Positions 1 to 64,000 of a stretch of DNA of 64,000 nucleotides are shown here, in pieces; the first letter of the stretch is position 1; each line of letters opens with the position of its first letter. The stretch comes from Cupriavidus consociatus. GTDB taxonomy: Bacteria > Pseudomonadota > Gammaproteobacteria > Burkholderiales > Burkholderiaceae. The stretch spans positions 372,001-436,000 of the forward strand of contig NZ_JAGIQA010000002.1 of the NCBI RefSeq assembly GCF_017814975.1, in the 5' to 3' direction. Made by a program: the position numbers and the translations under genes. The notes beneath the pieces are model-generated. The model was not told where the DNA came from. It worked only from the letters and a program-made list of their open reading frames with translations, and searched no databases.

Positions 1-673
<673 letters not shown>

Positions 674-1393
674 TCAGGCGGCCGCGCCGGTGCTGGCGGT
701 ACCGGCGGCACCGGGATCGACCGCGGCATGCATGCGCGCGCGCCCGCGGTCGACGTGTTCGCGCATCAGCCGCGCCGCCAGCTCGCCATCGCGCGCGGCG
801 ATGGCCGAGACGATGGCGCGGTGCTCGCGCGTGGAATCGGGCATGGCAGCGTTGCTGCCGGACAGCGCCTCGCGCCGGAACAGCGTCAGCTCCTTGACCA
901 GGCGCCGGTAGGTGTCGAGCAGCTTGCGGTTGCCGGCCAGCTCGACCATGCGGTCGTGGAAGGCTAAGTTCAGGCGCGCGTATTCGTCCAGGTCTCGGGC
1001 AGCGCTGGCGGCGCCCAACGCCTCGACCAGTGCGCGCAGTTCGCGCAACCCTTCCGCCGTGATGCGGGCCGCGAGTTGCCGGCCGACGAATTCATCGAGC
1101 ACCGCGCGCAGTTCATAGAGCTCGTCGGCTTCCTGCACCGAGATGGCACGCACGAAGACGCCGCGGTTCTTTTCGGTGCGCAGCAGGCCGGCCTGCTCCA
1201 GCGCGCGGAATGCTTCACGCACCGGGCCGCGCGAGACCTTGAGCTGGCCCGCGACTTCGATCTCGTTGAGCTTGGCGCCCGGCGGCAGTTCGCCGGACAT
1301 GATCCGCAGCTCCAGTTCGCGCTGCACCAGCGTGGTCAGCGACTGGCTCTGCAGGATGGTGATTTCGCTCGCCAGCGGCGCTTGGCGTGACAT
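674..1393 (-). CDS. GntR/FadR-family regulator of phosphonate utilisation
   Basis: This 239-residue DNA-binding repressor/activator has an N-terminal winged helix (about 20-85, with the recognition segment VSRGPVREAFRALEQ) and an all-helical FCD ligand domain (about 95-220). The FCD domain shows the Asp/His pattern of metal-binding FadR proteins (LNLAFHDRM, EHRAIVSAI). I chose the ATG at 1393 because a GGAG lies six bases before it; a longer reading from a TTG at 1423 is less likely. It sits between phnA and the divergent 2-AEP transport operon, where phosphonate-linked GntR regulators are common. A FadR-type palindrome lies about 70 bp upstream (1464-1477), suggesting autoregulation. 2-AEP or a breakdown product as effector is inference. 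Confidence 0.88.
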   Translation of the reverse strand: MSRQAPLASEITILQSQSLTTLVQRELELRIMSGELPPGAKLNEIEVAGQLKVSRGPVREAFRALEQAGLLRTEKNRGVFVRAISVQEADELYELRAVLDEFVGRQLAARITAEGLRELRALVEALGAASAARDLDEYARLNLAFHDRMVELAGNRKLLDTYRRLVKELTLFRREALSGSNAAMPDSTREHRAIVSAIAARDGELAARLMREHVDRGRARMHAAVDPGAAGTASTGAAA

Positions 1394-1463
1394 GAAAACT
1401 CCGGTTTGTGACGGTTTCGGCAATATCGAAAATCCTTATTGCGATTAAAGCAAGCGGTTTGTA

Positions 1464-1477
1464 TATTGTCAACAATA
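1464..1477. promoter_or_regulatory. FadR-type palindrome, candidate operator
   Basis: TATTGTCAACAATA is a perfect inverted repeat with six-base arms and a two-base centre. It fits the TTGT-N-ACAA pattern common for FadR-subfamily GntR proteins. It lies in the divergent region, 70 bp upstream of the GntR start and 185 bp upstream of the binding-protein gene. Binding is inferred. Confidence 0.6.
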
Positions 1478-1579
1478 GAGACATCGGCCACGCTGACAGG
1501 GTGATGGAAGGGGCCATGAAAGACTAGGAATATGTCTTGAAAGTGTTGCAGTACAAGGGTTTCAAGGAGAACGATGGTT

Positions 1580-1605
1580 TTGCAACGCACCGCCACACGT
1601 TGCAA
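1580..1605. promoter_or_regulatory. Inverted repeat upstream of 2-AEP transport operon
   Basis: TTGCAACG and CGTTGCAA form perfect eight-base arms separated by 10 bases, ending about 56 bp before the binding-protein ATG at 1662. The two half-sites are 18 bp centre to centre, under two helical turns. This is a good candidate operator, probably overlapping the promoter. No convincing -35/-10 pair was found. Confidence 0.5.
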
Positions 1606-1661
1606 CATATTCACCAAATTGACACATATCTCCACCTACAATGCCAGAAAACGGAGGCCCC

Positions 1662-2693
1662 ATGAAACTGTCCATCAAGCCCACCCTGCAAATCGCCGCC
1701 GCCCTGCTCGCAATGGGCGCCGCCGGCACCGCGCTGGCCCAGAAAACCACCCTGACGGTCTACACCGCGTGGGAGATCGAAACGCTGAAGCCATACGCCG
1801 AAGGCTTCGCCAGGGTCGCGCCCGACATCGAACTGAAATACGTGCGCGACTCCACCGGTGTCATCACCGCCAAGGCGCTCGCCGAAAAAACCAACCCGCA
1901 GGCAGACGTGATCGCCGGCCTGGCCGCATCCAGCCTGGAGGTGCTCAAGCAGGAAGGCATGCTGACGCCCTACACCCCCAAGGGCTTCGAAAAACTGACG
2001 CGCCACTACAGCGACAAGGCCACGCCGCCGTCGTGGGTGGGCCTGGATGTCTGGGGCGCCACCGTCTGCTTCAACACGGTCGAAGCCAAGAAGCGCAACC
2101 TGCCCCGCCCCGAAACCTGGAAGGACCTGGCCAAGCCGGTCTACAAGGGCGCCATCGTGATGCCCAGCCCGGCGTCGTCCGGCACCGGCTTCCTCGACGT
2201 AACCGCGTGGCTGCAACTGTTCGGCGAGCAGGAAGGCTGGAAGTACATGGACGCGCTGCACGAGAACATCGCCCAGTACACGCACAGCGGCTCCAAGCCG
2301 TGCAAGCAGGCGGGCGCGGGCGAGTTCCCGATCGGCATCTCGTTCGAGCTGCGCGCGCACAAGACGCTGGCCTCGGGCGCCCCGATCGAGATGATCTTCC
2401 CGAAGGAAGGGCTGGGTTATGACATCGAGGCCGCCGGCATCGTCAAGGGAACGAAGAAGCAGGAGGCCGCGCAGCGCTACATGGACTGGCTGGCGAGCAA
2501 GGAAGCGGCGCAGCTGTTCGCCAGGGACTGGGCCATCGTGACCTACCCGGAGGTGGCCCGCAAGGTAGAGACCATCCCCGCCAACTACGAGCAGATGCTG
2601 GTCAAGAACGATTTCAGCTACATCGCCAGGAACCGCGAGCGCGTGCTGAACGAGTGGCAGAAGCGGTACGCCGGCAAGTCGGAAAAGCAGTAA
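1662..2693 (+). CDS. phnS: 2-AEP ABC transporter, periplasmic binding protein
   Basis: This 343-residue extracytoplasmic solute-binding protein captures 2-aminoethylphosphonate for import. Residues 1-26 form a Sec signal peptide (MKLSIKPTLQIAA...ALA), with cleavage likely before QKTTLTVYTAWE. The mature part has the fold of the iron/spermidine/phosphonate binding-protein group. I chose the ATG at 1662, which follows a GGAGG by five bases; an in-frame ATG at 1641 has no ribosome site. It heads a plus-strand operon with the ATPase, permease and PhnW. The 2-AEP specificity rests mainly on that context. A perfect GC-rich hairpin follows the gene. Confidence 0.87.
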   Translation: MKLSIKPTLQIAAALLAMGAAGTALAQKTTLTVYTAWEIETLKPYAEGFARVAPDIELKYVRDSTGVITAKALAEKTNPQADVIAGLAASSLEVLKQEGMLTPYTPKGFEKLTRHYSDKATPPSWVGLDVWGATVCFNTVEAKKRNLPRPETWKDLAKPVYKGAIVMPSPASSGTGFLDVTAWLQLFGEQEGWKYMDALHENIAQYTHSGSKPCKQAGAGEFPIGISFELRAHKTLASGAPIEMIFPKEGLGYDIEAAGIVKGTKKQEAAQRYMDWLASKEAAQLFARDWAIVTYPEVARKVETIPANYEQMLVKNDFSYIARNRERVLNEWQKRYAGKSEKQ

Positions 2694-2707
2694 TCCGGGA
2701 ACGCCCC

Positions 2708-2729
2708 GGCCCGGCGCTGGCGCCGGGCC
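2708..2729 (+). other. Intercistronic hairpin between phnS and phnT
   Basis: Perfect 10-base arms (GGCCCGGCGC / GCGCCGGGCC) with a two-base loop lie 15 bp after the phnS stop and 34 bp before the phnT start. There is no T run. It is more likely an mRNA-stabilising or attenuating stem than a full terminator, as is often seen after binding-protein genes in ABC operons. Confidence 0.6.
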
Positions 2730-2763
2730 ACTGCCACGACCACATCGCCGAGGATCCCACGCC

Positions 2764-3866
<1,103 letters not shown>

Positions 3867-3876
<10 letters not shown>

Positions 3877-5675
3877 GCCTCTTGACAGCGCCGGCCAATG
3901 CGCCGGCTAACGATACCGCCCCAGGCGCCGCGCCGGCCGGGACTCCCGGTTCCGGCGCGAAGCCCTCCCTGCCCGCGCCACGCGCGTTCATTGCCACCTC
4001 GGTGCGTGCGCACTGGACCGACCGGCTCGCGCACGTGCTGCTGGCATTGGCCGCAGTTGCCCTGCTGTGCTTCGTGCTGGCCCCGATCGTGATGATCCTG
4101 GCCAAGAGCGTGCAGAACCGCGACGGCTCGCTGGCAGGGATCGCGCATTTCCGCGCCTACTTCGAATCGCCGGCGCTGCTGCGTTCGGTGTGGAACAGCC
4201 TGTGGGTCTCGGCGCTGGCCACCTGCATCACGGTGCCGCTGGCCTTTACCTTTGCCTACGCGCTGACGCGCAGCCGCATTGCCTGCAAGGGGCTGCTGCG
4301 CAACCTGGCGCTGATCCCGCTGCTGGCGCCGTCGCTGCTGGCAGCCATTTCCTTTATCTTCTGGTTCGGCAACCAGGGGTTGTTCAAGCCCTGGATGGGC
4401 AGCACGCAGATCTACGGGCCGCTGGGGATCGTCGCCTCGCTGGTGTTCGCCACATTCCCGCATGCGCTGATGATCCTGGTCACGGCGCTGTCGCTCACCG
4501 ACGCGCGGCTGTACGAGGCGGCCGATGCGCTGGGCACCTCCGCCACCCGAAAGTTCTTCACCATCACCGTGCCGGGGGCGCGCTACGGCCTGGTCAGCGC
4601 GGCGATGGTGGTGTTCACCTATGCGATCTCCGACTTCGGCATCCCCAAGGTGATCGGCGGCAACTTTCATATGCTGGCCACCGACATCTACAAGCTGGTG
4701 ATCGGCATGCAGGACTTCTCGCAGGGCGCGGTGGTGTCGCTGATGCTGCTGGTTCCGGTGGCGGTCACCTACTGCGTCGACGCGCGCGTGCAGAAGCGCC
4801 AGATGGCGCTGATGTCGGCCCGCTCGGTGCCGTACGTGCCGCGCCGCAGCCGGCGCTTCGACCTTGCCATGGCGTCGTTCTGCTGGTTGATGGCGGCGCT
4901 GATGGTGGCGGTGATGGGCATGGCGATCTACGCCTCCTTCGTCAAGCTGTGGCCGTACAACTTCTCGCTGTCGCTGAACCACTACCGCGTCGGCCTGGTC
5001 GAAGGCGGCGTGGTCGATTCCTACCTGAACAGCCTGCGCATGGCCGCGCTGGCCGCGGTGATCGGCCCGGTGTTTATCTTTGCCACCGCCTACCTGCTGG
5101 AGAAGACCCGCGGGCTGGACTGGCTGCGCGGCTTCGTGCGGCTGATGGCGGTGCTGCCGATGGGCGTGCCGGGGCTGGTGCTGGGGCTGGGCTACATCTT
5201 CTTCTTCGTGCCGCAGGCCAACCCGCTGCACGGCCTGTACCAGACGCTGGGCATCCTGGTACTGGTGACGATCGTGCATTACTACGCGTCGTGCCACCTG
5301 ACCGCGGTGACCGCGCTCAAGCAGCTCGACAGCGAGTTCGAGGCCGTGTCCGCGTCGCTGAAGGTGCCCTTCTACAAGACCTTCTTCAAGGTCACCGTGC
5401 CGGCGTGCCTGCCCGCCATCCTGGAGATCTCGCGCTACCTGTTCATCAACGCCATGACCACGGTGTCGGCAGTGGTGTTTCTCTACGGCGCCGACACCAA
5501 GCTGGCCTCGGTCGAAATCGTCAACCTGGACGAGTCCGGGGACATCGGCCCGGCGGCGGCCATGGCCACGCTGGTAGTGGTGACCTCCGCGCTGGCGTGC
5601 CTGCTCTATTACCTGCTGCAACGCGTGCTCGACCGCAAGACCCAGGCATGGCGCCAGGGCCAGGCAAGCGACTGA
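3867..5675 (+). CDS. phnU: 2-AEP ABC transporter permease with two fused permease domains
   Basis: This 602-residue inner-membrane protein holds two binding-protein-dependent permease domains in one chain, about residues 60-320 and 340-590. Each has around six hydrophobic segments and an EAA-type loop (YEAADALGTSATRKFFTITVPG in the first half, FEAVSASLKVPFYKTFFKVTVP in the second). Such double-length permeases occur in 2-AEP and iron importers, where one chain replaces the usual PhnU/PhnV pair. The first 50 residues are Ala/Pro-rich and look cytoplasmic. The gene overlaps phnT by 10 bp, and phnW follows after 54 bp. Confidence 0.88.
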
Positions 5676-5729
5676 AAACTTCCAATACGCAATCTCCTTC
5701 CCCAATCTCCTCGCAATCAGGAGCTCAAC

Positions 5730-6863
5730 ATGATCCGCGGCAACGACCCGATCCTTCTGACCCCCGGCCCGCTCACCACCTCGCTCGCGACCAAGCAGGC
5801 CATGCTGCGCGACTGGGGATCGTGGGACGCCAGCTTCAACAGCATCACGCGCAGCCTGTGCGATGACCTCGTGCGCATCGTCCACGGCGAAGGCACCCAT
5901 GTGTGCGTGCCGATGCAGGGCAGCGGCACTTTCTCGGTGGAAGCCGGCATCGCCAACGTGGTGCCCCGCGACGGCAAGGTCCTGGTGCCGCAGAATGGCG
6001 CGTACTGCCAGCGCATCCTGAAGATCTGCAAGGTGCTGGGCCGCGCCAGCGTGGAACTGCCGATCCCCGAGGACCAGCCGGCCACGGCTGCTCTGGTCGA
6101 GCAGGCGCTGGCGCGCGACCCGTCCATCACGCACGTGGCGCAGGTCCATTGCGAGACCGGCGCCGGTGTGCTGAACCCGCTGCCGGAGATCGCCGCGCTG
6201 TGCCAGCGGCTGGGCAAGGGACTGATCGTCGATGCGATGAGTTCGTTCGGCGCGATCGAGATCGATGCGCGCACCATGCCGTTCGATGCGCTGGTGGCTG
6301 CCACCGGCAAGTGCATCGAGGGCGTGCCGGGCATGGGCTTCGTGCTGGTGAAGAGGGATGTGCTGGAGGCCAGCCAGGGCAACAGCCATTCGCTGGCGCT
6401 CGATCTGTATGACCAGTATGTCTATATGCAGAAGACCACGCAGTGGCGCTTCACGCCGCCCACGCACGTGGTGGCGGCGTTCCGCGCGGCGCTGGACCAG
6501 TTCCTGGAGGAAGGCGGGCAACCGGTGCGCGGGGCGCGCTATCGCAAGAATTGCGAGGCGCTGGTCAGGGGCATGGGCGAGCTCGGCTTCCGGCCGTTCC
6601 TGCCGGCGGCGGTGCAGGCGCCGATCATCGTCACCTTCCATGCGCCGGCGGATGCGCGCTATGACTTCAAGACGTTCTACAGCAAGGTGCGCGGGCGCGG
6701 GTACATCCTGTATCCGGGCAAGCTGACGCAGGTGGAGACGTTCCGGGTGGGCTGCATTGGCGCGATCGATGACAACGAGATGCGCAATGTGGTGACGGCG
6801 GTGGGTGAGGTGTTGAAGGAGATGGGGATAAAGATGCAGGCGCCGCTGGCGGAGGCGGCGTAG
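5730..6863 (+). CDS. phnW: 2-aminoethylphosphonate:pyruvate transaminase
   Basis: This 377-residue PLP enzyme of the class V aminotransferase fold converts 2-AEP and pyruvate to phosphonoacetaldehyde and alanine. Visible hallmarks are the N-terminal [10 protein letters not shown], the PLP-contacting Asp in [11 protein letters not shown], and the Schiff-base lysine in [12 protein letters not shown] (about residue 194). The length equals the usual size for PhnW. A CAGGAG lies eight bases before the ATG. It is the catabolic gene of the importer operon. With PhnA it implies the phosphonoacetaldehyde-phosphonoacetate route rather than phosphonatase (PhnX), which is absent from view. Confidence 0.95.
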
Positions 6864-6895
6864 CCACGATTGGCTACCGGCTCTTGCAGAAGGCA

Positions 6896-7058
6896 CCCCT
6901 CTCCCGCTTGCGGGAGAGGGGTGGGGGTGAGGGCCGGCATTTGCAGGAACCATGGCGAACGCATTGCGACGCGCGCAGTCCAGGCCGTCGCACCGCGCAT
7001 GTCTTCGCCGCTCCCGCCGCTCTCTCCCCTCTCCCCTCTCCCGTGCGGAAGAGGGGAG
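6896..7058. repeat. Composite REP-like palindrome pair, copy 1
   Basis: The left hairpin (6896-6921) has perfect 12-base arms CCCCTCTCCCGC/GCGGGAGAGGGG and is followed by TGGGGGTGAGGG. The right hairpin (7031-7058) has 12-base arms with one mismatch and is followed by GAGCAAAC..GCGGG. The same left/right layout recurs at 13900-14035, so this is a mobile or spreading intergenic repeat in the style of REP/BIME elements. It fills the gap between phnW and the EamA gene and may also end transcription of the phn operon. Confidence 0.75.
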
Positions 7059-7113
7059 CAAACAAGCGGGCTCGCTAAAGGGCTCACCAAACGCGTCGAA
7101 CATCTTCTCCCCC

Positions 7114-7965
7114 ATGCCCCTGCCCCCAGACTTCCACGGCCTCGCCTTCGCCGCCGTGATGCTGTCCGCGCTGATGCACGCGTCCTGGAACGCCATCGTC
7201 AAGATCGGCGGCGACCGCCTGTCGTCGATGGCGCTGATCGACACCTTCTGCCTGCTGGTGGCGATCCCCTTCCTGTTTTTCGTACCCCTGCCCGCACCGC
7301 AGGTCTGGCCCTTCCTGCTGGCCACCGTCGCGCTGGAAGTCGGCTACAAGCTGTCGCTGGTTGCCGCCTACAACCGCGGCGACTTCAGCCAGGCCTACCC
7401 GCTGATGCGCGGCTCGGCGCCGATGATGGTCGCGGTGCTGCTGTTGCTGACGGGCAGCGAGCGGCTCGGCCCTGGCGGCTATGCCGGCATCGCCCTGATC
7501 TGCTGCGGCCTGGTCAGCCTGGTGCGCTGGCGGCGGCAGTCGCCTGACTTGCTCGGCTTTGCGCTGCTGGCCGGCGCCTGCCTGGCGGCCGGCACGGTGA
7601 TCGACGGCACGGCGGTCAAGCGTTACGGCGAAGTCTTCACCTATATCGTCTGGCTGCAGGCGATGTCGCACGTTTTCATGCCCACCTATGCGCTGAGCCG
7701 GCGCGGCAGCGCGCTGCTGACGCTGTTGCGCGCGGAATGGAAGCGCGCGTGGATCGGCGGCATCAACCGCGTCGGTTCGTACGCGCTGATGCTTTGGGCG
7801 ATGACGCTGGCGCCGGTGACCAAGCTGGCGGCGCTGCGCGAGTCGAGCGTGATCTTTGCCGCGTTGCTGGGGCATTTCCTGCTGCGCGAGCCGTTCGATC
7901 GCCGCCGTGTGGTCGCTACCGCGCTGGTGCTGCTGGGCATCCTCATCCTGCAGCTGGCCCGCTGA
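7114..7965 (+). CDS. EamA-type membrane protein linked to phosphonate use
   Basis: This 283-residue inner-membrane protein of the drug/metabolite transporter superfamily has about ten hydrophobic helices in two EamA repeats (about 10-135 and 150-280). I start it at the ATG at 7114 (MPLPPDFHGLAF); upstream in-frame codons run into the repeat element. Membrane proteins of this type recur beside phnW in 2-AEP loci, and it could export or import a phosphonate-related metabolite. The substrate is unknown. It shares the direction of the phn operon but is separated from it by the 250-bp repeat region. Confidence 0.8.
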   Translation: MPLPPDFHGLAFAAVMLSALMHASWNAIVKIGGDRLSSMALIDTFCLLVAIPFLFFVPLPAPQVWPFLLATVALEVGYKLSLVAAYNRGDFSQAYPLMRGSAPMMVAVLLLLTGSERLGPGGYAGIALICCGLVSLVRWRRQSPDLLGFALLAGACLAAGTVIDGTAVKRYGEVFTYIVWLQAMSHVFMPTYALSRRGSALLTLLRAEWKRAWIGGINRVGSYALMLWAMTLAPVTKLAALRESSVIFAALLGHFLLREPFDRRRVVATALVLLGILILQLAR

Positions 7966-8001
7966 TCTGCCGTGTTGTGTGCCGCGTCTTGTGTTGTTAT
8001 T

Positions 8002-8027
8002 TGGCATTTTGTGGCATAACATGGCAT
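8002..8027 (+). promoter_or_regulatory. Three TGGCAT direct repeats at 10-bp spacing
   Basis: TGGCAT occurs at 8002, 8012 and 8022, exactly one helical turn apart. The last copy ends 37 bp before the start of the dimethylglycine dehydrogenase-like gene. The region is also locally AT-rich. It may be an activator or repressor site; the protein is unknown. Confidence 0.4.
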
Positions 8028-8064
8028 TCATCATCTCACCGTCCCAGTACCCGCGCTGACCACC

Positions 8065-10551
8065 ATGTCCCCAGCCATTCCCTCCCAAACCCGTGTCGTC
8101 ATCATCGGCGGCGGCATCATCGGCTGCAGCGTTGCCTACCACCTGACGAAGCTAGGCTGGAAGGATGTGGTGCTGCTTGAGCAGGGCCAGCTGTCGTGCG
8201 GCACGACCTGGCACGCAGCCGGCCTGGTTGGCCAGCTGCGTTCGCAGGAAAGCATGACCAGGCTGATCCGCTACTCCACGCAGCTCTACAGCGAACTGGA
8301 AGCGGAAACCGGCCTCGGCACCGGCTGGAAGCAATGCGGTTCCCTCTCCGTGGCGCGCACCGCCGAGCGCATGACGCAGCTGCGCCGCACGGCCGCGGTC
8401 GCGCGCGCCTACGGCGTGGCGTGCGAAGTCATCTCCCCTGCCCAGGCCGGCGAGCTGTGGCCGGCGATGCGCACCGACGACCTGCAGGGCGCGGTCTGGC
8501 TGCCCGGCGACGGCAAGGCCAATCCCACCGACCTGACGCAGGCGCTGGCGCGCGGCGCGCGCGGCCGTGGCGCGATCATCGCGCAAGACACCAGGATCAC
8601 CGCGATCCATACCGCCGACGGCCGCGCCACCGGCGTCAGCTGGCGCGACAAGAACGGCGACGAGGGCCGGCTTGAAGCGGAGATCGTGGTCAACTGCGCG
8701 GGCCAGTGGGCGCGGCAGGTGGGACTGATGTGCGGCGTGACTGTGCCGCTGCATTCGGCCGAGCACTACTACATCGTCACCGAGCGCATCGCCGGCGTGC
8801 ACCCCGACCTGCCGGTGATGCGCGACCCGGACGGCTTCATCTACTTCAAGGAGGAGGTCGGCGGACTGGTAATGGGCGGCTTCGAGCCCGACGCCAAGCC
8901 CTGGGGCATGCAGGGCATTCCGGAGCCGTTCGAGTTCCAGCTGCTGCCCGACGACTGGGACCAGTTCCAGATCCTGATGGAAAACGCGCTGGTGCGCGTG
9001 CCAGCGCTGGAAACTGCGCAGGTGAAGCAGTTCTACAACGGCCCGGAATCCTTCACTCCGGACAACAACTTCATCCTCGGCGAAGCGCCGGAACTGCGCA
9101 ATTTCTACGTCGGCGCGGGCTTCAACTCGATGGGCATCGCCTCCGCCGGCGGCGCCGGCATGGCGCTGGCGGAATGGATCGTCGCGGGCGAACCCACCAT
9201 GGACCTCTGGCCGGTCGATATCCGGCGCTTCGCCGGCTTCAACGGCAACCAGAACTGGCTGCACGACCGCATCAAGGAAACGCTTGGCCTGCACTACGCG
9301 ATGCCGTGGCCGAATCGCGAACTGGAGACCGCACGCCCGTTCCGCCGCTCGCCGCTGTATGCGCACCTGCGCGATGCCGGCGCCAATTTCGGCAGCAAGA
9401 TGGGCTGGGAGCGGCCCAACTTCTTCGCGCCGCCGGGGGCATCGCCGCGGATCGAATATGCCTTCGGCCAGCAGAACTGGCTGCCGTGGAGCGGTGCCGA
9501 GCACCGTGCCTGCCGCGAAGGCGTGGCGCTGTTCGACATGAGTTCGTTCTCCAAGTACCTGGTCAAGGGCGCCGATGCCGAGGGGGTGCTGCAGTACGTG
9601 ATGAGCAACGACATGGCGGTGCCGCCGGGACAGGCCGTCTATACCGCGATGCTCAACGAACGCGGCACCTATGAGTCCGACCTGACCGTGACGCGGCTGG
9701 GGCACGACCAGTACCTGGTGGTGACCGGCTCGGCGCAGACCACGCGCGACTTCAGCTATATCGAGCGGCTGATCCCGGGCGACAAGCGCTGCGTGGTCGT
9801 CGACGTCACCGGCCAGTACGCGGTACTGGCGGTGATGGGACCACGCTCGCGCGAATTGCTGCAGAAGGTGTCGCGCGCGGATTTCTCCAACGAAGGCTTT
9901 CCCTTCGGCAGTTCGCGCGAGATCGACCTCGGCTATGCCACCGTGCGCGCGACGCGCCTGTCGTACGTGGGCGAGCTCGGGTGGGAACTGTACGTGCCGG
10001 TCGAATTCGCGGTGGGCGTCTACGAGACGCTGCACCTGGCCGGGCGCACGCTCGGGCTGGTCGATGCCGGCTACTACGCCATCGAATCGCTGCGACTGGA
10101 AAAGGGCTACCGCGCCTGGGGCCGCGAGCTGTCGCCGTCGGTCACCCCCTTCGAAGCGGGACTGTCGTTCGCCTGCAAGCTGGCCAGCGGCATCGACTTC
10201 CGCGGCCGGGACGCGCTGCTGCAATTGCGGCAGGCGGGCGGTCCCACACGGCGCATGGTGGTGGTGACGGTCGACGGCGCCAGCGACGCCATGCTGTGGG
10301 GCGCAGAGGCCGTGCTGCGCACCGGCCCCGACGGCGGCGTGCGCGCGGTGGGATCGCTCAGTTCCGCCGCATTCGGCCATACGCTGGGCTGCCCGGTCGG
10401 CATGGCATTGCTGGCGCGCGAGGATGGGCCGGCCGATGCGGCCTGGCTCGAAGCCGGCGCTTACCACGTCGACGTGGCCGGCGAACTGCTGCCCGCACGC
10501 GTACACCTGCGCGCGCCCTACGATCCGGCTTCGGCGCGCCCGAAGGCTTGA
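8065..10551 (+). CDS. Dimethylglycine/sarcosine dehydrogenase-like flavoprotein
   Basis: This 828-residue enzyme combines an FAD-dependent D-amino-acid oxidase-type domain (about 8-370) with a middle FAO domain, a GcvT-type folate-binding aminomethyltransferase domain (about 430-705) and its C-terminal barrel (about 730-820). The dinucleotide fold is seen in VVIIGGGIIGCSVAYHL. A TTWHAAG segment holds the histidine that carries covalent FAD in dimethylglycine and sarcosine dehydrogenases. It should demethylate an N-methylated glycine and pass the one-carbon unit to tetrahydrofolate. No electron-transfer or other betaine-pathway gene lies beside it, so the substrate is inferred from the family only. 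Confidence 0.85.
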   Translation: MSPAIPSQTRVVIIGGGIIGCSVAYHLTKLGWKDVVLLEQGQLSCGTTWHAAGLVGQLRSQESMTRLIRYSTQLYSELEAETGLGTGWKQCGSLSVARTAERMTQLRRTAAVARAYGVACEVISPAQAGELWPAMRTDDLQGAVWLPGDGKANPTDLTQALARGARGRGAIIAQDTRITAIHTADGRATGVSWRDKNGDEGRLEAEIVVNCAGQWARQVGLMCGVTVPLHSAEHYYIVTERIAGVHPDLPVMRDPDGFIYFKEEVGGLVMGGFEPDAKPWGMQGIPEPFEFQLLPDDWDQFQILMENALVRVPALETAQVKQFYNGPESFTPDNNFILGEAPELRNFYVGAGFNSMGIASAGGAGMALAEWIVAGEPTMDLWPVDIRRFAGFNGNQNWLHDRIKETLGLHYAMPWPNRELETARPFRRSPLYAHLRDAGANFGSKMGWERPNFFAPPGASPRIEYAFGQQNWLPWSGAEHRACREGVALFDMSSFSKYLVKGADAEGVLQYVMSNDMAVPPGQAVYTAMLNERGTYESDLTVTRLGHDQYLVVTGSAQTTRDFSYIERLIPGDKRCVVVDVTGQYAVLAVMGPRSRELLQKVSRADFSNEGFPFGSSREIDLGYATVRATRLSYVGELGWELYVPVEFAVGVYETLHLAGRTLGLVDAGYYAIESLRLEKGYRAWGRELSPSVTPFEAGLSFACKLASGIDFRGRDALLQLRQAGGPTRRMVVVTVDGASDAMLWGAEAVLRTGPDGGVRAVGSLSSAAFGHTLGCPVGMALLAREDGPADAAWLEAGAYHVDVAGELLPARVHLRAPYDPASARPKA

Positions 10552-10597
10552 ACAGGGCGGGGGGGAACAAGGGCGACCTGGCCGCGACGAGCAAAGG

Positions 10598-10655
10598 TGC
10601 TCCAAACTGGAACAACCGCTGTCACGCGCTGGCACACCGCCGCCGGCGCGTGACA
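10598..10655. promoter_or_regulatory. Candidate upstream activator sites for the acoD promoter
   Basis: Two inverted repeats lie 70-130 bp before the sigma-54 promoter. One is TGCTCCA-N3-TGGAACA (10598-10614, one mismatch). The other is TGTCACGCGC-N16-GCGCGTGACA (10620-10655, perfect 10-base arms). The position is typical of enhancer sites for sigma-54 activators; the obvious candidate protein is the AcoR-like regulator encoded at 14058-16010. Confidence 0.55.
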
Positions 10656-10720
10656 CATTCCTGGCCGATTTCCGCGGCCTTTCCTCCTGATTCCCCCCGC
10701 TTTTCCGTCTTCTCGCACCC

Positions 10721-10736
10721 CGGCACACCTCTTGCG
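10721..10736 (+). promoter_or_regulatory. Sigma-54 (-24/-12) promoter of acoD
   Basis: CGGCACACCTCTTGCG fits the sigma-54 consensus, with GG at -24 and GC at -12 separated by ten bases (GGCAC-N5-TTGC). It lies about 67 bp before the acoD start and downstream of the inverted-repeat activator sites. A sigma-54 activator gene in the same locus supports it. Confidence 0.75.
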
Positions 10737-10803
10737 ATCTGCTCCAGTGCGCACGGCCCAGGCCGTGACGACACGACACAGATGAATTCGAACGGAGCGA
10801 GAC

Positions 10804-12324
<1,521 letters not shown>

Positions 12325-12439
12325 CGGCGCTCAAAGCATGACGCAATGGCCGTCCACGACGGCATTGTGCGCGCCATGATCCGGTTGTGCCCCGCGGGCG
12401 CGGGGCCATCCCGGACAAGGAGTCATCCAAGGAGTCGAG

Positions 12440-13468
12440 ATGCCTGCAACCATGAAAGCTGCCGTGGTGCGCGAATTCGGCGCGCCGCTCACGATCGACG
12501 AAGTTCCTGTTCCCCAACCCGCCCCCGGCCAGATCCAGGTAAAGATCGAGGCCTCGGGCGTCTGCCACACCGACCTGCACGCCGCCGACGGCGACTGGCC
12601 GGTCAAACCCACCCTCCCCTTTATCCCCGGCCATGAAGGCGTGGGCTACGTCTCTGCCGTGGGCAGCGGCGTGACCCGCGTGAAGGAAGGCGACCGCGTC
12701 GGCGTGCCCTGGCTGTACAGCGCCTGCGGCTATTGCGAGCACTGTCTGCAAGGCTGGGAAACGCTGTGCGAGAAGCAGCAGAACACCGGCTATTCCGTCA
12801 ACGGCGGCTATGGCGAATATGTCGTCGCCGATCCCAACTACGTGGGCCTGCTGCCCGACAAGGTCGGCTTTGTCGAGATCGCGCCGATCCTGTGCGCGGG
12901 CGTGACGGTCTACAAGGGACTGAAGGTGACCGATACGCGGCCCGGCCAGTGGGTCGTGATTTCCGGCATCGGCGGCCTCGGCCACGTGGCCGTGCAGTAT
13001 GCGCGTGCCATGGGCCTGCGCGTGGCCGCGGTCGATATCGATGACGACAAGCTGGCCCTGGCGCGCAAGCTCGGCGCCGAGGCCACCGTCAACGCGCGCA
13101 CCACCGATCCCGCCGCGTGGCTGCAGAAGGAAATCGGCGGCGCGCACGGCGTGCTGGTCACCGCGGTGTCGCCCATCGCCTTCTCGCAGGCAATCGGCAT
13201 GGTGCGCCGCGGCGGCACCATCGCACTCAACGGGCTGCCGCCGGGCGAGTTCGGCACGCCGATCTTCGACGTGGTGCTCAAGGGCATCACCATCCGCGGC
13301 TCCATCGTCGGCACGCGCAGCGACCTGCAGGAATCGCTGGACTTTGCCGCGCATGGCGACGTGAAGGCGACGGTATCCACGGCGAAGCTCGACGACATCA
13401 ACAACGTGTTTGGTCGCCTGCGCGACGGCAAGATCGAAGGCCGGGTCGTGCTGGACCTCAACGCCTGA
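12440..13468 (+). CDS. adhP: Zinc-dependent alcohol dehydrogenase, AdhP type
   Basis: This 342-residue medium-chain dehydrogenase interconverts ethanol or short primary alcohols and aldehydes with NAD. Catalytic zinc ligands are visible in [14 protein letters not shown] (Cys) and PGHEGVG (His-Glu). The structural zinc cysteines lie in [15 protein letters not shown] (about 98-112). The Rossmann motif is [13 protein letters not shown] (about 175). The ATG at 12440 follows an AAGGAG. With AcoD it forms an alcohol-aldehyde-acetate route. The DUF779 gene starts 14 bp downstream. Confidence 0.93.
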
Positions 13469-13482
13469 CGAGGAGACGGGTC

Positions 13483-13878
13483 ATGCCGGCTTACGCATCT
13501 GCAGCCCCGTCCGTCGCCCGCGTGGTGGCAACGCCTGCCGCGCTGGCGCTGATCGCGCAGCTGACCGCGCGGCATGGCCCGCTGATGTTCCACCAGTCCG
13601 GCGGCTGCTGCGACGGCAGCGCGCCGATGTGCTACCCCGACGGCGAGCTGCTGGTCGGCCCGGCCGATGTCCGGCTGGGCGAGATCGGTGGCGCGCCGTT
13701 CTACATGACACGCGCGCAGTTCGAATACTGGCAGCACACGCGGCTGGTGATCGACGTGGTGCCGGGCGCGGGCGGGATGTTCTCGCTGGAGGGCCGGACG
13801 GGTCAGAGGTTCCTGACTCGGTCGGAGCTGTTCAGCGATGAAGAGGCGGCGTGGCTGGCTGCGCAGCCAGGGCTGTGA
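13483..13878 (+). CDS. DUF779 family protein
   Basis: This 131-residue protein of unknown function belongs to the DUF779 family, repeatedly found beside AcoD/ExaC-type aldehyde dehydrogenases. It contains a conserved Cys/His-rich stretch (FHQSGGCCDGSAPMCY, about 38-53) that could bind a metal or react with aldehyde, and a second conserved block around FYMTRAQFEYW. I start it at the ATG at 13483, preceded by GAGGAG and 14 bp after adhP. It is probably the third gene of the acoD-adhP transcript. A REP-like pair follows. Confidence 0.85.
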   Translation: MPAYASAAPSVARVVATPAALALIAQLTARHGPLMFHQSGGCCDGSAPMCYPDGELLVGPADVRLGEIGGAPFYMTRAQFEYWQHTRLVIDVVPGAGGMFSLEGRTGQRFLTRSELFSDEEAAWLAAQPGL

Positions 13879-13899
13879 AATACTCGCAGACTGTGTGCT

Positions 13900-14035
13900 C
13901 CCTCTCCCGCTTGCGGGAGAGGGTTGGGTTGAGGGCTGAAGCCGCCACGAAGTGAAAGCCATCACGCTACGCAGGCGCCTGCCCTCACCCCCTGCCCCTC
14001 TCCCGCGGGCGGGAGAGGGGAGCAAACCAGCGGGA
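13900..14035. repeat. Composite REP-like palindrome pair, copy 2
   Basis: The left hairpin (13900-13923) pairs CCCTCTCCCGC with GCGGGAGAGGG and is followed by TTGGGTTGAGGG. The right hairpin (13995-14020) pairs CCCCTCTCCCG with CGGGAGAGGGG and is followed by AGCAAACCAGCGGG. The order and flanking tags match the copy at 6896-7080. It fills the convergent gap between the DUF779 gene and the AcoR-like gene, where it may act as a two-way terminator. Confidence 0.75.
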
Positions 14036-14057
14036 AGCGAAGCGCCTCGCCTGAGCG

Positions 14058-16010
14058 TCAGTCCTCCGCTGCCGGATTGTCGTCCAACCCTTCCTTCAGC
14101 CTGCGATAGATCGTATTGCGCGACACCCCCAGCTCGCGCGCGGCATGACTCACATTGCCGCCATGCCGTGCCAGCGCCTGCCGGATGACGCCGGCCTCCC
14201 AGTCGCGCATGCGGCTGGCACCCGGGGCAGGCGCCGCCGTAGCGCAAGGTGCCTGTTCCACCGGTCCGCCGCACTCCTGCTCAAACCCTTCCGGCAAGTG
14301 CTCGCAGCCGATCTCCGCCTCGCCCTCGGCCAGTATCGCCGCCGTGCGCAACACATTGGCGAGCTGCCGGATATTTCCGGGCCACGGATGGCTGCGCAGC
14401 GACGCCAGCACCTGCGCGCTGACCTGGACCGGAGATTCGGGCCCCGCCTCTTCCCGCTGCCGCTGCAGGATCCGCTCCACCAGCACCGGCAGGTCGCTGC
14501 GCTCGCACAGCGCCGGCAGCGTCACCGCCAGCGCATTGATGCGGTAGTACAGGTCTTCGCGGAAGGTGCCCTCGGCGATCATGGCGCGCAAGTCGCGGTG
14601 GGTGGCGCAGACCACGCGCACATCGACTGCCACCGCGTGCGCCGCGCCCAGCGGCGTCACCGCGCGCTCCTGCAGCACGCGCATCAGCCGCACCTGCTGC
14701 GCCAGCGGCATGTCGCCGATTTCATCGAGGAACAGCGTGCCGCCATGCGCCTGCGCCAGCTTGCCGGCGCTGCCGCGGCGGCGCGCGCCGGTGAAGGCGC
14801 CTTCTTCATAGCCGAACAGCTCGGCTTCGATCAGCGTTTCCGGGATGGCTGCGCAATTGACTGCGACAAAGGGGCCATTGGCGCGCGGCGAGGCGGCGTG
14901 GATGGCGCGCGCCAGCCACTCCTTGCCGGCGCCGGTGCGCCCCTGGACCAGGATCGGGATATCGCGGCCGCAGACCTTGCGCACGCGGCGCAACACGGCG
15001 GCCACGGTAGCGTCGCCGGTGTCGAGGGCGGCCAGCGCGGGCGGCAGCGGCTCGTCCACCAGCGGCTGGCGCACACTGACTGGCGCGGCGCGGCATTCGA
15101 TGCGGGCGAACACCTGTACCCGGCTGGGCAGCGTCAGCACGTGCAGCGTCCCGGCCGGGCGCGCCTGCATGGCCATGCGCACCGGCTGGCCGAACAGCTC
15201 GGCAAAGCCGGACAGTGCCAGCGCCTGGGGCGCCAGGCCGAGCTGGAACAGCCCGCTGCGGTTGGCGGCAAGGAAGGCACCGTCGGGCGCAAACGCCGCC
15301 ATGCCCTCGAACAGCGTGCCAACGAATTCCGGCCGCGCATGGAAGCGCACCAGCACGGCCTCGGGGAAATGATTGGCGAACAGGTGGTTCTCGATCATCT
15401 GCGCCGACATCCGCACCAGCGCCATGGTGTGCCGATGGAAGCCGCGGTGGTCGCCGCTGACGTCGAGCGCGCCCAGGATCTCGCCGGTGGGGCCGGCGAT
15501 CGGCGCGCACGAGCAGGTGAGCTGGTGGTTGGCCTGCAAAAAGTGCTCGCTGGCGTGGACGATGGTGGGGCGCGCCTCGGCCAGCGCGGTGCCAATGGCG
15601 TTGGTACCCTTGCTGGGCTCGGACCATGACACGCCCGGCGCCAGCGCCACGCGTCTCGCGCGCGCGACGAAATCGCCATCGCCCAGGCTGTGCAGGATCA
15701 CGCCGCTGCTGTCCGTCAGCAGCACCATGCTGTCGGTATTGGCGATCTGCGCGTGCAGGGTTTCCATCACCGGCAGCGCGTGGCGGTACAGGTCGCGGCT
15801 GGCGTCGACCAGCTCGCCCAGTGCGCGTGCGGCAAGGGCCTCGTAGCCTGGCGCGTGGCCGGCATCGAGCCCGAAGCCGGCCGAGCGCGCATGCGCGCGC
15901 GCGATCAGCGCCGCGCGGTCGATGTCATCTGGCCCTGCGCCTGCTTCGGCGGCATGGCGCTGGGCGCCGAAAAGCGCTGGATCTGCGGCGGGATGGGCGG
16001 CACGGTGCAT
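14058..16010 (-). CDS. acoR: AcoR-like sigma-54-dependent transcriptional activator
   Basis: This 650-residue enhancer-binding protein likely senses acetaldehyde, acetoin or an alcohol and opens the sigma-54 promoter of acoD. The N-terminal 320 residues include a GAF-type sensor domain. The AAA+ domain (about 335-560) shows Walker A GRTGAGKEW, the sigma-54 contact loop GAFTGA and Walker B GGTLFLDEIGD. A Fis-type helix-turn-helix ends the protein (GNVSHAARELGVSRNTIYRRLK). It is convergent with the acoD operon. Three 12-bp direct repeats lie 67-102 bp upstream of its start. The acoXABC genes that AcoR controls in R. eutropha are not in view, so the effector may differ. Confidence 0.88.
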   Translation of the reverse strand: MHRAAHPAADPALFGAQRHAAEAGAGPDDIDRAALIARAHARSAGFGLDAGHAPGYEALAARALGELVDASRDLYRHALPVMETLHAQIANTDSMVLLTDSSGVILHSLGDGDFVARARRVALAPGVSWSEPSKGTNAIGTALAEARPTIVHASEHFLQANHQLTCSCAPIAGPTGEILGALDVSGDHRGFHRHTMALVRMSAQMIENHLFANHFPEAVLVRFHARPEFVGTLFEGMAAFAPDGAFLAANRSGLFQLGLAPQALALSGFAELFGQPVRMAMQARPAGTLHVLTLPSRVQVFARIECRAAPVSVRQPLVDEPLPPALAALDTGDATVAAVLRRVRKVCGRDIPILVQGRTGAGKEWLARAIHAASPRANGPFVAVNCAAIPETLIEAELFGYEEGAFTGARRRGSAGKLAQAHGGTLFLDEIGDMPLAQQVRLMRVLQERAVTPLGAAHAVAVDVRVVCATHRDLRAMIAEGTFREDLYYRINALAVTLPALCERSDLPVLVERILQRQREEAGPESPVQVSAQVLASLRSHPWPGNIRQLANVLRTAAILAEGEAEIGCEHLPEGFEQECGGPVEQAPCATAAPAPGASRMRDWEAGVIRQALARHGGNVSHAARELGVSRNTIYRRLKEGLDDNPAAED

Positions 16011-16076
16011 GACGGCGGGTCTCCGCGAGGTCTCCGGAAATGGCTGGCGGCTCGCGTGGCGGCCGCTGCCTGGCCG

Positions 16077-16112
16077 TCCCTTGCTGCGTCCCTTGTTGCG
16101 TCCCTTGCTGCA
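16077..16112. repeat. Three tandem 12-bp repeats upstream of the AcoR-like gene
   Basis: GTCCCTTGCTGC is repeated three times without gaps; the middle copy has one change (T for C). The array starts 66 bp upstream of the regulator ATG. It could be a binding array for an activator or a slippage-prone microsatellite. Confidence 0.6.
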
Positions 16113-16216
16113 GACCGCGCAGGCGGGCGCTCCGGCAGGCCGGGCGGCTGTTGTCCGTCAACCTTATCACAGCGCACTGGCCGTGTACGGATCCGCGGCG
16201 CGCCCCGGCGCCGGGG

Positions 16217-16459
16217 TCAGCGTTTTTCGTCGAGCAGGTCGTTCAGGATCTCGTCGAACGTCGCCTGGGCGTCCTCCAGCGCCTGCAGCGCCGCATCGAA
16301 GGTCTGCAGCGCGAGCTTGGATGGCTTGCCGCTGCCTTGCGGCGGATAGTGTGCCTGCAGCGCGGTGAATGCCACCTGTACCTGGCGCGTGGCCGCGACC
16401 ACCCGCTCCATGGCCTGCGCCTCTTCGGCGCGGAACTGCTCGTCTTTCTGCTCGCTCAT
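16217..16459 (-). CDS. Small acidic helical protein, unknown function
   Basis: This 80-residue protein is charged and almost entirely helix-forming, with no signal peptide or membrane segment. The heptad-like spacing of Leu/Ala/Val (AMERVVAATRQVQVAFTALQAH and LQTFDAALQALEDAQATFDEIL) suggests a two-helix coiled coil. I do not recognise the family. It lies alone between the AcoR-like gene and a divergent alpha/beta hydrolase. Base composition and third-position GC match real genes here. Confidence 0.65.
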   Translation of the reverse strand: MSEQKDEQFRAEEAQAMERVVAATRQVQVAFTALQAHYPPQGSGKPSKLALQTFDAALQALEDAQATFDEILNDLLDEKR

Positions 16460-16659
16460 GCTTGGCTTCTCCCTGGGCGCGCCGTCGGCGAGGATGCCGG
16501 TGGGGGTGGCGCGCGTGTATGAGGCATATCGTACAAGAACTGCGCGGCCTGGCTTGCGCTACGCGGTCGAGCCCGGCAAAAATGAGGTAGGCTGCGCAGC
16601 TTGGGCGGCATGGCCGGCGCCCCCCGGCGCCACGCCCGCCGCGCACCTGAAGACTTGCC

Positions 16660-17622
16660 ATGCGATTCAAGACCCGCCACGCGCTGGCCGCCGCGCTGAT
16701 GACTGCCAGCGGCTTCGCCTGCTACTGGACCTACCTGACGCTGAACCAGGACCGCCTGCTGTTCGACGCGCGCCGGCGTCCGCCGCGCGACCTGCCGGAG
16801 GGCATCGTCGGCTATTCGCACAGGATTCCTGGCGGCGTGGTGCGTGGCTACATCTACCATGCGCCTGGCGACAGCGTGGGCGACCTGCTCTTCTACCTGC
16901 CCGGCCGCGGCGAGGATGTGCTGGAAACGCTGCAATACGCACGCTGGCTCCCGGCCGGCATGGCCTTCGCCACCTATGACTACCGCGGGCTGGGCCATTC
17001 CGATGGCCGGCCGTCCGAAGCGGGGGCCGTCGCCGATGCCAGCCAGTTCCTGCTGTATGTCCGGCGTGTGTTTCCCGACACCCGCGTGCACGTGGTCGGG
17101 CGCAGCCTCGGCACCGGGGTGGCGATCCAGCTGGCCGACCTCCAGGAATTCGAGAGCCTGCAGCTGATCACGCCCTACGACTCGCTGCTGGAACTGGTGC
17201 GCAAGCGCTTCCCGCTGGTGCCGCTGCGGCAGCTGATGCGCCACCATTTCGATTCGATCTCGCACTGCAAGAAGGTCGTGCAGAGCACCAAGGTGCTGCT
17301 GGCGGAAACGGACGAGGTCGTGCCGCATGCCTGCTCGGAGCGGCTGATGGCGGCGTGGCCCGGCCCGGTCGCGCTGCAGACCATGTCCGGCACGGACCAC
17401 TTCACCATCATCGAGCAGCAGCAGACCTGGCTGTCGCTGTGCGAGTTCGCGCGCCAGCACAGCGAGGCCAGACTGCGCATGGCCTCGGCCACGCCGGCGC
17501 AGCCGGATGCGGACAGCGCCGCCGCTCCCGCGCCGGCGCTCCATGCCGTGCCGGACGCCGTGGCTCCGCCCGCCGAGCGGGACGGCGGCGGCAGCCCGCT
17601 GCCGCTGGCGGCCACCCGATGA
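16660..17622 (+). CDS. Alpha/beta hydrolase, membrane-anchored or secreted
   Basis: This 320-residue hydrolase resembles bacterial homologues of the ABHD13/BEM46 group. The first 25 residues contain a hydrophobic signal or anchor segment. The nucleophile elbow is GRSLGTG (serine about residue 149). The acid is probably in LLAETDEVVPH and the histidine in SGTDHFTI (about 247). The last 45 residues are Ala/Pro-rich and disordered. The natural substrate is unknown. The gene is followed after 43 bp by a penicillin-binding protein gene in the same direction, suggesting an envelope role, but that is inference. Confidence 0.8.
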   Translation: MRFKTRHALAAALMTASGFACYWTYLTLNQDRLLFDARRRPPRDLPEGIVGYSHRIPGGVVRGYIYHAPGDSVGDLLFYLPGRGEDVLETLQYARWLPAGMAFATYDYRGLGHSDGRPSEAGAVADASQFLLYVRRVFPDTRVHVVGRSLGTGVAIQLADLQEFESLQLITPYDSLLELVRKRFPLVPLRQLMRHHFDSISHCKKVVQSTKVLLAETDEVVPHACSERLMAAWPGPVALQTMSGTDHFTIIEQQQTWLSLCEFARQHSEARLRMASATPAQPDADSAAAPAPALHAVPDAVAPPAERDGGGSPLPLAATR

Positions 17623-17665
17623 CCGCTGCGCCGGGTCGGCCAGCCGGAGCAGGTAGAATGCGCGC

Positions 17666-19819
17666 ATGAAAAAAATCGCAGTCAAGGCAGGCGGCGCCGT
17701 ACTCGCGCTGGCTGCGGCCGCCAGCCTGCTCGCCGGCTTCGCCGCGGTGCTGAGCCTGCGGCAGCTTCCACCGGTCGACGCCCTGCGCGACTATCGCCCC
17801 GACGTCCCGCTGCGGATCTACACCAGCGACCACGTGCAGATCGGCGAATTTGGCAGCGAGCATCGCGAATTCATTCCCTTCGAGCAGATCCCCCCGCGCA
17901 TGGTCCAGGCCCTGCTGGCGGCCGAGGACGACCAGTTCTACGAGCACGAGGGTGTCGACATCCCCGGGCTGTTCCGCGCCGCGCTGGCCAACCTCGGCCA
18001 GGGTTACGCGCAGGGCGCGTCGACCATCACCATGCAGGTCGCGCGCAATTTCTACCTGTCGCGCGAGAAGACGCTGGCGCGCAAATGGTATGAAATGCTG
18101 CTGGCCTGGCGCATCGACCAGTCGCTGCCCAAGGACCGCATCCTCGAGCTATACATGAACCAGGTCTACCTGGGCGAGCATGCCTATGGCTTCGGCAGCG
18201 CGGCGCATGCGTATTTCGGCAAGCCGCTGGCGGCGTTGTCGCTGGCCGAGAGCGCGATGCTGGCCGGGCTGCCCAAGGCGCCGTCGACCATGAACCCGGT
18301 GGTCAACCTGCCGCGCGCCAAGCGCCGCCAGGAATACGTGCTGGGCCGCATGCTGGCGCTCGGCATGATCAGCCAGGACGATTACCGCGCGGCCCGTGCC
18401 GAGCGCCTGGCCATCTCCGGTGAAACGCCCGGCAGCTTCGCCGGCCATGCCGAGTACGTGGCCGAACTGGCGCGCCAGCTGGCGCGCGAGCGCTTTGGCG
18501 ACGAGGCCTACACGCGCGGGCTGAACGTCTACACCACGGTGTCGTCGGTGCGGCAGACGCTGGCCTACGATGCCGTCAGTGGCGGACTGCAGCGCTATGC
18601 GCGCCGGCACCGCAAGGCGGTGCCGGCGCTGGAGAAGGGGCCGCAAGGGCCGCAGGCGGCGCTGGTGTCGCTCGACGCCAATACCGGCGCGATCGAGGCA
18701 ATGGTGGGCGGCGCGGACTTTGCCGCCAGCCGCTTCAACCACGCCACGCAGGCGCTGCGCCAGCCGGGCTCGACCTTCAAGCCCTTCGTCTATGCCGCCG
18801 CGCTGGAGCGCGGCGTGTCGCCCGGCACGGTCATCAACGACGCGCCGCTGGCCAATTCGTCGCGCTGGCAGCCGTCCAACGACGACGGCCGCTTTATCGG
18901 CCCGGTCACCGTGCGCCAGGCGCTGGCCGAATCGCGCAACCTGCCGGCCATCCGCACGCTGCAGGCGATTGGCATCCCCTATGCGGTGGAGTTCGCCAGC
19001 CGCTTCGGCTTCTCACCCAGGCGGCTGCCGCGCTACCTGCCGCTGGCGCTGGGCACCGGCACCACTTCGCCGCTGCGGCTGGCCGCCGCCTACGGCGTGT
19101 TCGCCAATGGCGGCCAGCGCGTGGAGCCTTACCTGATCGAGCGCATTACCGACAGCGAGGGCAACGTGCTGTTCGAAGCTGTCCACGCCGGCACCGACGG
19201 CGCCGCAGCGCCGACGCGCGTGATCAGCGCGCGCAATGCCTTCGTGATGGACAGCCTGCTGCGCAGCGTGGTCGACGATGGCACCGGCGCGGGGGTGCGC
19301 CGCTACCTGCGCCGCGACGACGTGGCGGGCAAGACCGGCACCACCAACGAGGCCATGGACGGCTGGTTCGCCGGCTACGCCGGCGGCGTGGTCACGGTGG
19401 CGTGGATGGGCTACGACGACAACCGCAGCCTGGGCGAGCATGAGTTCGGCGCCACCACGGCGCTGCCGGTGTGGGCAGCATACATGGAAGGACGGCTGGC
19501 CGGTGTTCCCGAGGCGCAGACCGACACCCCGGCCGGCCTGGTGCGCACGAACAACGACTGGGTGTATGCGGAGTACGCGGACGGCAGCCGTGGCATCGCC
19601 TCGCTCGGCTTCCCGCTGCCGCCGGCAGATCCGCTGGTGACGCCGGCGGCAGATCCGGTCGTGGCCCCGGTGGCAAGCAGCGCCGCCAACCCAGCCAGTC
19701 CCGCCACATCCTCGGCGCCGCCAGCCCCGGGCACGCCGCTTTCCGGCACTGCCCCCGGCATGCCGGCGCCTGCCGCGGTAGCCGCACCCGCCGTGCCCGT
19801 CAGCCGGGACGGCCTGTAA
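17666..19819 (+). CDS. Class A penicillin-binding protein (PBP1A-type)
   Basis: This 717-residue bifunctional peptidoglycan synthase is anchored by one N-terminal membrane helix (about 8-28). The GT51 glycosyltransferase domain (about 50-220) shows EDDQFYEHEGVD with the catalytic Glu and GASTITMQVARNFYLS. The transpeptidase domain (about 320-600) has the SxxK serine in PGSTFKPF (about 371), a central SRN motif (about 420) and KTGTTNEAMD (about 555). The C-terminal 90 residues are Ala/Pro-rich and low in complexity. It is somewhat shorter than the usual PBP1A, so it may be a second, accessory copy. Confidence 0.92.
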   Translation: MKKIAVKAGGAVLALAAAASLLAGFAAVLSLRQLPPVDALRDYRPDVPLRIYTSDHVQIGEFGSEHREFIPFEQIPPRMVQALLAAEDDQFYEHEGVDIPGLFRAALANLGQGYAQGASTITMQVARNFYLSREKTLARKWYEMLLAWRIDQSLPKDRILELYMNQVYLGEHAYGFGSAAHAYFGKPLAALSLAESAMLAGLPKAPSTMNPVVNLPRAKRRQEYVLGRMLALGMISQDDYRAARAERLAISGETPGSFAGHAEYVAELARQLARERFGDEAYTRGLNVYTTVSSVRQTLAYDAVSGGLQRYARRHRKAVPALEKGPQGPQAALVSLDANTGAIEAMVGGADFAASRFNHATQALRQPGSTFKPFVYAAALERGVSPGTVINDAPLANSSRWQPSNDDGRFIGPVTVRQALAESRNLPAIRTLQAIGIPYAVEFASRFGFSPRRLPRYLPLALGTGTTSPLRLAAAYGVFANGGQRVEPYLIERITDSEGNVLFEAVHAGTDGAAAPTRVISARNAFVMDSLLRSVVDDGTGAGVRRYLRRDDVAGKTGTTNEAMDGWFAGYAGGVVTVAWMGYDDNRSLGEHEFGATTALPVWAAYMEGRLAGVPEAQTDTPAGLVRTNNDWVYAEYADGSRGIASLGFPLPPADPLVTPAADPVVAPVASSAANPASPATSSAPPAPGTPLSGTAPGMPAPAAVAAPAVPVSRDGL

Positions 19820-19875
19820 ACTCCGCGCATTCCTGCCGCCTCAACCCGCATTCACCCGCCTTCGAGCCCATCCTG

Positions 19876-21129
19876 ATGTCCAGCCATAGCCCGCTGCTGA
19901 TCTGGTCGGTCGCCGCGCTGACCACCGCCGGCGTCCTGTTCCGCCCCTTCCGCCTGCCAGAGGCCTTCTGGGCCGCCGCCGGCGCGCTGCTGCTGTGCGC
20001 CACCGGACTGCTGGCCCTGCCCGACGCATTCGCCGCGGTCATGCGCGGTTACGACGTCTACCTGTTCCTGGCCGGCATGATGCTGATCTCCGAACTGGCC
20101 CGCAAGACCGGCCTGTTCGACCACGTCGCCGCGCTGGCGGTGCGCCAGGCGCGCGGCTCGGCGCTGCGGCTGTTCCTGCTGGTGTATGGCTTCGGCACGC
20201 TGGTCACGGCGTTCATGTCGAACGACGCCACCGCGGTGGTGCTGACGCCCGCGGTGCTTGCCGCCACGCGTGCGGCGCGCGTGCGCCATCCGCTGCCCTA
20301 CCTGTACGCCTGCGCGTTCATCGCCAACGCGGCCAGCTTCGTGCTGCCGATCTCGAATCCGGCCAACCTGGTGATCTTCGGCGAGCGCATGCCGCCATTG
20401 ACGGGATGGCTGGCCAGCTTCGCGCTGCCTTCGCTGGCCGCGGTGCTGGCAACGCTGGCCGCGCTGTGGTGGACCCAGCGCCATGCGCTGGCCGAGCCGA
20501 TCGGCAGCGATGTCCCGGTGCCGCCGCTGTCGCTGCAGGCCTGGCTGACTGCGCTGGGCATCGTGCTGACCGGCATCACGCTGCTGCTAGCGTCGCTGCG
20601 CGGCAGCGAGCTGGGCTGGCCCACCTGCGCCATGGGCGTGGCCACGCTGCTGCTGGTCTGCGCTACCCAACGCGGCCTGCTGCTGCCGGCGCTGCGCGAA
20701 GTTTCCTGGAGCGTGCTGCCGATGGTGGCCGGCCTGTTCGTGCTGGTGGCCGCGCTGGAGCAGACCGCGGTGATCGGTCATCTCGCCGACGCGGTCGCGG
20801 CAGCCTCGCGCGATGGCGGTGCGCTGGTGCTGCTGGCGGCCGGCGGACTGGTGACGCTGGCGGGCAATATCGCCAACAACCTGCCGGCCGGGCTGATCGC
20901 GGCGTCGGCGCTGTCCGCGGGCGAGGCATCGCACGCGGTCACCGGCGCTGTGCTGATCGGCATCGACCTGGGCCCGAACCTGTCGGTGACCGGATCGCTG
21001 GCCACGCTGCTGTGGCTCACTGCGCTGCGCCGCGAGGGGCATATGGTCAGCGCCGGCCAGTTCCTGCGCCTGGGGGCGATCGTCATGCCGGCCGCGATGC
21101 TGCCGGCGCTGGCGCTGCTGCTCTGGTAG
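19876..21129 (+). CDS. ArsB/NhaD-like anion or ion transporter
   Basis: This 417-residue inner-membrane protein has about 11-12 hydrophobic helices. The conserved blocks ISELARKTGLFDHVA, FMSNDATAVVLTPAV and ANLVIFGER belong to the ArsB/ion-transporter superfamily (arsenite efflux, NhaD, citrate/sulfate carriers). I start it at the ATG at 19876, 56 bp after the PBP gene; a longer reading frame overlaps the PBP gene and is not credible. No arsR, arsC or arsA lies nearby, so arsenite as substrate is uncertain. Confidence 0.82.
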   Translation: MSSHSPLLIWSVAALTTAGVLFRPFRLPEAFWAAAGALLLCATGLLALPDAFAAVMRGYDVYLFLAGMMLISELARKTGLFDHVAALAVRQARGSALRLFLLVYGFGTLVTAFMSNDATAVVLTPAVLAATRAARVRHPLPYLYACAFIANAASFVLPISNPANLVIFGERMPPLTGWLASFALPSLAAVLATLAALWWTQRHALAEPIGSDVPVPPLSLQAWLTALGIVLTGITLLLASLRGSELGWPTCAMGVATLLLVCATQRGLLLPALREVSWSVLPMVAGLFVLVAALEQTAVIGHLADAVAAASRDGGALVLLAAGGLVTLAGNIANNLPAGLIAASALSAGEASHAVTGAVLIGIDLGPNLSVTGSLATLLWLTALRREGHMVSAGQFLRLGAIVMPAAMLPALALLLW

Positions 21130-21705
21130 GTATTGGGGGCGCTCGCGCAAGGTGCGCGCTGCCGCGCTGCCTGGATGAAGAGCGGCACGCCTGCCGCGCG
21201 CCTCAGCCAGTGCCAGTGCCGGCACGCCCGCTTGCCGGCGCGCGCGCGCTCACGGCAAGCTGCCGCCGCAGGCCGGGCTTGCCCGCACGGGCGGCGCTGG
21301 CGTGATGCTCCGCCACGCCCGTTTCCACCGGCGTTGCCGGCAGCGGTACCGTCACGACATGGAGCAGCATGAGGCTGCTGCACGGAAAGGCGATCGGCAA
21401 GGTCACGTTGTTCCCGACAAGAAGTAAGGCCGCAACTTGCGGTACGCCCGCCATTAGGTGGCGGGCGGCTGATGTTTGCGGACATTATGTGCGTTTGTCG
21501 GCGTCGCGCGAGTCGAGGTTGAGCGTTGTCACGAACTATTCACGGACGCAAGCCGCGGTGTGCGGTATGCGGCGCGTGCGGCAATGGACAAGGCTCGTCA
21601 CGACGTCCGGCGGACAGGTTGTCGGGCCATCGCATCTGCCATATAGTGAATCCGGCACACCCGCCGGCACGCTCCGGGACCACTCCGCAACCCACCACGC
21701 TACCC
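21130..21705. other. Intergenic region before folE
   Basis: This 576-bp gap holds no supported gene. It is GC-rich with short palindromic runs and includes the likely folE promoter at 21619-21647. Short open frames across it lack ribosome sites and recognisable sequence. Confidence 0.6.
21619..21647 (+). promoter_or_regulatory. Sigma-70-type promoter of folE
   Basis: TTGTCG and TATAGT are separated by exactly 17 bases; the -10 box differs from consensus at one base. The predicted start lies about 50 bp before the folE ATG. Confidence 0.5.
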
Positions 21706-22455
21706 ATGAACAGCAAGGACGCGGCACGCCGCGCGCATGACCTCCACCCGGCCGACGCGGCGGCCGGCGACCCGGACTCCTCCGTCTCCGAGCGGATCCG
21801 CGCGCGCCTGCAGGCGGCGCAGGAACGCTTCCACGCCAACGACAATATCGCCCGCTATATCGAGCCGGGCGAGCTGGAGCAGCTGCAGGCCGAGGTCCAG
21901 TCTCGCATCGAAGGCGTGCTGCGCGCGCTGGTGATCGACGTCGAGAACGACCACAACACGCAGGAAACCGCGCGGCGCGTGGCCAAGATGTACCTGAAGG
22001 AAATCTTCGCCGGCCGCTACGCGAAGCCGCCCGCGGTGACCGAGTTTCCCAACGTCGGCCAGCTCAATGAGCTGATGATCGTGGGCCCGCTGCGCGTGCG
22101 CAGTGCCTGCTCGCACCACCTTTGCCCGATCATCGGCAAGTTGTGGATTGGGGTCATGCCCAACCAGCATTCCAACCTGATCGGGCTGTCCAAGTACGCG
22201 CGTCTGGCGGAGTGGATCATGTGCCGGCCGCAGATCCAGGAAGAAGCCGTGGCGCAGGTCGCCGACCTGCTGCAGGAAAAGATGAACCCCGACGGCCTCG
22301 CCATCGTGATGGAGGCCGAGCATTTCTGCATGCACTGGCGCGGCGTGCGCGACACCGACGCCAAGATGACCAACAGCGTGATGCGCGGCTCTTTCCTGAA
22401 GGATGACAGCCTGCGGCGCGAATTCCTCACGCTGCTGAACAACAACCGCGGCTAG
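21706..22455 (+). CDS. folE: GTP cyclohydrolase I (type IA)
   Basis: This 249-residue cytosolic enzyme makes 7,8-dihydroneopterin triphosphate from GTP, the first step of folate or pterin synthesis. The zinc ligands are in RSACSHHLCPIIGKLWIG (Cys/His) and EHFCMHWRGVRD (Cys). The catalytic core spans about 70-240. The first 60 residues are a variable extension. I start at the ATG at 21706 (MNSKDAARRAHD), because the longer frame crosses the promoter. A BLUF photoreceptor gene follows 53 bp downstream on the same strand. Confidence 0.95.
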   Translation: MNSKDAARRAHDLHPADAAAGDPDSSVSERIRARLQAAQERFHANDNIARYIEPGELEQLQAEVQSRIEGVLRALVIDVENDHNTQETARRVAKMYLKEIFAGRYAKPPAVTEFPNVGQLNELMIVGPLRVRSACSHHLCPIIGKLWIGVMPNQHSNLIGLSKYARLAEWIMCRPQIQEEAVAQVADLLQEKMNPDGLAIVMEAEHFCMHWRGVRDTDAKMTNSVMRGSFLKDDSLRREFLTLLNNNRG

Positions 22456-22508
22456 GTGCCCTGCCGCCGCATCAGCATCCGACCCTTTTCCATCACGGAA
22501 CCGCCACC

Positions 22509-22952
22509 ATGCTAGTCCGCCTGATCTATGCCAGCCGTGCCCGCCAAGCCATCGACCCGGCCCTGCTCGACGCGATCCTGGCCACCAGCCTGGAGCGCAA
22601 CCCGCACCACGGCATCACCGGCGTGCTGTGCCACGGCAACGGCATCTTCCTGCAGGTGCTCGAAGGCGACCGGCAGGAGGTCTCGCAACTGTTCCAGTCG
22701 ATCACCCGCGATCCGCGCCACCAGGACGTGACGCTGCTGCATTTCGAGGAAACCTGCACGCGCGACTTCGCCGGCTGGGCCATGGGGCAGGTCAACGCGG
22801 CGCGCATCAACACCGCGACGCTGCTGAAGTTCTCGGCGCGCGCCGAACTCGATCCGTTCCGGACCAGCGGCGCGGCCTCGCTGGCACTGCTCAAGGAACT
22901 GATCGCCGGCGCTTCGGTGGTGTCGCGCCTGGGCGAGCGCGGCCGGCACTGA
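22509..22952 (+). CDS. BLUF-domain blue-light photoreceptor, stand-alone
   Basis: This 147-residue protein is a short BLUF flavoprotein that would bind FAD and sense blue light. The residues known to be needed in AppA-type BLUF domains appear at matching spacing: Tyr7, Asn31, Gln49, Trp90 and Met92. No output domain is fused, so it should act on a partner protein through its C-terminal helices (about 105-140). It lies 53 bp after folE in the same direction. Pterin synthesis and flavin sensing could be linked, but operon order alone does not show that. Confidence 0.9.
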   Translation: MLVRLIYASRARQAIDPALLDAILATSLERNPHHGITGVLCHGNGIFLQVLEGDRQEVSQLFQSITRDPRHQDVTLLHFEETCTRDFAGWAMGQVNAARINTATLLKFSARAELDPFRTSGAASLALLKELIAGASVVSRLGERGRH

Positions 22953-22991
22953 GCCGCGCTGCCGCGTGCATTGCGCCCTCGGGCTCCCGCG

Positions 22992-23243
22992 CTACGCCGC
23001 CACGCGCCCGAACAGGCCGCATTCGAGATCGCTCTCGAACTCTTCGACCCAGGCCGAGCCCGGCCCGGCCTCATAGACGCTGACCGCGTCCGTGCCCAGC
23101 CGCTTTACGCTGACGCGGCGCGCCTCGCCGTCGCCCTCGTCCGTGATCTGGAACGCCTCCTGTGCGATGCCGACATGCATGCAAGCCTGCGTTACCTGTT
23201 GCTGCTCGTCGGCGGGAAACTGGGAAAACGGTCTCGTGGCCAT
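22992..23243 (-). CDS. Small conserved-looking protein, unknown function
   Basis: This 83-residue soluble protein begins at an ATG at 23243 preceded by GGAGG. The second half (VSVKRLGTDAVSVYEAGPGSAWVEEFESDLECGLFG) looks like a compact beta-rich fold. No family was recognised. It is convergent with the BLUF gene. The longer frame upstream starts without a ribosome site. Confidence 0.65.
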   Translation of the reverse strand: MATRPFSQFPADEQQQVTQACMHVGIAQEAFQITDEGDGEARRVSVKRLGTDAVSVYEAGPGSAWVEEFESDLECGLFGRVAA

Positions 23244-23424
23244 GGCATCCTCCGTCAAGGTTGAGATCGCCGCTTGCGCGCAGCGCGAACGCGCGTGGCG
23301 TTGCGTGCGCCACGCATAAAAACCACTCAGGCATGCCGCCGGCATTGCCCGGCGGCATGCACGCCAGCGCCCCGCTGCAGCTTCGCGGCGGAGCGCAAAT
23401 CTCCTGGGACGTTGTTGTTACGGC

Positions 23425-23589
23425 TCAGCTCTTGCGCTGGGTCACTGCCACGAATGGGGCCGGCGCGTGCTGGACGGACTGGCTGCCGCAATTCGGGCAA
23501 TTCGGATGGGCAGAGGCATGTTCCGCGAGATGTTCGGTTTTCTCGAACACATGGCCGCACTTCTCGCAGCGGTATTGATAGACGGGCAT
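23425..23589 (-). CDS. FmdB-type zinc-ribbon protein
   Basis: This 54-residue protein begins MPVYQYRCEKCGHVFEK, the signature of the FmdB/CxxC_CxxC_SSSS putative regulatory family. It has a second knuckle CPNCGS about 20 residues later, so four cysteines can hold one zinc ion. I use the ATG at 23589; the longer frame has no support. The molecular role of such proteins is unknown. Confidence 0.8.
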   Translation of the reverse strand: MPVYQYRCEKCGHVFEKTEHLAEHASAHPNCPNCGSQSVQHAPAPFVAVTQRKS

Positions 23590-23952
23590 GGCAAATTCCC
23601 CCACGCGGCACGCGCCGCAAGCGCCACCCGGCGCGAGCCGGGCCTTGCACGGCATGATGGCCGCGGGCGCGTGTCAGGTTCATTCTAGGACAGCGTTCGC
23701 GGGCCAACGTGAAAGTTCGATGGCTGCCGCCGGCATTCCGGCGATTGTCGCCGGCAATCCACTTCCCGGGGACTTGCACGCTGCGCCGTGCATTGATGTC
23801 ACACAAATGCCATTTCGCGCGATCCGCTGAAAAATCGCGCCGACCTTGAGCAATTCGCCGTCAATGCATGTGGGGTCCAGGCCGTACCCTTGTACTGTGG
23901 CGCCTGCAGGTGCCCCGGCGGCAAGCGCCGAGAACCCGAGGACCCGAAAACG
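23590..23952. other. Intergenic region before the broken response regulator
   Basis: About 360 bp contain no supported gene. It is slightly lower in GC near 23690-23860 than its surroundings and presumably holds divergent promoters for the zinc-ribbon gene and the former two-component operon. No consensus boxes were convincing. Confidence 0.5.
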
Positions 23953-24215
23953 ATGTACGAGCGAATCATCCGTGTCGCCCTGGCCGACGACCATCCGCTG
24001 GTCATGTTCGCGCTGCGAGACTGTATGCAGCGCATGCCCGAGTTCCAGGTCACCAGCCGCTGCGGCAACGGCACGGAACTGCTTGCCGCGCTCGACCGCG
24101 AGCCGGCCGGCATTGCCATCACCGATTTCTGCATGGGCCGCGGCGATGTCTCGTCGGACGGCTTCAAACCGGCCTGATCCGCTACGCGTACGAAAATGGC
24201 CTTATCTGAATCCCT
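23953..24215 (+). pseudogene. Broken EvgA/RcsB-like response regulator, N-terminal part
   Basis: From the ATG at 23953 the sequence encodes the first 74 residues of a receiver domain: acidic pocket in VALADDHPLVMFAL and phospho-Asp in GIAITDFCMGRGD. The frame then breaks near 24165. In the +1 frame the expected next segment continues (LIRYAYENGLI) before a stop. The rest of the receiver and the whole helix-turn-helix output domain are missing. What follows is instead the tail of a sensor kinase. A deletion spanning both genes of a two-component pair explains this best. Confidence 0.7.
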
Positions 24216-24276
24216 GGCAACGTAGACCCGCGCCGATGCAGCCGTCCCTCGAACGCACGCGCGAATCGCTGGCAGC

Positions 24277-24913
24277 TTGACCGAGCGCGCGCGAGCGGCA
24301 AAAGGCGGCTGCCGGCCGATCGTCGTGAGCCACGGCAGGCAGGCGCTGGCCGTGCTGGAGGCCATGCCGGTCGACGCCGTGCTGACCGACATCCAGATGC
24401 CGGGCATGAACGGCTATGAACTGCTCGAAGCGGTACGCGCCCGGCATGCGGGCGTGCCGGTGCTGGCGTTCAGCGCATTCGCGCGCAGCGAGTGGTCGGC
24501 AGACTGGCGCCAGCGCGGGTTCGCCGGCTATGTGTCCAAGCCGGCGTCGTTGCAGGATTTGCAGGCATGCCTGCGCCGCCTGCCCGGCCGTTGCCAGGCA
24601 CGGGCCGTCGCCTCCGCCGACGCCGGCACGGAGGCGCGCGCCACCGACAGCGAGCGCTATGAAGCCATGCTGCGATCCCAGCTGAGGCTCGACCTGCCCG
24701 AACTGGAACGCATCATCGCGCACTGCGAGCTGGCTGCGCTGCGTTGCTGGACGCACTCGGTGGCCGGTGCCTTCATGAGGGTGCGGCGCAAGTCGATCGT
24801 GCGCGAGTGCCGCGCACCGGAAGCGCTTTGCGCCGCGGCCGGAGGCTGGACACCCGGCCACGGCAGCGGCTGCGCTGCGCGAAAGGCTGCGCGGCTATAT
24901 GCAGGACGCCGCC
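24277..24913 (+). pseudogene. Remnant of an EvgS/BvgS-like hybrid kinase (receiver + HPt end)
   Basis: The frame enters in the middle of a receiver domain (GCRPIVVSHGRQALAVLEAMPVDAVLTDIQMPG, phospho-Asp in LTDIQMPG) with the switch region VLAFSAFA and lysine VSKPASL. It continues into a histidine-phosphotransfer domain in which the expected AHSLKGA-like site reads THSVAGA. Near 24840 the frame shifts; the natural end of the domain (TAAALRERLRGYMQDAAVAA, stop at about 24911) is read in another frame. The sensor, histidine kinase core and receiver start are absent. It is almost certainly inactive. Confidence 0.7.
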
Positions 24914-25051
24914 GTGGCAGCCTGAGCGTTGCGCACGCCACGCCTACCACAATTGGCGGATTTGCGAGGACCGCGGCACCGGACGATAATGGGCGGGGCC
25001 GCGCCAGCGGCCAGCCATCCGGGTCTTTCAGCGTTTCTTCAGGGCCCGGCA

Positions 25052-26464
25052 ATGTCTCCAATGTCTTTCCCAATGCAGCCAGAACAAGGCCTCCCCCAGC
25101 CGCAACGCACCTGGGCGATCCTCACCGTTTTCTTCGGCCTGATCATGGCCGTGCTCGATGGCTCGATCGCCAACATCGCCCTGCCTTCCATCTCGCGCCA
25201 GCTGCAGGCCGAGCCGTCGAGCACCATCTGGGTCGTCAACGCGTACCAGCTCACGGTGACCGTGTGCCTGCTGCCGCTGTCGTCGCTGGGAGACATCCTC
25301 GGCTACAAGCGCGTGTACCGAGCCGGGCTCGCAACCTTCCTGGTGGGCTCGCTGCTGTGCGCGCTGTCGGTGAACCTGCCGATGCTGGTGGCGGCGCGCG
25401 TGCTGCAGGGCATCGGCGGCGCCGGCATCATGAGCGTCAATACCGCGCTGGTGCGCTTTATCTACCCGCCCACGAAGCTGGGCCGCGGCATCGGGCTGAA
25501 CGCGCTGGTGGTAGGCGTGACCATTGCGGTGGCGCCGTCGCTGGGCGCGATGATTCTGGCGGTAGCAAGCTGGCAATGGCTGTTCGCGGTGAACGTGCCG
25601 GTTGCCATCCTGGCGCTGGCGCTAAGCCGGCGCTCGCTGCCGGAGACGCCGCCGCAGCCGCGCGACTTCGACTATCCCAGTGCGCTGCTGTCGGCGCTGG
25701 TATTCGGGCTGTTTATCCTGGGGGTGGACGGGCTCGGTCATGCCGCCTGGCGCGCGGCCGGCGTCGCGGGGCTTGCCGCCGCGATCGTGCTGGGATGGCT
25801 GCTGGTGCGGCGCCAGCGTGGCCGCGCCGCGCCGCTGGTGCCGGTGGACCTGTTTGGCAGCCGGGCCTTCACGCTGGCGGTGGGCACCTCCTTCTGCTCG
25901 TTCATGACGCAGATGCTTTCCTTCGTGGCGCTGCCCTTCTACCTCGAGTACCAGCTTGGCCGCTCGCTGCAGGAAACCGGGCTGCTGATCACGCCGTGGC
26001 CGATGATGGTGGCGGTGATGGCGGCGCTGTCGGGGCGGCTCTCGGATCGCTACCCGGCCAGCATCCTCGCCGGCCTCGGGCTGGCCATGCTGGCCGGCGG
26101 GCTGGTGGGACTGGCAACGCTGGGACCGGATGCCAGCAGCTTTGACATAGCGTGGCGCATGGCGATGTGCGGCACCGGCTTTGGCTTCTTCCAGTCGCCC
26201 AACAACCGCGCCATGATCGGCGCCACGCCGCCGGCCCGCAGCGGCGGCGCCAGCGGCGCGCAGGCGACCACGCGGCTGCTGGGCCAGACCACCGGCACGG
26301 CGCTGGTGGCGCTGCTGTTCAGCCTGGCACCGGATGGCGCGGCGCGGATCGCGCTGTATCTGGCGGCGGCGGTCGCGACCATCGGCGCCCTCATCAGCCT
26401 GAGCCGGCTGCGCGACCCCAGCGGCGAAGGCAATGCGCAGGCTGCGGCTGAACCGGACGCCTGA
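25052..26464 (+). CDS. MFS multidrug exporter, DHA2 (EmrB/QacA) type
   Basis: This 470-residue inner-membrane protein has about 14 hydrophobic helices. Motif A appears after helix 2 as GDILGYKRVYR and motif C-like glycine/proline spacing in VTIAVAPSLGAMI. The Asp of motif D1 is in LIMAVLDGSIANIALP. These mark the drug:proton antiporters with 14 helices. I start at the ATG at 25052; an ATG nine bases later is equally possible. The last codons coincide with a 13-bp tandem repeat. No regulator is adjacent, and the substrate is unknown. Confidence 0.88.
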   Translation: MSPMSFPMQPEQGLPQPQRTWAILTVFFGLIMAVLDGSIANIALPSISRQLQAEPSSTIWVVNAYQLTVTVCLLPLSSLGDILGYKRVYRAGLATFLVGSLLCALSVNLPMLVAARVLQGIGGAGIMSVNTALVRFIYPPTKLGRGIGLNALVVGVTIAVAPSLGAMILAVASWQWLFAVNVPVAILALALSRRSLPETPPQPRDFDYPSALLSALVFGLFILGVDGLGHAAWRAAGVAGLAAAIVLGWLLVRRQRGRAAPLVPVDLFGSRAFTLAVGTSFCSFMTQMLSFVALPFYLEYQLGRSLQETGLLITPWPMMVAVMAALSGRLSDRYPASILAGLGLAMLAGGLVGLATLGPDASSFDIAWRMAMCGTGFGFFQSPNNRAMIGATPPARSGGASGAQATTRLLGQTTGTALVALLFSLAPDGAARIALYLAAAVATIGALISLSRLRDPSGEGNAQAAAEPDA

Positions 26465-26489
26465 ACCGGACGCCTGAAGCGGACGCCTG
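26451..26489. repeat. 13-bp tandem triplicate over the MFS stop codon
   Basis: AACCGGACGCCTG is repeated three times in tandem (third copy with one change). The MFS stop codon spans the boundary between copies 1 and 2. Because 13 is not a multiple of three, gain or loss of copies would not change the protein unless the first copy were altered. Confidence 0.7.
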
Positions 26490-26514
26490 AAGCCGGCCCG
26501 CGCAGGCCCAGCGC

Positions 26515-27327
26515 TTACACCGCGATGCCGCCGAACTCCTGCATCACCTTGTCATGCAGGCGCCGCATGCCGCGCAGCCAGCGGTCGTAGTCCTGGCCCT
26601 TGCGGCGGTAGTACTCCAGCACTTCCGGGTGCGGCAGGATCAGGAAGCGCTCGTCGGCCACGCCCTCGAGCGTCACTGCGGCCACGTGCTCGGCGGTGAC
26701 CGAGCCCTCCTGCAGGAAGCCCTTGCGCTCTCCTTTCTCGCCGAACAGCATGTTGGTCTGCACGCCTTGCGGGCAGATGCAGCTGACCTTGATGCCGCGG
26801 TCGCCGTAGGTGATCGACAGCCATTCGGCAAACCCGATCGCCGCGTGCTTGGTCACCGCGTACGGGGCGGAGCCGATCTGCGACAGCAGCCCCGCCGCCG
26901 ATACCGTATTGACGAAATAGCCGTCGCCGCGCTCGAGCATCTGCGGCAGCACCGCGCGCGCCGCATGGATATGCGCCATCACATTGATTTCCCAGATGCG
27001 CTGCCATTCATCGGCACCCGCGTCGAGGCCCTTGCGCAGGATGATGCCGGCGTTGGAGCAGAACACATCGACCTGCCCGAAGCGGCGCGTGGCCTCGTCG
27101 GCCAGCGCCTGCACCGCGGCGGCATCGGCGACGTCGACCGCTTGCGCGAACACCTGGCACGATGGCACGGCCTCCTGGACTTCGGCAGCGACCCTGGCGG
27201 CGCCGTCCGCGTTCAGATCGGCCACGGCCACGCCCCGTGCACCGGCCTCAGCAAATGCCAGCGCCAGCGCGCGGCCAATGCCGGTGGCCGCGCCTGTCAC
27301 CACTACCGTCTTGTTACGTACGTCCAT
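26515..27327 (-). CDS. Short-chain dehydrogenase/reductase
   Basis: This 270-residue NAD(P)-dependent classical SDR has the cofactor motif TGAATGIG (about 11-18), NAG at about 93 (CSNAGI), catalytic Ser in NTVSAAG and the YAVTK pair (about 156-160). Asp at the end of beta-2 (VADLN) favours NAD over NADP. The substrate is unknown. It lies 46 bp downstream of the IclR gene on the same strand, so the two are probably one transcript and the regulator likely controls it. Confidence 0.88.
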   Translation of the reverse strand: MDVRNKTVVVTGAATGIGRALALAFAEAGARGVAVADLNADGAARVAAEVQEAVPSCQVFAQAVDVADAAAVQALADEATRRFGQVDVFCSNAGIILRKGLDAGADEWQRIWEINVMAHIHAARAVLPQMLERGDGYFVNTVSAAGLLSQIGSAPYAVTKHAAIGFAEWLSITYGDRGIKVSCICPQGVQTNMLFGEKGERKGFLQEGSVTAEHVAAVTLEGVADERFLILPHPEVLEYYRRKGQDYDRWLRGMRRLHDKVMQEFGGIAV

Positions 27328-27373
27328 GCGCTATCTCCTCATCGATCCTGGTTGATATGGGTCTGTTACCGCG

Positions 27374-28309
27374 TCATTCGTTGGCGCCTCGCTGGCTGGC
27401 GGGACATGCGCCCGTCTCGGGTCCATCCGCCGGCAGCCGCATTGAAGCGCGCGCGCCGCCGGGCTGCCACAGGCGTGCCTGCAACGTATCGGCCAGGTCG
27501 CGTATGCGCGGGCCGAGATTGCCTTCCAGGATCTCCGGCGACAGCCGCGCCGCGGAGCCGCCGATATTCATCGCCAGCACTTCGCTGCTGCCCGCCAGCC
27601 GCAGCGGCGCCGCGGCACCGCTGACGGTGCGGTCCCATTCCGCGTGCGCGACGCAGAAGCCGCGGCGGGCGTAGTCCTGCAGCGCGCGTTCGATGCCGCC
27701 GCGCACGGCGGACCAGCGTGCGCCGTAGTGGCGCGCCAGTTCGGCCAGTGCCGCTTCGCGGTGCCCGGCATCGAGCCCCGCCAGCCAGGCGCGCCCGATC
27801 GCCGAGGTCGCCATCGGCAGGCGCGCGCCCGGCGCCAGCCGGATCACCAGCGCGCCGCGCGGCTGGCAACTTTCCAGGTAGACCATGGCGTGCCGGTCCG
27901 GCATCGCCAGCGCCACGGTGCAATCGGTGGCAAAGGACAACGACTGCATCAGCGGCTGCGCGATCTCGCGAATGCCTGCGCCCGCAATGTAGCGATGGCC
28001 GAGCACCATCGCGCCCTGCCCGAGCCGGTATTTCTCGGTGCCCTCGATATAGGTCAGGTAGCCGAGCGTGGCGAGCGTGTAGGTCAGCCGCGACACGGTC
28101 GGTCGCGGGATGCCGGTGCGGCGCGACAGTTCGGCATTGCCCAGGTAATCGTCCTGCGGCCCGAAGGCCCGCAGCAGTTCCATGCCGCGCGCCAGCGCCG
28201 TGACGAAATTGCGGTCCTCGGCGCACCCGTGGCCCGGCTGCGCGTCGGCCGGCGCAAGCGCGTGGGCGGCATCAGGCGGCGGAGTCGGGATGGTCGTGGA
28301 GCGCTTCAT
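27374..28309 (-). CDS. IclR-family transcriptional regulator
   Basis: This 311-residue regulator has a winged helix-turn-helix (about 35-95, NAELSRRTGIPRPTVSRLTYTL) and an IclR effector-binding domain (about 110-285). Both ends carry low-complexity tails of about 25-30 residues. I use the ATG at 28309; a longer reading needs a TTG at 28342. A 14-bp perfect palindrome lies 70 bp upstream. It probably controls the SDR gene 46 bp downstream and itself. Confidence 0.87.
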   Translation of the reverse strand: MKRSTTIPTPPPDAAHALAPADAQPGHGCAEDRNFVTALARGMELLRAFGPQDDYLGNAELSRRTGIPRPTVSRLTYTLATLGYLTYIEGTEKYRLGQGAMVLGHRYIAGAGIREIAQPLMQSLSFATDCTVALAMPDRHAMVYLESCQPRGALVIRLAPGARLPMATSAIGRAWLAGLDAGHREAALAELARHYGARWSAVRGGIERALQDYARRGFCVAHAEWDRTVSGAAAPLRLAGSSEVLAMNIGGSAARLSPEILEGNLGPRIRDLADTLQARLWQPGGARASMRLPADGPETGACPASQRGANE

Positions 28310-28378
28310 CAGGCAGGCGGCGACGGCGTGCGGCAACGGCAAAGAAGACTTGATAGCAGTTCCCGGCCGAAGCTGGCA

Positions 28379-28392
28379 TCGCTATGTAGCGA
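28379..28392. promoter_or_regulatory. Palindrome upstream of the IclR gene
   Basis: TCGCTATGTAGCGA is a perfect 14-bp palindrome-like site (six-base arms, TG centre), 70 bp before the IclR start. The position suits an autoregulatory operator; binding is inferred. Confidence 0.45.
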
Positions 28393-28477
28393 AAGCATGT
28401 GAGCCAAAAACGGTGCTTATAGGGCCGTATCAAAGAGCTAGGGCGCAACCAGACGACTGCGCCAGGCGGCCAGGCCG

Positions 28478-29242
28478 TCACATAGCCGGCCTGGCCGCCA
28501 TCCAGCCCTCCTCCATGCTCGCCGCGGCCACCTGCTTGGCGATCGAATCGCCCAGTCGCGTGGCATCCGCATAGACGGTGTCGTGCTTCACCTCCGACAC
28601 GCCGTGCACACCCGTGCCGGCCGCGGCCGCCACCGCCACATGCCCGGCGACCGCGCCAACGCCGGCGGTCTCGGCTACGCCCGGCATATGGCCGCTGTCG
28701 ACATCCGCGACAAAGCTCTGCAGCGGTACCGGCGCGCCATTGGCAGGCTGGTACGAGATCCGGATGCTGGCACCGACCTCACTCTTGCCGGCACCCAGGC
28801 CGACCAGCAGGCGGCGGCGGCTGGTGCCTTCGTCGATCTTGCGGAAGTCGCCCTCGACGATCAGCGCATTGGCGTTGGCCGGCGCCGGTGCATCGGAGCG
28901 CACCGCATTGAGGCCCTGCGCGCGCAGCTCGCGCACGATCTCGTTGGCAACCTGTTCGCGTGCCTCGGCCGCGGCTTGCGACTGCGCGGTGGCGGCCGAA
29001 CCTCCCGTGGCCATCATCTTGACCTTCTGCATCAGGCCACCGTCAAGCTGGACCTGGCCGGCATCGGCATTGAAGGCATGCACGTAGATGACGTCGGCCT
29101 GCACCGGCTGCAGCAGGCCCACCTGGTTGATGCCGGTGACGCCGGCGCTGGCGCAGCCCGTGGCCAGCATCGCGCCGGAGGCCAGGGCGGCAACGGTCAG
29201 GCGCCGGGTCCTGGTGGCAAGGGTCTGGAGAGTGGTGCGCAT
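28478..29242 (-). CDS. DUF4410-type lipoprotein
   Basis: This 254-residue envelope protein starts at an ATG at 29242. The N-terminus is a lipoprotein signal ending ASGAMLATGC, so the mature protein should be lipidated at about Cys29. The body (VIYVHAFNADAGQVQLDGG, ALIVEGDFRKIDEGTSRRRLLVGLGAGKSEV) matches the DUF4410 pattern of predicted outer-membrane-associated proteins. The function is unknown. The frame extends upstream past the start, but no ribosome site supports a longer form. Confidence 0.8.
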   Translation of the reverse strand: MRTTLQTLATRTRRLTVAALASGAMLATGCASAGVTGINQVGLLQPVQADVIYVHAFNADAGQVQLDGGLMQKVKMMATGGSAATAQSQAAAEAREQVANEIVRELRAQGLNAVRSDAPAPANANALIVEGDFRKIDEGTSRRRLLVGLGAGKSEVGASIRISYQPANGAPVPLQSFVADVDSGHMPGVAETAGVGAVAGHVAVAAAAGTGVHGVSEVKHDTVYADATRLGDSIAKQVAAASMEEGWMAARPAM

Positions 29243-29589
29243 GTCGGGTCCTTCATTGGCACGCAGGTGCCGTCGGTGGTCTGTCAAGGTGTCACCGACA
29301 ATCGTTGGATCCGGGTCGGGAGTCCAAACCATCGGGGAGCATGTCATCGCGTCGGGCTGCTGGTGTCGCTGTGCGTCGCGCCGCGGTGACCAAAGTATCG
29401 GAAACGCCAACACCGTATGCCAGGCAGCAATTATTTCGTCCGATGTCACCGCTCGATGGCGGCGGCGGGCCATGACATGCGGCGACATTTTTCTCGCATG
29501 GCGCCGGCGGCGTCCGCCCACTACATTGGCCTCACCGACGCAGCGACGGACTCCACCGGCAGGCAACGCGTCCCACCCAACGCCCTGGA
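29243..29589. other. Divergent intergenic region
   Basis: This 347-bp stretch separates the DUF4410 gene from the divergent desaturase/hydroxylase gene and must hold both promoters. No clear promoter boxes or long palindromes were seen. Confidence 0.5.
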
Positions 29590-30513
29590 ATGATCATGCA
29601 ACACCTCGGAAAGATCGCCCTCTATGCCACGCTCCTGGTCGTGGCAGCCTCGCTGGTCGAGGCCTTTTTCCTGGCCCGCAAGGCGCGCAAGCAAGGCCAG
29701 GCTTACCCCTGGCATGAGATGGGGCTGTCGCTGGCGGACATGGCCGGGCGCAAGCTGCTGGCGCTGCTGCCGCTGTCGCTGGCCACGCCGGTGTTCGCGT
29801 TTGCCTGGCAACACCGCATCTTCACGGTCGAGATCAACAGCGCCCTGGCCGTGCTGATGCTCTTCCTCGGCCAGGAGTTCTGCTACTACTGGTACCACCG
29901 CGCCTCGCACCGCATCCGCTTCTTCTGGGCCACGCATGCCGTGCACCACTCGCCGAACGAACTGACGCTGGGCACCGCCTATCGCCTGGGCTGGACCGGC
30001 AAGATCACCGGCACCGCCATCTTCTTCGCGCCGCTGGTCTGGCTCGGCGTTCGTCCGGAAGTGGTGCTGGCTGTGCTGAGCCTGAACCTGCTGTACCAGT
30101 TCTGGCTGCACACCACGTGGATCCCCAAGCTGGGCTGGCTCGAATACGTGTTCAACACCCCGTCGGCGCACCGCGTGCACCATGCCTCAAACCTCGATTA
30201 CCTGGATGCCAACTATGGCGGCGTGCTGATCATCTTCGACCGCCTGTTCGGCACCTATGTGGAAGAGCGTGAAGACGAACCGTGCCGCTACGGCCTGGTC
30301 CACCCGACCACCACGCACAACCCGATCGTCAACCAGTTCGAGCACTGGGTCGGCCTGGGCAAGGACATGATCAACGCTGGCAGCCTGCTCAACGCGATCG
30401 GCTACCTGTTGATGCCCCCGGGCTGGGCGCCGGACGGCAAGGGTGAAACCACCGAAAGCCTGCGCCGCCAGGCAGCGCTGCAGCGTGCGGTCACGGTGGC
30501 GAGTGCGGAATGA
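29590..30513 (+). CDS. Sterol desaturase/fatty acid hydroxylase family protein
   Basis: This 307-residue membrane di-iron enzyme has three or four hydrophobic helices and three histidine boxes: HRASH (about 102), HAVHHS (about 118) and HRVHHA (about 197). These match the fatty acid hydroxylase superfamily (sterol C4/C5 desaturases, carotenoid and ceramide hydroxylases). It should oxidise a lipid using O2. The substrate cannot be told from sequence. The ATG at 29590 or the one six bases later may be the start. It is convergent with the YeiH-type gene, with a shared terminator between. Confidence 0.87.
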   Translation: MIMQHLGKIALYATLLVVAASLVEAFFLARKARKQGQAYPWHEMGLSLADMAGRKLLALLPLSLATPVFAFAWQHRIFTVEINSALAVLMLFLGQEFCYYWYHRASHRIRFFWATHAVHHSPNELTLGTAYRLGWTGKITGTAIFFAPLVWLGVRPEVVLAVLSLNLLYQFWLHTTWIPKLGWLEYVFNTPSAHRVHHASNLDYLDANYGGVLIIFDRLFGTYVEEREDEPCRYGLVHPTTTHNPIVNQFEHWVGLGKDMINAGSLLNAIGYLLMPPGWAPDGKGETTESLRRQAALQRAVTVASAE

Positions 30514-30525
30514 AGTGCGGATTCG

Positions 30526-30562
30526 CAAAAAGGGGCCGCGTGAGCGCATCACGCGGCCCTCT
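30526..30562. terminator. Intrinsic terminator between convergent genes
   Basis: Perfect 11-base arms GGGCCGCGTGA (30533-30543) and TCACGCGGCCC (30549-30559) enclose a five-base loop. On the minus strand a run of five T follows, so it best serves the YeiH-type gene. On the plus strand only TCTT follows. Confidence 0.8.
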
Positions 30563-30573
30563 TGCCAGACAAA

Positions 30574-31602
30574 CTAGGATCGCACCAGTACCAGCATGCC
30601 GTAGAACAGCAAGGCCAGGAACAGCGTCTCCAGTACCATCAGCGCCACCGGCTTCCAGCCTACGGACAGGATATCCTTGAGGTGAGTCTTCATGCCGATT
30701 GCCACCATGGCCATGACCAGGCACCACTGCGAAGCGAACTGCCCCGCCTTGACCAATCCGGCAGGCAACCAGCCTGTGCTGTTGATCGCTACCAGCACCG
30801 CAAACGCCACGGCAAACCACGGCAGCAGCGGCGGGCGCGGACCCTTTCCGGCTTCTCCCTGCGCCCGCTGATGCCGCTGCGACAACCACGCGGCCAGCGC
30901 GATCACCGGCAGCAGCATGGCGACACGCATCAGCTTGACCAGCGTGGCCGCATCGCCAGCTTCGTGCGAGATGCTGTAGCCGGCTCCCACCACCTGGGCC
31001 ACGTCATGGATGGTCCCGCCAATAAAGGCTCCGGCCTGCAAGGCTGGCAGGTCCAGCAGTTGCGCGATCATCGGGTACACCACCATCGCCATCGTCGACA
31101 GCGCGCTGACGGAGATCACCGTGAACAGCGTCGCGCGCTCCTTCAGCGGATGCTGGGGCATGGCAGCCGACAGGGCCAGTGCCGCGGAAGCCCCGCAGAT
31201 TGCCACAGCGCCGCCGGTGAGCAAGCCGAAGAACGTCTGGAATCCCATCAGCCGGGCCAGCACGATGCCGCACAGGATGGTGAGCGCCACCGCCAATATC
31301 ACCATGGCAACCGACTGCCAACCCAGCGCCGCCACCTGCGAGGCCGTAATGCGCAATCCCAGCAGGGCCACACCCAGCCGAAGCACCTGCTTGGCACTGA
31401 AGTCGATGCCCGAAGCACTGGAGGATTCCCGCGACAGGAAGTTCAGCGCCATGCCCAGTAGCAAGGCGAACAGCATCACCGGCGCCTGGTAATGCGCGGC
31501 GAGCGACATGGCCGCCACGGTTACCACCGCGCTGATGACCATGCCAGGCAGATAGCCCCGGACGGCGCTTATCAAGCTCGGATTCAGAAATCTTTCGGAC
31601 AT
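30574..31602 (-). CDS. YeiH/UPF0324-type putative sulfate exporter
   Basis: This 342-residue membrane protein has about ten hydrophobic helices. Typical family blocks are LFALLLGMALNFLS, AICGASAALALSA and AFIGGTIHDVAQVVGAG. It belongs to the YeiH/UPF0324 (Cons_hypoth698) family, annotated elsewhere as putative sulfate exporters. I use the ATG at 31602; the extended frame upstream lacks a ribosome site. The usual divergent LysR regulator is not present. The transported ion here is inference. Confidence 0.87.
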   Translation of the reverse strand: MSERFLNPSLISAVRGYLPGMVISAVVTVAAMSLAAHYQAPVMLFALLLGMALNFLSRESSSASGIDFSAKQVLRLGVALLGLRITASQVAALGWQSVAMVILAVALTILCGIVLARLMGFQTFFGLLTGGAVAICGASAALALSAAMPQHPLKERATLFTVISVSALSTMAMVVYPMIAQLLDLPALQAGAFIGGTIHDVAQVVGAGYSISHEAGDAATLVKLMRVAMLLPVIALAAWLSQRHQRAQGEAGKGPRPPLLPWFAVAFAVLVAINSTGWLPAGLVKAGQFASQWCLVMAMVAIGMKTHLKDILSVGWKPVALMVLETLFLALLFYGMLVLVRS

Positions 31603-32089
31603 CAATGTCTCTCCAATGCCCGCCATCTTCGCGAACCGGAAAACGCCGGCGGACACACTCTGCGATTTCCCATCCTGCAAGCATGCTGCAGCGATCCGGT
31701 TTCCGCCATGCAAAGGATGCCATCGGCTTTGCATTTGATGCCAGCGTCGCCAATGAGCGTCCCCCGAAGCACCTTGCTTCGGCAGTGATGGCGCGGTCGA
31801 AGGCCGGAGATCACCATCCTCGCGCTGCGGTTGCGGAATGCGCCCCAGGTTGGCGCATCGCGTCCGGAAGCAACGCCTGCACGATACACCGCTACCAGCG
31901 ATGTGGATCTTTGCCTACAGTAAAGGCGGCGGCAGTTGGCCAGTGCCGGCGGCGCCGCCTTCGCCGTCTGGTCGCGTCCGGGATGCCTGCCCGCCCGGGC
32001 TCCGCAGGTTCGATGCTGTCGCACCCGGCATGGGGGCGGGGCTTCGTCGCAGACCTTCGCCGTGGGCAGTTGCCGCCGGGTGCAAGCCA
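31603..32089. other. Divergent intergenic region
   Basis: This 487-bp region separates the YeiH-type gene from the VIT-like gene. It is lower in GC around 31610-31740. Frames read across it are short of recognisable sequence. I see no RNA gene or strong hairpin. Confidence 0.5.
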
Positions 32090-32767
32090 GTGTTGACTAC
32101 TTCCCTCGACCCCCACGCCGCCGAAGTGCGGCCGCGCCTGCTCGATACCGTCGACCGCGTATGCGAGATGTGCTTCGGCCTGTTCATGGCCCTGACCTTC
32201 GTAGGCGCGGTGTCGGCCGTTGGCGCCCCGGCAGATGCCCCACGCACGATGTTCTACACGGCGCTCGGCTGCAACCTGGCCTGGGGGCTGGCCGACGCCG
32301 TGATGTACCTGGTGCGCACGCTGACCGAGCGCGGGCGCAGGCTGTCCCTGGTCAACGCGGTTCGCAATGCCGGCGACCCCGCCGACGCCATTGCGCGCTT
32401 GCGTGATGCGCTTTCGCCGGCCTTGCGCACGCTGGTCGACGATGCCGAACTGGAAGCGATGCGAGGACGCATCGCCCGCCATGCCAATCCACCCGCGCGC
32501 CCGGCGCTGGGCACACAAGATCTCCTGGCAGCCGCCGGGATCTTCCTGCTGGTAGTGCTTGCCACGTTCCCGGTGGCCTTGCCCTTCATAGTGATTGCGG
32601 AAGTCTCTACCGCGCTGCTGGTATCGCGAGTGCTGACCATCCTGATGCTGTTCGGGGCCGGCATCGCACTTGGGCGCCATGCGGGCTTCGGCGGATGGAT
32701 AGCGGGGGCGGCGATGACGCTGGTCGGCATCGCACTGACCATGGCCATCATCGCGCTCGGAGGCTGA
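32090..32767 (+). CDS. VIT1/CCC1-like membrane protein
   Basis: This 225-residue protein starts at a GTG at 32090. Hydrophobic helices lie at about 22-44 and 55-70, followed by a soluble loop (80-145) and three C-terminal helices (about 148-222). The arrangement and the segment GCNLAWGLADAVMYLV resemble bacterial VIT-family proteins, which move iron or manganese in other lineages. Key metal-binding acids of the eukaryotic transporters are not obvious. It is followed two bases later by a putative outer-membrane protein gene, so they form a pair. Confidence 0.62.
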   Translation: MLTTSLDPHAAEVRPRLLDTVDRVCEMCFGLFMALTFVGAVSAVGAPADAPRTMFYTALGCNLAWGLADAVMYLVRTLTERGRRLSLVNAVRNAGDPADAIARLRDALSPALRTLVDDAELEAMRGRIARHANPPARPALGTQDLLAAAGIFLLVVLATFPVALPFIVIAEVSTALLVSRVLTILMLFGAGIALGRHAGFGGWIAGAAMTLVGIALTMAIIALGG

Positions 32768-32769
32768 CC

Positions 32770-33438
32770 ATGCAGGCAGGGGGAATGGCTGCACGACCGG
32801 CTGCACGACTGGCCCTGCGCTGGCTGGTGCTGGCCACGGCAACCGCGCCGCTACCGTTGCATGCCGCCGAAGACGCCGTCGCGCCCGCGGCGGCGGAGGC
32901 GCCGGCGTGGAGCGGCGGGGTCTCGGCTTACCTCAATCTGCCGCGCGGCAGCGAAGCCTACGTCACGGGCATCGCCATCGCCAAGCGCGGCGCCTTGCAC
33001 CTGGAGGCGCGCAGCAACTACGAAGGCATGGATGCGTACTCGTTCTTCGTCGGCTACAACCTGGGCTGGGGAGAGGCCCTGCGGCTGGATTTCACGCCGA
33101 TCCTGGGCGTGGTCACCGGCAGCACGCACAGCGTCGTGGGCGGGTTCGAGGCCACGCTGACCGGCCGCTATGCCGATGCCTATGTCGAGTTCGAGTATGT
33201 GCCGGACGCCGAGCCGTCCGGGTATGCCTATGCGTGGAGCGAACTGGCCTGGCGTCCCCGTGACTGGCTGCGGCTGGGCCTGGCGGCACAGCGCACGCGT
33301 GTGCCTGACAATGGCCGCAATTTGCAGCGGGGCGTGTTTGCGCAAGTGAAGGGCAAGCACATCTCCGGTGCGGTCTACTGGTTCAACCCCGCCGCGCACG
33401 ACCAGATCGCCGTGGTCTCCATCGGGCTGAGCTTCTGA
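32770..33438 (+). CDS. Putative outer-membrane beta-barrel protein
   Basis: This 222-residue protein has an N-terminal signal peptide (about 1-36, with ALRWLVLATATAPLPLHAA). The rest alternates polar and hydrophobic residues as in beta strands and ends in SIGLSF, with a C-terminal Phe typical of outer-membrane barrels. No family was recognised. The start at 32770 is two bases after the stop of the VIT-like gene, so translation is coupled. The two may act together in one process across the envelope. Confidence 0.65.
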   Translation: MQAGGMAARPAARLALRWLVLATATAPLPLHAAEDAVAPAAAEAPAWSGGVSAYLNLPRGSEAYVTGIAIAKRGALHLEARSNYEGMDAYSFFVGYNLGWGEALRLDFTPILGVVTGSTHSVVGGFEATLTGRYADAYVEFEYVPDAEPSGYAYAWSELAWRPRDWLRLGLAAQRTRVPDNGRNLQRGVFAQVKGKHISGAVYWFNPAAHDQIAVVSIGLSF

Positions 33439-33505
33439 GCCGTCCGGGCGCTCCACGTACGCTTCAGTACGGTTGGATCCAGACGCGTGCGGTTTGCATC
33501 GGCCG

Positions 33506-34054
33506 CTACCCGCACGCCTGCAGCGCCAGGGTCACCACGCGCAGCGTGGCATCGTCCGGACATGCGACGTCGGCAAATCCAAAATGTCTGGCCAGTCGCC
33601 GCATGCCGGTATTCGACGACAAGACATAGCCTTCCATGCATTGATAGCCGCGGCTGCGGGCGATGTCGATCAGCGTGCCGAGCAGCCGGCTGGCCAGCCC
33701 AAGCCTGTGCCAGTCATCGGCGACCGTTACCGCAAACTCGCAGGTATCGCTGCCCGGCGCCGCAGCGTAGCGCGCGCCACCCACAATGGCCGAAGCCTTG
33801 CCTTCCGCGGCAAGCGCCACCAGCGCAAACTCGCGCTCGGCCGAGGGATGCGTTGCTTGTTCGAGCATTGCTTCCGGCAGCTGCTGCATGGCAGCCATGA
33901 ATCTGGCATAGCGCGCATCGGCCGACAGCCTGTCGAATGCCGCCAACAGTCCGGCCTTGTCGTCTTCGGTGATCTCCCGCACCAGTACGTGCCGGCCGTC
34001 TCGCAGGGGCACGTTGAGCGGCAAGAAGCTTGTCGCTTCAGACTTCTCTTGCAT
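33506..34054 (-). CDS. GNAT-family N-acetyltransferase
   Basis: This 182-residue protein has the GNAT fold, with a degenerate acetyl-CoA loop in VTVADDWHRLGLASRLLGTLIDIARSRG (about 115-142). The sequence resembles the acetyltransferase module at the C-terminus of Pat/acyl-CoA synthetase proteins. It could acetylate a protein lysine or a small amine. I use the ATG at 34054. It lies near acetate kinase and phosphate acetyltransferase genes on the same strand, but no direct link is shown. Confidence 0.78.
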   Translation of the reverse strand: MQEKSEATSFLPLNVPLRDGRHVLVREITEDDKAGLLAAFDRLSADARYARFMAAMQQLPEAMLEQATHPSAEREFALVALAAEGKASAIVGGARYAAAPGSDTCEFAVTVADDWHRLGLASRLLGTLIDIARSRGYQCMEGYVLSSNTGMRRLARHFGFADVACPDDATLRVVTLALQACG

Positions 34055-34256
34055 GGCAACGTTGTTATCTGGAAAGAAAGCCGGTTCGTTGAATCGATCC
34101 GCGCCGCATTGGAAACCTGGCAATCCGGCGCGCGGTCCCGGCGTCACCGCTCGACAAGCCGCTCGCGCCACGAACTGTCGCGACTTCGAGAACCCGAATG
34201 GCAAGCTGCCTTGCCAGGCATGGAACCACCCGCACGCAGCCCATGCCATCGCCGCG

Positions 34257-34523
34257 CTAGTACTTGATGTCTCTTGCTGTCTCGCGGCCTTGCTGCTTTG
34301 CCTGCCGTTTGTCTTGCCGGCAATTGGGATTGCTTTGCTGGTCCGCCGCACGACAGTCTTGCTTCGTCTGCCTGGCGTCCTGACGTGTTTCCTGGCGGAC
34401 GTCACGGCCGGCACGGCGCTGCTGTGCCTGCTCCGTCGCCCATGCGACGCTGACAAACGCGACATTGGCAAGGACCAACGATGCCACCATGGAAACCAGC
34501 CGCGGAGGATAGGAATGGAACAT
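34257..34523 (-). CDS. Small secreted Arg/Gln-rich protein
   Basis: This 88-residue protein has a signal peptide (SMVASLVLANVAFVSVAWA, cleavage near residue 30). The mature part is very rich in Arg, Gln and Lys and has two cysteines. A GGAGG lies before the ATG at 34523. No family was recognised. It is probably periplasmic. Confidence 0.6.
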   Translation of the reverse strand: MFHSYPPRLVSMVASLVLANVAFVSVAWATEQAQQRRAGRDVRQETRQDARQTKQDCRAADQQSNPNCRQDKRQAKQQGRETARDIKY

Positions 34524-34750
34524 GTCGCCTCCCTGATGGATCGGCCTTGTGCCGTCAATCCACTTTAGCTTCCGCGCGAAAGCTTGGCTAGCTGGTACCT
34601 TCGCGCATGACCCCGGCCTGATCCGGCGCGCCGGCCATGCCAACGGCAGAAAGCGGCCAGTGCTGCGAGCGGCACCTCCTTGCTCGATTCCCGGTCATTG
34701 CCAGTGCGCCGTGCATGAACATGCCGTGCCTTGATTGGCGATGACAGTGG

Positions 34751-35941
34751 TTATTGTGTGGACGCTGCGAGGGCCTCCCTGGTATGCCGGGCAATCATCA
34801 GTTCCTCGTTGGTCGGGATGACCCAGACCGGAACACGGCCCGAAGCCAGGCTGATGCGCGGCCCGTCGCTCGCGTTCGCCGCAGCATCGACGCTCACGCC
34901 GAGCCATGCAGCAAGCTGGCATACGCGCTCGCGGATCGGCGCGGCATGCTCGCCAATGCCCGCGGTGAAGACCAGCGCGTCCAGCCCCTGCGCTGCGGCG
35001 GCCAGCGAGCCAAGTTCCCGGGCGATGCGGTACGTGTACAACTCGACGGCAAAGCGGGCCTGCACATCGTCGCTGCCGAGCAGCGCGCGCATATCGCTCG
35101 ACAGGCCCGAGACGCCAAGCAGGCCGGACTTGCGGTAGATCAGGTCCTCGATGGCGTGGGCGTCCATGCCGAGTTCGCTGATCAGGTACAGGATCACGCC
35201 CGGGTCGAGGCTGCCGCAGCGGGTTCCCATCGGCAGGCCGTCCACCGCGGTAAAGCCCATGGTACTGGCCACGCTGCGCCCCGCGACCAGCGCGCACATG
35301 CTGCTGCCGTTGCCGAGGTGTGCCACCACCGTGCGGCCCGCGGCCGCGCCCGCATCGACGCTCGGGAGGACGCTCGCGATGTACTCGTAGGACAGTCCGT
35401 GAAAGCCGTAGCGCCTGACGCCTCGCCCGGTGATTTCCACTGGCAACGCGAAGGCCTGCGCCACTTCCGGCTGCGCCCGGTGGAAGGCGGTATCGAAACA
35501 GGCGACCTGCGGCAGCTCCGGACGCCGCTCGGCGAGGATGCGGATCGGCTTGAGGTTGTGGGGCTGGTGCAAGGGGGCGAGCGGGCAAAGCGTGTCCAGC
35601 TCGGCCAGCAGCGCCTCGGTCACCCTTGCCGGCTGGGTGAAGCGTACCCCGCCATGCACCACCCGGTGCCCCACCGCGCCCAGCGTATGCCCCTCGCCGT
35701 GGCCGCGCAGAAAGTCCGCCAGGAACGCGATGGCACCCTCGTGCCCGAGCTCGGTGCCCGCGTCCCATCGCCGGGACTCGATCTCGGCTCCTGCCGCGTC
35801 GGTGGCGCGGAACGCCGGCGCCGTATAGAGGCCCTCGAGGCTGCCGCGCAGGACAAGTCTCAGCGCATCGTCATGGGTCTGGTAGGCACAGTACTTGATG
35901 CTCGACGAACCCGCATTCAGGACCAGGATCACTTCGGCCAT
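34751..35941 (-). CDS. ackA: Acetate kinase
   Basis: This 396-residue ASKHA-fold kinase interconverts acetate + ATP and acetyl phosphate. Visible motifs are VLNAGSSSIKY (about 6-16), GHRVVHGG with the substrate-binding Arg (about 91-98), the catalytic Asp in CFDTAFH (about 147), HLGNGSSMCA (about 207) and TAGIGEH (about 326). It starts four bases after the stop of the phosphate acetyltransferase gene. With Pta it makes or consumes acetyl phosphate, and it may gain ATP from acetyl-CoA. Confidence 0.94.
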   Translation of the reverse strand: MAEVILVLNAGSSSIKYCAYQTHDDALRLVLRGSLEGLYTAPAFRATDAAGAEIESRRWDAGTELGHEGAIAFLADFLRGHGEGHTLGAVGHRVVHGGVRFTQPARVTEALLAELDTLCPLAPLHQPHNLKPIRILAERRPELPQVACFDTAFHRAQPEVAQAFALPVEITGRGVRRYGFHGLSYEYIASVLPSVDAGAAAGRTVVAHLGNGSSMCALVAGRSVASTMGFTAVDGLPMGTRCGSLDPGVILYLISELGMDAHAIEDLIYRKSGLLGVSGLSSDMRALLGSDDVQARFAVELYTYRIARELGSLAAAAQGLDALVFTAGIGEHAAPIRERVCQLAAWLGVSVDAAANASDGPRISLASGRVPVWVIPTNEELMIARHTREALAASTQ

Positions 35942-35945
35942 GGCA

Positions 35946-36908
35946 TCACCCCGCCACCTGGCCGGACTCGCGGCGTGCCCTGGCCACCAGCGCGGCCACC
36001 GCGCACGACGCCAGCCGGGTCGTGACGGAGTCGGCCCGGCTGGTCAGGATGACAGGCACCCGCGCGCCCAGCACGATGCCCGCGGCGTCGGCGCCAGCCA
36101 GGAAGGTCAGGCTCTTGGCAAGCATGTTGCCGGCGTCCAGGTCCGGCACCAGCAAGACATTGGCGCGGCCCGCCACCGGTGAATCGATCTTCTTGATCCG
36201 CGCGGCATCCAGGTTGATGGCGTTGTCCAGGGCAAGCGGCCCGTCGACGATGGCGCCGGTGATCTGGTGGCGGTCGACCATCTTGCACAACGCAGCGGCA
36301 TCCAGCGTGGATGGCACCTTGGGGTTGACCGTCTCCATCGCCGAAAGGATCGCCACGCGCACCTCCTCGACCCGCAAGGCATGGGCCAGGTCGATCGCGT
36401 TCTGCAGGATGTCGGCCTTTTCGGTCAGGGTCGGGGCGATGTTGACGGCAGCGTCGGTGACGATCAGGGCGTCGTCGTGCCCGGGCACGTCCATCACAAA
36501 GCAGTGGCTGATGCGCCGGGCGGTGCGCAGGCCGCTGTCCCCCTTGACCACGGCGCCCATCAGCTCGTCGGTATGCAAGCTGCCCTTCATCAGGGCCTCG
36601 GCCTTGCTCTCGCGCACCAGCTGCACGGCGGCGGCCGCCGCCGCATGGCTGTGCGCGGCATCGACGATCGGATATTCGCGAATGTCGATGCCGGCTTCAC
36701 GGGCGGCATCCTCGATGCGCGAACGCGGCCCGACCAGGATCGGCGCGATCAGGCCCAGCCGGGCGGCCTCCACGGCGCCTTCCAGTGAAGAGCGGTCGCA
36801 TGGATGCGCGACTGCGGTCGGCGTGGGCGGCATGGTCTTGCAGTAGTCAATCAAACGCTGGTACTTCTCATGCTTGGCGTTCACGGTTTGCTCCTGCGTC
36901 AGGTTCAT
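35946..36908 (-). CDS. pta: Phosphate acetyltransferase, short form
   Basis: This 320-residue enzyme of the phosphate acetyl/butyryltransferase family exchanges CoA for phosphate on an acyl group. Family blocks include MKGSLHTDELMGAVVKGDSGLRT (about 107-129), ALIVTDAAVNIAPTL and VPDLDAGNMLAKSL (about 254-267). It lacks the N-terminal DRTGG and P-loop domains of long Pta. Two starts are possible: ATG at 36908, or GTG at 36884, which has a better-placed GGAG. It sits between the DUF3141 gene and ackA in one minus-strand operon. Butyryl or other acyl groups cannot be ruled out. Confidence 0.88.
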   Translation of the reverse strand: MNLTQEQTVNAKHEKYQRLIDYCKTMPPTPTAVAHPCDRSSLEGAVEAARLGLIAPILVGPRSRIEDAAREAGIDIREYPIVDAAHSHAAAAAAVQLVRESKAEALMKGSLHTDELMGAVVKGDSGLRTARRISHCFVMDVPGHDDALIVTDAAVNIAPTLTEKADILQNAIDLAHALRVEEVRVAILSAMETVNPKVPSTLDAAALCKMVDRHQITGAIVDGPLALDNAINLDAARIKKIDSPVAGRANVLLVPDLDAGNMLAKSLTFLAGADAAGIVLGARVPVILTSRADSVTTRLASCAVAALVARARRESGQVAG

Positions 36909-36950
36909 CGGTGTCGGCCGGCAGCAACGGCTGCGCCCGCCGACGACCCG

Positions 36951-39272
36951 CTACGATGCGCGGGTGAGCGGCACGGCCGCGCCGCGCACGCGCTCCGGCC
37001 TGGCGCCGAGCACGGTGCGGATCCGCTCGAGCATTGCCGCCTGCTCTACGGTGGGCGTGGCGCCGAGCACGCGATCATCGGTACGCAGCTTCTCCGCCAG
37101 CGCCTGCAGCCGCTGGCGGTCGGCCTGGTGCCTGAGCAAGGCCGGCAGCGTCGCGAGCGCCTCCTCGGGCGCGTAGCGCGCGATCAGCTCCTGCCGGCCG
37201 CGGACCCTGCGCCAGGCGTCCGGCTCCAGTTCCGGCAACAGATCCGCATAGTCCGTGACCAGCTCCTTGCGCAGCTCCAGCCTGGACAGCGGCAGCGGCT
37301 CGCCCTTGCGGCTCAGCAGGCAGGCCAGCCGGGCGATGGCTTCGGCGTACCCGCCTTGTCCGGCCGCGGCCAGCGCCGCCTTGACTTCCGGCAGGTCGCG
37401 CGGGTCGGTCGCCGCCGGTGTGCCCGCATGCGCGGCAGGCTCGCTCTTTGGCTGGAACGGGAACAGGTTGGCGTACACGTTGAAGAAGGTGTACTCGGTC
37501 ATCGCATCGCGCACGGCCCGGTATGCGTCCAGTCCGGCGCTGAGCATTTCCGCGCCCGCCTGTTCCTGCTGCCGCAGCGGATGATCCGGTTCCAGCGCTT
37601 GCCGGTTGGCCTTGATCGCGTCGGCGGCAGGCTTCAGCCATGCCATCCACGGATTCAGGTCCGAGAACAGCCAGTTCTGCATGCGGAGCGGATGGAATTC
37701 GCGCAGCATCCGCGCTGTCATCTCGTTGGACATCGCCTGGACGTAAGGCTGCGCAAACAGCTCGTAGGCGCGCTGCGTAAAGTCCGACAGGTTCGCGACG
37801 GTCTCGAAGGGCCGCTCGTCGACGCGCCCAAAGCGGTTAAGCCTGCTGGCGATCTCCTCGAGCGAATGCTCCTCGAACTCGACCTCGTACTCCACGCCAT
37901 CGCTGCCCTTGCGCTCATGGATGACCATGCCGTAGAGCCCCGGCGGCAGCAGCTCGATGCTCTTGAGCACCGAGACGATCTGGGCGTGCTCCTTCTGCGC
38001 GACCTTGCCGGAGACGAAGATGCCGAGATGGCCGACACTGCGATGCATCATGCCGACGATCACCTGGCCGCGAGTCTTGATCTCCTCGGTACTGCCGTAG
38101 ATGTCCACCACCCAGTTGAATGCCTGCTGCGGCGGCGTGATGTTGTCGCCCATCGAGGCAAACAGCACGATGGGCGAGCGGATCTCGCGCAGGTCGAACG
38201 CCTTGCCGCCGGCGTTCCTGACGTCACCGCCCCAGAGCTTGTTGCCGACGAACAGATTGCGCGTGATCCATTCGATCTCCTCGCGGTTCATCAGGTAGTA
38301 GCCGCCCCACCAGCGTTCGAACTCCAGAAAGCGCGGCGGCTCGGTATCGGCCTTCCGGTACAGGTTGTAGTACTTGTCCCAGAGACTGTTGGCAGGATTC
38401 AGGTTCTCGAAATTCTGGACCAGCCAGGCGCCATCGAACTTGCCGTTGCCGAGGTCCGCCGTGAACGAGGCCAGCCAGGTGCCGCCAAGGAGCCCGCCGG
38501 AATAGCGCATCGGGTTGTCGCCTTCGCTTTCGCTCCAGGCACCGCTCCAGTACGACATCGGCGCGCCGTTGATCACGATCGGGCCGGTGTCGTCGGGATC
38601 CGAGGCGCCCAGCATCATCGCGGCCCAACCTCCCTGGCAATTGCCGATGATGGCAGGCTTGGGGCTGCGCGGATGCAGCGCACGCACCTTCTTGACGAAC
38701 TGCTGCTCGGCCTCGCACACGTCCAGCAGGGTCTGCCCCGGCTCGGGATCGCGGAAGAAGATGACGAAATACACGGGATGGCCGGCACGCATTGCCACGC
38801 CGACCTGCGAGTCGTCCTTGAAGCCGCCGATGCCCGGCCCATGGCCCGCGCGCGGATCAATGATGACGTAGGGCCGGCGGCTGTCATCGATCGTCACGCC
38901 CTCAGGCGCCGTGATCTTCAGCAGCGCATAGTTGACCGGCCGCTCGAAGTGGCGCCCGTCCATGACCGTCTCGTAGCCGAAATGCAGGACCGGCTTGAGC
39001 CCCTGCATGGTATTTTCGACAAAGTTGTTGCCCCGCTGCCTGAGCGTGTCCCAGAACAGGATGGCGCGCTGCATGCTGTCGATGGCATAGGCATAGCCGC
39101 TCATCGGATCCATGCCGGCCATCGGCGTGGACGGACCGGTCCCCGGCGCGCCAACGGCTTGCTGCACGCGGCCGCCATAGGCCTCCTGCGCATTCTTCAG
39201 GCGCTTTTGCAGCACCATGCCGGTCTTGAGGCCAACTTCACGCGCGTGAACCAGTTGCTTTGCTGCATCCAT
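36951..39272 (-). CDS. DUF3141 protein, PHA-synthase-like alpha/beta hydrolase
   Basis: This 773-residue protein carries an alpha/beta-hydrolase core (about 95-440). A GxCxGG nucleophile box appears as GNCQGGW (Cys212), with an acid in SMGDNITPP (Asp376) and a histidine in SVGHLGIF (His415). This Cys-Asp-His set mirrors the lipase-like box of polyhydroxyalkanoate synthases. The C-terminal 330 residues are helical and unassigned. It is the first gene of an operon with pta and ackA, an arrangement seen with DUF3141 genes elsewhere. Its reaction is unknown; acyl-CoA polymerase, depolymerase or thioesterase activity would all fit. Confidence 0.85.
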   Translation of the reverse strand: MDAAKQLVHAREVGLKTGMVLQKRLKNAQEAYGGRVQQAVGAPGTGPSTPMAGMDPMSGYAYAIDSMQRAILFWDTLRQRGNNFVENTMQGLKPVLHFGYETVMDGRHFERPVNYALLKITAPEGVTIDDSRRPYVIIDPRAGHGPGIGGFKDDSQVGVAMRAGHPVYFVIFFRDPEPGQTLLDVCEAEQQFVKKVRALHPRSPKPAIIGNCQGGWAAMMLGASDPDDTGPIVINGAPMSYWSGAWSESEGDNPMRYSGGLLGGTWLASFTADLGNGKFDGAWLVQNFENLNPANSLWDKYYNLYRKADTEPPRFLEFERWWGGYYLMNREEIEWITRNLFVGNKLWGGDVRNAGGKAFDLREIRSPIVLFASMGDNITPPQQAFNWVVDIYGSTEEIKTRGQVIVGMMHRSVGHLGIFVSGKVAQKEHAQIVSVLKSIELLPPGLYGMVIHERKGSDGVEYEVEFEEHSLEEIASRLNRFGRVDERPFETVANLSDFTQRAYELFAQPYVQAMSNEMTARMLREFHPLRMQNWLFSDLNPWMAWLKPAADAIKANRQALEPDHPLRQQEQAGAEMLSAGLDAYRAVRDAMTEYTFFNVYANLFPFQPKSEPAAHAGTPAATDPRDLPEVKAALAAAGQGGYAEAIARLACLLSRKGEPLPLSRLELRKELVTDYADLLPELEPDAWRRVRGRQELIARYAPEEALATLPALLRHQADRQRLQALAEKLRTDDRVLGATPTVEQAAMLERIRTVLGARPERVRGAAVPLTRAS

Positions 39273-39437
39273 GCCGTTCTCCGCTGAAAATTCTGTCAGA
39301 GGGAGGCCAGGAAGCGGGTCGGTTCATCACGGCAATACCATATTGACCACGCCCCGGCCACGCAAGCCAGGAAAGAAGCCCGCCTGGGTGGCGGGCCTCG
39401 CATGTCCTGGAATGATTCCGGGCTGCTTTCCGGACTG

Positions 39438-40025
39438 CTACTTGCCGGCGGCCGGCTGCACGGACACAGCAATGGCCTCGGTATAAACCGCTTCAACCCG
39501 GTCGCCCTTCTTGATCTCCTTGAGACGTTCCGGATCCTCGACCATGAGATCCACGGTGCGTCCCTTCGGCCCCTTCAGGGTGACGGTCTTGGCGCTGGTG
39601 TTGACCGCGACAACATCGGCCGTGACGGTCACTTCGCGCCCCACCGTGCCGCCTGGCTTTGCTCCGGGCGCCGCACGGTCCGCAATCTCGCGCTCGTTCA
39701 TGGCAAGCGGCCCCTTGCCTTTCTTGAGGCTCACGGTCAGGGCTTCCTTGTACTCGATCGTGACGGTATCGCCGACCCTGAGCTGTTCGAAGTTCCTCGC
39801 CTCCGGCCCCACCACGAGGTCCTTGGTCTTGCCGTCGGCGGATTGCAGCGAGACCGTTCGCGTCGGCGCATCGATCTTGACGATCTTGGCGGTGAGCTTC
39901 GCCGTGCCGGTCGCGGTCGCCTGTCCTTGCGACTGCGTGACATCCACGCGGGTTTCGGGTTGCGCCCACACAGAAGCGGTAGCCGCGACCATCACCGCCG
40001 CAGCCAGTAGTGTCGTCCGTTTCAT
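39438..40025 (-). CDS. Periplasmic protein with duplicated beta domain
   Basis: This 195-residue exported protein has a signal peptide (about 1-21, ending SVWAQ). The mature part is a tandem duplication: residues about 45-100 and 135-190 share the pattern V-x-(V/I)-D/N-x4-TVxL-x4-GxTxDLxV-x-(D/G)PE-x-n-GD-x-V-x-Y-x-EA-(L/I)-x-V. This looks like two small OB- or barrel-like units joined by a 30-residue linker. No family name was recognised. It lies between the DUF3141 operon and an intergenic gap. Confidence 0.7.
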   Translation of the reverse strand: MKRTTLLAAAVMVAATASVWAQPETRVDVTQSQGQATATGTAKLTAKIVKIDAPTRTVSLQSADGKTKDLVVGPEARNFEQLRVGDTVTIEYKEALTVSLKKGKGPLAMNEREIADRAAPGAKPGGTVGREVTVTADVVAVNTSAKTVTLKGPKGRTVDLMVEDPERLKEIKKGDRVEAVYTEAIAVSVQPAAGK

Positions 40026-40567
40026 TCTCTATCCCCTCTGATCAGACTTGCCTTTCACCCATTCGGGCTTCCTGTGCCGCCCTTCGCTCCAGTTGAAGCG
40101 TTCCCTCAATACCAGGGCGGGGATCCTGTGACTTTTCCAGAACATGCCGTGGATACGCCCCGCACCTTGCACTGGTTGCGTGACATGGCGTCACCTTCCC
40201 GGACCGGAACCGCGCTCGAAGGCGTGCCCGTCATGGCCTAGCCATGAAAAGACCATTGATGCAGATATCCGCGGAACGGAGCGGCGCAGCGATCACGGCA
40301 AGGCAGCCGAAGCGCTTTCCGTTCACGACATTGTCATACTTGCCGCCGGTCACGATGCATGCGACCACAGCCTCGCGTTCAGCCCCGCGTATGCGTGTCG
40401 CTCCGAACTCTAGCGTCAGTCATGGTCGCAACAGAACTGAATCTTTTCGGAAGACGACATGAGAAAAATTTCTTTCCCGGACGGTGGGAGGAATGACCAC
40501 TCCTTCGCTGCGTGCGCTATGCTGAACTGGCGCGGCGCATGCCCCGCCGCCTCCCAGGAGAACGATC
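40026..40567. other. Intergenic region, no gene recognised
   Basis: About 540 bp between a minus-strand and a plus-strand gene. It is somewhat lower in GC than the genes around it. Short frames inside lack ribosome sites. It must hold both promoters; none stands out. Confidence 0.5.
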
Positions 40568-41089
40568 ATGCGTTATCGCCTCCACACCTGCGTGGCCGCC
40601 GCGGTGGCGACCCTAGTGCTGGGCGCCTGCGCCGCCCTTCGGCCCCTCCAGACCGCGGAGGGCATGCTAGGCGCTCCGCAGAATGCCGTGCGCGATACGT
40701 TCGGCACTCCCACTGAGACCTACCAGCTCGCCGACGGCACCACCCGGTGGATCTATTCGAAGCAGCCGCTCGGCTTCGAGGTCTATGCGGCAGACTTCGA
40801 CGCGAACGGCAAGCTGACAAGGTTCAGGCAGATGCTCACCGAGAAGGAAATCTACGAGGCGCGCCCGGGCGTGTGGACCAAGCAGGACGTCGCCGAGCGC
40901 TTCGGCCGTCCGCGCGAGCCCATCCAGTTCTACCCGCTGATGAAGCGGGAAGCCTGGTCCTACCGGCTTTACGCAGGTGCCTACATGCCGGCACATTTCA
41001 GCGCCTACTTCGACGAACGCGGCGTTCTCGACCGGACCATGATCATCCTCGACGCGATCGGCGGCGACGCGCGCGACAGCAGCAAGTAG
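40568..41089 (+). CDS. Outer-membrane lipoprotein, BamE/SmpA-like fold
   Basis: This 173-residue lipoprotein has a signal ending VLGACAAL, giving lipidation at about Cys18. The body has two repeats of the short BamE/OmlA-like pattern (AVRDTFGTPTETYQLADGTTRWIYS and DVAERFGRPREPIQFYPLMKREAWSYR), which suggests a small alpha/beta envelope domain. An AGGAG precedes the ATG. Its partner is unknown, and it stands alone. Confidence 0.75.
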   Translation: MRYRLHTCVAAAVATLVLGACAALRPLQTAEGMLGAPQNAVRDTFGTPTETYQLADGTTRWIYSKQPLGFEVYAADFDANGKLTRFRQMLTEKEIYEARPGVWTKQDVAERFGRPREPIQFYPLMKREAWSYRLYAGAYMPAHFSAYFDERGVLDRTMIILDAIGGDARDSSK

Positions 41090-41155
41090 GCCGGCCCCTG
41101 CGGCCGCCTCCCGCAGGCTGATGGCGTCGCCCCACATGCGCCAATGACAATGGCG

Positions 41156-41183
41156 CCGGACAGGTCAAGGACGGCCTGTCCGG
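41156..41183. terminator. Hairpin between convergent genes
   Basis: CCGGACAGG and CCTGTCCGG form perfect nine-base arms around a ten-base loop, placed between two convergent genes. There is no strong T run on either side, so termination is uncertain. Confidence 0.4.
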
Positions 41184-41192
41184 TTGCGCGTG

Positions 41193-41882
41193 TCAGCCAT
41201 CGACGAACGAAACGAACTCGTCCAGCTCCAGCTTGCAAAGCTCCATGTTGTTTTCCGGAATGCTGTTGTCCGCATAGCCAAGCGACATTCCGGCCACGAT
41301 CATCTCCCCGTCGGGAATGGCGAGTCCTTCACGAAGCACCGCGGACTGCAGCGACCAGATCTGCTGCGGACACGTGTCGAGCTCCCGCGCGCGCGCGGCC
41401 AGCATGAGGTTCTGCAGAAAGCAGCCGTAGCAGATGAAGCTGGCCCATTCCAGGCGCCGGTCCATGGTGAAGATCAGTCCCACTGGCGCATCGAAGAACC
41501 GGAACTGCCGTTCGACGTCGCGCCGCCGCCCGGCGATATCGCTCCTGTGCACGCCCTGCGCATCGCCCAGCATTCCGCGAAACGTGTTGAAGCGCGACGA
41601 GAATGGCGCCGGCAATTCCGCTGGAAAGAACGGGTAATCGGGCACCAGTCCCTGGGGGTCGGCACGATACGCCTCGACCGCGGCCCCCGCGATCTTCTCG
41701 CGCGCCTTTCCGGTCAGCACATAGCAGCGCCATGGCTGCGTGTTGCTCGAACTCGGCGCGTATTTCGCGACCGACAGGATGTCCCTGACAGTCTCGATCG
41801 GCACCGGCCGGTCAAGGAAGCCGCGCTTGCTGTGGCGTCCGCGGATCAGCGCTTCTGTCATCTGGATTGCCTCCATCTTCAT
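41193..41882 (-). CDS. Nitroreductase-family flavoprotein
   Basis: This 229-residue FMN enzyme has the nitroreductase fold. It shows RHSKRGFLDRPVP (about 15-27) with phosphate-binding Arg/Ser, the APSSSNTQPW segment (about 42-51) and the C-terminal GMSLGYAD flavin loop (about 198-205). It would reduce nitro groups or quinones with NAD(P)H. GGAG precedes the ATG at 41882. It diverges from the maleylacetate reductase-like operon and shares a 253-bp control region with it. Its closest functional analogue may be MhqN of quinone-response operons, which is inference. Confidence 0.85.
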   Translation of the reverse strand: MKMEAIQMTEALIRGRHSKRGFLDRPVPIETVRDILSVAKYAPSSSNTQPWRCYVLTGKAREKIAGAAVEAYRADPQGLVPDYPFFPAELPAPFSSRFNTFRGMLGDAQGVHRSDIAGRRRDVERQFRFFDAPVGLIFTMDRRLEWASFICYGCFLQNLMLAARARELDTCPQQIWSLQSAVLREGLAIPDGEMIVAGMSLGYADNSIPENNMELCKLELDEFVSFVDG

Positions 41883-42135
41883 GTCTCCGTTCTAGTAGTG
41901 GTGGGGGTCGCTACGGTGGAAAAGATCATAGACACGCCCCCTGCCTTGTGAAGATGGCAATGCTTGAAAGCTTCGTTCGGAAGCGGCGAACGACCGGCAC
42001 CCCCTACAGGCCCCGGCGTCCAGATTCCTGGACGCTTCGTTCGCAAATCCCGCGTGCACGCGCTGACGCGATTCGCCTATCGTCCTACTCGGGATCGGAG
42101 ACCCGATCGCATACGAAAACATGGGGAGACATGGA

Positions 42136-43254
42136 ATGAACCAGTTGAAATGCCTGCCGCAGGAAGAAATTGTCTGGGGACATGACGTGCTGAAAACCGT
42201 CGCTGCCTCCATGGGGAACTACGGCATCCGCCGTCCGATCACGTTCACCGTCGAATTCCTTGAGGCATTGAACCGCGATCACCTGCAGCCGGCCATTGGC
42301 GACGGCGTGGGCACCTTCACCGGCCTGCCGCCGCATGTGCCCGATTTCGCCGTTCGCGACGGGCTGCGTGCCTGCATCGAGGCCGATGCGGGGTCGATCA
42401 TCGCGCTCGGCGGCGGCTCCGTGCTCGACGCCGCAAAGGCAGTCTCGTACCAGCATTTCCAGCAGACCGGCAGCTACCTGCCGATTGCGGCGATTCCGAC
42501 GACACTGTCCGGATCGGAGTTCTCCCACTACTTCGGGGTGACGGAAACGGACGGCCCGCAGAAGTTCAAGCGCAGTTATGCCGTACGCGAAACGACACCC
42601 AGGCTGGTGGTGCTCGATCCCCGGATGATCGTCGACACGCCACGCATGCTGCTGCTGAGCTCCGCCATCAAGGGGATCGACCACGCGGTGGAAGGCATGC
42701 GCCGGGTCGACGTGGATCACCCTCATGCCATCCTTGCCGCCAGGGGCGTGGAACGCTTCCTTGCCGTGCTGGAGAAGTGGCCGCGCAAGCTCGAGACGCG
42801 CGAGGCCATCGCGGGCGGCCTCGTGTCGGCCGACGACCTGCTGCAGCTTCAGCTCGCCGCGTGGCAGTGCTACTTCTATCCCGCTTCGGTCATCTACGGC
42901 CTGAGCCATCGCATCGGGCACATCCTCGGCGGGACCTTCGGGGTGCCGCACAGCGTGACATCGTGCATTGCGCTGGCGCCAGTCATCCGCGCCTGCGCCG
43001 GCGCCTATGGCCGCAAGCTCGAGATCTTCTCCATGGACCGTGGCAGCCGCACGCCCGCCGCGTTCCTCGCTGACCGCATCGAGTCAGCCGTGGATGCGCT
43101 GCAATTGCCAAGCCGGCTCGGCGACCTCGATTTCGATCGGGCAAGGCTTCCCGAGATGGCGGCCTTGCTCAAGCAGAACTATCCGTCCGAGGTCGGCGAC
43201 CTTGGCGAAGATGCCGGCATGAAGCTGGATGCGCTGCTGGAGAGCCTGTGGTAA
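42136..43254 (+). CDS. Maleylacetate reductase-like Fe-ADH superfamily enzyme
   Basis: This 372-residue enzyme has the group III (iron) alcohol dehydrogenase fold: NAD motif GGGSVLDAAK (92-101), PTTLSGSE (121-128) and the C-terminal helical half. Three of the four classical metal ligands remain (His183, His258, His272), but the first, normally Asp, is Lys179 in KGIDH. Maleylacetate reductases also lose that Asp. It should therefore reduce maleylacetate or a related enone-diacid to 3-oxoadipate with NAD(P)H. I use the ATG at 42136 with GGAG before it; ATG 42121 is possible. It overlaps the amidase gene by 7 bp. Confidence 0.75.
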   Translation: MNQLKCLPQEEIVWGHDVLKTVAASMGNYGIRRPITFTVEFLEALNRDHLQPAIGDGVGTFTGLPPHVPDFAVRDGLRACIEADAGSIIALGGGSVLDAAKAVSYQHFQQTGSYLPIAAIPTTLSGSEFSHYFGVTETDGPQKFKRSYAVRETTPRLVVLDPRMIVDTPRMLLLSSAIKGIDHAVEGMRRVDVDHPHAILAARGVERFLAVLEKWPRKLETREAIAGGLVSADDLLQLQLAAWQCYFYPASVIYGLSHRIGHILGGTFGVPHSVTSCIALAPVIRACAGAYGRKLEIFSMDRGSRTPAAFLADRIESAVDALQLPSRLGDLDFDRARLPEMAALLKQNYPSEVGDLGEDAGMKLDALLESLW

Positions 43255-44648
43255 CGAACGCCCCGCCCTCCGACTGCATCCCGCATCCCGCAAGCCTGCG
43301 CCACGCGCTCGAGGCCCTTGCCAGACGGCAGGTCACCGCGACAGGCCTGGTCGAGGAGGCGCTGCGCCGCGCGCAAGCCAGCAAGCAATCGCTCAACGCG
43401 TTCGCCGCCATCGACCGGGACCGCGCGCTGCAAGCCGCCGCTGAAAGCGACCGCCGCTACGGCGCAGGCAGCCAGCGTCCGCTGGAAGGGCTGCCCATCG
43501 CCATCAAGGACCTGATCGACACGAAGGGCATCGAAACACTGTATGGATCTGCCGCCAGTCGCGGCAATGTTCCCGCTGCCGATGCCGACATCGTGAAGAC
43601 ATTGACGGAATCCGGCGCCATCGTCATCGGCAAGACCACCACCCACGAGTTTGCGTGGGGCGTGACGACCGCCAGCCCGAACTTCGGCGACACCCTCAAT
43701 CCCCTCGACCGTTCCCGCATTCCCGGCGGCTCGAGCGGCGGCGCCGCGGCGGCGATCGCGGATGGCGCGGTGATGGCGGGCGTGGGCACCGATACAGGCG
43801 GCTCGGTCCGGATCCCGGCCGCGCTCTGCGGTGTCGTCGGCTTCAAGCCGACGCTGGGCACGCTCTCCACGCGCGGCGTGTTTCCGCTGGCCCCCACGTG
43901 CGACCACGTTGGCCTGCTTGGCCGACAGGTCGATGACGTGCTGGTGCTCGCCGCTGCCGTTGGCATCGAAATCCCCTGCAGCGATGCAAGACCTTCCGCC
44001 CGACTCGGCATCGTCCGGCACATCGCGCCGGTTCCGCTGAGTCCGGAGATCGCCCGCGCATTCGATGACGCCGTGGAGCGACTGGCACAGCGCTTCGCCT
44101 GCGTAGACCTCGGCGGGACCGGCCACTTCGATCCCATGTTCGATGCCGTCTTCGATACCTTCGCGGCCATCGTCCTCATCGAGGGCGGAATCGAGCATTT
44201 CCGCCGCCACGACTGGGATCGCATCGCCACGCATTACAACCCCGAAACGGTCGACAGGCTCAGACGCGCGCAAACCATGGACCTGCGCGCCTATGCGGCC
44301 GCCCAGCAGGCCAGGCGGCATTTCACGGCCCGCCTGCATGAAGTGATGTCGACACTCGACTACCTCGTGCTGCCGACCTGCCCCTGCACCGCCCCGCCCC
44401 GCGATGCCGCCACTGTCGACATCGGAAACTGGGCCGGCACCGTCCGCGAAGCCCTGATGACCTATACCGCGCCGTTCAACGTCGCGGGCTATCCCGCCAT
44501 CTCGATTCCGCTGCCGTCCCGCAACGGCGGCCTGCCGGCGTCATTGCAGATCGTCGCCAGGCCCGGCGGCGACGGCGCGCTGCTGCGGGTCGCGCAGCAG
44601 ATGGAGTCGTTGCTGGGGACCGTCTCCGACCGTTTCCATCGCACATGA
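43248..44648 (+). CDS. Amidase-signature hydrolase
   Basis: This 466-residue hydrolase cleaves an amide or carbamoyl bond. The Ser-cisSer-Lys triad is visible: Lys in PIAIKDLIDTKG (about 87), Ser in PGGSSGGAAA (about 163) and nucleophile Ser in GTDTGGSVRIPA (about 187). It starts at a GTG that overlaps the preceding stop, so translation is coupled to the maleylacetate reductase-like gene. In this operon it may hydrolyse a ring-opened N-acyl or formyl product made by the TDO-like enzyme, or release an aromatic from its amide. Both are inference. Confidence 0.88.
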   Translation: MVTNAPPSDCIPHPASLRHALEALARRQVTATGLVEEALRRAQASKQSLNAFAAIDRDRALQAAAESDRRYGAGSQRPLEGLPIAIKDLIDTKGIETLYGSAASRGNVPAADADIVKTLTESGAIVIGKTTTHEFAWGVTTASPNFGDTLNPLDRSRIPGGSSGGAAAAIADGAVMAGVGTDTGGSVRIPAALCGVVGFKPTLGTLSTRGVFPLAPTCDHVGLLGRQVDDVLVLAAAVGIEIPCSDARPSARLGIVRHIAPVPLSPEIARAFDDAVERLAQRFACVDLGGTGHFDPMFDAVFDTFAAIVLIEGGIEHFRRHDWDRIATHYNPETVDRLRRAQTMDLRAYAAAQQARRHFTARLHEVMSTLDYLVLPTCPCTAPPRDAATVDIGNWAGTVREALMTYTAPFNVAGYPAISIPLPSRNGGLPASLQIVARPGGDGALLRVAQQMESLLGTVSDRFHRT

Positions 44649-44681
44649 CTTGCCTGACCACACCACCACGAGGAGACCAAA

Positions 44682-45599
44682 ATGAACGATATCGTCAAGC
44701 CCGTCAAACCCGCCTCCCCGGCGCCGGCCGGAACGCCGGCCGGGCATACGCCATACAGTGACTGGTTGCAGACAGACGTGCTCCACTCGCTGCAGCGCCC
44801 CGTCAGCGATCATCCCGGCGAGCATGCCTGGATCGTGTCGGCGCAGGTGTCCGAGCTCTACTGGATGCTGATCATCAAGGAGATGCAGGCCGCGCAGGCG
44901 CAATTGCGTGCCGATGACCTGACCGGTGCCTGCCGGACGCTGCGGCGCGTCGTCGCCCACCACGAGCCGCTCAATGCCACATGGCGCTCGATCGCATGGA
45001 TGACGCCGGTCGACCTGCTGGCGATCCTTTCCTGCGTTGGCCCGAAATTCGGCAAGGACACCGCCCTCCAGGGCTGGACCTACCGGCAGATGGTCTACCT
45101 GCTCGGCATCAAGCAGGAGGAGCACCTGCAGCACTTCCTGCCGCAGCCGCAGCGCTGGGAACAGCTCAGCAAGGCGCTGGCGGAGCCGAGCCTGTATGAC
45201 GACGTGCTTGCCCACCTGAGCCGCAAGGGCTTCGCCGTGCCGGCAGTGGCGCTCGACCGCGATTTCAGCGTGCCCTACACGCCGGACAAGGCCGTCGAGA
45301 ACGTCTGGCGCGACGTCTACGCCGATCCCGACCAGCACCGCGAACTGCAGCAGCTCGGCGAGACGCTGGCCGATATCGCGGAAGGATTCGCCGCGTGGAA
45401 GCACCTGCACCTGATGGCGACGCGCCGGACCTTCGGCGCCAGGCCGGCCTACTTCGGCACCGAGGGCATTGCCTGGCTGCTGCCGACCATGAACGAGATC
45501 CCGTTCCCGGAACTCTGGTCTGCGCGCGGCTTCATCGGCGATGCGCCCGCGGTGTGTCCCCACGCCCGCGGACAGGGAAGCGCCCGGGCAGCGGAGTGA
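44682..45599 (+). CDS. Divergent tryptophan 2,3-dioxygenase-like haem protein
   Basis: This 305-residue protein has the helical TDO fold: YSDWLQTDVLHSLQ (25-38), VSELYWMLIIKEM (56-68) and WTYRQMVYLLG (132-142, with the conserved Arg135). The haem-binding His243 lies in WKHLHLMATRR. The distal histidine of TDO (His55 in the Xanthomonas enzyme) is replaced by Ala54 in IVSAQVSEL. The substrate loop GTGGS reads GTEGI (259-263). These changes argue against tryptophan as substrate. GAGGAGA precedes the ATG. It lies third in an operon for hydroquinone-type catabolism. Confidence 0.78.
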   Translation: MNDIVKPVKPASPAPAGTPAGHTPYSDWLQTDVLHSLQRPVSDHPGEHAWIVSAQVSELYWMLIIKEMQAAQAQLRADDLTGACRTLRRVVAHHEPLNATWRSIAWMTPVDLLAILSCVGPKFGKDTALQGWTYRQMVYLLGIKQEEHLQHFLPQPQRWEQLSKALAEPSLYDDVLAHLSRKGFAVPAVALDRDFSVPYTPDKAVENVWRDVYADPDQHRELQQLGETLADIAEGFAAWKHLHLMATRRTFGARPAYFGTEGIAWLLPTMNEIPFPELWSARGFIGDAPAVCPHARGQGSARAAE

Positions 45600-45627
45600 C
45601 GTGATCAACCATGAGCCGGAAGAACCC

Positions 45628-46674
45628 ATGCCCAATGACTTGCTGAGAAACCTGGCAGCCGGCGCCCGCGCTGCCATCGCCGATCCTGCGCGGATCACCA
45701 CGGTGGGAACCGATGCCAACCCGCGCTTCGAGCTGTTCCACGCCGCGAGTTCGCTGTGCTCGCAGAAGGTCCGCACGGTGCTGTTCGAGAAGCAGTTGCC
45801 GTACCGATCGAACGATATGCTGATCCTGAGTTCGATGGGCCCGGACGGGGTCATTCCCGCCGAGCACTATCACCCGCCATATGTGCGCCTGCGACTGAAG
45901 GCCGGACTGGAGATCGGGCGGGAGTTCGTCAGCGGATATAGCGGGCGCCCTTCCGTGGAGACCGACGGCTTCGATCCGTGTGCGGTGCCGTTGCTGATTG
46001 ACTACGAAGCCTCCCGCGTGATTGCAGATTCCCGGCGCATCTGCTGCTATCTCGACGCGGTATCGCGCACGCCAGTCCAGCTCTTGCCGGACGATTCCCT
46101 GGCGCGTACGGAGGTGATGCGCCAGGTGCGCATCATCGACCAGATGCCGAACGGCGCCCTGCTGTACGGCTCTCATCCCGACGCCGACCGGCGGCCCGAG
46201 GCGCTCAGGACGGTCATGGAAACCATCTACGACCACAAGATCGCAGCGCTCGAGGCCATGCTCGCCGACAATGCCGGGGACGCCGGACTCGTTGCCGCCT
46301 ATCGCGCGAAGATCGTGAAGGAACGCGGCGGCCGGGCGCTGCGCCGCGATGCCCCATTCCAGCGCGCGGCCCGGGATCACGTCGATGTCGCGCTGAAGGA
46401 GCTGGACCGCACGCTGGAATCCGCACCGGCTCCGTATCTCGCGGGAGACGCGTTCTCCCTTGGCGATGTGCTGTGGGGTGTCAACCTGGTGCGGCTGGCG
46501 TACCTGGGGCTTGCGCCGATGTGGGACGAGCTGCCCAACGTTGCCCGCTATGTCGACGCACTGGTCAGGCGGCCTTCGCTCTGCAAGGAGGCGGTCCGCG
46601 CCACGATCGACTCGCTGCCGCCATCGCCCCGGATGGATGCCTTGGCAAGCTGCATGGAAACGGCGACGGCCTGA
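45628..46674 (+). CDS. Glutathione transferase-fold protein, LinD-like
   Basis: This 348-residue protein has a thioredoxin-like N-domain with a reactive-looking cysteine in SSLCSQKVRT (Cys44) and a long helical C-domain ending with an NVARYVDALVRRPS helix. The opening PRFELFHAASSLCSQKVR, the VSGYSGRPSVETDGFDP block and the overall length resemble LinD, the glutathione-dependent 2,5-dichlorohydroquinone dechlorinase; this is from memory of the family. It may remove a halogen, isomerise or conjugate a hydroquinone. An upstream GTG at 45601 is an alternative start. A strong terminator follows. Confidence 0.72.
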   Translation: MPNDLLRNLAAGARAAIADPARITTVGTDANPRFELFHAASSLCSQKVRTVLFEKQLPYRSNDMLILSSMGPDGVIPAEHYHPPYVRLRLKAGLEIGREFVSGYSGRPSVETDGFDPCAVPLLIDYEASRVIADSRRICCYLDAVSRTPVQLLPDDSLARTEVMRQVRIIDQMPNGALLYGSHPDADRRPEALRTVMETIYDHKIAALEAMLADNAGDAGLVAAYRAKIVKERGGRALRRDAPFQRAARDHVDVALKELDRTLESAPAPYLAGDAFSLGDVLWGVNLVRLAYLGLAPMWDELPNVARYVDALVRRPSLCKEAVRATIDSLPPSPRMDALASCMETATA

Positions 46675-46718
46675 GCTGTTGCCATCGCGCCATCGGCCTG
46701 TGCCGGTGCGCGAATCGA

Positions 46719-46748
46719 GCGGAGACTGCGAGTCTCCGCCCTTTTTTT
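46719..46748. terminator. Intrinsic terminator of the TDO/GST operon
   Basis: Nine-base arms GCGGAGACT (46719-46727) and AGTCTCCGC (46731-46739) with a three-base loop are followed by seven T. It lies 45 bp after the GST stop and just before the stop of the convergent wrbA-like gene. Confidence 0.9.
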
Positions 46749-46766
46749 GCCGTCAGGCTTCTACTT

Positions 46767-47393
46767 TCAGGCTGCCACAGGCTCCGGCTGGACGTGCAAG
46801 GCACGCGCGACAGTCGTCACCCTGCGCCCCTGGAACCGTGCAACCTCCAGGTGATCGTCGTCGGGCTTCACGGTGTCACGCTGCGAGACGTGAGTCGCGC
46901 CGTACGGGGTGCCGGCCTTGAACATCGCCGCGTCGGCATAGCCCAGCGGCACGATGATCAGGCCCAGGTGCGCCATGGGCGTGTAGGCCGCCAGCAGCGT
47001 GGCTTCATTGCCGCCGTGGCGCGAGGACGTCGTGCCGAACACAGAGCCCACCTTGCCGTTCAACTTGCCGGCGAACCAGAGGCCGCCGAGCCCGTCGATA
47101 TAGGACTTGAGTTCGGCCGAGATCGTCCCGAAGCGCGTCGGCGTGCCGAACACGATGGCATCAGCCCACTCGGCATCGGCTTCCGTCGGCGCCTCGTATT
47201 TCGCGTTCATCTCCGTGGCGTTCTCGAGCCAGCCCGGCGCCTGCCGCATGACGTCAGGGCCAACGAACTCCCGCACACGCCGAACGCGCAGTTCGGCGCC
47301 TGCCTCGAGGGCGCCCTCGGCGACAGCCTTGGCCAGCATCTCGGTGGAGCTGTTCCGTGAATAGAAAACGATCAGTACTTTCGGTTTCCGCAT
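46767..47393 (-). CDS. wrbA: WrbA-type NAD(P)H:quinone oxidoreductase
   Basis: This 208-residue flavodoxin-fold enzyme reduces quinones to hydroquinones by two electrons with NAD(P)H. FMN-binding loops are visible in IVFYSRNSSTEMLA (about 8-21), FGTPTRFGTISAELK (about 83-97) and GTTSSRHGGNEATLLA (about 120-135). The ATG at 47393 is chosen over an upstream TTG. It lies 17 bp after the ring-cleaving dioxygenase gene in the same direction and would keep its hydroquinone substrate reduced. Confidence 0.9.
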   Translation of the reverse strand: MRKPKVLIVFYSRNSSTEMLAKAVAEGALEAGAELRVRRVREFVGPDVMRQAPGWLENATEMNAKYEAPTEADAEWADAIVFGTPTRFGTISAELKSYIDGLGGLWFAGKLNGKVGSVFGTTSSRHGGNEATLLAAYTPMAHLGLIIVPLGYADAAMFKAGTPYGATHVSQRDTVKPDDDHLEVARFQGRRVTTVARALHVQPEPVAA

Positions 47394-47410
47394 ATCGATC
47401 CCCGGCAACG

Positions 47411-48361
47411 TCAGGCAGAGATGGGCTCGAGCCGGCCCAGCAGTTCTTCCTTGCGATCCGCCAGCCAGGGCGGCAACTGGAACTCCTCGCCAAAATGGCC
47501 GGGCGCTTCATCGATCGAGAAGCCGATGTCGGTGGTCGTCGCCTCGAACATCACGCCGCCGGGCATCTTGAAGTACATCGAGCGGAAGTAGTTGCGGTGC
47601 ACCGATTCCGACGTATCGATGTAGCCCATGGCAAACAGTTTCTCCTTCAGGACCGCCTGCTGTTCGACGTTGTCCACCGCGAAGGCCACATGGTGGATCG
47701 TGCCTTCGCCGTAGATCGACGAGCCCTGGTGCCGGTCCGGCTCATGCAGGAACTCTACGACCGTACCCGGACCGCCGGTGTACGTCTCGAAGCGATAATA
47801 AGGTCCCGCCTGGCCAACGTTGCGGAAACCGATCGCTTCGCTCATGAAGCGAATCGATTCGGCGACATCGCGCAGCGAAAGCGTAATACTGTGCACGCCA
47901 CGGATGGCGTGGACTTCGGGGATATCGCTGGCCACGCAAGCCGGACGCGGGTCGAGGTCCGTTTCGACAAGATCGAACTCGATGCCGCACGGATGCTGGA
48001 ACCGCTGGCGGCGCTCACCGAAGCGCTCGACGATCTCGCTGTCATACGGCACATTCATGGCATCGAAGCGGCTGCGCCAGAATTCGAGCGAGCCCGTGGG
48101 CACCGAGTAGTTGATGACCCGCACCTGGCCCGAACCCTGACGCGCCATGACGCCCCGCTGGCGGAACGGGAACGACGTCACCAGGGTTCCCGGATCGCCA
48201 TTCGCGTTGCCGTAGTAAAGGTGGTAGATGGGATCCTCGCCGTCGAGAAGCACGGTCTTCTTCACGAGGCTCTGGCCGAGCAGCCTGACGTAGAAATCCA
48301 CGTCCTCCTGCGCGTGCCGCACGCCGGCGGTCAGGTGATGAAATCCCTTGAGCATTGACAT
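47411..48361 (-). CDS. Hydroquinone ring-cleaving dioxygenase, PcpA/LinE/MhqO type
   Basis: This 316-residue type I extradiol-like dioxygenase of the glyoxalase superfamily would cleave (chloro- or alkyl-)hydroquinones using Fe(II). It has two glyoxalase-type modules (about 5-140 and 155-300). The likely iron ligands are His9 in GFHHLTAG, His224 in GTIHHVAF and Glu273 in GGVMFEATT, at the spacing found in PcpA. GGAGAGG lies just before the ATG at 48361; a second ATG is six bases later. It shares an operon with wrbA and diverges from a LysR gene. Confidence 0.88.
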   Translation of the reverse strand: MSMLKGFHHLTAGVRHAQEDVDFYVRLLGQSLVKKTVLLDGEDPIYHLYYGNANGDPGTLVTSFPFRQRGVMARQGSGQVRVINYSVPTGSLEFWRSRFDAMNVPYDSEIVERFGERRQRFQHPCGIEFDLVETDLDPRPACVASDIPEVHAIRGVHSITLSLRDVAESIRFMSEAIGFRNVGQAGPYYRFETYTGGPGTVVEFLHEPDRHQGSSIYGEGTIHHVAFAVDNVEQQAVLKEKLFAMGYIDTSESVHRNYFRSMYFKMPGGVMFEATTTDIGFSIDEAPGHFGEEFQLPPWLADRKEELLGRLEPISA

Positions 48362-48630
48362 TGTCCTCTCCATTTTGAAATAGGCATGTAGAAACAGCGC
48401 AGAGCCGCTCCTGCGCAACAGCTTATGACGGCAGATTCCGCTTGGGCAGCCGTCCCGGGTTGCACGCAGGGTTCGGCAAACTTGGACAATGGCGCCCTGC
48501 GAGGCGCGGTGCGCCCAAGGCTTGCCCGGATGGCAGCGGGCGCCGGCGCTGGAGTATGATCGGGGCGTCACCCACCCGCCCCCCTCAACAAACGCCGCCG
48601 GCATTGGAATGCCCGGCGAGTCCCCATGCC

Positions 48631-49542
48631 ATGCTCGATCTGAAGGACGTCTATTACTTCGTGCAGGTGGTCGACCGCGGCGGATTCACCGCCGCTGGCG
48701 AGGCGCTCCGGCTTCCGAAGTCAACGCTCAGTCACCGCGTGAAGGAGCTGGAAGCCTCGCTGGGCGTGCGGCTCATCAACCGGACCTCGCGCCAGTTCGC
48801 GATGACGGAGGTGGGTCAGGAGTTCTACCAGTACGCCTTGGCGCTGATGCGCAGTGCCGAGCTTGCCGAAGAAGCCATGCGCCAGCGGCTGGCGGAGCCG
48901 AGCGGCGTGATCCGCGTGACGGTGGCTGTGGACATTGCCCAGTTCGCGCTGCGCCACGTCCTGCCGACCTTCCTATCCGACCACCCCAAGGTGAGAATCG
49001 ACGAAACCGCCACGGACAGGATCGTGGACATTGTCGGCGAGGGGTTCGACCTGGCGATCCGGGGTCATGTCGGCCAGCTGCAGGACTCCAACCTGGTCCA
49101 GCATCCGCTGGCCAGGACACCGTGGTATCTCTTCGCGGGGCCCGACTATCTCGAACGGACGTCAGTGCCGACACAACCCGAGGATCTTGCGTCTCACACC
49201 ATCATCGCCATGGCGGGCAAGAGTGCGTCCCAATGGCAATTGCAGGGCCCGGACAAGCGCGTGGTCACCGTGCCGTTTGAACCGAGATTCCTGAGCAACA
49301 GCCTGATTTCGCTGAAAGAGGCGGCGTGCGCGAACGTCGGCGTTGCCGCGCTGCCGGTATACGCCTGCCAGGCCGAGCTCAAGGCTGGCGGGCTGCGGCA
49401 GATATTGCCGGAATGGATTGCCGCGGACGCCCGTATCACCGCACTCATTCCCTATCGCACGGGCCTGCTGCCGGCGGTCCGCACACTGGTGGACTATCTC
49501 GCCGTGGTGCTGCCCGAGGTGACGGCGTTCGACCGGCACTGA
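48631..49542 (+). CDS. LysR-family transcriptional regulator
   Basis: This 303-residue regulator has an N-terminal helix-turn-helix (about 1-60, GGFTAAGEALRLPKSTLSHRVKELEASLG) and a periplasmic-binding-protein-like effector domain (about 90-295). I use the ATG at 48631, as the open frame extends upstream without a ribosome site. It diverges from the dioxygenase-wrbA operon across 269 bp, the classic layout for a LysR activator, and resembles the linR position in lindane pathways. A hydroquinone is the likely effector, by inference. A TATGAT box at 48555-48560 may belong to its promoter. Confidence 0.9.
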   Translation: MLDLKDVYYFVQVVDRGGFTAAGEALRLPKSTLSHRVKELEASLGVRLINRTSRQFAMTEVGQEFYQYALALMRSAELAEEAMRQRLAEPSGVIRVTVAVDIAQFALRHVLPTFLSDHPKVRIDETATDRIVDIVGEGFDLAIRGHVGQLQDSNLVQHPLARTPWYLFAGPDYLERTSVPTQPEDLASHTIIAMAGKSASQWQLQGPDKRVVTVPFEPRFLSNSLISLKEAACANVGVAALPVYACQAELKAGGLRQILPEWIAADARITALIPYRTGLLPAVRTLVDYLAVVLPEVTAFDRH

Positions 49543-50250
49543 GCCTGCCGAAAACGCCGGGCCGTCGGGACCGCGCCATGCGCGACCGGACTGGCCTGCC
49601 GCTTTGCTGACGGAAAAGGAAGATAGCGCCGTCCAGCGGGATCGGCGCTCGCGTGGTGGAGTGCTTGCTTCGCGACAGGTGTCTTTTCTTGCGCGGTTCA
49701 GCGGCGTATGCGTAGAACCGCACCGACAGGGTGGCGAACATGTCGGATGCACCTTGCGTTGGCAACGCGATTAACGCTGAAATAAAGCTGGATCAATTCC
49801 GCTATTCGCAGTTGAAACACACTTTATAGAGCCAGGTTTAAGCACTAAAGCGGATGCTAAGTCAATGGAGCATCATCCAGCATGGAAGACGCGGGGCTGC
49901 TTTTTTGCCTCGCTTTTATAGCCTCCCGGGATCCCCCGGTACCGGGAGGCTTCTTTTCCGCTCGCTACGGTTGCGGCCGAAGCAGCTAGCAAGGCGTCAA
50001 TGAACGTACGCAGCCTGCACTACAGCAAGGACCGTGACGTGTGGCACCCCGGGCACCTCAATGAAATGTGCCATTTACGCCAATCATTCCGCACAGCCGC
50101 GAGCCGGTATGCGGCACCATATCCCATTTGATCTTCACCCTGCCCCTGGTCGAGGCACCTCGGGAAAATGCGCGCCACGCTTCCGTCTCGCTTTTTTGGA
50201 CCTAATCTAGATTCAGTTTTTCCCCCCGGATCCGCGGCAGGGAGTTCGCC
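49543..50250. other. Long lower-GC intergenic spacer before acdS
   Basis: About 700 bp contain no supported protein gene. The part 49770-49920 is clearly lower in GC than the rest of the window. It leads into a strong hairpin with a T-rich tail (49921-49957), so a small untranslated RNA of roughly 100-180 nt is possible. The right part includes the acdS leader. This could be an insertion boundary. Confidence 0.5.
49921..49957 (+). terminator. Intrinsic terminator with no upstream gene
   Basis: GCCTCCCGG (49921-49929) pairs with CCGGGAGGC (49942-49950), followed by TTCTTTT. The nearest plus-strand gene (LysR) ends 380 bp upstream, so it may end an unseen short transcript. Confidence 0.7.
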
Positions 50251-51264
50251 ATGGCACTTGATCTCGACAATCGCTTCGGCCGCATCTCGCTTGGATTCTT
50301 TCCATCGCCGATTCATCGGCTCGACCGCCTGTCCGAAGCGCTCGGCGTCTCGGTGTGGGCAAAGCGCGACGATGTCTCGTCCGGACTCGCGTTTGGCGGC
50401 AACAAGATTCGCAAGCTTGAGTGGCTCGCCGCCGACGCGGTGCGACAAGGCGCCGACACGCTCGTTTCCATCGGCAACATTCAGTCGAACCACACGCGTC
50501 AGGTTGCGGCTGTCGCGGCGGTGCTCGGCATGCGCTGCCGGCTGGTGCAGGAGGCGTGGACACACTGGGACGATCCGGTCTATGACAAGGTCGGCAATAT
50601 CCTGCTGTCACGGCTGATGGGCGCCGAGACGCTGCTCGAGGGCGAGGGCTACTCGACCGAGGTGAAGGAGACGTGGTCGCGCGCCCTGGAGCAGGTGCGC
50701 CGGGAAGGCGGCAAGCCTTACGCGATTCCAGCGGGTGCATCCGATCATCCCCTTGGTGGTCTCGGCTATGCGAACTTCACCGATGAGCTCGCGCGCCAGG
50801 AAGCGCAAATGGGCGTGTTCTTCGACACCGTGATTACCGCGACCTGCACCGGTTCGACACAGGGCGGCATGGTCGCGGGCTTCAAGGCCCAGGACCGGCC
50901 GCGCCGCCTGATTGGCATCGATACCGCCTGCAACGAGGCGATGACCCGGCGTGCCGTGACGAAGAGCGCGCGGCAGACTGCGGAACTGATCGGCATCCGG
51001 AAGCCGATCGACGACGCCGACGTGGTCATCGATCCCCGTTTCTCGGGTCCGGACTATGGCATCCCTGACGATCGGACGATCGATGCGATCCGCACGGCAG
51101 CGCGGCTTGAGGCGATGCTCACCGATCCGGTGTACGAGGGCAAATCGATGGCAGGCCTGATCGCCATGGCGAAGGCGGGTGAGATTCCGAAGGAAGCGAA
51201 CGTGCTGTACGTGCATCTGGGTGGCGCGCCCGCGCTGAATGCGTATCACAAGGCGTTCGCATGA
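50251..51264 (+). CDS. acdS: 1-aminocyclopropane-1-carboxylate deaminase
   Basis: This 337-residue PLP enzyme of the tryptophan-synthase-beta fold would break the plant ethylene precursor ACC into 2-oxobutyrate and ammonia. The Schiff-base lysine is Lys52 in FGGNKIRKLE and the catalytic serine is Ser79 in IQSNHTRQ. The residues used to tell ACC deaminase from D-cysteine desulfhydrase are both in the deaminase state: Glu296 in VYEGKSM and Leu323 in VHLGGAPALN. The usual divergent acdR (Lrp-type) regulator is absent. AGGGAG precedes the ATG. It suggests life with plants. Confidence 0.88.
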   Translation: MALDLDNRFGRISLGFFPSPIHRLDRLSEALGVSVWAKRDDVSSGLAFGGNKIRKLEWLAADAVRQGADTLVSIGNIQSNHTRQVAAVAAVLGMRCRLVQEAWTHWDDPVYDKVGNILLSRLMGAETLLEGEGYSTEVKETWSRALEQVRREGGKPYAIPAGASDHPLGGLGYANFTDELARQEAQMGVFFDTVITATCTGSTQGGMVAGFKAQDRPRRLIGIDTACNEAMTRRAVTKSARQTAELIGIRKPIDDADVVIDPRFSGPDYGIPDDRTIDAIRTAARLEAMLTDPVYEGKSMAGLIAMAKAGEIPKEANVLYVHLGGAPALNAYHKAFA

Positions 51265-51306
51265 TCGGCTTGCGACACCGTATGGCAAGCCGACAGGCGC
51301 TCACGA

Positions 51307-51492
51307 CTATGCCAGCCGCTCAGCCATGCAGGCCGCCAGGTCAAGCAGCTGATCCCTGCAGTTCAAGCCGATGCCGGGAAACAGCCGTGCGATCCCGGTG
51401 CAGCTCAGCATCGCCATGACAAATACGTATCCGGCCACGAGCGCCAGCGCCGGCTGGCCGTGGCTCGCTGAGGCCAGGTTCTGACTATTCAA
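51307..51492 (-). CDS. Possible small membrane protein overlapping the patatin end
   Basis: A 61-codon frame starts at a TTG that overlaps the patatin stop by a few bases. It encodes one clear hydrophobic stretch (PALALVAGYVFVMAMLSCTGIA, about 14-35). The overlap would allow coupled translation, but the start is weak and no family is recognised. Confidence 0.25.
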   Translation of the reverse strand: MNSQNLASASHGQPALALVAGYVFVMAMLSCTGIARLFPGIGLNCRDQLLDLAACMAERLA

Positions 51493-52975
51493 CGCCGTAT
51501 CGCGCCGCGGTCGATGCGCGCTCGAATTCGCGGATCACCGGGTTGCCAAGGATGGCATCCCGTCCCGCTTCGATCAGGCGATCGACGTCCTGCTCGGGCA
51601 GGCGCAGCCTGGTCGGCAGATCGTTCAGGCTTGCAGCACGCTCCTTGCCTAGGGCATCGAACGAGATCCGCGTGACGAAGAATTCGACTTCGTCGCACCG
51701 CCAGCGCGGGAGGCGTGCAGCGATTTCCCGCTGCCGGTCAAGCGGCAGCCGGCACCGATACGCCACGAGGTCGTTTCGCCACTGCTGCATCATGGGGACG
51801 AAGGCGTCATAGGTCATTCGAACGTTGGTTGCCATTGCCGCGTCAATGGCCGCGTTTGCGACTTCGATGCCGGAGGGTCCATCCTGGCTTTGGTTCCAAT
51901 CGCCGCGCGGGCCCTGGCCTGCGTCTACAACGATGAAAAGCAGCCGCCGCACATTGATCGCGTCATTCTCGCTCATCGGACCGTAAGGCGTGCCCAGCAG
52001 CATGCGCGATTGCAAGATCGTGGCCAGGCCGTAGTTGTCGGTCACCCCGCCGTCGACCAGCTTGATGTACTTTCCCTTCGAAGTGTCCCGGAGATCGCGA
52101 ACGGCGTTTGCCAACGCACCGAACAGCAGCGATTGCCCGGGCGCCTGGGCACGGTCAAGGTTCGGCAGCGGTGCACTGCAAGCCTCGGGATGCTTTTGAA
52201 CGACGATCGGTGCGAAGAAGACCGGGACCGCCATGGATGCGGCGACGGCCTCGGAAACCGGAAAGCTCGCGAGATCGCTGCATAGCGCATCGAATGCATG
52301 CTGGCTGAACGGGAACGCGACTCGGTAGTAGACGTTGGTGGCGTTGATCCAGACGATCGGCTTGCCGCGGCGGAACATGTCGGCGTACGTCGCGCCCTTG
52401 AAGACGTCTTCGTCGAGCCATGCCTGGAGGTCTTCCCGGTCGTTGAGCCCTCCCGCGAACAGGCGCGCAAGGTTGACCGGATTCAGGAGACTGAAGCGAA
52501 GTCCCGCCTCTCCGTCCTTCAACAGCACGGATCGCAAGTTCGCCAGGCTGGCCTTGCCGTGCAGACCGAAGTACGCGGCGGTGATGGAGCCTCCGGACAC
52601 GCTGCTGATGAATGCGACGTTGTCCAGCAGGGACGCGCTCCCAGGGCCTTTCATGGCGTCGAGTCCCTGCAGGGCGCCGAAGGCGAAGGCTGCGGCGCGC
52701 GTGCCACCGCCGGAGAACGACATGGCGACGGTTGTCTGGCCGACGACATCGATGGGCTCGCGCATGGCCGCGGATACGCTGCCAGCCGCGGCCTGAGGCA
52801 GATTGCGCGGAGCATTGTGAGGAAGCGACCCGCAGGCACCGAGTCCCGCGAGCAGAAGCGGCATCAGGGTGCGGCAGGCCCTGCCGCAGGCGAGTCGCGC
52901 TCTCCCCGGCCCCTCCATTTGCCAAGGCAGGCTGCTCTTGCGTCGAAGCGCGTGGTCATGTCGAAGCTTCCACAT
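51485..52975 (-). CDS. Patatin-like phospholipase, probable lipoprotein
   Basis: This 496-residue protein has a signal ending MPLLLAGLGACGS, so lipidation at about Cys48 is likely. The patatin core (about 80-350) shows the oxyanion loop SGGGTRA, the nucleophile in SVSGGS (about 126) and the catalytic Asp in VDGGVTDN. It should cleave phospholipid or lysophospholipid in the envelope. The annotated start (ATG 52975) gives a long N-region before the signal; ATG 52918 is an alternative. The C-terminal 130 residues are helical and unassigned. Confidence 0.85.
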   Translation of the reverse strand: MWKLRHDHALRRKSSLPWQMEGPGRARLACGRACRTLMPLLLAGLGACGSLPHNAPRNLPQAAAGSVSAAMREPIDVVGQTTVAMSFSGGGTRAAAFAFGALQGLDAMKGPGSASLLDNVAFISSVSGGSITAAYFGLHGKASLANLRSVLLKDGEAGLRFSLLNPVNLARLFAGGLNDREDLQAWLDEDVFKGATYADMFRRGKPIVWINATNVYYRVAFPFSQHAFDALCSDLASFPVSEAVAASMAVPVFFAPIVVQKHPEACSAPLPNLDRAQAPGQSLLFGALANAVRDLRDTSKGKYIKLVDGGVTDNYGLATILQSRMLLGTPYGPMSENDAINVRRLLFIVVDAGQGPRGDWNQSQDGPSGIEVANAAIDAAMATNVRMTYDAFVPMMQQWRNDLVAYRCRLPLDRQREIAARLPRWRCDEVEFFVTRISFDALGKERAASLNDLPTRLRLPEQDVDRLIEAGRDAILGNPVIREFERASTAARYGVE

Positions 52976-53438
52976 TGGACGAGGTCAGGAACGTGTTCGG
53001 CGTGGTGGCGGCCCGCGCGAAAGGAGGGTCGAGCTTCGCTGCCGCGAGGGTCCGGGGTGTCCGCGCCCTTCGAGATATTACGGCATCTCCATGGGGGCCG
53101 CAGGACCCGCAGATGGGGGTCGGTAGCTGCGGAGAAAGCTGGAGGGCGGACGAAGGTCATTCAGTACTGAACGCCAGCTTGACCGACCTTGACTGATTTG
53201 GAGCCGTCACAGGAGGGACAGGTGATTCGAATTGAATGTGCCTCCCGGCTCGCATGTTCCACGGCGCGCATTGTCACGTTGCTCAAATCGGTGCGCGATC
53301 TCAGCGCCGAGCGCCTAGAATGCCCGTGATCGCATAGGACGACGGTTCGCTGGAGCGCTCCTGCAGGCACCGGATAGAGACTACTATGAAGCAACGCACC
53401 CGCCCCGGGGGTAACGGTAACCACTGAGGGAGACCGCA
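52976..53438. other. Divergent intergenic region
   Basis: About 460 bp lie between the patatin gene and a divergent small secreted-protein gene. A short minus-strand frame with a CPSC knuckle near 53190-53270 was seen but lacks a start and partners. No promoter was convincing. Confidence 0.45.
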
Positions 53439-53819
53439 ATGGCGAGAAAACTGAGCCGGCTCGCAGTAACGACTGCGGCACTCATGGCATTGACGGTGGC
53501 GACTGGCTCCCGCGCCGATGAAGTCCCGCTGATCACCGGCAAGCAATGGACGGATTCCTCTGAACAGACAAAAAAGGCCTATCTGGTAGGCATTGCCAAC
53601 CTGGTCCAGGTTGATATTGCCTTTCACGAAGGCAAGCCGCCACCTGACTCGCAAAGCATCGTTCCGCGCTTTGCGAGAGGGCTCAGGGGCCATTCGCTCG
53701 ACTCCGTGCGCCAGGGCGTGGATCGCTGGTACGCAACACATCCTGACCAGTTGCAGCGGCCGGTCATTGAAACGATCTGGTTCGAAATGGTTGTTCCCGG
53801 TCTGCAGACCAGGAAGTAG
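53439..53819 (+). CDS. Small secreted protein, unknown function
   Basis: This 126-residue protein has a signal peptide (about 1-26, LAVTTAALMALTVATGSRA). The mature part is mostly helical and has no cysteine (TGKQWTDSSEQTKKAYLVGIANLVQ; SLDSVRQGVDRWYATHPDQL). It vaguely resembles small periplasmic proteins of the Rap1a/Tai type, but this is not firm. GAGG lies before the ATG. A glycine-zipper lipoprotein gene starts nine bases downstream, so they form an operon. Confidence 0.72.
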   Translation: MARKLSRLAVTTAALMALTVATGSRADEVPLITGKQWTDSSEQTKKAYLVGIANLVQVDIAFHEGKPPPDSQSIVPRFARGLRGHSLDSVRQGVDRWYATHPDQLQRPVIETIWFEMVVPGLQTRK

Positions 53820-53828
53820 GGGGATGCC

Positions 53829-54059
53829 ATGAAACGACGCCAACTGATTGGTGCAGCGCTGGCCATCGCCAGCGCTGCCGCGTGCACGAATATGACACCG
53901 CAGCAGCAAGGCACCGTGACCGGAGCCGGCATCGGCGCGGCGGCGGGTGCCGGCATCGCGGCCATTGCGGGAGGTAGCGGCTGGACTGGCGCGGCGATCG
54001 GTGCCGTGGCTGGCGGCGTAGCGGGCAACATCAAGGGCAGCAAGCAGCAGCAGTGGTAG
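53829..54059 (+). CDS. Glycine-zipper lipoprotein
   Basis: This 76-residue protein has a lipoprotein signal ending IASAAAC (Cys19). A glycine-zipper membrane segment follows (AGIGAAAGAGIAAIAGGSGWTGAAIGAVAGG), then a short polar tail with three Gln. Such proteins resemble the N-terminal part of YiaD/OmpA-like lipoproteins and often insert into the outer membrane under stress. It is co-transcribed with the secreted protein upstream. Confidence 0.8.
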   Translation: MKRRQLIGAALAIASAAACTNMTPQQQGTVTGAGIGAAAGAGIAAIAGGSGWTGAAIGAVAGGVAGNIKGSKQQQW

Positions 54060-54557
54060 GTCGCCCTGAGGCCCGTCGCGTACGAGCCCGATCCCCATGA
54101 GTTGGCGAAGCTAGCCAGCTTCCCGCCGGCGCCCAATCTGTAGCGATGTTGCGCTTCGATCTGTGCGGAACCTCACAGACAAGCCAACTGTATCGTGCCT
54201 GTTGCCCAGTTCCCGGCTTTGCCTCGAGCCCCTGAGAGCGGCTACCGGACAGAGGCATGCCCTTCCCGGCCGCCACGCATCGGCCGTCCTCCGTTTCCAA
54301 AGCCAGGCACGTGACCAGCCCGTTGTCCGGGATTCGGTTCTCCCGCAGCCGGCTCTGTATGGCGCTTGACCGGCAACTGTCGTAATTCGCCGACACTACT
54401 GTGTGTCTTCGGCGGTTTCCGGTCATCGGTTGCTGGCGGGAATCGGGCTGCGCTCCTAAGCTCGAACAGGCTGCCCGGCAGCATGCTGCAAGGGCAAGCA
54501 CGCAAGGAATGAAGTGTGGCTGGCGCCCAAGGAAAAAAGAGAAGAGAGGAGAACAGC
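54060..54557. other. Intergenic region before the porin gene
   Basis: About 500 bp contain no supported gene. GC is lower than average around 54330-54450, where the porin promoter may lie. No clear boxes or palindromes were identified. Confidence 0.5.
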
Positions 54558-55721
54558 ATGTCACTGAAAAGGACGGCCCTGGCGTCTCTGCTGGGATGGC
54601 CGCTGGCGGCCCTTGCGCAGTCAAGCGTAACGCTGTACGGCGTGATCGACGCCAACCTGGAATTCGTCAACCATGCGGGCGCCGTGCCGACGTCCGCCAA
54701 CGGGTTCAACCCTGGACCGGGCAACGATGTCTACCGGCTGACTTCCGGCGGACTTTCCGGGTCGCGCTGGGGCCTGCGCGGCAACGAGGACCTGGGGGGC
54801 GGCATCAAGGCCATCTTCGTGCTGGAAAGCGGATTCGGCCTCGATACCGGCCAGTCGCAGCAAAGCGGCCGCCTGTTCGGCCGCCAGGCGTTCGTGGGCC
54901 TCCAGAGCAACCGCTTCGGCCAGGTCAGCCTGGGCCGGCAGTACACCTCGATGTTCGAGGCCCTGGCTAACTTCTCCCCAACCGCCTATGCCACGCAGTA
55001 TGAGCCGGTCGTCTTGCAGTCCGGCCCTAACTACCGGGAGGACAACACCATCAAGTACACCGGAAAGTTCGGCGGACTGACTGCCCTCGCGCACTGGTCC
55101 TTCGGCGCCGGGGTGACCCTGCCCCCCTCGGTAGGGTTCCCGATCCCGATCGGCGGCAATGGCGAAGTCCCCGGGCAGTTCCGACGCGACACCGCTTACG
55201 GCGGGGCACTGGCTTACACGTTCGGCCCGTTTGCCGCGACCGCCGGCTATGACCAGTGGAATCCCACCATCGGCACCGGCACAGGCACCATCAAGAAGGC
55301 CGTGGTTGGCGCCAGCTATGCGCTCGGCCCCGCCAAGATCATGGGAGGCTACCGCTGGGGCCAGAACAGGAACGCGGCCGATGTCCTGATCCAGCGCGAT
55401 GACTTCTACTGGATCGGGGCCAACTACCAGGTCACACCGGCGCTCGCGCTCACGCTCGAGTACAACTACGACGACGTCAAGAACCTTTACGGCAACACAA
55501 GCGTCGCCAACCCGTGGCAGATTTCCTTCGTGGCCGACTACTCGCTGTCCAAACGCACGGATCTCTACGTGACCACGGCCTATGCCAGGAACGCCGGGTT
55601 GATGCTCGAGTCGCTGGCGACCTTTTACGCCAACAGCCTGGCTCTAGGTAACAGCTATGTCCTGGGCAACGGGCAGAGCAACATGTTTGGTGTCGCCTTA
55701 GGCGTCCGGCACAGGTTTTAA
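54558..55721 (+). CDS. Gram-negative general porin
   Basis: This 387-residue outer-membrane trimeric porin is of the beta-proteobacterial type (OmpC/PhoE-like, Porin_4). The signal peptide ends PLAALAQ (about 21), followed by the typical SSVTLYGVIDANLEF. The L3-type region GLDTGQSQQSGRLFGRQAFVGLQS and the C-terminal strand ending GVRHRF (terminal Phe) are diagnostic. GAGGAG lies before the ATG at 54558. It may serve uptake of the aromatic acids handled by the operons nearby, but substrate specificity is not visible. Confidence 0.93.
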   Translation: MSLKRTALASLLGWPLAALAQSSVTLYGVIDANLEFVNHAGAVPTSANGFNPGPGNDVYRLTSGGLSGSRWGLRGNEDLGGGIKAIFVLESGFGLDTGQSQQSGRLFGRQAFVGLQSNRFGQVSLGRQYTSMFEALANFSPTAYATQYEPVVLQSGPNYREDNTIKYTGKFGGLTALAHWSFGAGVTLPPSVGFPIPIGGNGEVPGQFRRDTAYGGALAYTFGPFAATAGYDQWNPTIGTGTGTIKKAVVGASYALGPAKIMGGYRWGQNRNAADVLIQRDDFYWIGANYQVTPALALTLEYNYDDVKNLYGNTSVANPWQISFVADYSLSKRTDLYVTTAYARNAGLMLESLATFYANSLALGNSYVLGNGQSNMFGVALGVRHRF

Positions 55722-55730
55722 GTGCCTGCG

Positions 55731-55753
55731 TCGGCAGCCTGAGGCTGCCTTCC
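55731..55753 (+). terminator. Possible porin terminator
   Basis: GGCAGCC (55733-55739) and GGCTGCC (55743-55749) form a seven-base stem with a TGA loop, about 12 bp after the porin stop. Only TT follows, so it is a weak terminator candidate. Confidence 0.4.
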
Positions 55754-55805
55754 CACGAGGGAACGTCCACAACCTCTTACAGGGCAATGATCCTTGTCGC
55801 ACATC

Positions 55806-56282
55806 TTATTGCCGCACAGGCGACAGCACGAGCAGCGTGGACGTGCCATGTGCCAGAACGCGCCCGTCCATCGCAAGCACGCGAGCCTCCGCAGTAATTA
55901 TTTGCCGGCCTTGGTTCACAACGCGGCCTTCGACGCGGACCCTGCCTGTGTCAGGCTTGATCGGTCGGGAGAAATTTCCCTTTGTTTCGACAGTGGTGTA
56001 GCCGACACCAGCCGGAAGCAGTGAGTTGGCTGCGCAGGCGGCTGCGCTGTCTATGAGCGTCAGCGGCCATCCCCCGTGCACCGAGCCCATGGGATTGAGC
56101 AGCCGGGACGACGGCTCGCCTTCGAACGCGGCGAATCCGTCGTCAACCTCGACCAGCCAGAAGTCGAGGACCTGCGAGATGGGCGGCTGTGGAAGATGTC
56201 CGTCCACGATTGCCTGAAGGACTTCCCTTCCGTTCATGTTTGCGACGTCGGCGGGCGAGGCCAGCCCATATCGATAGTCCAT
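55806..56282 (-). CDS. PaaI-type hotdog thioesterase
   Basis: This 158-residue hotdog-fold protein would hydrolyse an acyl-CoA or aryl-CoA. The motif LLNPMGSVHGGWPLTLIDSAAACAA (about 62-85) has the HGG and Asp arrangement of PaaI/YdiI-like thioesterases. I use the ATG at 56282 (MDYRYGLAS). It diverges from a MarR gene across only 68 bp containing an inverted repeat, so MarR is likely its regulator. The CoA substrate is unknown. Confidence 0.85.
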   Translation of the reverse strand: MDYRYGLASPADVANMNGREVLQAIVDGHLPQPPISQVLDFWLVEVDDGFAAFEGEPSSRLLNPMGSVHGGWPLTLIDSAAACAANSLLPAGVGYTTVETKGNFSRPIKPDTGRVRVEGRVVNQGRQIITAEARVLAMDGRVLAHGTSTLLVLSPVRQ

Positions 56283-56310
56283 CTCGTCAGATCTCCTGGT
56301 TGTTGTTAAA

Positions 56311-56341
56311 ATATGCAGGTACATACAATGCATCTGCATAT
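56311..56341. promoter_or_regulatory. Inverted repeat between thioesterase and MarR genes
   Basis: ATATGCAG and CTGCATAT are perfect eight-base arms separated by 15 bases, in the 68-bp divergent region. It is well placed as a MarR operator that controls both genes. Confidence 0.6.
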
Positions 56342-56350
56342 ACTATAGCC

Positions 56351-56809
56351 ATGAAGATGGGAAAACAAGGCGCCCGGACCCTGCGCGCAGACGCCGATGC
56401 GGCTCTCGATGTCGATCTCGGCTGGTGGTCGCGCCTGCTGGCGCGCAGGGTCACCGCAGCGTTGGATGAGGCGCTGGCACCATCGGGCCTGACCAGTACT
56501 CAATTTGGACTGATGTGCCTGATTGCGTCGGCAACCGACGACACGCTTGGCGCATTGGCGCAACGGGCCGGGCTCAATCAATCGACAATGTCAAGGAACG
56601 TGGATCAACTTGTCGGCACAGGGATGGTGGAAGTCGTGATGACAGAAGCCGATCGCCGCCGCCGCGCGGTCTGGCTGACAGAGACGGGCGCCTTGAGTTT
56701 GCAGCAGGCCCTCGCGCTGTGGCAGCCAGCGCACCGCGCGTTGCTTCGAAAGCTAGGCTTGGAAGCGCACAACATCGTGGGCGAGGTCGCGGCGAAGCTG
56801 GCGGAGTAG
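56351..56809 (+). CDS. MarR-family transcriptional regulator
   Basis: This 152-residue dimeric regulator has the winged helix-turn-helix of MarR (about 45-115, LGALAQRAGLNQSTMSRNVDQLVGTGMV with wing TEADRRRRAVWLT). I use the ATG at 56351. It would repress itself and the divergent PaaI-type thioesterase through the inverted repeat between them. The ligand could be an aromatic acid or its CoA ester, given the neighbourhood. Confidence 0.9.
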   Translation: MKMGKQGARTLRADADAALDVDLGWWSRLLARRVTAALDEALAPSGLTSTQFGLMCLIASATDDTLGALAQRAGLNQSTMSRNVDQLVGTGMVEVVMTEADRRRRAVWLTETGALSLQQALALWQPAHRALLRKLGLEAHNIVGEVAAKLAE

Positions 56810-56914
56810 CGTCAGCGAGGGCTTGTCGAAGCCTGCGGGCCTCGACGGGCTGTTCGGGGGCGTCGCGAGCCTTGTTTTCCCTGATCGTCGAAGCGTACCG
56901 CGACCTGCTGCCGC

Positions 56915-57316
56915 CTACTTGGCCGGTACCACCAGCGGCGCGCCCTTCTTCACGATGTAGGTTGCCAGTTCCGATGCCGTGCCGCTGCCGACATTCCTCG
57001 CCGAGTGGGGCGTGCCGGCGGGGATAAACAGCGATTCCCCGGCCTTGAGCGTGACGGGCGGGTTGTTGCCGAGCTGGTACTCCAGCGTCCCCTGCAGGAC
57101 GTACGCAATCTCCTCGCCCGGATGGGAATGCATCGGCGCGAACGCGCCGGGATCGAGGTCAACCCGGACCTGGACGCCCTCGCGACCCGGCACGCTGAGA
57201 TCGTGCTGAACGAGATCGGTGCGATGGACGCCTGCCATTTGAGCCTGGGCCGTCTGCAGCAACAAGCCGCTGCCAACGAAGAGCATGGCCGCAGCCATCA
57301 TTCGGGTCGATTTCAT
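56915..57316 (-). CDS. Exported single-domain cupin
   Basis: This 133-residue protein has a signal peptide (about 1-25, ending QTAQAQM) and one cupin domain (about 40-125). The metal-binding set is visible as MHSHPGEEIAYV (two His and Glu) with a third His in GTPHSARN. The function is unknown; periplasmic cupins may bind small ligands. I use the ATG at 57316. It stands alone. Confidence 0.8.
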   Translation of the reverse strand: MKSTRMMAAAMLFVGSGLLLQTAQAQMAGVHRTDLVQHDLSVPGREGVQVRVDLDPGAFAPMHSHPGEEIAYVLQGTLEYQLGNNPPVTLKAGESLFIPAGTPHSARNVGSGTASELATYIVKKGAPLVVPAK

Positions 57317-57694
57317 TTGCTGACTCCTCTGTCCTGATTGACTATTAACGATCGGATTGCCTTCCGCACCGGGGTATGGGCGGCGTGCAGGCGACGTGCG
57401 GTCAGAGAAATAAGCGCTGTGGTACGACGTCCACCATGCAAACCGACACGAATCCCGTGCACATGGAGCATTGGAAGACGGCGATGTATCTGGTCTATGT
57501 CTGCGAGCGGCTGCCAACGTATCTATATGTATTCAGAGCTCGGGGCGATACCTTCGCACACGAAAATCCATGGCGCGCACCCGGCGGCGTGACCCATTCA
57601 CATCGTGTCGGACCCGGCGGCACGCATCGGCGAATGCCAATGCGTGCGAAGCAGGAGATCAGTCCCCTATGTGTCGTGGGGGACTCTGTGGTCC
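57317..57694. other. Intergenic region between cupin and Ohr genes
   Basis: About 380 bp between the start of the cupin gene and the end of the ohr gene, both minus strand. No supported gene or strong hairpin was found. It should contain the cupin promoter and perhaps the ohr end. Confidence 0.45.
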
Positions 57695-58114
57695 TCAGAC
57701 GATATTGATCTCGACATCGATATTGCCGCGCGTCGCCTTGGAGTACGGGCAAAGCTGGTGTGCGGCCGTGGCGAGGGACTGCGCGAGCTCGCGGTCAAGC
57801 CCGGGCAAGCTGACATTGAGCCGTGCCGCCAGGAAGTAGCCATCTCCGGCCTGGCCGAGATCCACTTCAGCATCAACGGCCGCGTCGGCCGGAAGCGCGA
57901 CCTTCGCCATCTGTGCCGCCCTGGCGATGGCGCCAAGGAAGCAAGCCGACCATCCGGCGCCCAGGAGCTGCTCCGGATTGGTACCGCCGCCGTTGCTGCC
58001 GGGGCCTGAGAGGTCCACGGCCAGGCGGCCATCGGCACTGCGGGAGCTACCGTTGCGGCCGCCGATGGTATGAGTCTTGCCGGTGTAAATGACTTTATCG
58101 AATTGGTTGATCAT
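57695..58114 (-). CDS. ohr: Organic hydroperoxide resistance protein (Ohr/OsmC)
   Basis: This 139-residue thiol peroxidase detoxifies organic hydroperoxides. The two redox cysteines lie in GWSACFLGA (about 60) and HQLCPYSKATRGN (about 124), and the paired Arg/Glu expected in Ohr are present. The length and the start VIYTGKTHTIGGRNG match Ohr rather than OsmC. I use the ATG at 58114. No OhrR-type MarR gene is adjacent. It lies 197 bp downstream of the fumarase gene on the same strand. Confidence 0.9.
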   Translation of the reverse strand: MINQFDKVIYTGKTHTIGGRNGSSRSADGRLAVDLSGPGSNGGGTNPEQLLGAGWSACFLGAIARAAQMAKVALPADAAVDAEVDLGQAGDGYFLAARLNVSLPGLDRELAQSLATAAHQLCPYSKATRGNIDVEINIV

Positions 58115-58311
58115 CTTCGGGTAATTCAGGTTAGGGAGGTTGATTCGCCACGCGGTGTTGAACGTCGTCCGGGGTGGCGCCTGCCGGCGACGCGTATCAG
58201 AGAAACTGGATCCCCGGGCCGGCTCGCAAATTGCCGGCGCGGATCGCATCCACGGTTTGCTGCAGGGCCTGCAGGTGCGCGGGTCGTGCCCCAGTCGCGC
58301 CAGCGTCAGCA

Positions 58312-59814
58312 TCAAGCCGCCGCAATGCGCCAGGTGCGCGGTCCGCTTTCGTGAACACTGTTGCCGCTCGCATCCACGGCGACGACAACGGGCAGGTTCT
58401 CCACATCGAACTCGTAGATGGCTTCCATGCCGAGATCGCCAAACGCAACGACACGGGAGGACCGGACCGCCCTGGAGATCAGATAGGCGGCGCCTCCGGT
58501 TGCCGCCAGATAGACGCAGCCGTTCTTCACGATCGCGTTGATCGCATCCGGCCCGCGCTCGGCCTTGCCGATCATGCCGAGCAAGCCGGTCGAAGCCAGC
58601 ATGCGCCCGGCAAACTTGTCCATCCGTGTTGACGTGGTCGGGCCGCAAGGGCCTACCACCTCGTCGCGCACTGGATCGACGGGCCCGACGTAGTAGATCA
58701 TGCGATTGCCGAAATCCACCGGCAAGGGCTCGCCGCGCGCGAGCATGTCGTCGATCCGCTTGTGCGCGGCATCGCGTCCGGTCAGCATGCGCCCCGACAG
58801 CAGCAGCGTTTCGCCGGCGAGCCAGGTGCGGGTTTCTTCTCGGCTCAATGTGTTCAGATCGACCCGGCGGCTCGCCATGCCGTCGGGCAAAGGCAGATCC
58901 GGCCAGAGGTCAGGCGACGGCGGCGTCAGCATGACGGGGCCGCTGCCATCGAGCTCGAAGCGCGCATGCCGCGTTGCCGCGCAGTTCGGCACGATGGCGA
59001 CGGGCATGCTTGCCGCATGCGTGGGGTAGGCGGCAATCTTGACATCGAGCACGGTGGTCAACCCGCCGAGGCCCTGCGCCCCGATGCCGAGCGCATTGAT
59101 GCGGTCATGGATGTCGATGCGCAGCGCTTCCAGCGCGTTGCGCGGACCCCGGACCTTGAGATCGAGCATGTCGAGCGGCGCCGTCAGGCTCTGCTTGGCC
59201 AGCAGCATGGCTTTCTCGGCCGTGCCGCCGACGCCGATGCCCAGCATGCCGGGAGGACACCAGCCGGCGCCCATCGACGGCACCATGCCGACGATCCAGT
59301 CCGCGACCGAATCGCTGGGCATCAGCACCGCGAACTTGCTCTTGTTCTCGCTGCCGCCGCCCTTTGCCATCACGTCGACGGCAACGGTATTGCCCGGCAC
59401 GAGGTCGACATGGACGACCGCCGGCGTGTTGTCGCCGGTATTGCGCCGCGCGAACAGCGGGTCTTCGACGATGCTGGCGCGCAGCGCATTGTCGGGATCG
59501 AGGTAAGCGCGACGCACGCCGGCATTGGCCGCATCGACGATATCCGAGGGAAATCCGGCGAACCGGACGTCCATGCCGACGCGTATGAAGATATTGACGA
59601 TGCCCGTATCCTGGCAGATCGGACGCCTGCCTTCCGCGCACATCCGCGAGTTGATCAGGATCTGGGCAATCGCCTGTTTCGCCGGCTCGCTGGCCTCGCG
59701 TTCATAGGCGGCGGCGAGGTGCCGGATATAGTCGGGAGGATGATGGTGACTGATGAACTGCAGGGCCGCGGCGATGCTGTCGACGAAGTCCCCATACGAA
59801 ACGACGGCGTTCAT
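58312..59814 (-). CDS. fumA: Class I (iron-sulfur) fumarate hydratase
   Basis: This 500-residue enzyme hydrates fumarate to malate using a [4Fe-4S] cluster. The cluster cysteines are seen in RRPICQDTGI (about 66), VPNCAATRHARFELDG (about 278) and VVGPCGPTTSTRMD (about 393). Both halves of the FumA-type fold (alpha about 1-290, beta about 320-500) are in one chain. It overlaps the gentisate dioxygenase gene by four bases, so it belongs to the gentisate operon, where it removes the fumarate made by fumarylpyruvate hydrolase. Confidence 0.93.
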   Translation of the reverse strand: MNAVVSYGDFVDSIAAALQFISHHHPPDYIRHLAAAYEREASEPAKQAIAQILINSRMCAEGRRPICQDTGIVNIFIRVGMDVRFAGFPSDIVDAANAGVRRAYLDPDNALRASIVEDPLFARRNTGDNTPAVVHVDLVPGNTVAVDVMAKGGGSENKSKFAVLMPSDSVADWIVGMVPSMGAGWCPPGMLGIGVGGTAEKAMLLAKQSLTAPLDMLDLKVRGPRNALEALRIDIHDRINALGIGAQGLGGLTTVLDVKIAAYPTHAASMPVAIVPNCAATRHARFELDGSGPVMLTPPSPDLWPDLPLPDGMASRRVDLNTLSREETRTWLAGETLLLSGRMLTGRDAAHKRIDDMLARGEPLPVDFGNRMIYYVGPVDPVRDEVVGPCGPTTSTRMDKFAGRMLASTGLLGMIGKAERGPDAINAIVKNGCVYLAATGGAAYLISRAVRSSRVVAFGDLGMEAIYEFDVENLPVVVAVDASGNSVHESGPRTWRIAAA

Positions 59815-60857
59815 GATGAACGCTGCTCGCGGAACAATCCGAGCTTTTCCTGTGCGACGCGGTCCGAATACGAGAACAGCACCAGGTCCCGGCTGGCATG
59901 CAGCGTGTAGCGGCTCCAGCCCGGCACCACCACGATGTCGTGCGGCGCCAGCTCGAACTGCTGATCGCCGGCCGTGACATGGCCACTGCCTTCCACGCAG
60001 ACAAAGACGGTGCTGTCGGTCGAGCGGTATGGCAATGTCGCGAAGCCGGACGGCAGCAACCGGATCATGGTGGCAATGGTCGGCATGGCCCAGCCGCCGT
60101 CCACCGGATTGGTGTAGCGCATCAGGTAGCCCGTGTGCGGATCGGGGGCGCCGGCGTGTGGCAACGCGAGCAACGCCTCGCGCGTACGCGCGTAGGGATA
60201 GTTGAAGACCGGGGAGTTCATCGTGGACGCCTGGTAGTCCACCGGCATCAGCCCCGTGCCATAGCGCGCGAGCGCATCGCCTGCCGGGCGCGTGACCGGC
60301 GCTTCGCCCGATTCGAACTCCTCGCGGAAGCCACCGTTGAAGAACGACACGACGGGAATATCGAGGCCGTCCAGCCAGACCATCGGCGCGTTACCCTCGT
60401 GGCCATGATGGTGCCATGTCCACGCCGGCGTGATGACGAAATCGCCGGCTTCCATGTAGGTCTTCTCGCCGTCCACGGCGGTGTAGGCGCCCGACCCTTC
60501 GACAATGAAGCGCAACGCCGATTGGGTATGGCGGTGCGCAGGGGCGACTTCGCCGGGCAGGATGAGCTGAAGGCCGGCGTACATCGTGCTGGTGATGCAC
60601 GAGGTGCCTGGCAGGCCCGGATTTTCCATCAGGAGCACGCGCCGTTCGGCTTCCTCGGCCGAGATCAGGCTCGCAGATTCCATCAGGTACGGGCGCGCCG
60701 TGGCGTAGGACCAGCGGTGCGCTATGCCCGCGGGCGTAGGTTCCGAAGGAATCAGCTTGCGCAGCCGCGTCCAGAGGGCGGCCATCGCATGGGGTTCCAG
60801 CTCGCGGTAGAACGCGTCGCGCCGGGTCAACAGGTCAGGCGTGGGATGGGTTGTCAT
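59811..60857 (-). CDS. nagI: Gentisate 1,2-dioxygenase
   Basis: This 348-residue bicupin iron enzyme opens gentisate to maleylpyruvate with O2. The N-terminal cupin shows AHRHTQSALRFIVEG (His-x-His metal ligands, about 107-121) and the motif HHHGHEG. The C-terminal cupin carries VEGSGHVTAGDQQFELAPHD. The length matches known gentisate dioxygenases. It lies 24 bp after the maleylpyruvate isomerase gene and overlaps fumA by four bases. Salicylate-type relatives cannot be excluded, but the operon fits gentisate. Confidence 0.93.
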   Translation of the reverse strand: MTTHPTPDLLTRRDAFYRELEPHAMAALWTRLRKLIPSEPTPAGIAHRWSYATARPYLMESASLISAEEAERRVLLMENPGLPGTSCITSTMYAGLQLILPGEVAPAHRHTQSALRFIVEGSGAYTAVDGEKTYMEAGDFVITPAWTWHHHGHEGNAPMVWLDGLDIPVVSFFNGGFREEFESGEAPVTRPAGDALARYGTGLMPVDYQASTMNSPVFNYPYARTREALLALPHAGAPDPHTGYLMRYTNPVDGGWAMPTIATMIRLLPSGFATLPYRSTDSTVFVCVEGSGHVTAGDQQFELAPHDIVVVPGWSRYTLHASRDLVLFSYSDRVAQEKLGLFREQRSS

Positions 60858-60881
60858 GAGCGGATGCCTCCTGCATCGGTA

Positions 60882-61520
60882 TCAGTGGGCGGCTACGTAA
60901 TCGGGCTGGGCACCCGGCGCCGCCACGCGGAACGCCTCGTGACGCATGCAGTGCTCGTAGGCACGGCGCACGCGCGGGAATGGATCGAGGCTGAACCCCG
61001 CACGCAGCGCATTGGCAACCTGCGGCACCAGGCAGCAGTCGGCCAGGGTCGGGGCGTCGCCGACGCACCAGCCGCCGTCCGCGGGCAGCCACGGTTCCAA
61101 TGCGCTGAAGCCGGCCGTGAGCCAGTGGGCGACCCATTCCGCTTTGTCAGCATTGGCGATGCCAAGGCGGGCGCCGAGGTACTTCTGCACACGCATGTTG
61201 TTCAGCGGGTGCAGGTCACAGGCAATGGTCAGCGCCAGCTCCAGCACGCGTGTGCGGGCGTGGCCGTCGGCGGGAATCAGCAGCGGCACGGGACACTTGC
61301 GATCGAGATAATCGATGATCGCCAGGGATTGCGTGATGGTCTGCTCGCCATCCTGGATCGTCGGCACCAGCCGGTTCGGATTGAGCGCCTGGTACTCAGG
61401 CCGGTTCTGCTCGCCGGCACGCAGGTTCACGCCGACATGGTCCCAGGGCAGGCCCTTCAGTGCCATGGCGATGCGCACCCGGTACGCCGCCGAACTGTTG
61501 AAGAAGTTGTATAGATCCAT
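60882..61520 (-). CDS. nagL: Maleylpyruvate isomerase (zeta-class GST)
   Basis: This 212-residue glutathione-dependent isomerase converts maleylpyruvate to fumarylpyruvate. The zeta-class signature SSAAYRVRIAMALKG (about 9-23) and the glutathione-binding TQSLAIIDYL (about 62-71) are visible. I use the ATG at 61520. It lies 13 bp after the fumarylpyruvate hydrolase gene. Maleylacetoacetate isomerase is the close relative; the operon context decides for maleylpyruvate. Confidence 0.9.
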   Translation of the reverse strand: MDLYNFFNSSAAYRVRIAMALKGLPWDHVGVNLRAGEQNRPEYQALNPNRLVPTIQDGEQTITQSLAIIDYLDRKCPVPLLIPADGHARTRVLELALTIACDLHPLNNMRVQKYLGARLGIANADKAEWVAHWLTAGFSALEPWLPADGGWCVGDAPTLADCCLVPQVANALRAGFSLDPFPRVRRAYEHCMRHEAFRVAAPGAQPDYVAAH

Positions 61521-61533
61521 GGCCGTGCCGCCT

Positions 61534-62232
61534 TCACGCCACGCGCACTTCGACATCGGTGAGCCCGGCGATGCCGCCACGCATGACCTCGCCGCTGCGC
61601 ACCGGCCCGACGCCTTCCGGCGTGCCGGTGAAGATGAGGTCGCCGGGCTGCAGTGCAAAGAACGTCGACAGGTTTGCGACGATCTCGGGCACCGACCAGA
61701 TCAGCTTGTCCAGGTCGCTGCGCTGGCGGTCCTGTCCATCGACCTGCAGCCAGATGTCTCCGGCGGCCGGATGGCCGACTTCGCTGGCGGGATGCAGCAG
61801 TGAAACCGGCGCGGACTGATCGAAGCTCTTGCCGAGCTCCCAGGGGCGGCCCCGGTCGCGCGCCGCGATCTGCAGGTCGCGCCGCGTCATGTCGATGCCG
61901 ACGCCGTAGCCCCAGATGTGCGCATTGGCCTGCTCGACCGCTATGTTGCGTCCCGCGCGGCCGATCGCCACCACGAGCTCGATCTCGAAGTGGAACTGCC
62001 CGGTCGCCGGCGGATAGTCGATCTGCGCGCCGGCGCCCGCCGGAGCGACCACGATCGCATCGGCAGGCTTGCAGAAGAAGAACGGCGCCTCCCTGCTCGG
62101 GTCCATGCCCATCTCGCGTACGTGCGCGGCGTAGTTGCGGCCGACACAGTAGATGCGGCGCACGGGAAACTGTCCGTCGCCACCGGACACGGGAATCGTG
62201 ACGGCGGGAATGGGCGGAACGACAAAGGTCAT
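61534..62232 (-). CDS. nagK: Fumarylpyruvate hydrolase (FAH family)
   Basis: This 232-residue metal-dependent hydrolase splits fumarylpyruvate into fumarate and pyruvate. FAH-family features are IYCVGRNYAAHVREMG (about 27-42), the metal-binding FHFEIELVVAIG (about 80-91) with the Glu pair, and the C-terminal GDLIFTGTPEGVGPV (about 198-212). I use the ATG at 62232. It is 67 bp downstream of the hydroxylase gene on the same strand. Confidence 0.92.
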   Translation of the reverse strand: MTFVVPPIPAVTIPVSGGDGQFPVRRIYCVGRNYAAHVREMGMDPSREAPFFFCKPADAIVVAPAGAGAQIDYPPATGQFHFEIELVVAIGRAGRNIAVEQANAHIWGYGVGIDMTRRDLQIAARDRGRPWELGKSFDQSAPVSLLHPASEVGHPAAGDIWLQVDGQDRQRSDLDKLIWSVPEIVANLSTFFALQPGDLIFTGTPEGVGPVRSGEVMRGGIAGLTDVEVRVA

Positions 62233-62299
62233 GTGGAACTCCAGGTCTGGGATCTGCAAGGGCAGAGCCCGGGTCGATCAGGGGATGGGGAAGTGGCCG

Positions 62300-63499
62300 T
62301 CATGCGGACAGGCAGGTCTCGGCCTTCCAGCCGTAGAGCCACTCCAGCGCATCGTAGAAGCGCTCCGGCGAGCGGCCTTTCCACAGGGAATTGCGCACCA
62401 GGCGCTCCACGCCGGATGCATGGCACAGCCGGCCGAACTCGCGCGTGGACAGGACGACGCGCGCGGTGCGGGTGATGCGTGCGTCCTGGTACAGCGAGAA
62501 GGCGCGCGGCAGGTCGCCGTCGCACGCGCGTACCGCGGCCCCGAGGGTGACGGCGTCCTCGACCGCCATGCATGCGCCCTGAGCCAGGTATTGCAGCAGC
62601 GGATGCGCGGCGTCGCCGAGCAGCGTGATGCGGCCGTGCGTCCATTGCCCGATAGGCTCGCGGTCCGCGGTGGCCCAGCGCCGCCAGGTCGGCGGGAGGG
62701 AAAGCAGGCTGAGCGGTCGGGCATCGATGCCCTGGAAGTACGAAAGCACCTCCTCCTGGCTGCCATCGCTGACGCCCCAGGTTTCCTGCTGGCGGCTGTG
62801 GAACGTCACCACGAGGTTGTACTGCTCGCCGGCACGGACCGGGTAATGCACGACGTGGCAGTTCGGCCCGACCCAGAGCACCGGCGCGTTCCATTGCATG
62901 TCGCGCGGAAAATGCTCGGCATCGATCACCGCGCGGTACACCACGTGCCCCGACACGCGCGGCGGATCGCCGACCAGTTGCTGGCGGATGGCGGACTTCA
63001 CGCCGTCGGCGCCAACCAGGGCACAACCGTGATAGCTGTTGCCCTGTTCGTCAAACGCGGTAACGCCGTCCCCCGACTGCCGGACCTCGACGATGCGCGT
63101 TGCGGTGACAAACTCGATCCGGTCGGTCTCGCGCACACCCTCGAGCAGCGAGTTGTGGACGTCGGCACGGTGCGTGACCGCATACGGATTGCCAAAGCGC
63201 TTGCGAAAGGCCTCGCCGACCGGGATGTCGGCAACGGTTTTCCCGTCGATCGCATCGATCATCATCATGTGATCGGTGTAGACAGCATGGCTGCGCGTGC
63301 GCTCGCCCACGCCAAGCGCGTCGAAGGCAGCGAAGGCATTGGGGCCGAACTGCACGCCCGCGCCGATTTCGCCGATGACGCTGGCCTGCTCCAGCACCTT
63401 GACATGACAGCCCTCGCGCGCCAGCGCGAGCGCCGTCGCAAGCCCTCCGATGCCGCCTCCGACGACGAGCACGGGGGATGACTGAGTAGTAATACGCAT
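62300..63499 (-). CDS. 3-hydroxybenzoate 6-hydroxylase (FAD monooxygenase)
   Basis: This 399-residue group A flavoprotein monooxygenase would convert 3-hydroxybenzoate to gentisate with NADH and O2. The FAD motifs are VVGGGIGGLATALALAREG (about 11-29), the DG motif ALVGADGVKSAIR (about 155-167) and ITLLGDAAHPLLQYLAQG (about 287-304). AAGGAG precedes the ATG at 63499. It precedes the three ring-fission genes and follows a transporter gene, so it supplies their gentisate. Salicylate 5- or 1-hydroxylases are related, but the absence of a Rieske system favours 3-hydroxybenzoate. Confidence 0.88.
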   Translation of the reverse strand: MRITTQSSPVLVVGGGIGGLATALALAREGCHVKVLEQASVIGEIGAGVQFGPNAFAAFDALGVGERTRSHAVYTDHMMMIDAIDGKTVADIPVGEAFRKRFGNPYAVTHRADVHNSLLEGVRETDRIEFVTATRIVEVRQSGDGVTAFDEQGNSYHGCALVGADGVKSAIRQQLVGDPPRVSGHVVYRAVIDAEHFPRDMQWNAPVLWVGPNCHVVHYPVRAGEQYNLVVTFHSRQQETWGVSDGSQEEVLSYFQGIDARPLSLLSLPPTWRRWATADREPIGQWTHGRITLLGDAAHPLLQYLAQGACMAVEDAVTLGAAVRACDGDLPRAFSLYQDARITRTARVVLSTREFGRLCHASGVERLVRNSLWKGRSPERFYDALEWLYGWKAETCLSA

Positions 63500-63584
63500 G
63501 ACACTCCTTATTTCCGCGGGCGACATCCGGCCTCGACGATCCGCGTCCGGTGCCGCATGCAACGGCTATGAATGAAACAAGTGG

Positions 63585-64000
63585 CTAGTGGCCGTCCAGC
63601 GCGGCAGGCAGCGTGGCGCTCTGCGCCGGCGCGTCGCCGTGTGCGGTCGGCGCGGCACGCACCACCCGCAGCACCAGGATCGCGGCAGCGGCAATGGCGG
63701 CGGGAACGGCGCTGCACAGGAAGATGGTCTTGATGCCGAAGCCGCTCGCGAGCAAGGCACCGACGATGAGCGGCCCGCTGACCTGCCCCATGCGGCCCAG
63801 CGCCATGGCCCAGCCCACGCCGGTGGCGCGCATCCCGCTCGGGTAGCTCAGCACGGCCAGGCCCAGCAGCCCTGAACTGCCGGCGCCCAGGAACAGGCCG
63901 GACAGGGTGGCCGCGATCGCCAGCGCAGGCAGCGATCCGGTGGCGTAACCGAGCACGGACACGCTGAGCGCACCGAGCAGGAACAACGGCGGCAGCGTCA
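63585..64000 (-). CDS. MFS aromatic acid transporter, C-terminal part
   Basis: The last 138 codons are visible; the start lies beyond the right edge. Four hydrophobic helices are seen, with SYPSGMRATGVGWAMALGRMGQVSGPLIVGALL, the helix-10/11 signature of the aromatic acid:H+ symporter group (PcaK/BenK/MhbT). It is upstream of the 3-hydroxybenzoate hydroxylase gene, 85 bp away on the same strand, and is probably the uptake system for 3-hydroxybenzoate or gentisate. Confidence 0.85.
   Translation of the reverse strand, partial: TLPPLFLLGALSVSVLGYATGSLPALAIAATLSGLFLGAGSSGLLGLAVLSYPSGMRATGVGWAMALGRMGQVSGPLIVGALLASGFGIKTIFLCSAVPAAIAAAAILVLRVVRAAPTAHGDAPAQSATLPAALDGH

What the first reader, a model, noticed from the sequence alone, without database searches (positions are those of the whole stretch)
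41193..49542. Candidate new catabolic system: TDO-like and amidase steps feeding a hydroquinone pathway
Facing operons encode a maleylacetate reductase-like enzyme, an amidase, a TDO-like haem protein, a LinD-like GST, a LinE/PcpA/MhqO-type ring-cleaving dioxygenase, a WrbA quinone reductase and a LysR regulator, flanked by a divergent nitroreductase. The lower half resembles the lin/pcp hydroquinone route. The TDO-like enzyme and amidase are not part of that route in systems I know. One reading is that the haem enzyme oxygenates an N-heteroaromatic or aromatic amine, the amidase removes the resulting amide, and the hydroquinone formed is dehalogenated or isomerised, cleaved and reduced to 3-oxoadipate.
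Basis: partly seen in the sequence, partly recalled or inferred. Interest (0 to 1): 0.85.

Follow-up and report, generated by a model that had tools for sequence, protein, structure and literature searches.

The report
Nitrophenol-breakdown cluster with unexplained haem protein
This is a bacterial gene cluster of a known type for breaking down meta-nitrophenol; in the two genera tested it always comes with an unstudied haem-type protein that may carry out the one step whose published enzyme assignment looks doubtful.

Summary
The gene calls are right, but the system is known. It matches the mnp (meta-nitrophenol / 2-chloro-5-nitrophenol) cluster of Cupriavidus: nitroreductase MnpA, LinE-like aminohydroquinone dioxygenase MnpC, LinD-like GST MnpD, amidase MnpE, maleylacetate reductase MnpF, LysR MnpR (PMC5604080). 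The "flanking" nitroreductase is the first enzyme. The amidase most likely acts after ring cleavage, because the proposed cleavage product of aminohydroquinone is an amide. The N-heteroaromatic reading is not supported.

The TDO-like protein is not mentioned in that paper's text. It tracks the cluster strictly: the same 24 of 60 Cupriavidus genomes carry MnpA, MnpC and TDO-like (one more has a TDO-like fragment only), and the same 19 of 101 Variovorax genomes carry MnpC and TDO-like. It keeps the proximal haem His but has lost the distal His and the Tyr/Arg of the tryptophan site, so it is not a kynurenine-pathway TDO.

By elimination I propose that it is the missing arylhydroxylamine mutase. 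A MnpA homologue on pCNB1 has no TDO-like gene within 12 kb but a putative membrane mutase near by, and the published mutase candidate seems (inference) to be housekeeping glutamine synthetase. Against this, I recall the purified mutase as colourless and cofactor-free. Probability of the mutase role: about 0.35.

The parts
41193..41882 (-). MnpA-like nitroreductase, first step (nitrophenol to hydroxylaminophenol)
   Evidence: PF00881; 78% to the nitroreductase of C. pinatubonensis HN-2; at 75% or more in 24 of 60 Cupriavidus
41883..42135 (.). divergent intergenic region between the mnpA-like gene and the mnpF-like operon, likely regulatory
   Evidence: position only; not tested
42136..43254 (+). 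MnpF-like maleylacetate reductase (Fe-ADH family)
   Evidence: PF00465; MAR1 9ph0 E 2e-32, 3jzd E 5e-25; 43 of 50 TDO-like loci
43248..44648 (+). MnpE-like amidase, proposed to hydrolyse the ring-cleavage amide; overlaps the preceding gene by 7 bases
   Evidence: PF01425; 42 of 50 loci
44682..45599 (+). TDO-like haem protein, unassigned; candidate hydroxylaminophenol mutase
   Evidence: PF03301; below the TDO equivalog cut-off; residues; TDO fold; co-occurrence
45628..46674 (+). MnpD / LinD-like glutathione S-transferase, proposed reductive dehalogenase
   Evidence: GST domains; 41.8% to LinD; 45 of 50 loci
46767..47393 (-). WrbA NAD(P)H:quinone oxidoreductase
   Evidence: NF002999 over cut-off; 39 of 50 loci
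47411..48361 (-). MnpC / LinE / PcpA-like aminohydroquinone ring-cleaving dioxygenase
   Evidence: PcpA 4huz E 1.6e-72; LinE 41.4%; 81% to HN-2
48631..49542 (+). MnpR-like LysR regulator, divergent from the mnpC-wrbA operon
   Evidence: PF03466 and PF00126; 46 of 50 loci

Best explanation
This is an mnp-type cluster that mineralises meta-nitrophenol and chlorinated analogues, or a natural compound that enters the same way, by partial reduction. MnpA reduces the nitro group to a hydroxylamine. A mutase converts hydroxylaminophenol to aminohydroquinone; I propose that this is the TDO-like haem protein, acting without O2 on the N-O bond. MnpD removes chlorine if present and WrbA keeps the hydroquinone reduced. 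MnpC opens the ring between C1 and C2 to an amide. The amidase hydrolyses the amide to maleylacetate, which MnpF reduces to 3-oxoadipate. MnpR regulates. Shown here: gene identities, strict co-occurrence, loss of the tryptophan-site residues. Shown in the literature for CNP-8 proteins: MnpA on 2-chloro-5-nitrophenol, MnpC on hydroquinone and chlorohydroquinone. Inferred: the WrbA, amidase and MAR steps here, haem binding, and the role of the TDO-like protein. The confidence given is for the cluster's identity and pathway with the TDO-like gene as a true member; for the mutase role itself it is about 0.35.
For: Gene content equals the published mnp set. C. pinatubonensis HN-2, same species as strain JMP134, has the same eight genes together at 61.5-81% identity. 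Co-occurrence: MnpC at 80% or more in 24 of 60 Cupriavidus, MnpA at 75% or more in the same 24, TDO-like in those 24 plus a fragment in G331 (recounted in 95; in one of the 24, G385, all three match over only part of their length). In Variovorax MnpC in 19 of 101 and TDO-like in the same 19. In 50 TDO-like loci of beta-, gamma- and alphaproteobacteria, MnpA is present in 45 and all eight genes in 34; four of the other five loci have MnpA elsewhere in the genome. Gene order is shuffled while content persists. Active site in 53 sequences: Tyr113 equivalent Leu in 53, Arg117 Leu in 52, distal His55 Val/Ala/Thr in 52 (one gap), proximal His kept in 51. Purifying selection: TDO-like dN/dS 0.135-0.198 in four pairs, within the 0.056-0.268 of five neighbours. 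Mutase by displacement: pCNB1 of Comamonas CNB-1 has a 72% MnpA homologue and no other mnp gene within 12 kb on either side; a 150-aa membrane-like protein lies 1.1 kb upstream, agreeing with the printed order cnbB-cnbA, and has no match in 60 Cupriavidus. GlnA occurs in 59 of 60 Cupriavidus with or without mnp; HN-2 (G341) has one copy.
Against: No enzyme activity was or could be tested. I recall, but could not read (PMC93532 not held), that 3-hydroxylaminophenol mutase purified from JMP134 was a colourless 62-kDa protein resembling glutamine synthetase that needs no cofactor; that speaks against a haem mutase. In CNP-8 the transcript of mnpB rose 38-fold on the nitrophenol. One TDO-like genome (L063, Variovorax J2P1-59) has no MnpA at E 1e-60 or better, so there the TDO-like gene persists without the step that would feed it. 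Two Rhizobium plasmids (BG6, BG7) have MnpA, LysR and WrbA but no TDO-like gene in 28 kb. Similarity does not show that this strain grows on nitrophenol. That the pCNB1 150-aa protein is the mutase CnbB is inferred from gene order and recall: an FMO-like ORF lies between it and the nitroreductase, it matched no Pfam or NCBIfam model, and one search had no positive control.
Confidence: 0.85

Rival explanations
1. The mutase is glutamine synthetase, as published for mnpB, and the TDO-like protein is a haem oxygenase that hydroxylates a side product such as 3-aminophenol to aminohydroquinone, in the manner of the tyrosine-hydroxylating or MarE branches of its superfamily.
For: The fold is that of TDO, and other members of the superfamily are monooxygenases, some on tyrosine and its derivatives (passages). 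The proximal His is kept. A published mutase assignment exists.
Against: A salvage enzyme need not be obligate, yet TDO-like is present in every genome with MnpC in two genera at the thresholds used. GlnA does not track the cluster.
Confidence: 0.3
2. The TDO-like protein and the LinD-like GST form an oxidative dehalogenation pair for halogenated aminohydroquinones.
For: The two genes are adjacent in many loci, including rhizobial ones (L081, L087) where no other cluster gene was found within about 10 kb (MnpA lies about 12 and 22 kb away).
Against: 5 of 50 loci keep TDO-like without a GST; in six of nine S. medicae plasmids the GST matches in two pieces while TDO-like matches in one.
Confidence: 0.1
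3. The TDO-like protein is a haem-based protector or sensor (nitroso compounds, NO, peroxide) and not a pathway enzyme.
For: The substrate-site residues are lost while the haem ligand is kept.
Against: Strict co-occurrence and long runs of clade-specific conserved residues, around 124-135 and 243-257, look catalytic; a regulator (LysR) is already present.
Confidence: 0.15
4. One reading: the TDO-like enzyme opens an indole or other N-heteroaromatic ring, the amidase deformylates the product (a KynA/KynB analogue), and the result enters the hydroquinone route.
For: The TDO plus amidase pair is formally like KynA plus formamidase; the amidase's best-scoring NCBIfam model is indoleacetamide hydrolase, though below its cut-off (302.9 against 532 bits).
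Against: The distal His and tryptophan-site residues are lost; a MnpA-type nitroreductase is nearly always present; the amidase has a natural substrate in the published aminohydroquinone route.
Confidence: 0.05

Closest known systems
mnp cluster of Cupriavidus sp. CNP-8 and C. pinatubonensis JMP134 (meta-nitrophenol, 2-chloro-5-nitrophenol; PMC5604080, passages plus sections 20 and 24 read)
   Same: MnpA, MnpC, MnpD, MnpE, MnpF and MnpR all have counterparts here; identities to LinE (41.4%) and LinD (41.8%) are close to the published 42% and 40%.
   Different: The words tryptophan and heme do not occur in that paper's main text, and the passages read name no WrbA; the published mutase MnpB lies outside the cluster. 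Figure 4A was not seen, so whether CNP-8 carries the TDO-like gene in place is not known to me; HN-2 does.
lin / pcp (chloro)hydroquinone routes
   Same: LinE-, LinD- and maleylacetate-reductase-type enzymes.
   Different: Nitroreductase, amidase and TDO-like gene; about 41-42% identity to LinE and LinD only.
cnb pathway of Comamonas CNB-1 (pCNB1)
   Same: A nitroreductase 72% identical to MnpA.
   Different: A putative membrane mutase and no TDO-like; no LinE, amidase, MAR or GST of the mnp type within 12 kb.
Tryptophan 2,3-dioxygenase / haem-dependent aromatic oxygenase superfamily
   Same: Fold and proximal His.
   Different: Distal His, Tyr113 and Arg117 replaced; about 34% identity to the canonical TDO of the same genome; scores 240.5 against the equivalog cut-off of 390.7.

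Membership tests
mnp (meta-nitrophenol) catabolic cluster | MnpA-type nitroreductase | tested here: met
   78% to HN-2; same 24 of 60 Cupriavidus as MnpC. CNP-8 and JMP134 sequences themselves were not at hand
mnp (meta-nitrophenol) catabolic cluster | LinE-like aminohydroquinone dioxygenase MnpC | tested here: met
   81% to HN-2; 41.4% to LinE
mnp (meta-nitrophenol) catabolic cluster | LinD-like GST, amidase, maleylacetate reductase and LysR in the cluster | tested here: met
mnp (meta-nitrophenol) catabolic cluster | hydroxylaminophenol mutase | tested here: inconclusive
   two GlnA-type genes in the genome, none tracking the cluster; TDO-like is the other candidate
mnp (meta-nitrophenol) catabolic cluster | growth on or turnover of meta-nitrophenol | not testable with these tools
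   needs cultures or enzymes
tryptophan 2,3-dioxygenase (kynurenine pathway) | TIGR03036 equivalog cut-off | tested here: not met
   240.5 against 390.7 bits
tryptophan 2,3-dioxygenase (kynurenine pathway) | distal His55 and tryptophan-site residues Tyr113, Arg117 (role of Tyr113 recalled) | tested here: not met
   A, L, L here; replaced across the clade
haem-dependent aromatic oxygenase superfamily (His-ligated) | fold and proximal His | tested here: met
   Foldseek 2nox E 1.2e-13, TM 0.72/0.84; His in 51 of 53
haem-dependent aromatic oxygenase superfamily (His-ligated) | haem binding and oxygenase activity | not testable with these tools
   needs protein
lin/pcp hydroquinone pathway | upstream lin or pcp dehalogenation genes | not tested
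   no search for LinA, LinB or PcpB was made

The most novel reading that the evidence does not exclude
The TDO-like protein is the true 3-hydroxylaminophenol mutase of the mnp pathway: a histidine-ligated haem enzyme of the TDO fold that performs an enzymatic Bamberger rearrangement (redox-neutral N-O cleavage and ring hydroxylation). That would be a reaction class outside the oxygenations described for this superfamily in the passages I read, and would replace the glutamine synthetase assignment.
Probability: 0.35. Interest if true: 0.8.

Novelty: new member of a known kind. Interest (0 to 1): 0.5.

Why it matters
The cluster as a whole is ordinary: 24 of 60 Cupriavidus and 19 of 101 Variovorax genomes have it. 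What matters is that one gene with no role in the text I read is as tightly tied to the pathway as its named enzymes, and that the step whose enzyme looks doubtful is the chemically unusual one. A single deletion and a single assay would settle it. A haem arylhydroxylamine mutase would be new chemistry for a TDO-fold protein, and of use for nitroaromatic clean-up and aminophenol synthesis.

Tried and rejected
Rejected: a KynA/KynB-like indole route (active-site residues, nitroreductase); ACC deaminase 50251-51264 as a member (0 of 50 loci at 60% or more); a dedicated GlnA gene tracking the cluster (second GlnA copy in 15 of 60 genomes, 10 of them among the 24 mnp genomes). A search of 399 genomes of the order with MnpC found only the window's own genome and so tested nothing further. 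Rhizobium sp. BG6 and R. grahamii BG7 have MnpA, LysR and WrbA but no TDO-like, amidase, MAR or LinD-like gene in 28 kb; this may be a decayed or different cluster and counts against a strict MnpA-TDO link. Of the 19 plasmid records with MnpA at 60% or more, 16 are among the TDO-like records listed (40 of 105 listed); the three others are pCNB1, BG6 and BG7. Literature: ten searches listed no paper on this TDO-like gene, but the lists of 27, 28, 63, 73 and 92 were capped (30 of 236, 30 of 392, 15 of 50, 20 of 32, 15 of 570) and the library lacks most subscription journals, so 'not in print' is not claimed. The AlphaFold model has low confidence at 249-266, near the pocket, so no docking was attempted. 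The alignment for the model (A2) used 38 of the 53 sequences; 14 loci and one second copy were left out by my choice, to thin near-duplicates and to avoid some overlong or truncated calls.
Full report
What is there. The window lies in an 8.3-Mb genome. The + strand operon maleylacetate-reductase-like, amidase, TDO-like, GST faces the - strand operon dioxygenase, WrbA; the LysR gene diverges from the latter and the nitroreductase from the former.

It is the mnp cluster. The paper on Cupriavidus sp. CNP-8 (PMC5604080; passages, sections 20 and 24) describes mnpA nitroreductase, mnpC aminohydroquinone dioxygenase (42% to LinE), mnpD LinD-like GST (40% to LinD), mnpE amidase, mnpF maleylacetate reductase and mnpR LysR, for meta-nitrophenol and 2-chloro-5-nitrophenol. 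Our dioxygenase is 41.4% identical to annotated LinE and our GST 41.8% to annotated LinD. C. pinatubonensis HN-2, of the species of the classical strain JMP134, carries the eight genes together at 61.5-81% identity. The CNP-8 and JMP134 sequences themselves were not at hand. The paper proposes that MnpC cleaves aminohydroquinone to 6-amino-4-hydroxy-6-oxohexa-2,4-dienoic acid. This is an amide, so the amidase is explained: I infer that it gives maleylacetate for MnpF.

The TDO-like gene is a true member. A search of genome contigs with an alignment of the clade gave 50 loci in Cupriavidus, Paraburkholderia, Variovorax, Pseudomonas, Massilia, Pseudorhodoferax, Rhizobium, Phyllobacterium and others (two of the loci are from one genome). 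Within these loci I found MnpA in 45, LysR in 46, GST in 45, Fe-ADH in 43, amidase in 42, WrbA in 39, LinE-type in 39, and all eight genes in 34 (thresholds in the script; seven loci are clearly cut by contig ends). Of the five loci without MnpA, four lie in genomes that have it elsewhere; L063 does not. In whole genomes of the window's genus, MnpC at 80% or more occurs in 24 of 60, MnpA at 75% or more in the same 24, and TDO-like in those 24 plus a fragment in one more (recount 95). In one of the 24 (G385) all three match over part of their length only. In Variovorax 19 of 101 have MnpC and the same 19 have TDO-like. Related genomes are not independent, so I give no p-value.

It is not an ordinary TDO. 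It scores below the NCBI equivalog cut-off. Against X. campestris TDO, whose numbering can be read from the alignment of the H55A mutant 3bk9, distal His55 is Ala, Tyr113 is Leu and Arg117 is Leu. Over 53 sequences: Leu at 113 in 53, Leu at 117 in 52, Val 38 / Ala 13 / Thr 1 / gap 1 at 55, proximal His in 51; the two without it are second copies in Variovorax. Six canonical TDOs from the same family of bacteria, one of them from the window's own genome, keep Tyr and Arg in 6 of 6 and distal His in 5 of 6, and the clade is separate from them with local support 0.947. In MarE, a relative, His55 and Arg118 bind the substrate and their mutation weakens binding (passages of PMC11904535); the role of Tyr113 is recalled. 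An AlphaFold2 model (38 sequences, mean pLDDT 75.4) matches TDO structures best (2nox, TM 0.72/0.84). So it most likely binds haem, but the substrate should lack an amino-acid headgroup, as aminophenols and hydroxylaminophenols do.

What it may do. In the published route every step but one has a cluster-encoded enzyme. The exception is the mutase, assigned to MnpB, which lies on another contig and was not assayed in that study. From its quoted mass (about 52 kDa with tag) and from my recollection of Schenzle 1999 (not held) I take MnpB to be a glutamine synthetase. GlnA is present in 59 of 60 genomes at E 1e-100 or better; a second copy exists in 15, ten of which are among the 24 mnp genomes, and HN-2 (G341) has one copy. 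So no GlnA gene tracks the pathway, whereas the TDO-like gene does. On pCNB1 of Comamonas CNB-1 a nitroreductase 72% identical to MnpA stands without TDO-like within 12 kb; 1.1 kb upstream of it, beyond an FMO-like ORF, lies a 150-aa protein that reads as a membrane protein, and a review table gives the order cnbBARCabDEFGH (passage of PMC7494797). I infer that the 150-aa protein is the mutase CnbB; it matches no Pfam or NCBIfam model and has no match in 60 Cupriavidus genomes, in a search without a positive control. By elimination and displacement I propose the TDO-like protein as mutase. Against this stand the recalled report of a colourless, cofactor-free purified mutase, the 38-fold induction of mnpB, the genome of L063, and the two Rhizobium plasmids with MnpA but no TDO-like near by. 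I give this step about 0.35.

GST partnership is not the whole story: five of 50 loci keep TDO-like without GST, and in six of nine S. medicae plasmids the GST matches in two pieces while TDO-like matches in one. TDO-like evolves under constraint (dN/dS 0.135-0.198 in four pairs; MnpA 0.126-0.216, Fe-ADH 0.109-0.147, amidase 0.200-0.268, GST 0.231-0.259, LinE-like 0.056-0.099).

Verdict. The haem protein is a real and testable gap.

Noticed in passing
L035:241-1404 (S. medicae pSymA); BG4 locus L093 has a weak LinE match (29%) in the same place: The eight rhizobial-type loci show no close MnpC; in S. medicae a 387-aa VOC protein stands before Fe-ADH, with its halves in swapped order relative to LinE (residues 105-189 match the LinE C-half, 214-274 the N-half).
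   Followed up: partly
L055:15572-16279 and L058:16304-17092: Two Variovorax clusters carry a second, diverged TDO-like copy (48% and 54%) that has lost the proximal haem His.
   Followed up: no
L041, L042, L044-L046: In these Cupriavidus, Paraburkholderia and Burkholderiaceae loci MnpA, Fe-ADH, TDO-like and LinE-type are 92-97% identical to the window but amidase and GST only 72-78%, sitting elsewhere with another LysR: a mosaic cluster.
   Followed up: no
L029: A TDO that groups with the canonical ones but has Ala at the distal His position, with Tyr113 and Arg117 kept.
   Followed up: no
   Followed up: partly
window 50251-51264: ACC deaminase gene (TIGR01274, 468 bits over a cut-off of 392) just beyond the cluster; not conserved with it.
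   Followed up: partly
window 36951-39272 (-) and 51485-52975 (-): Neighbouring genes: a 773-aa DUF3141 protein (PF11339, 872 bits) and a 496-aa patatin-like phospholipase (PF01734, 63.5 bits).
   Followed up: no
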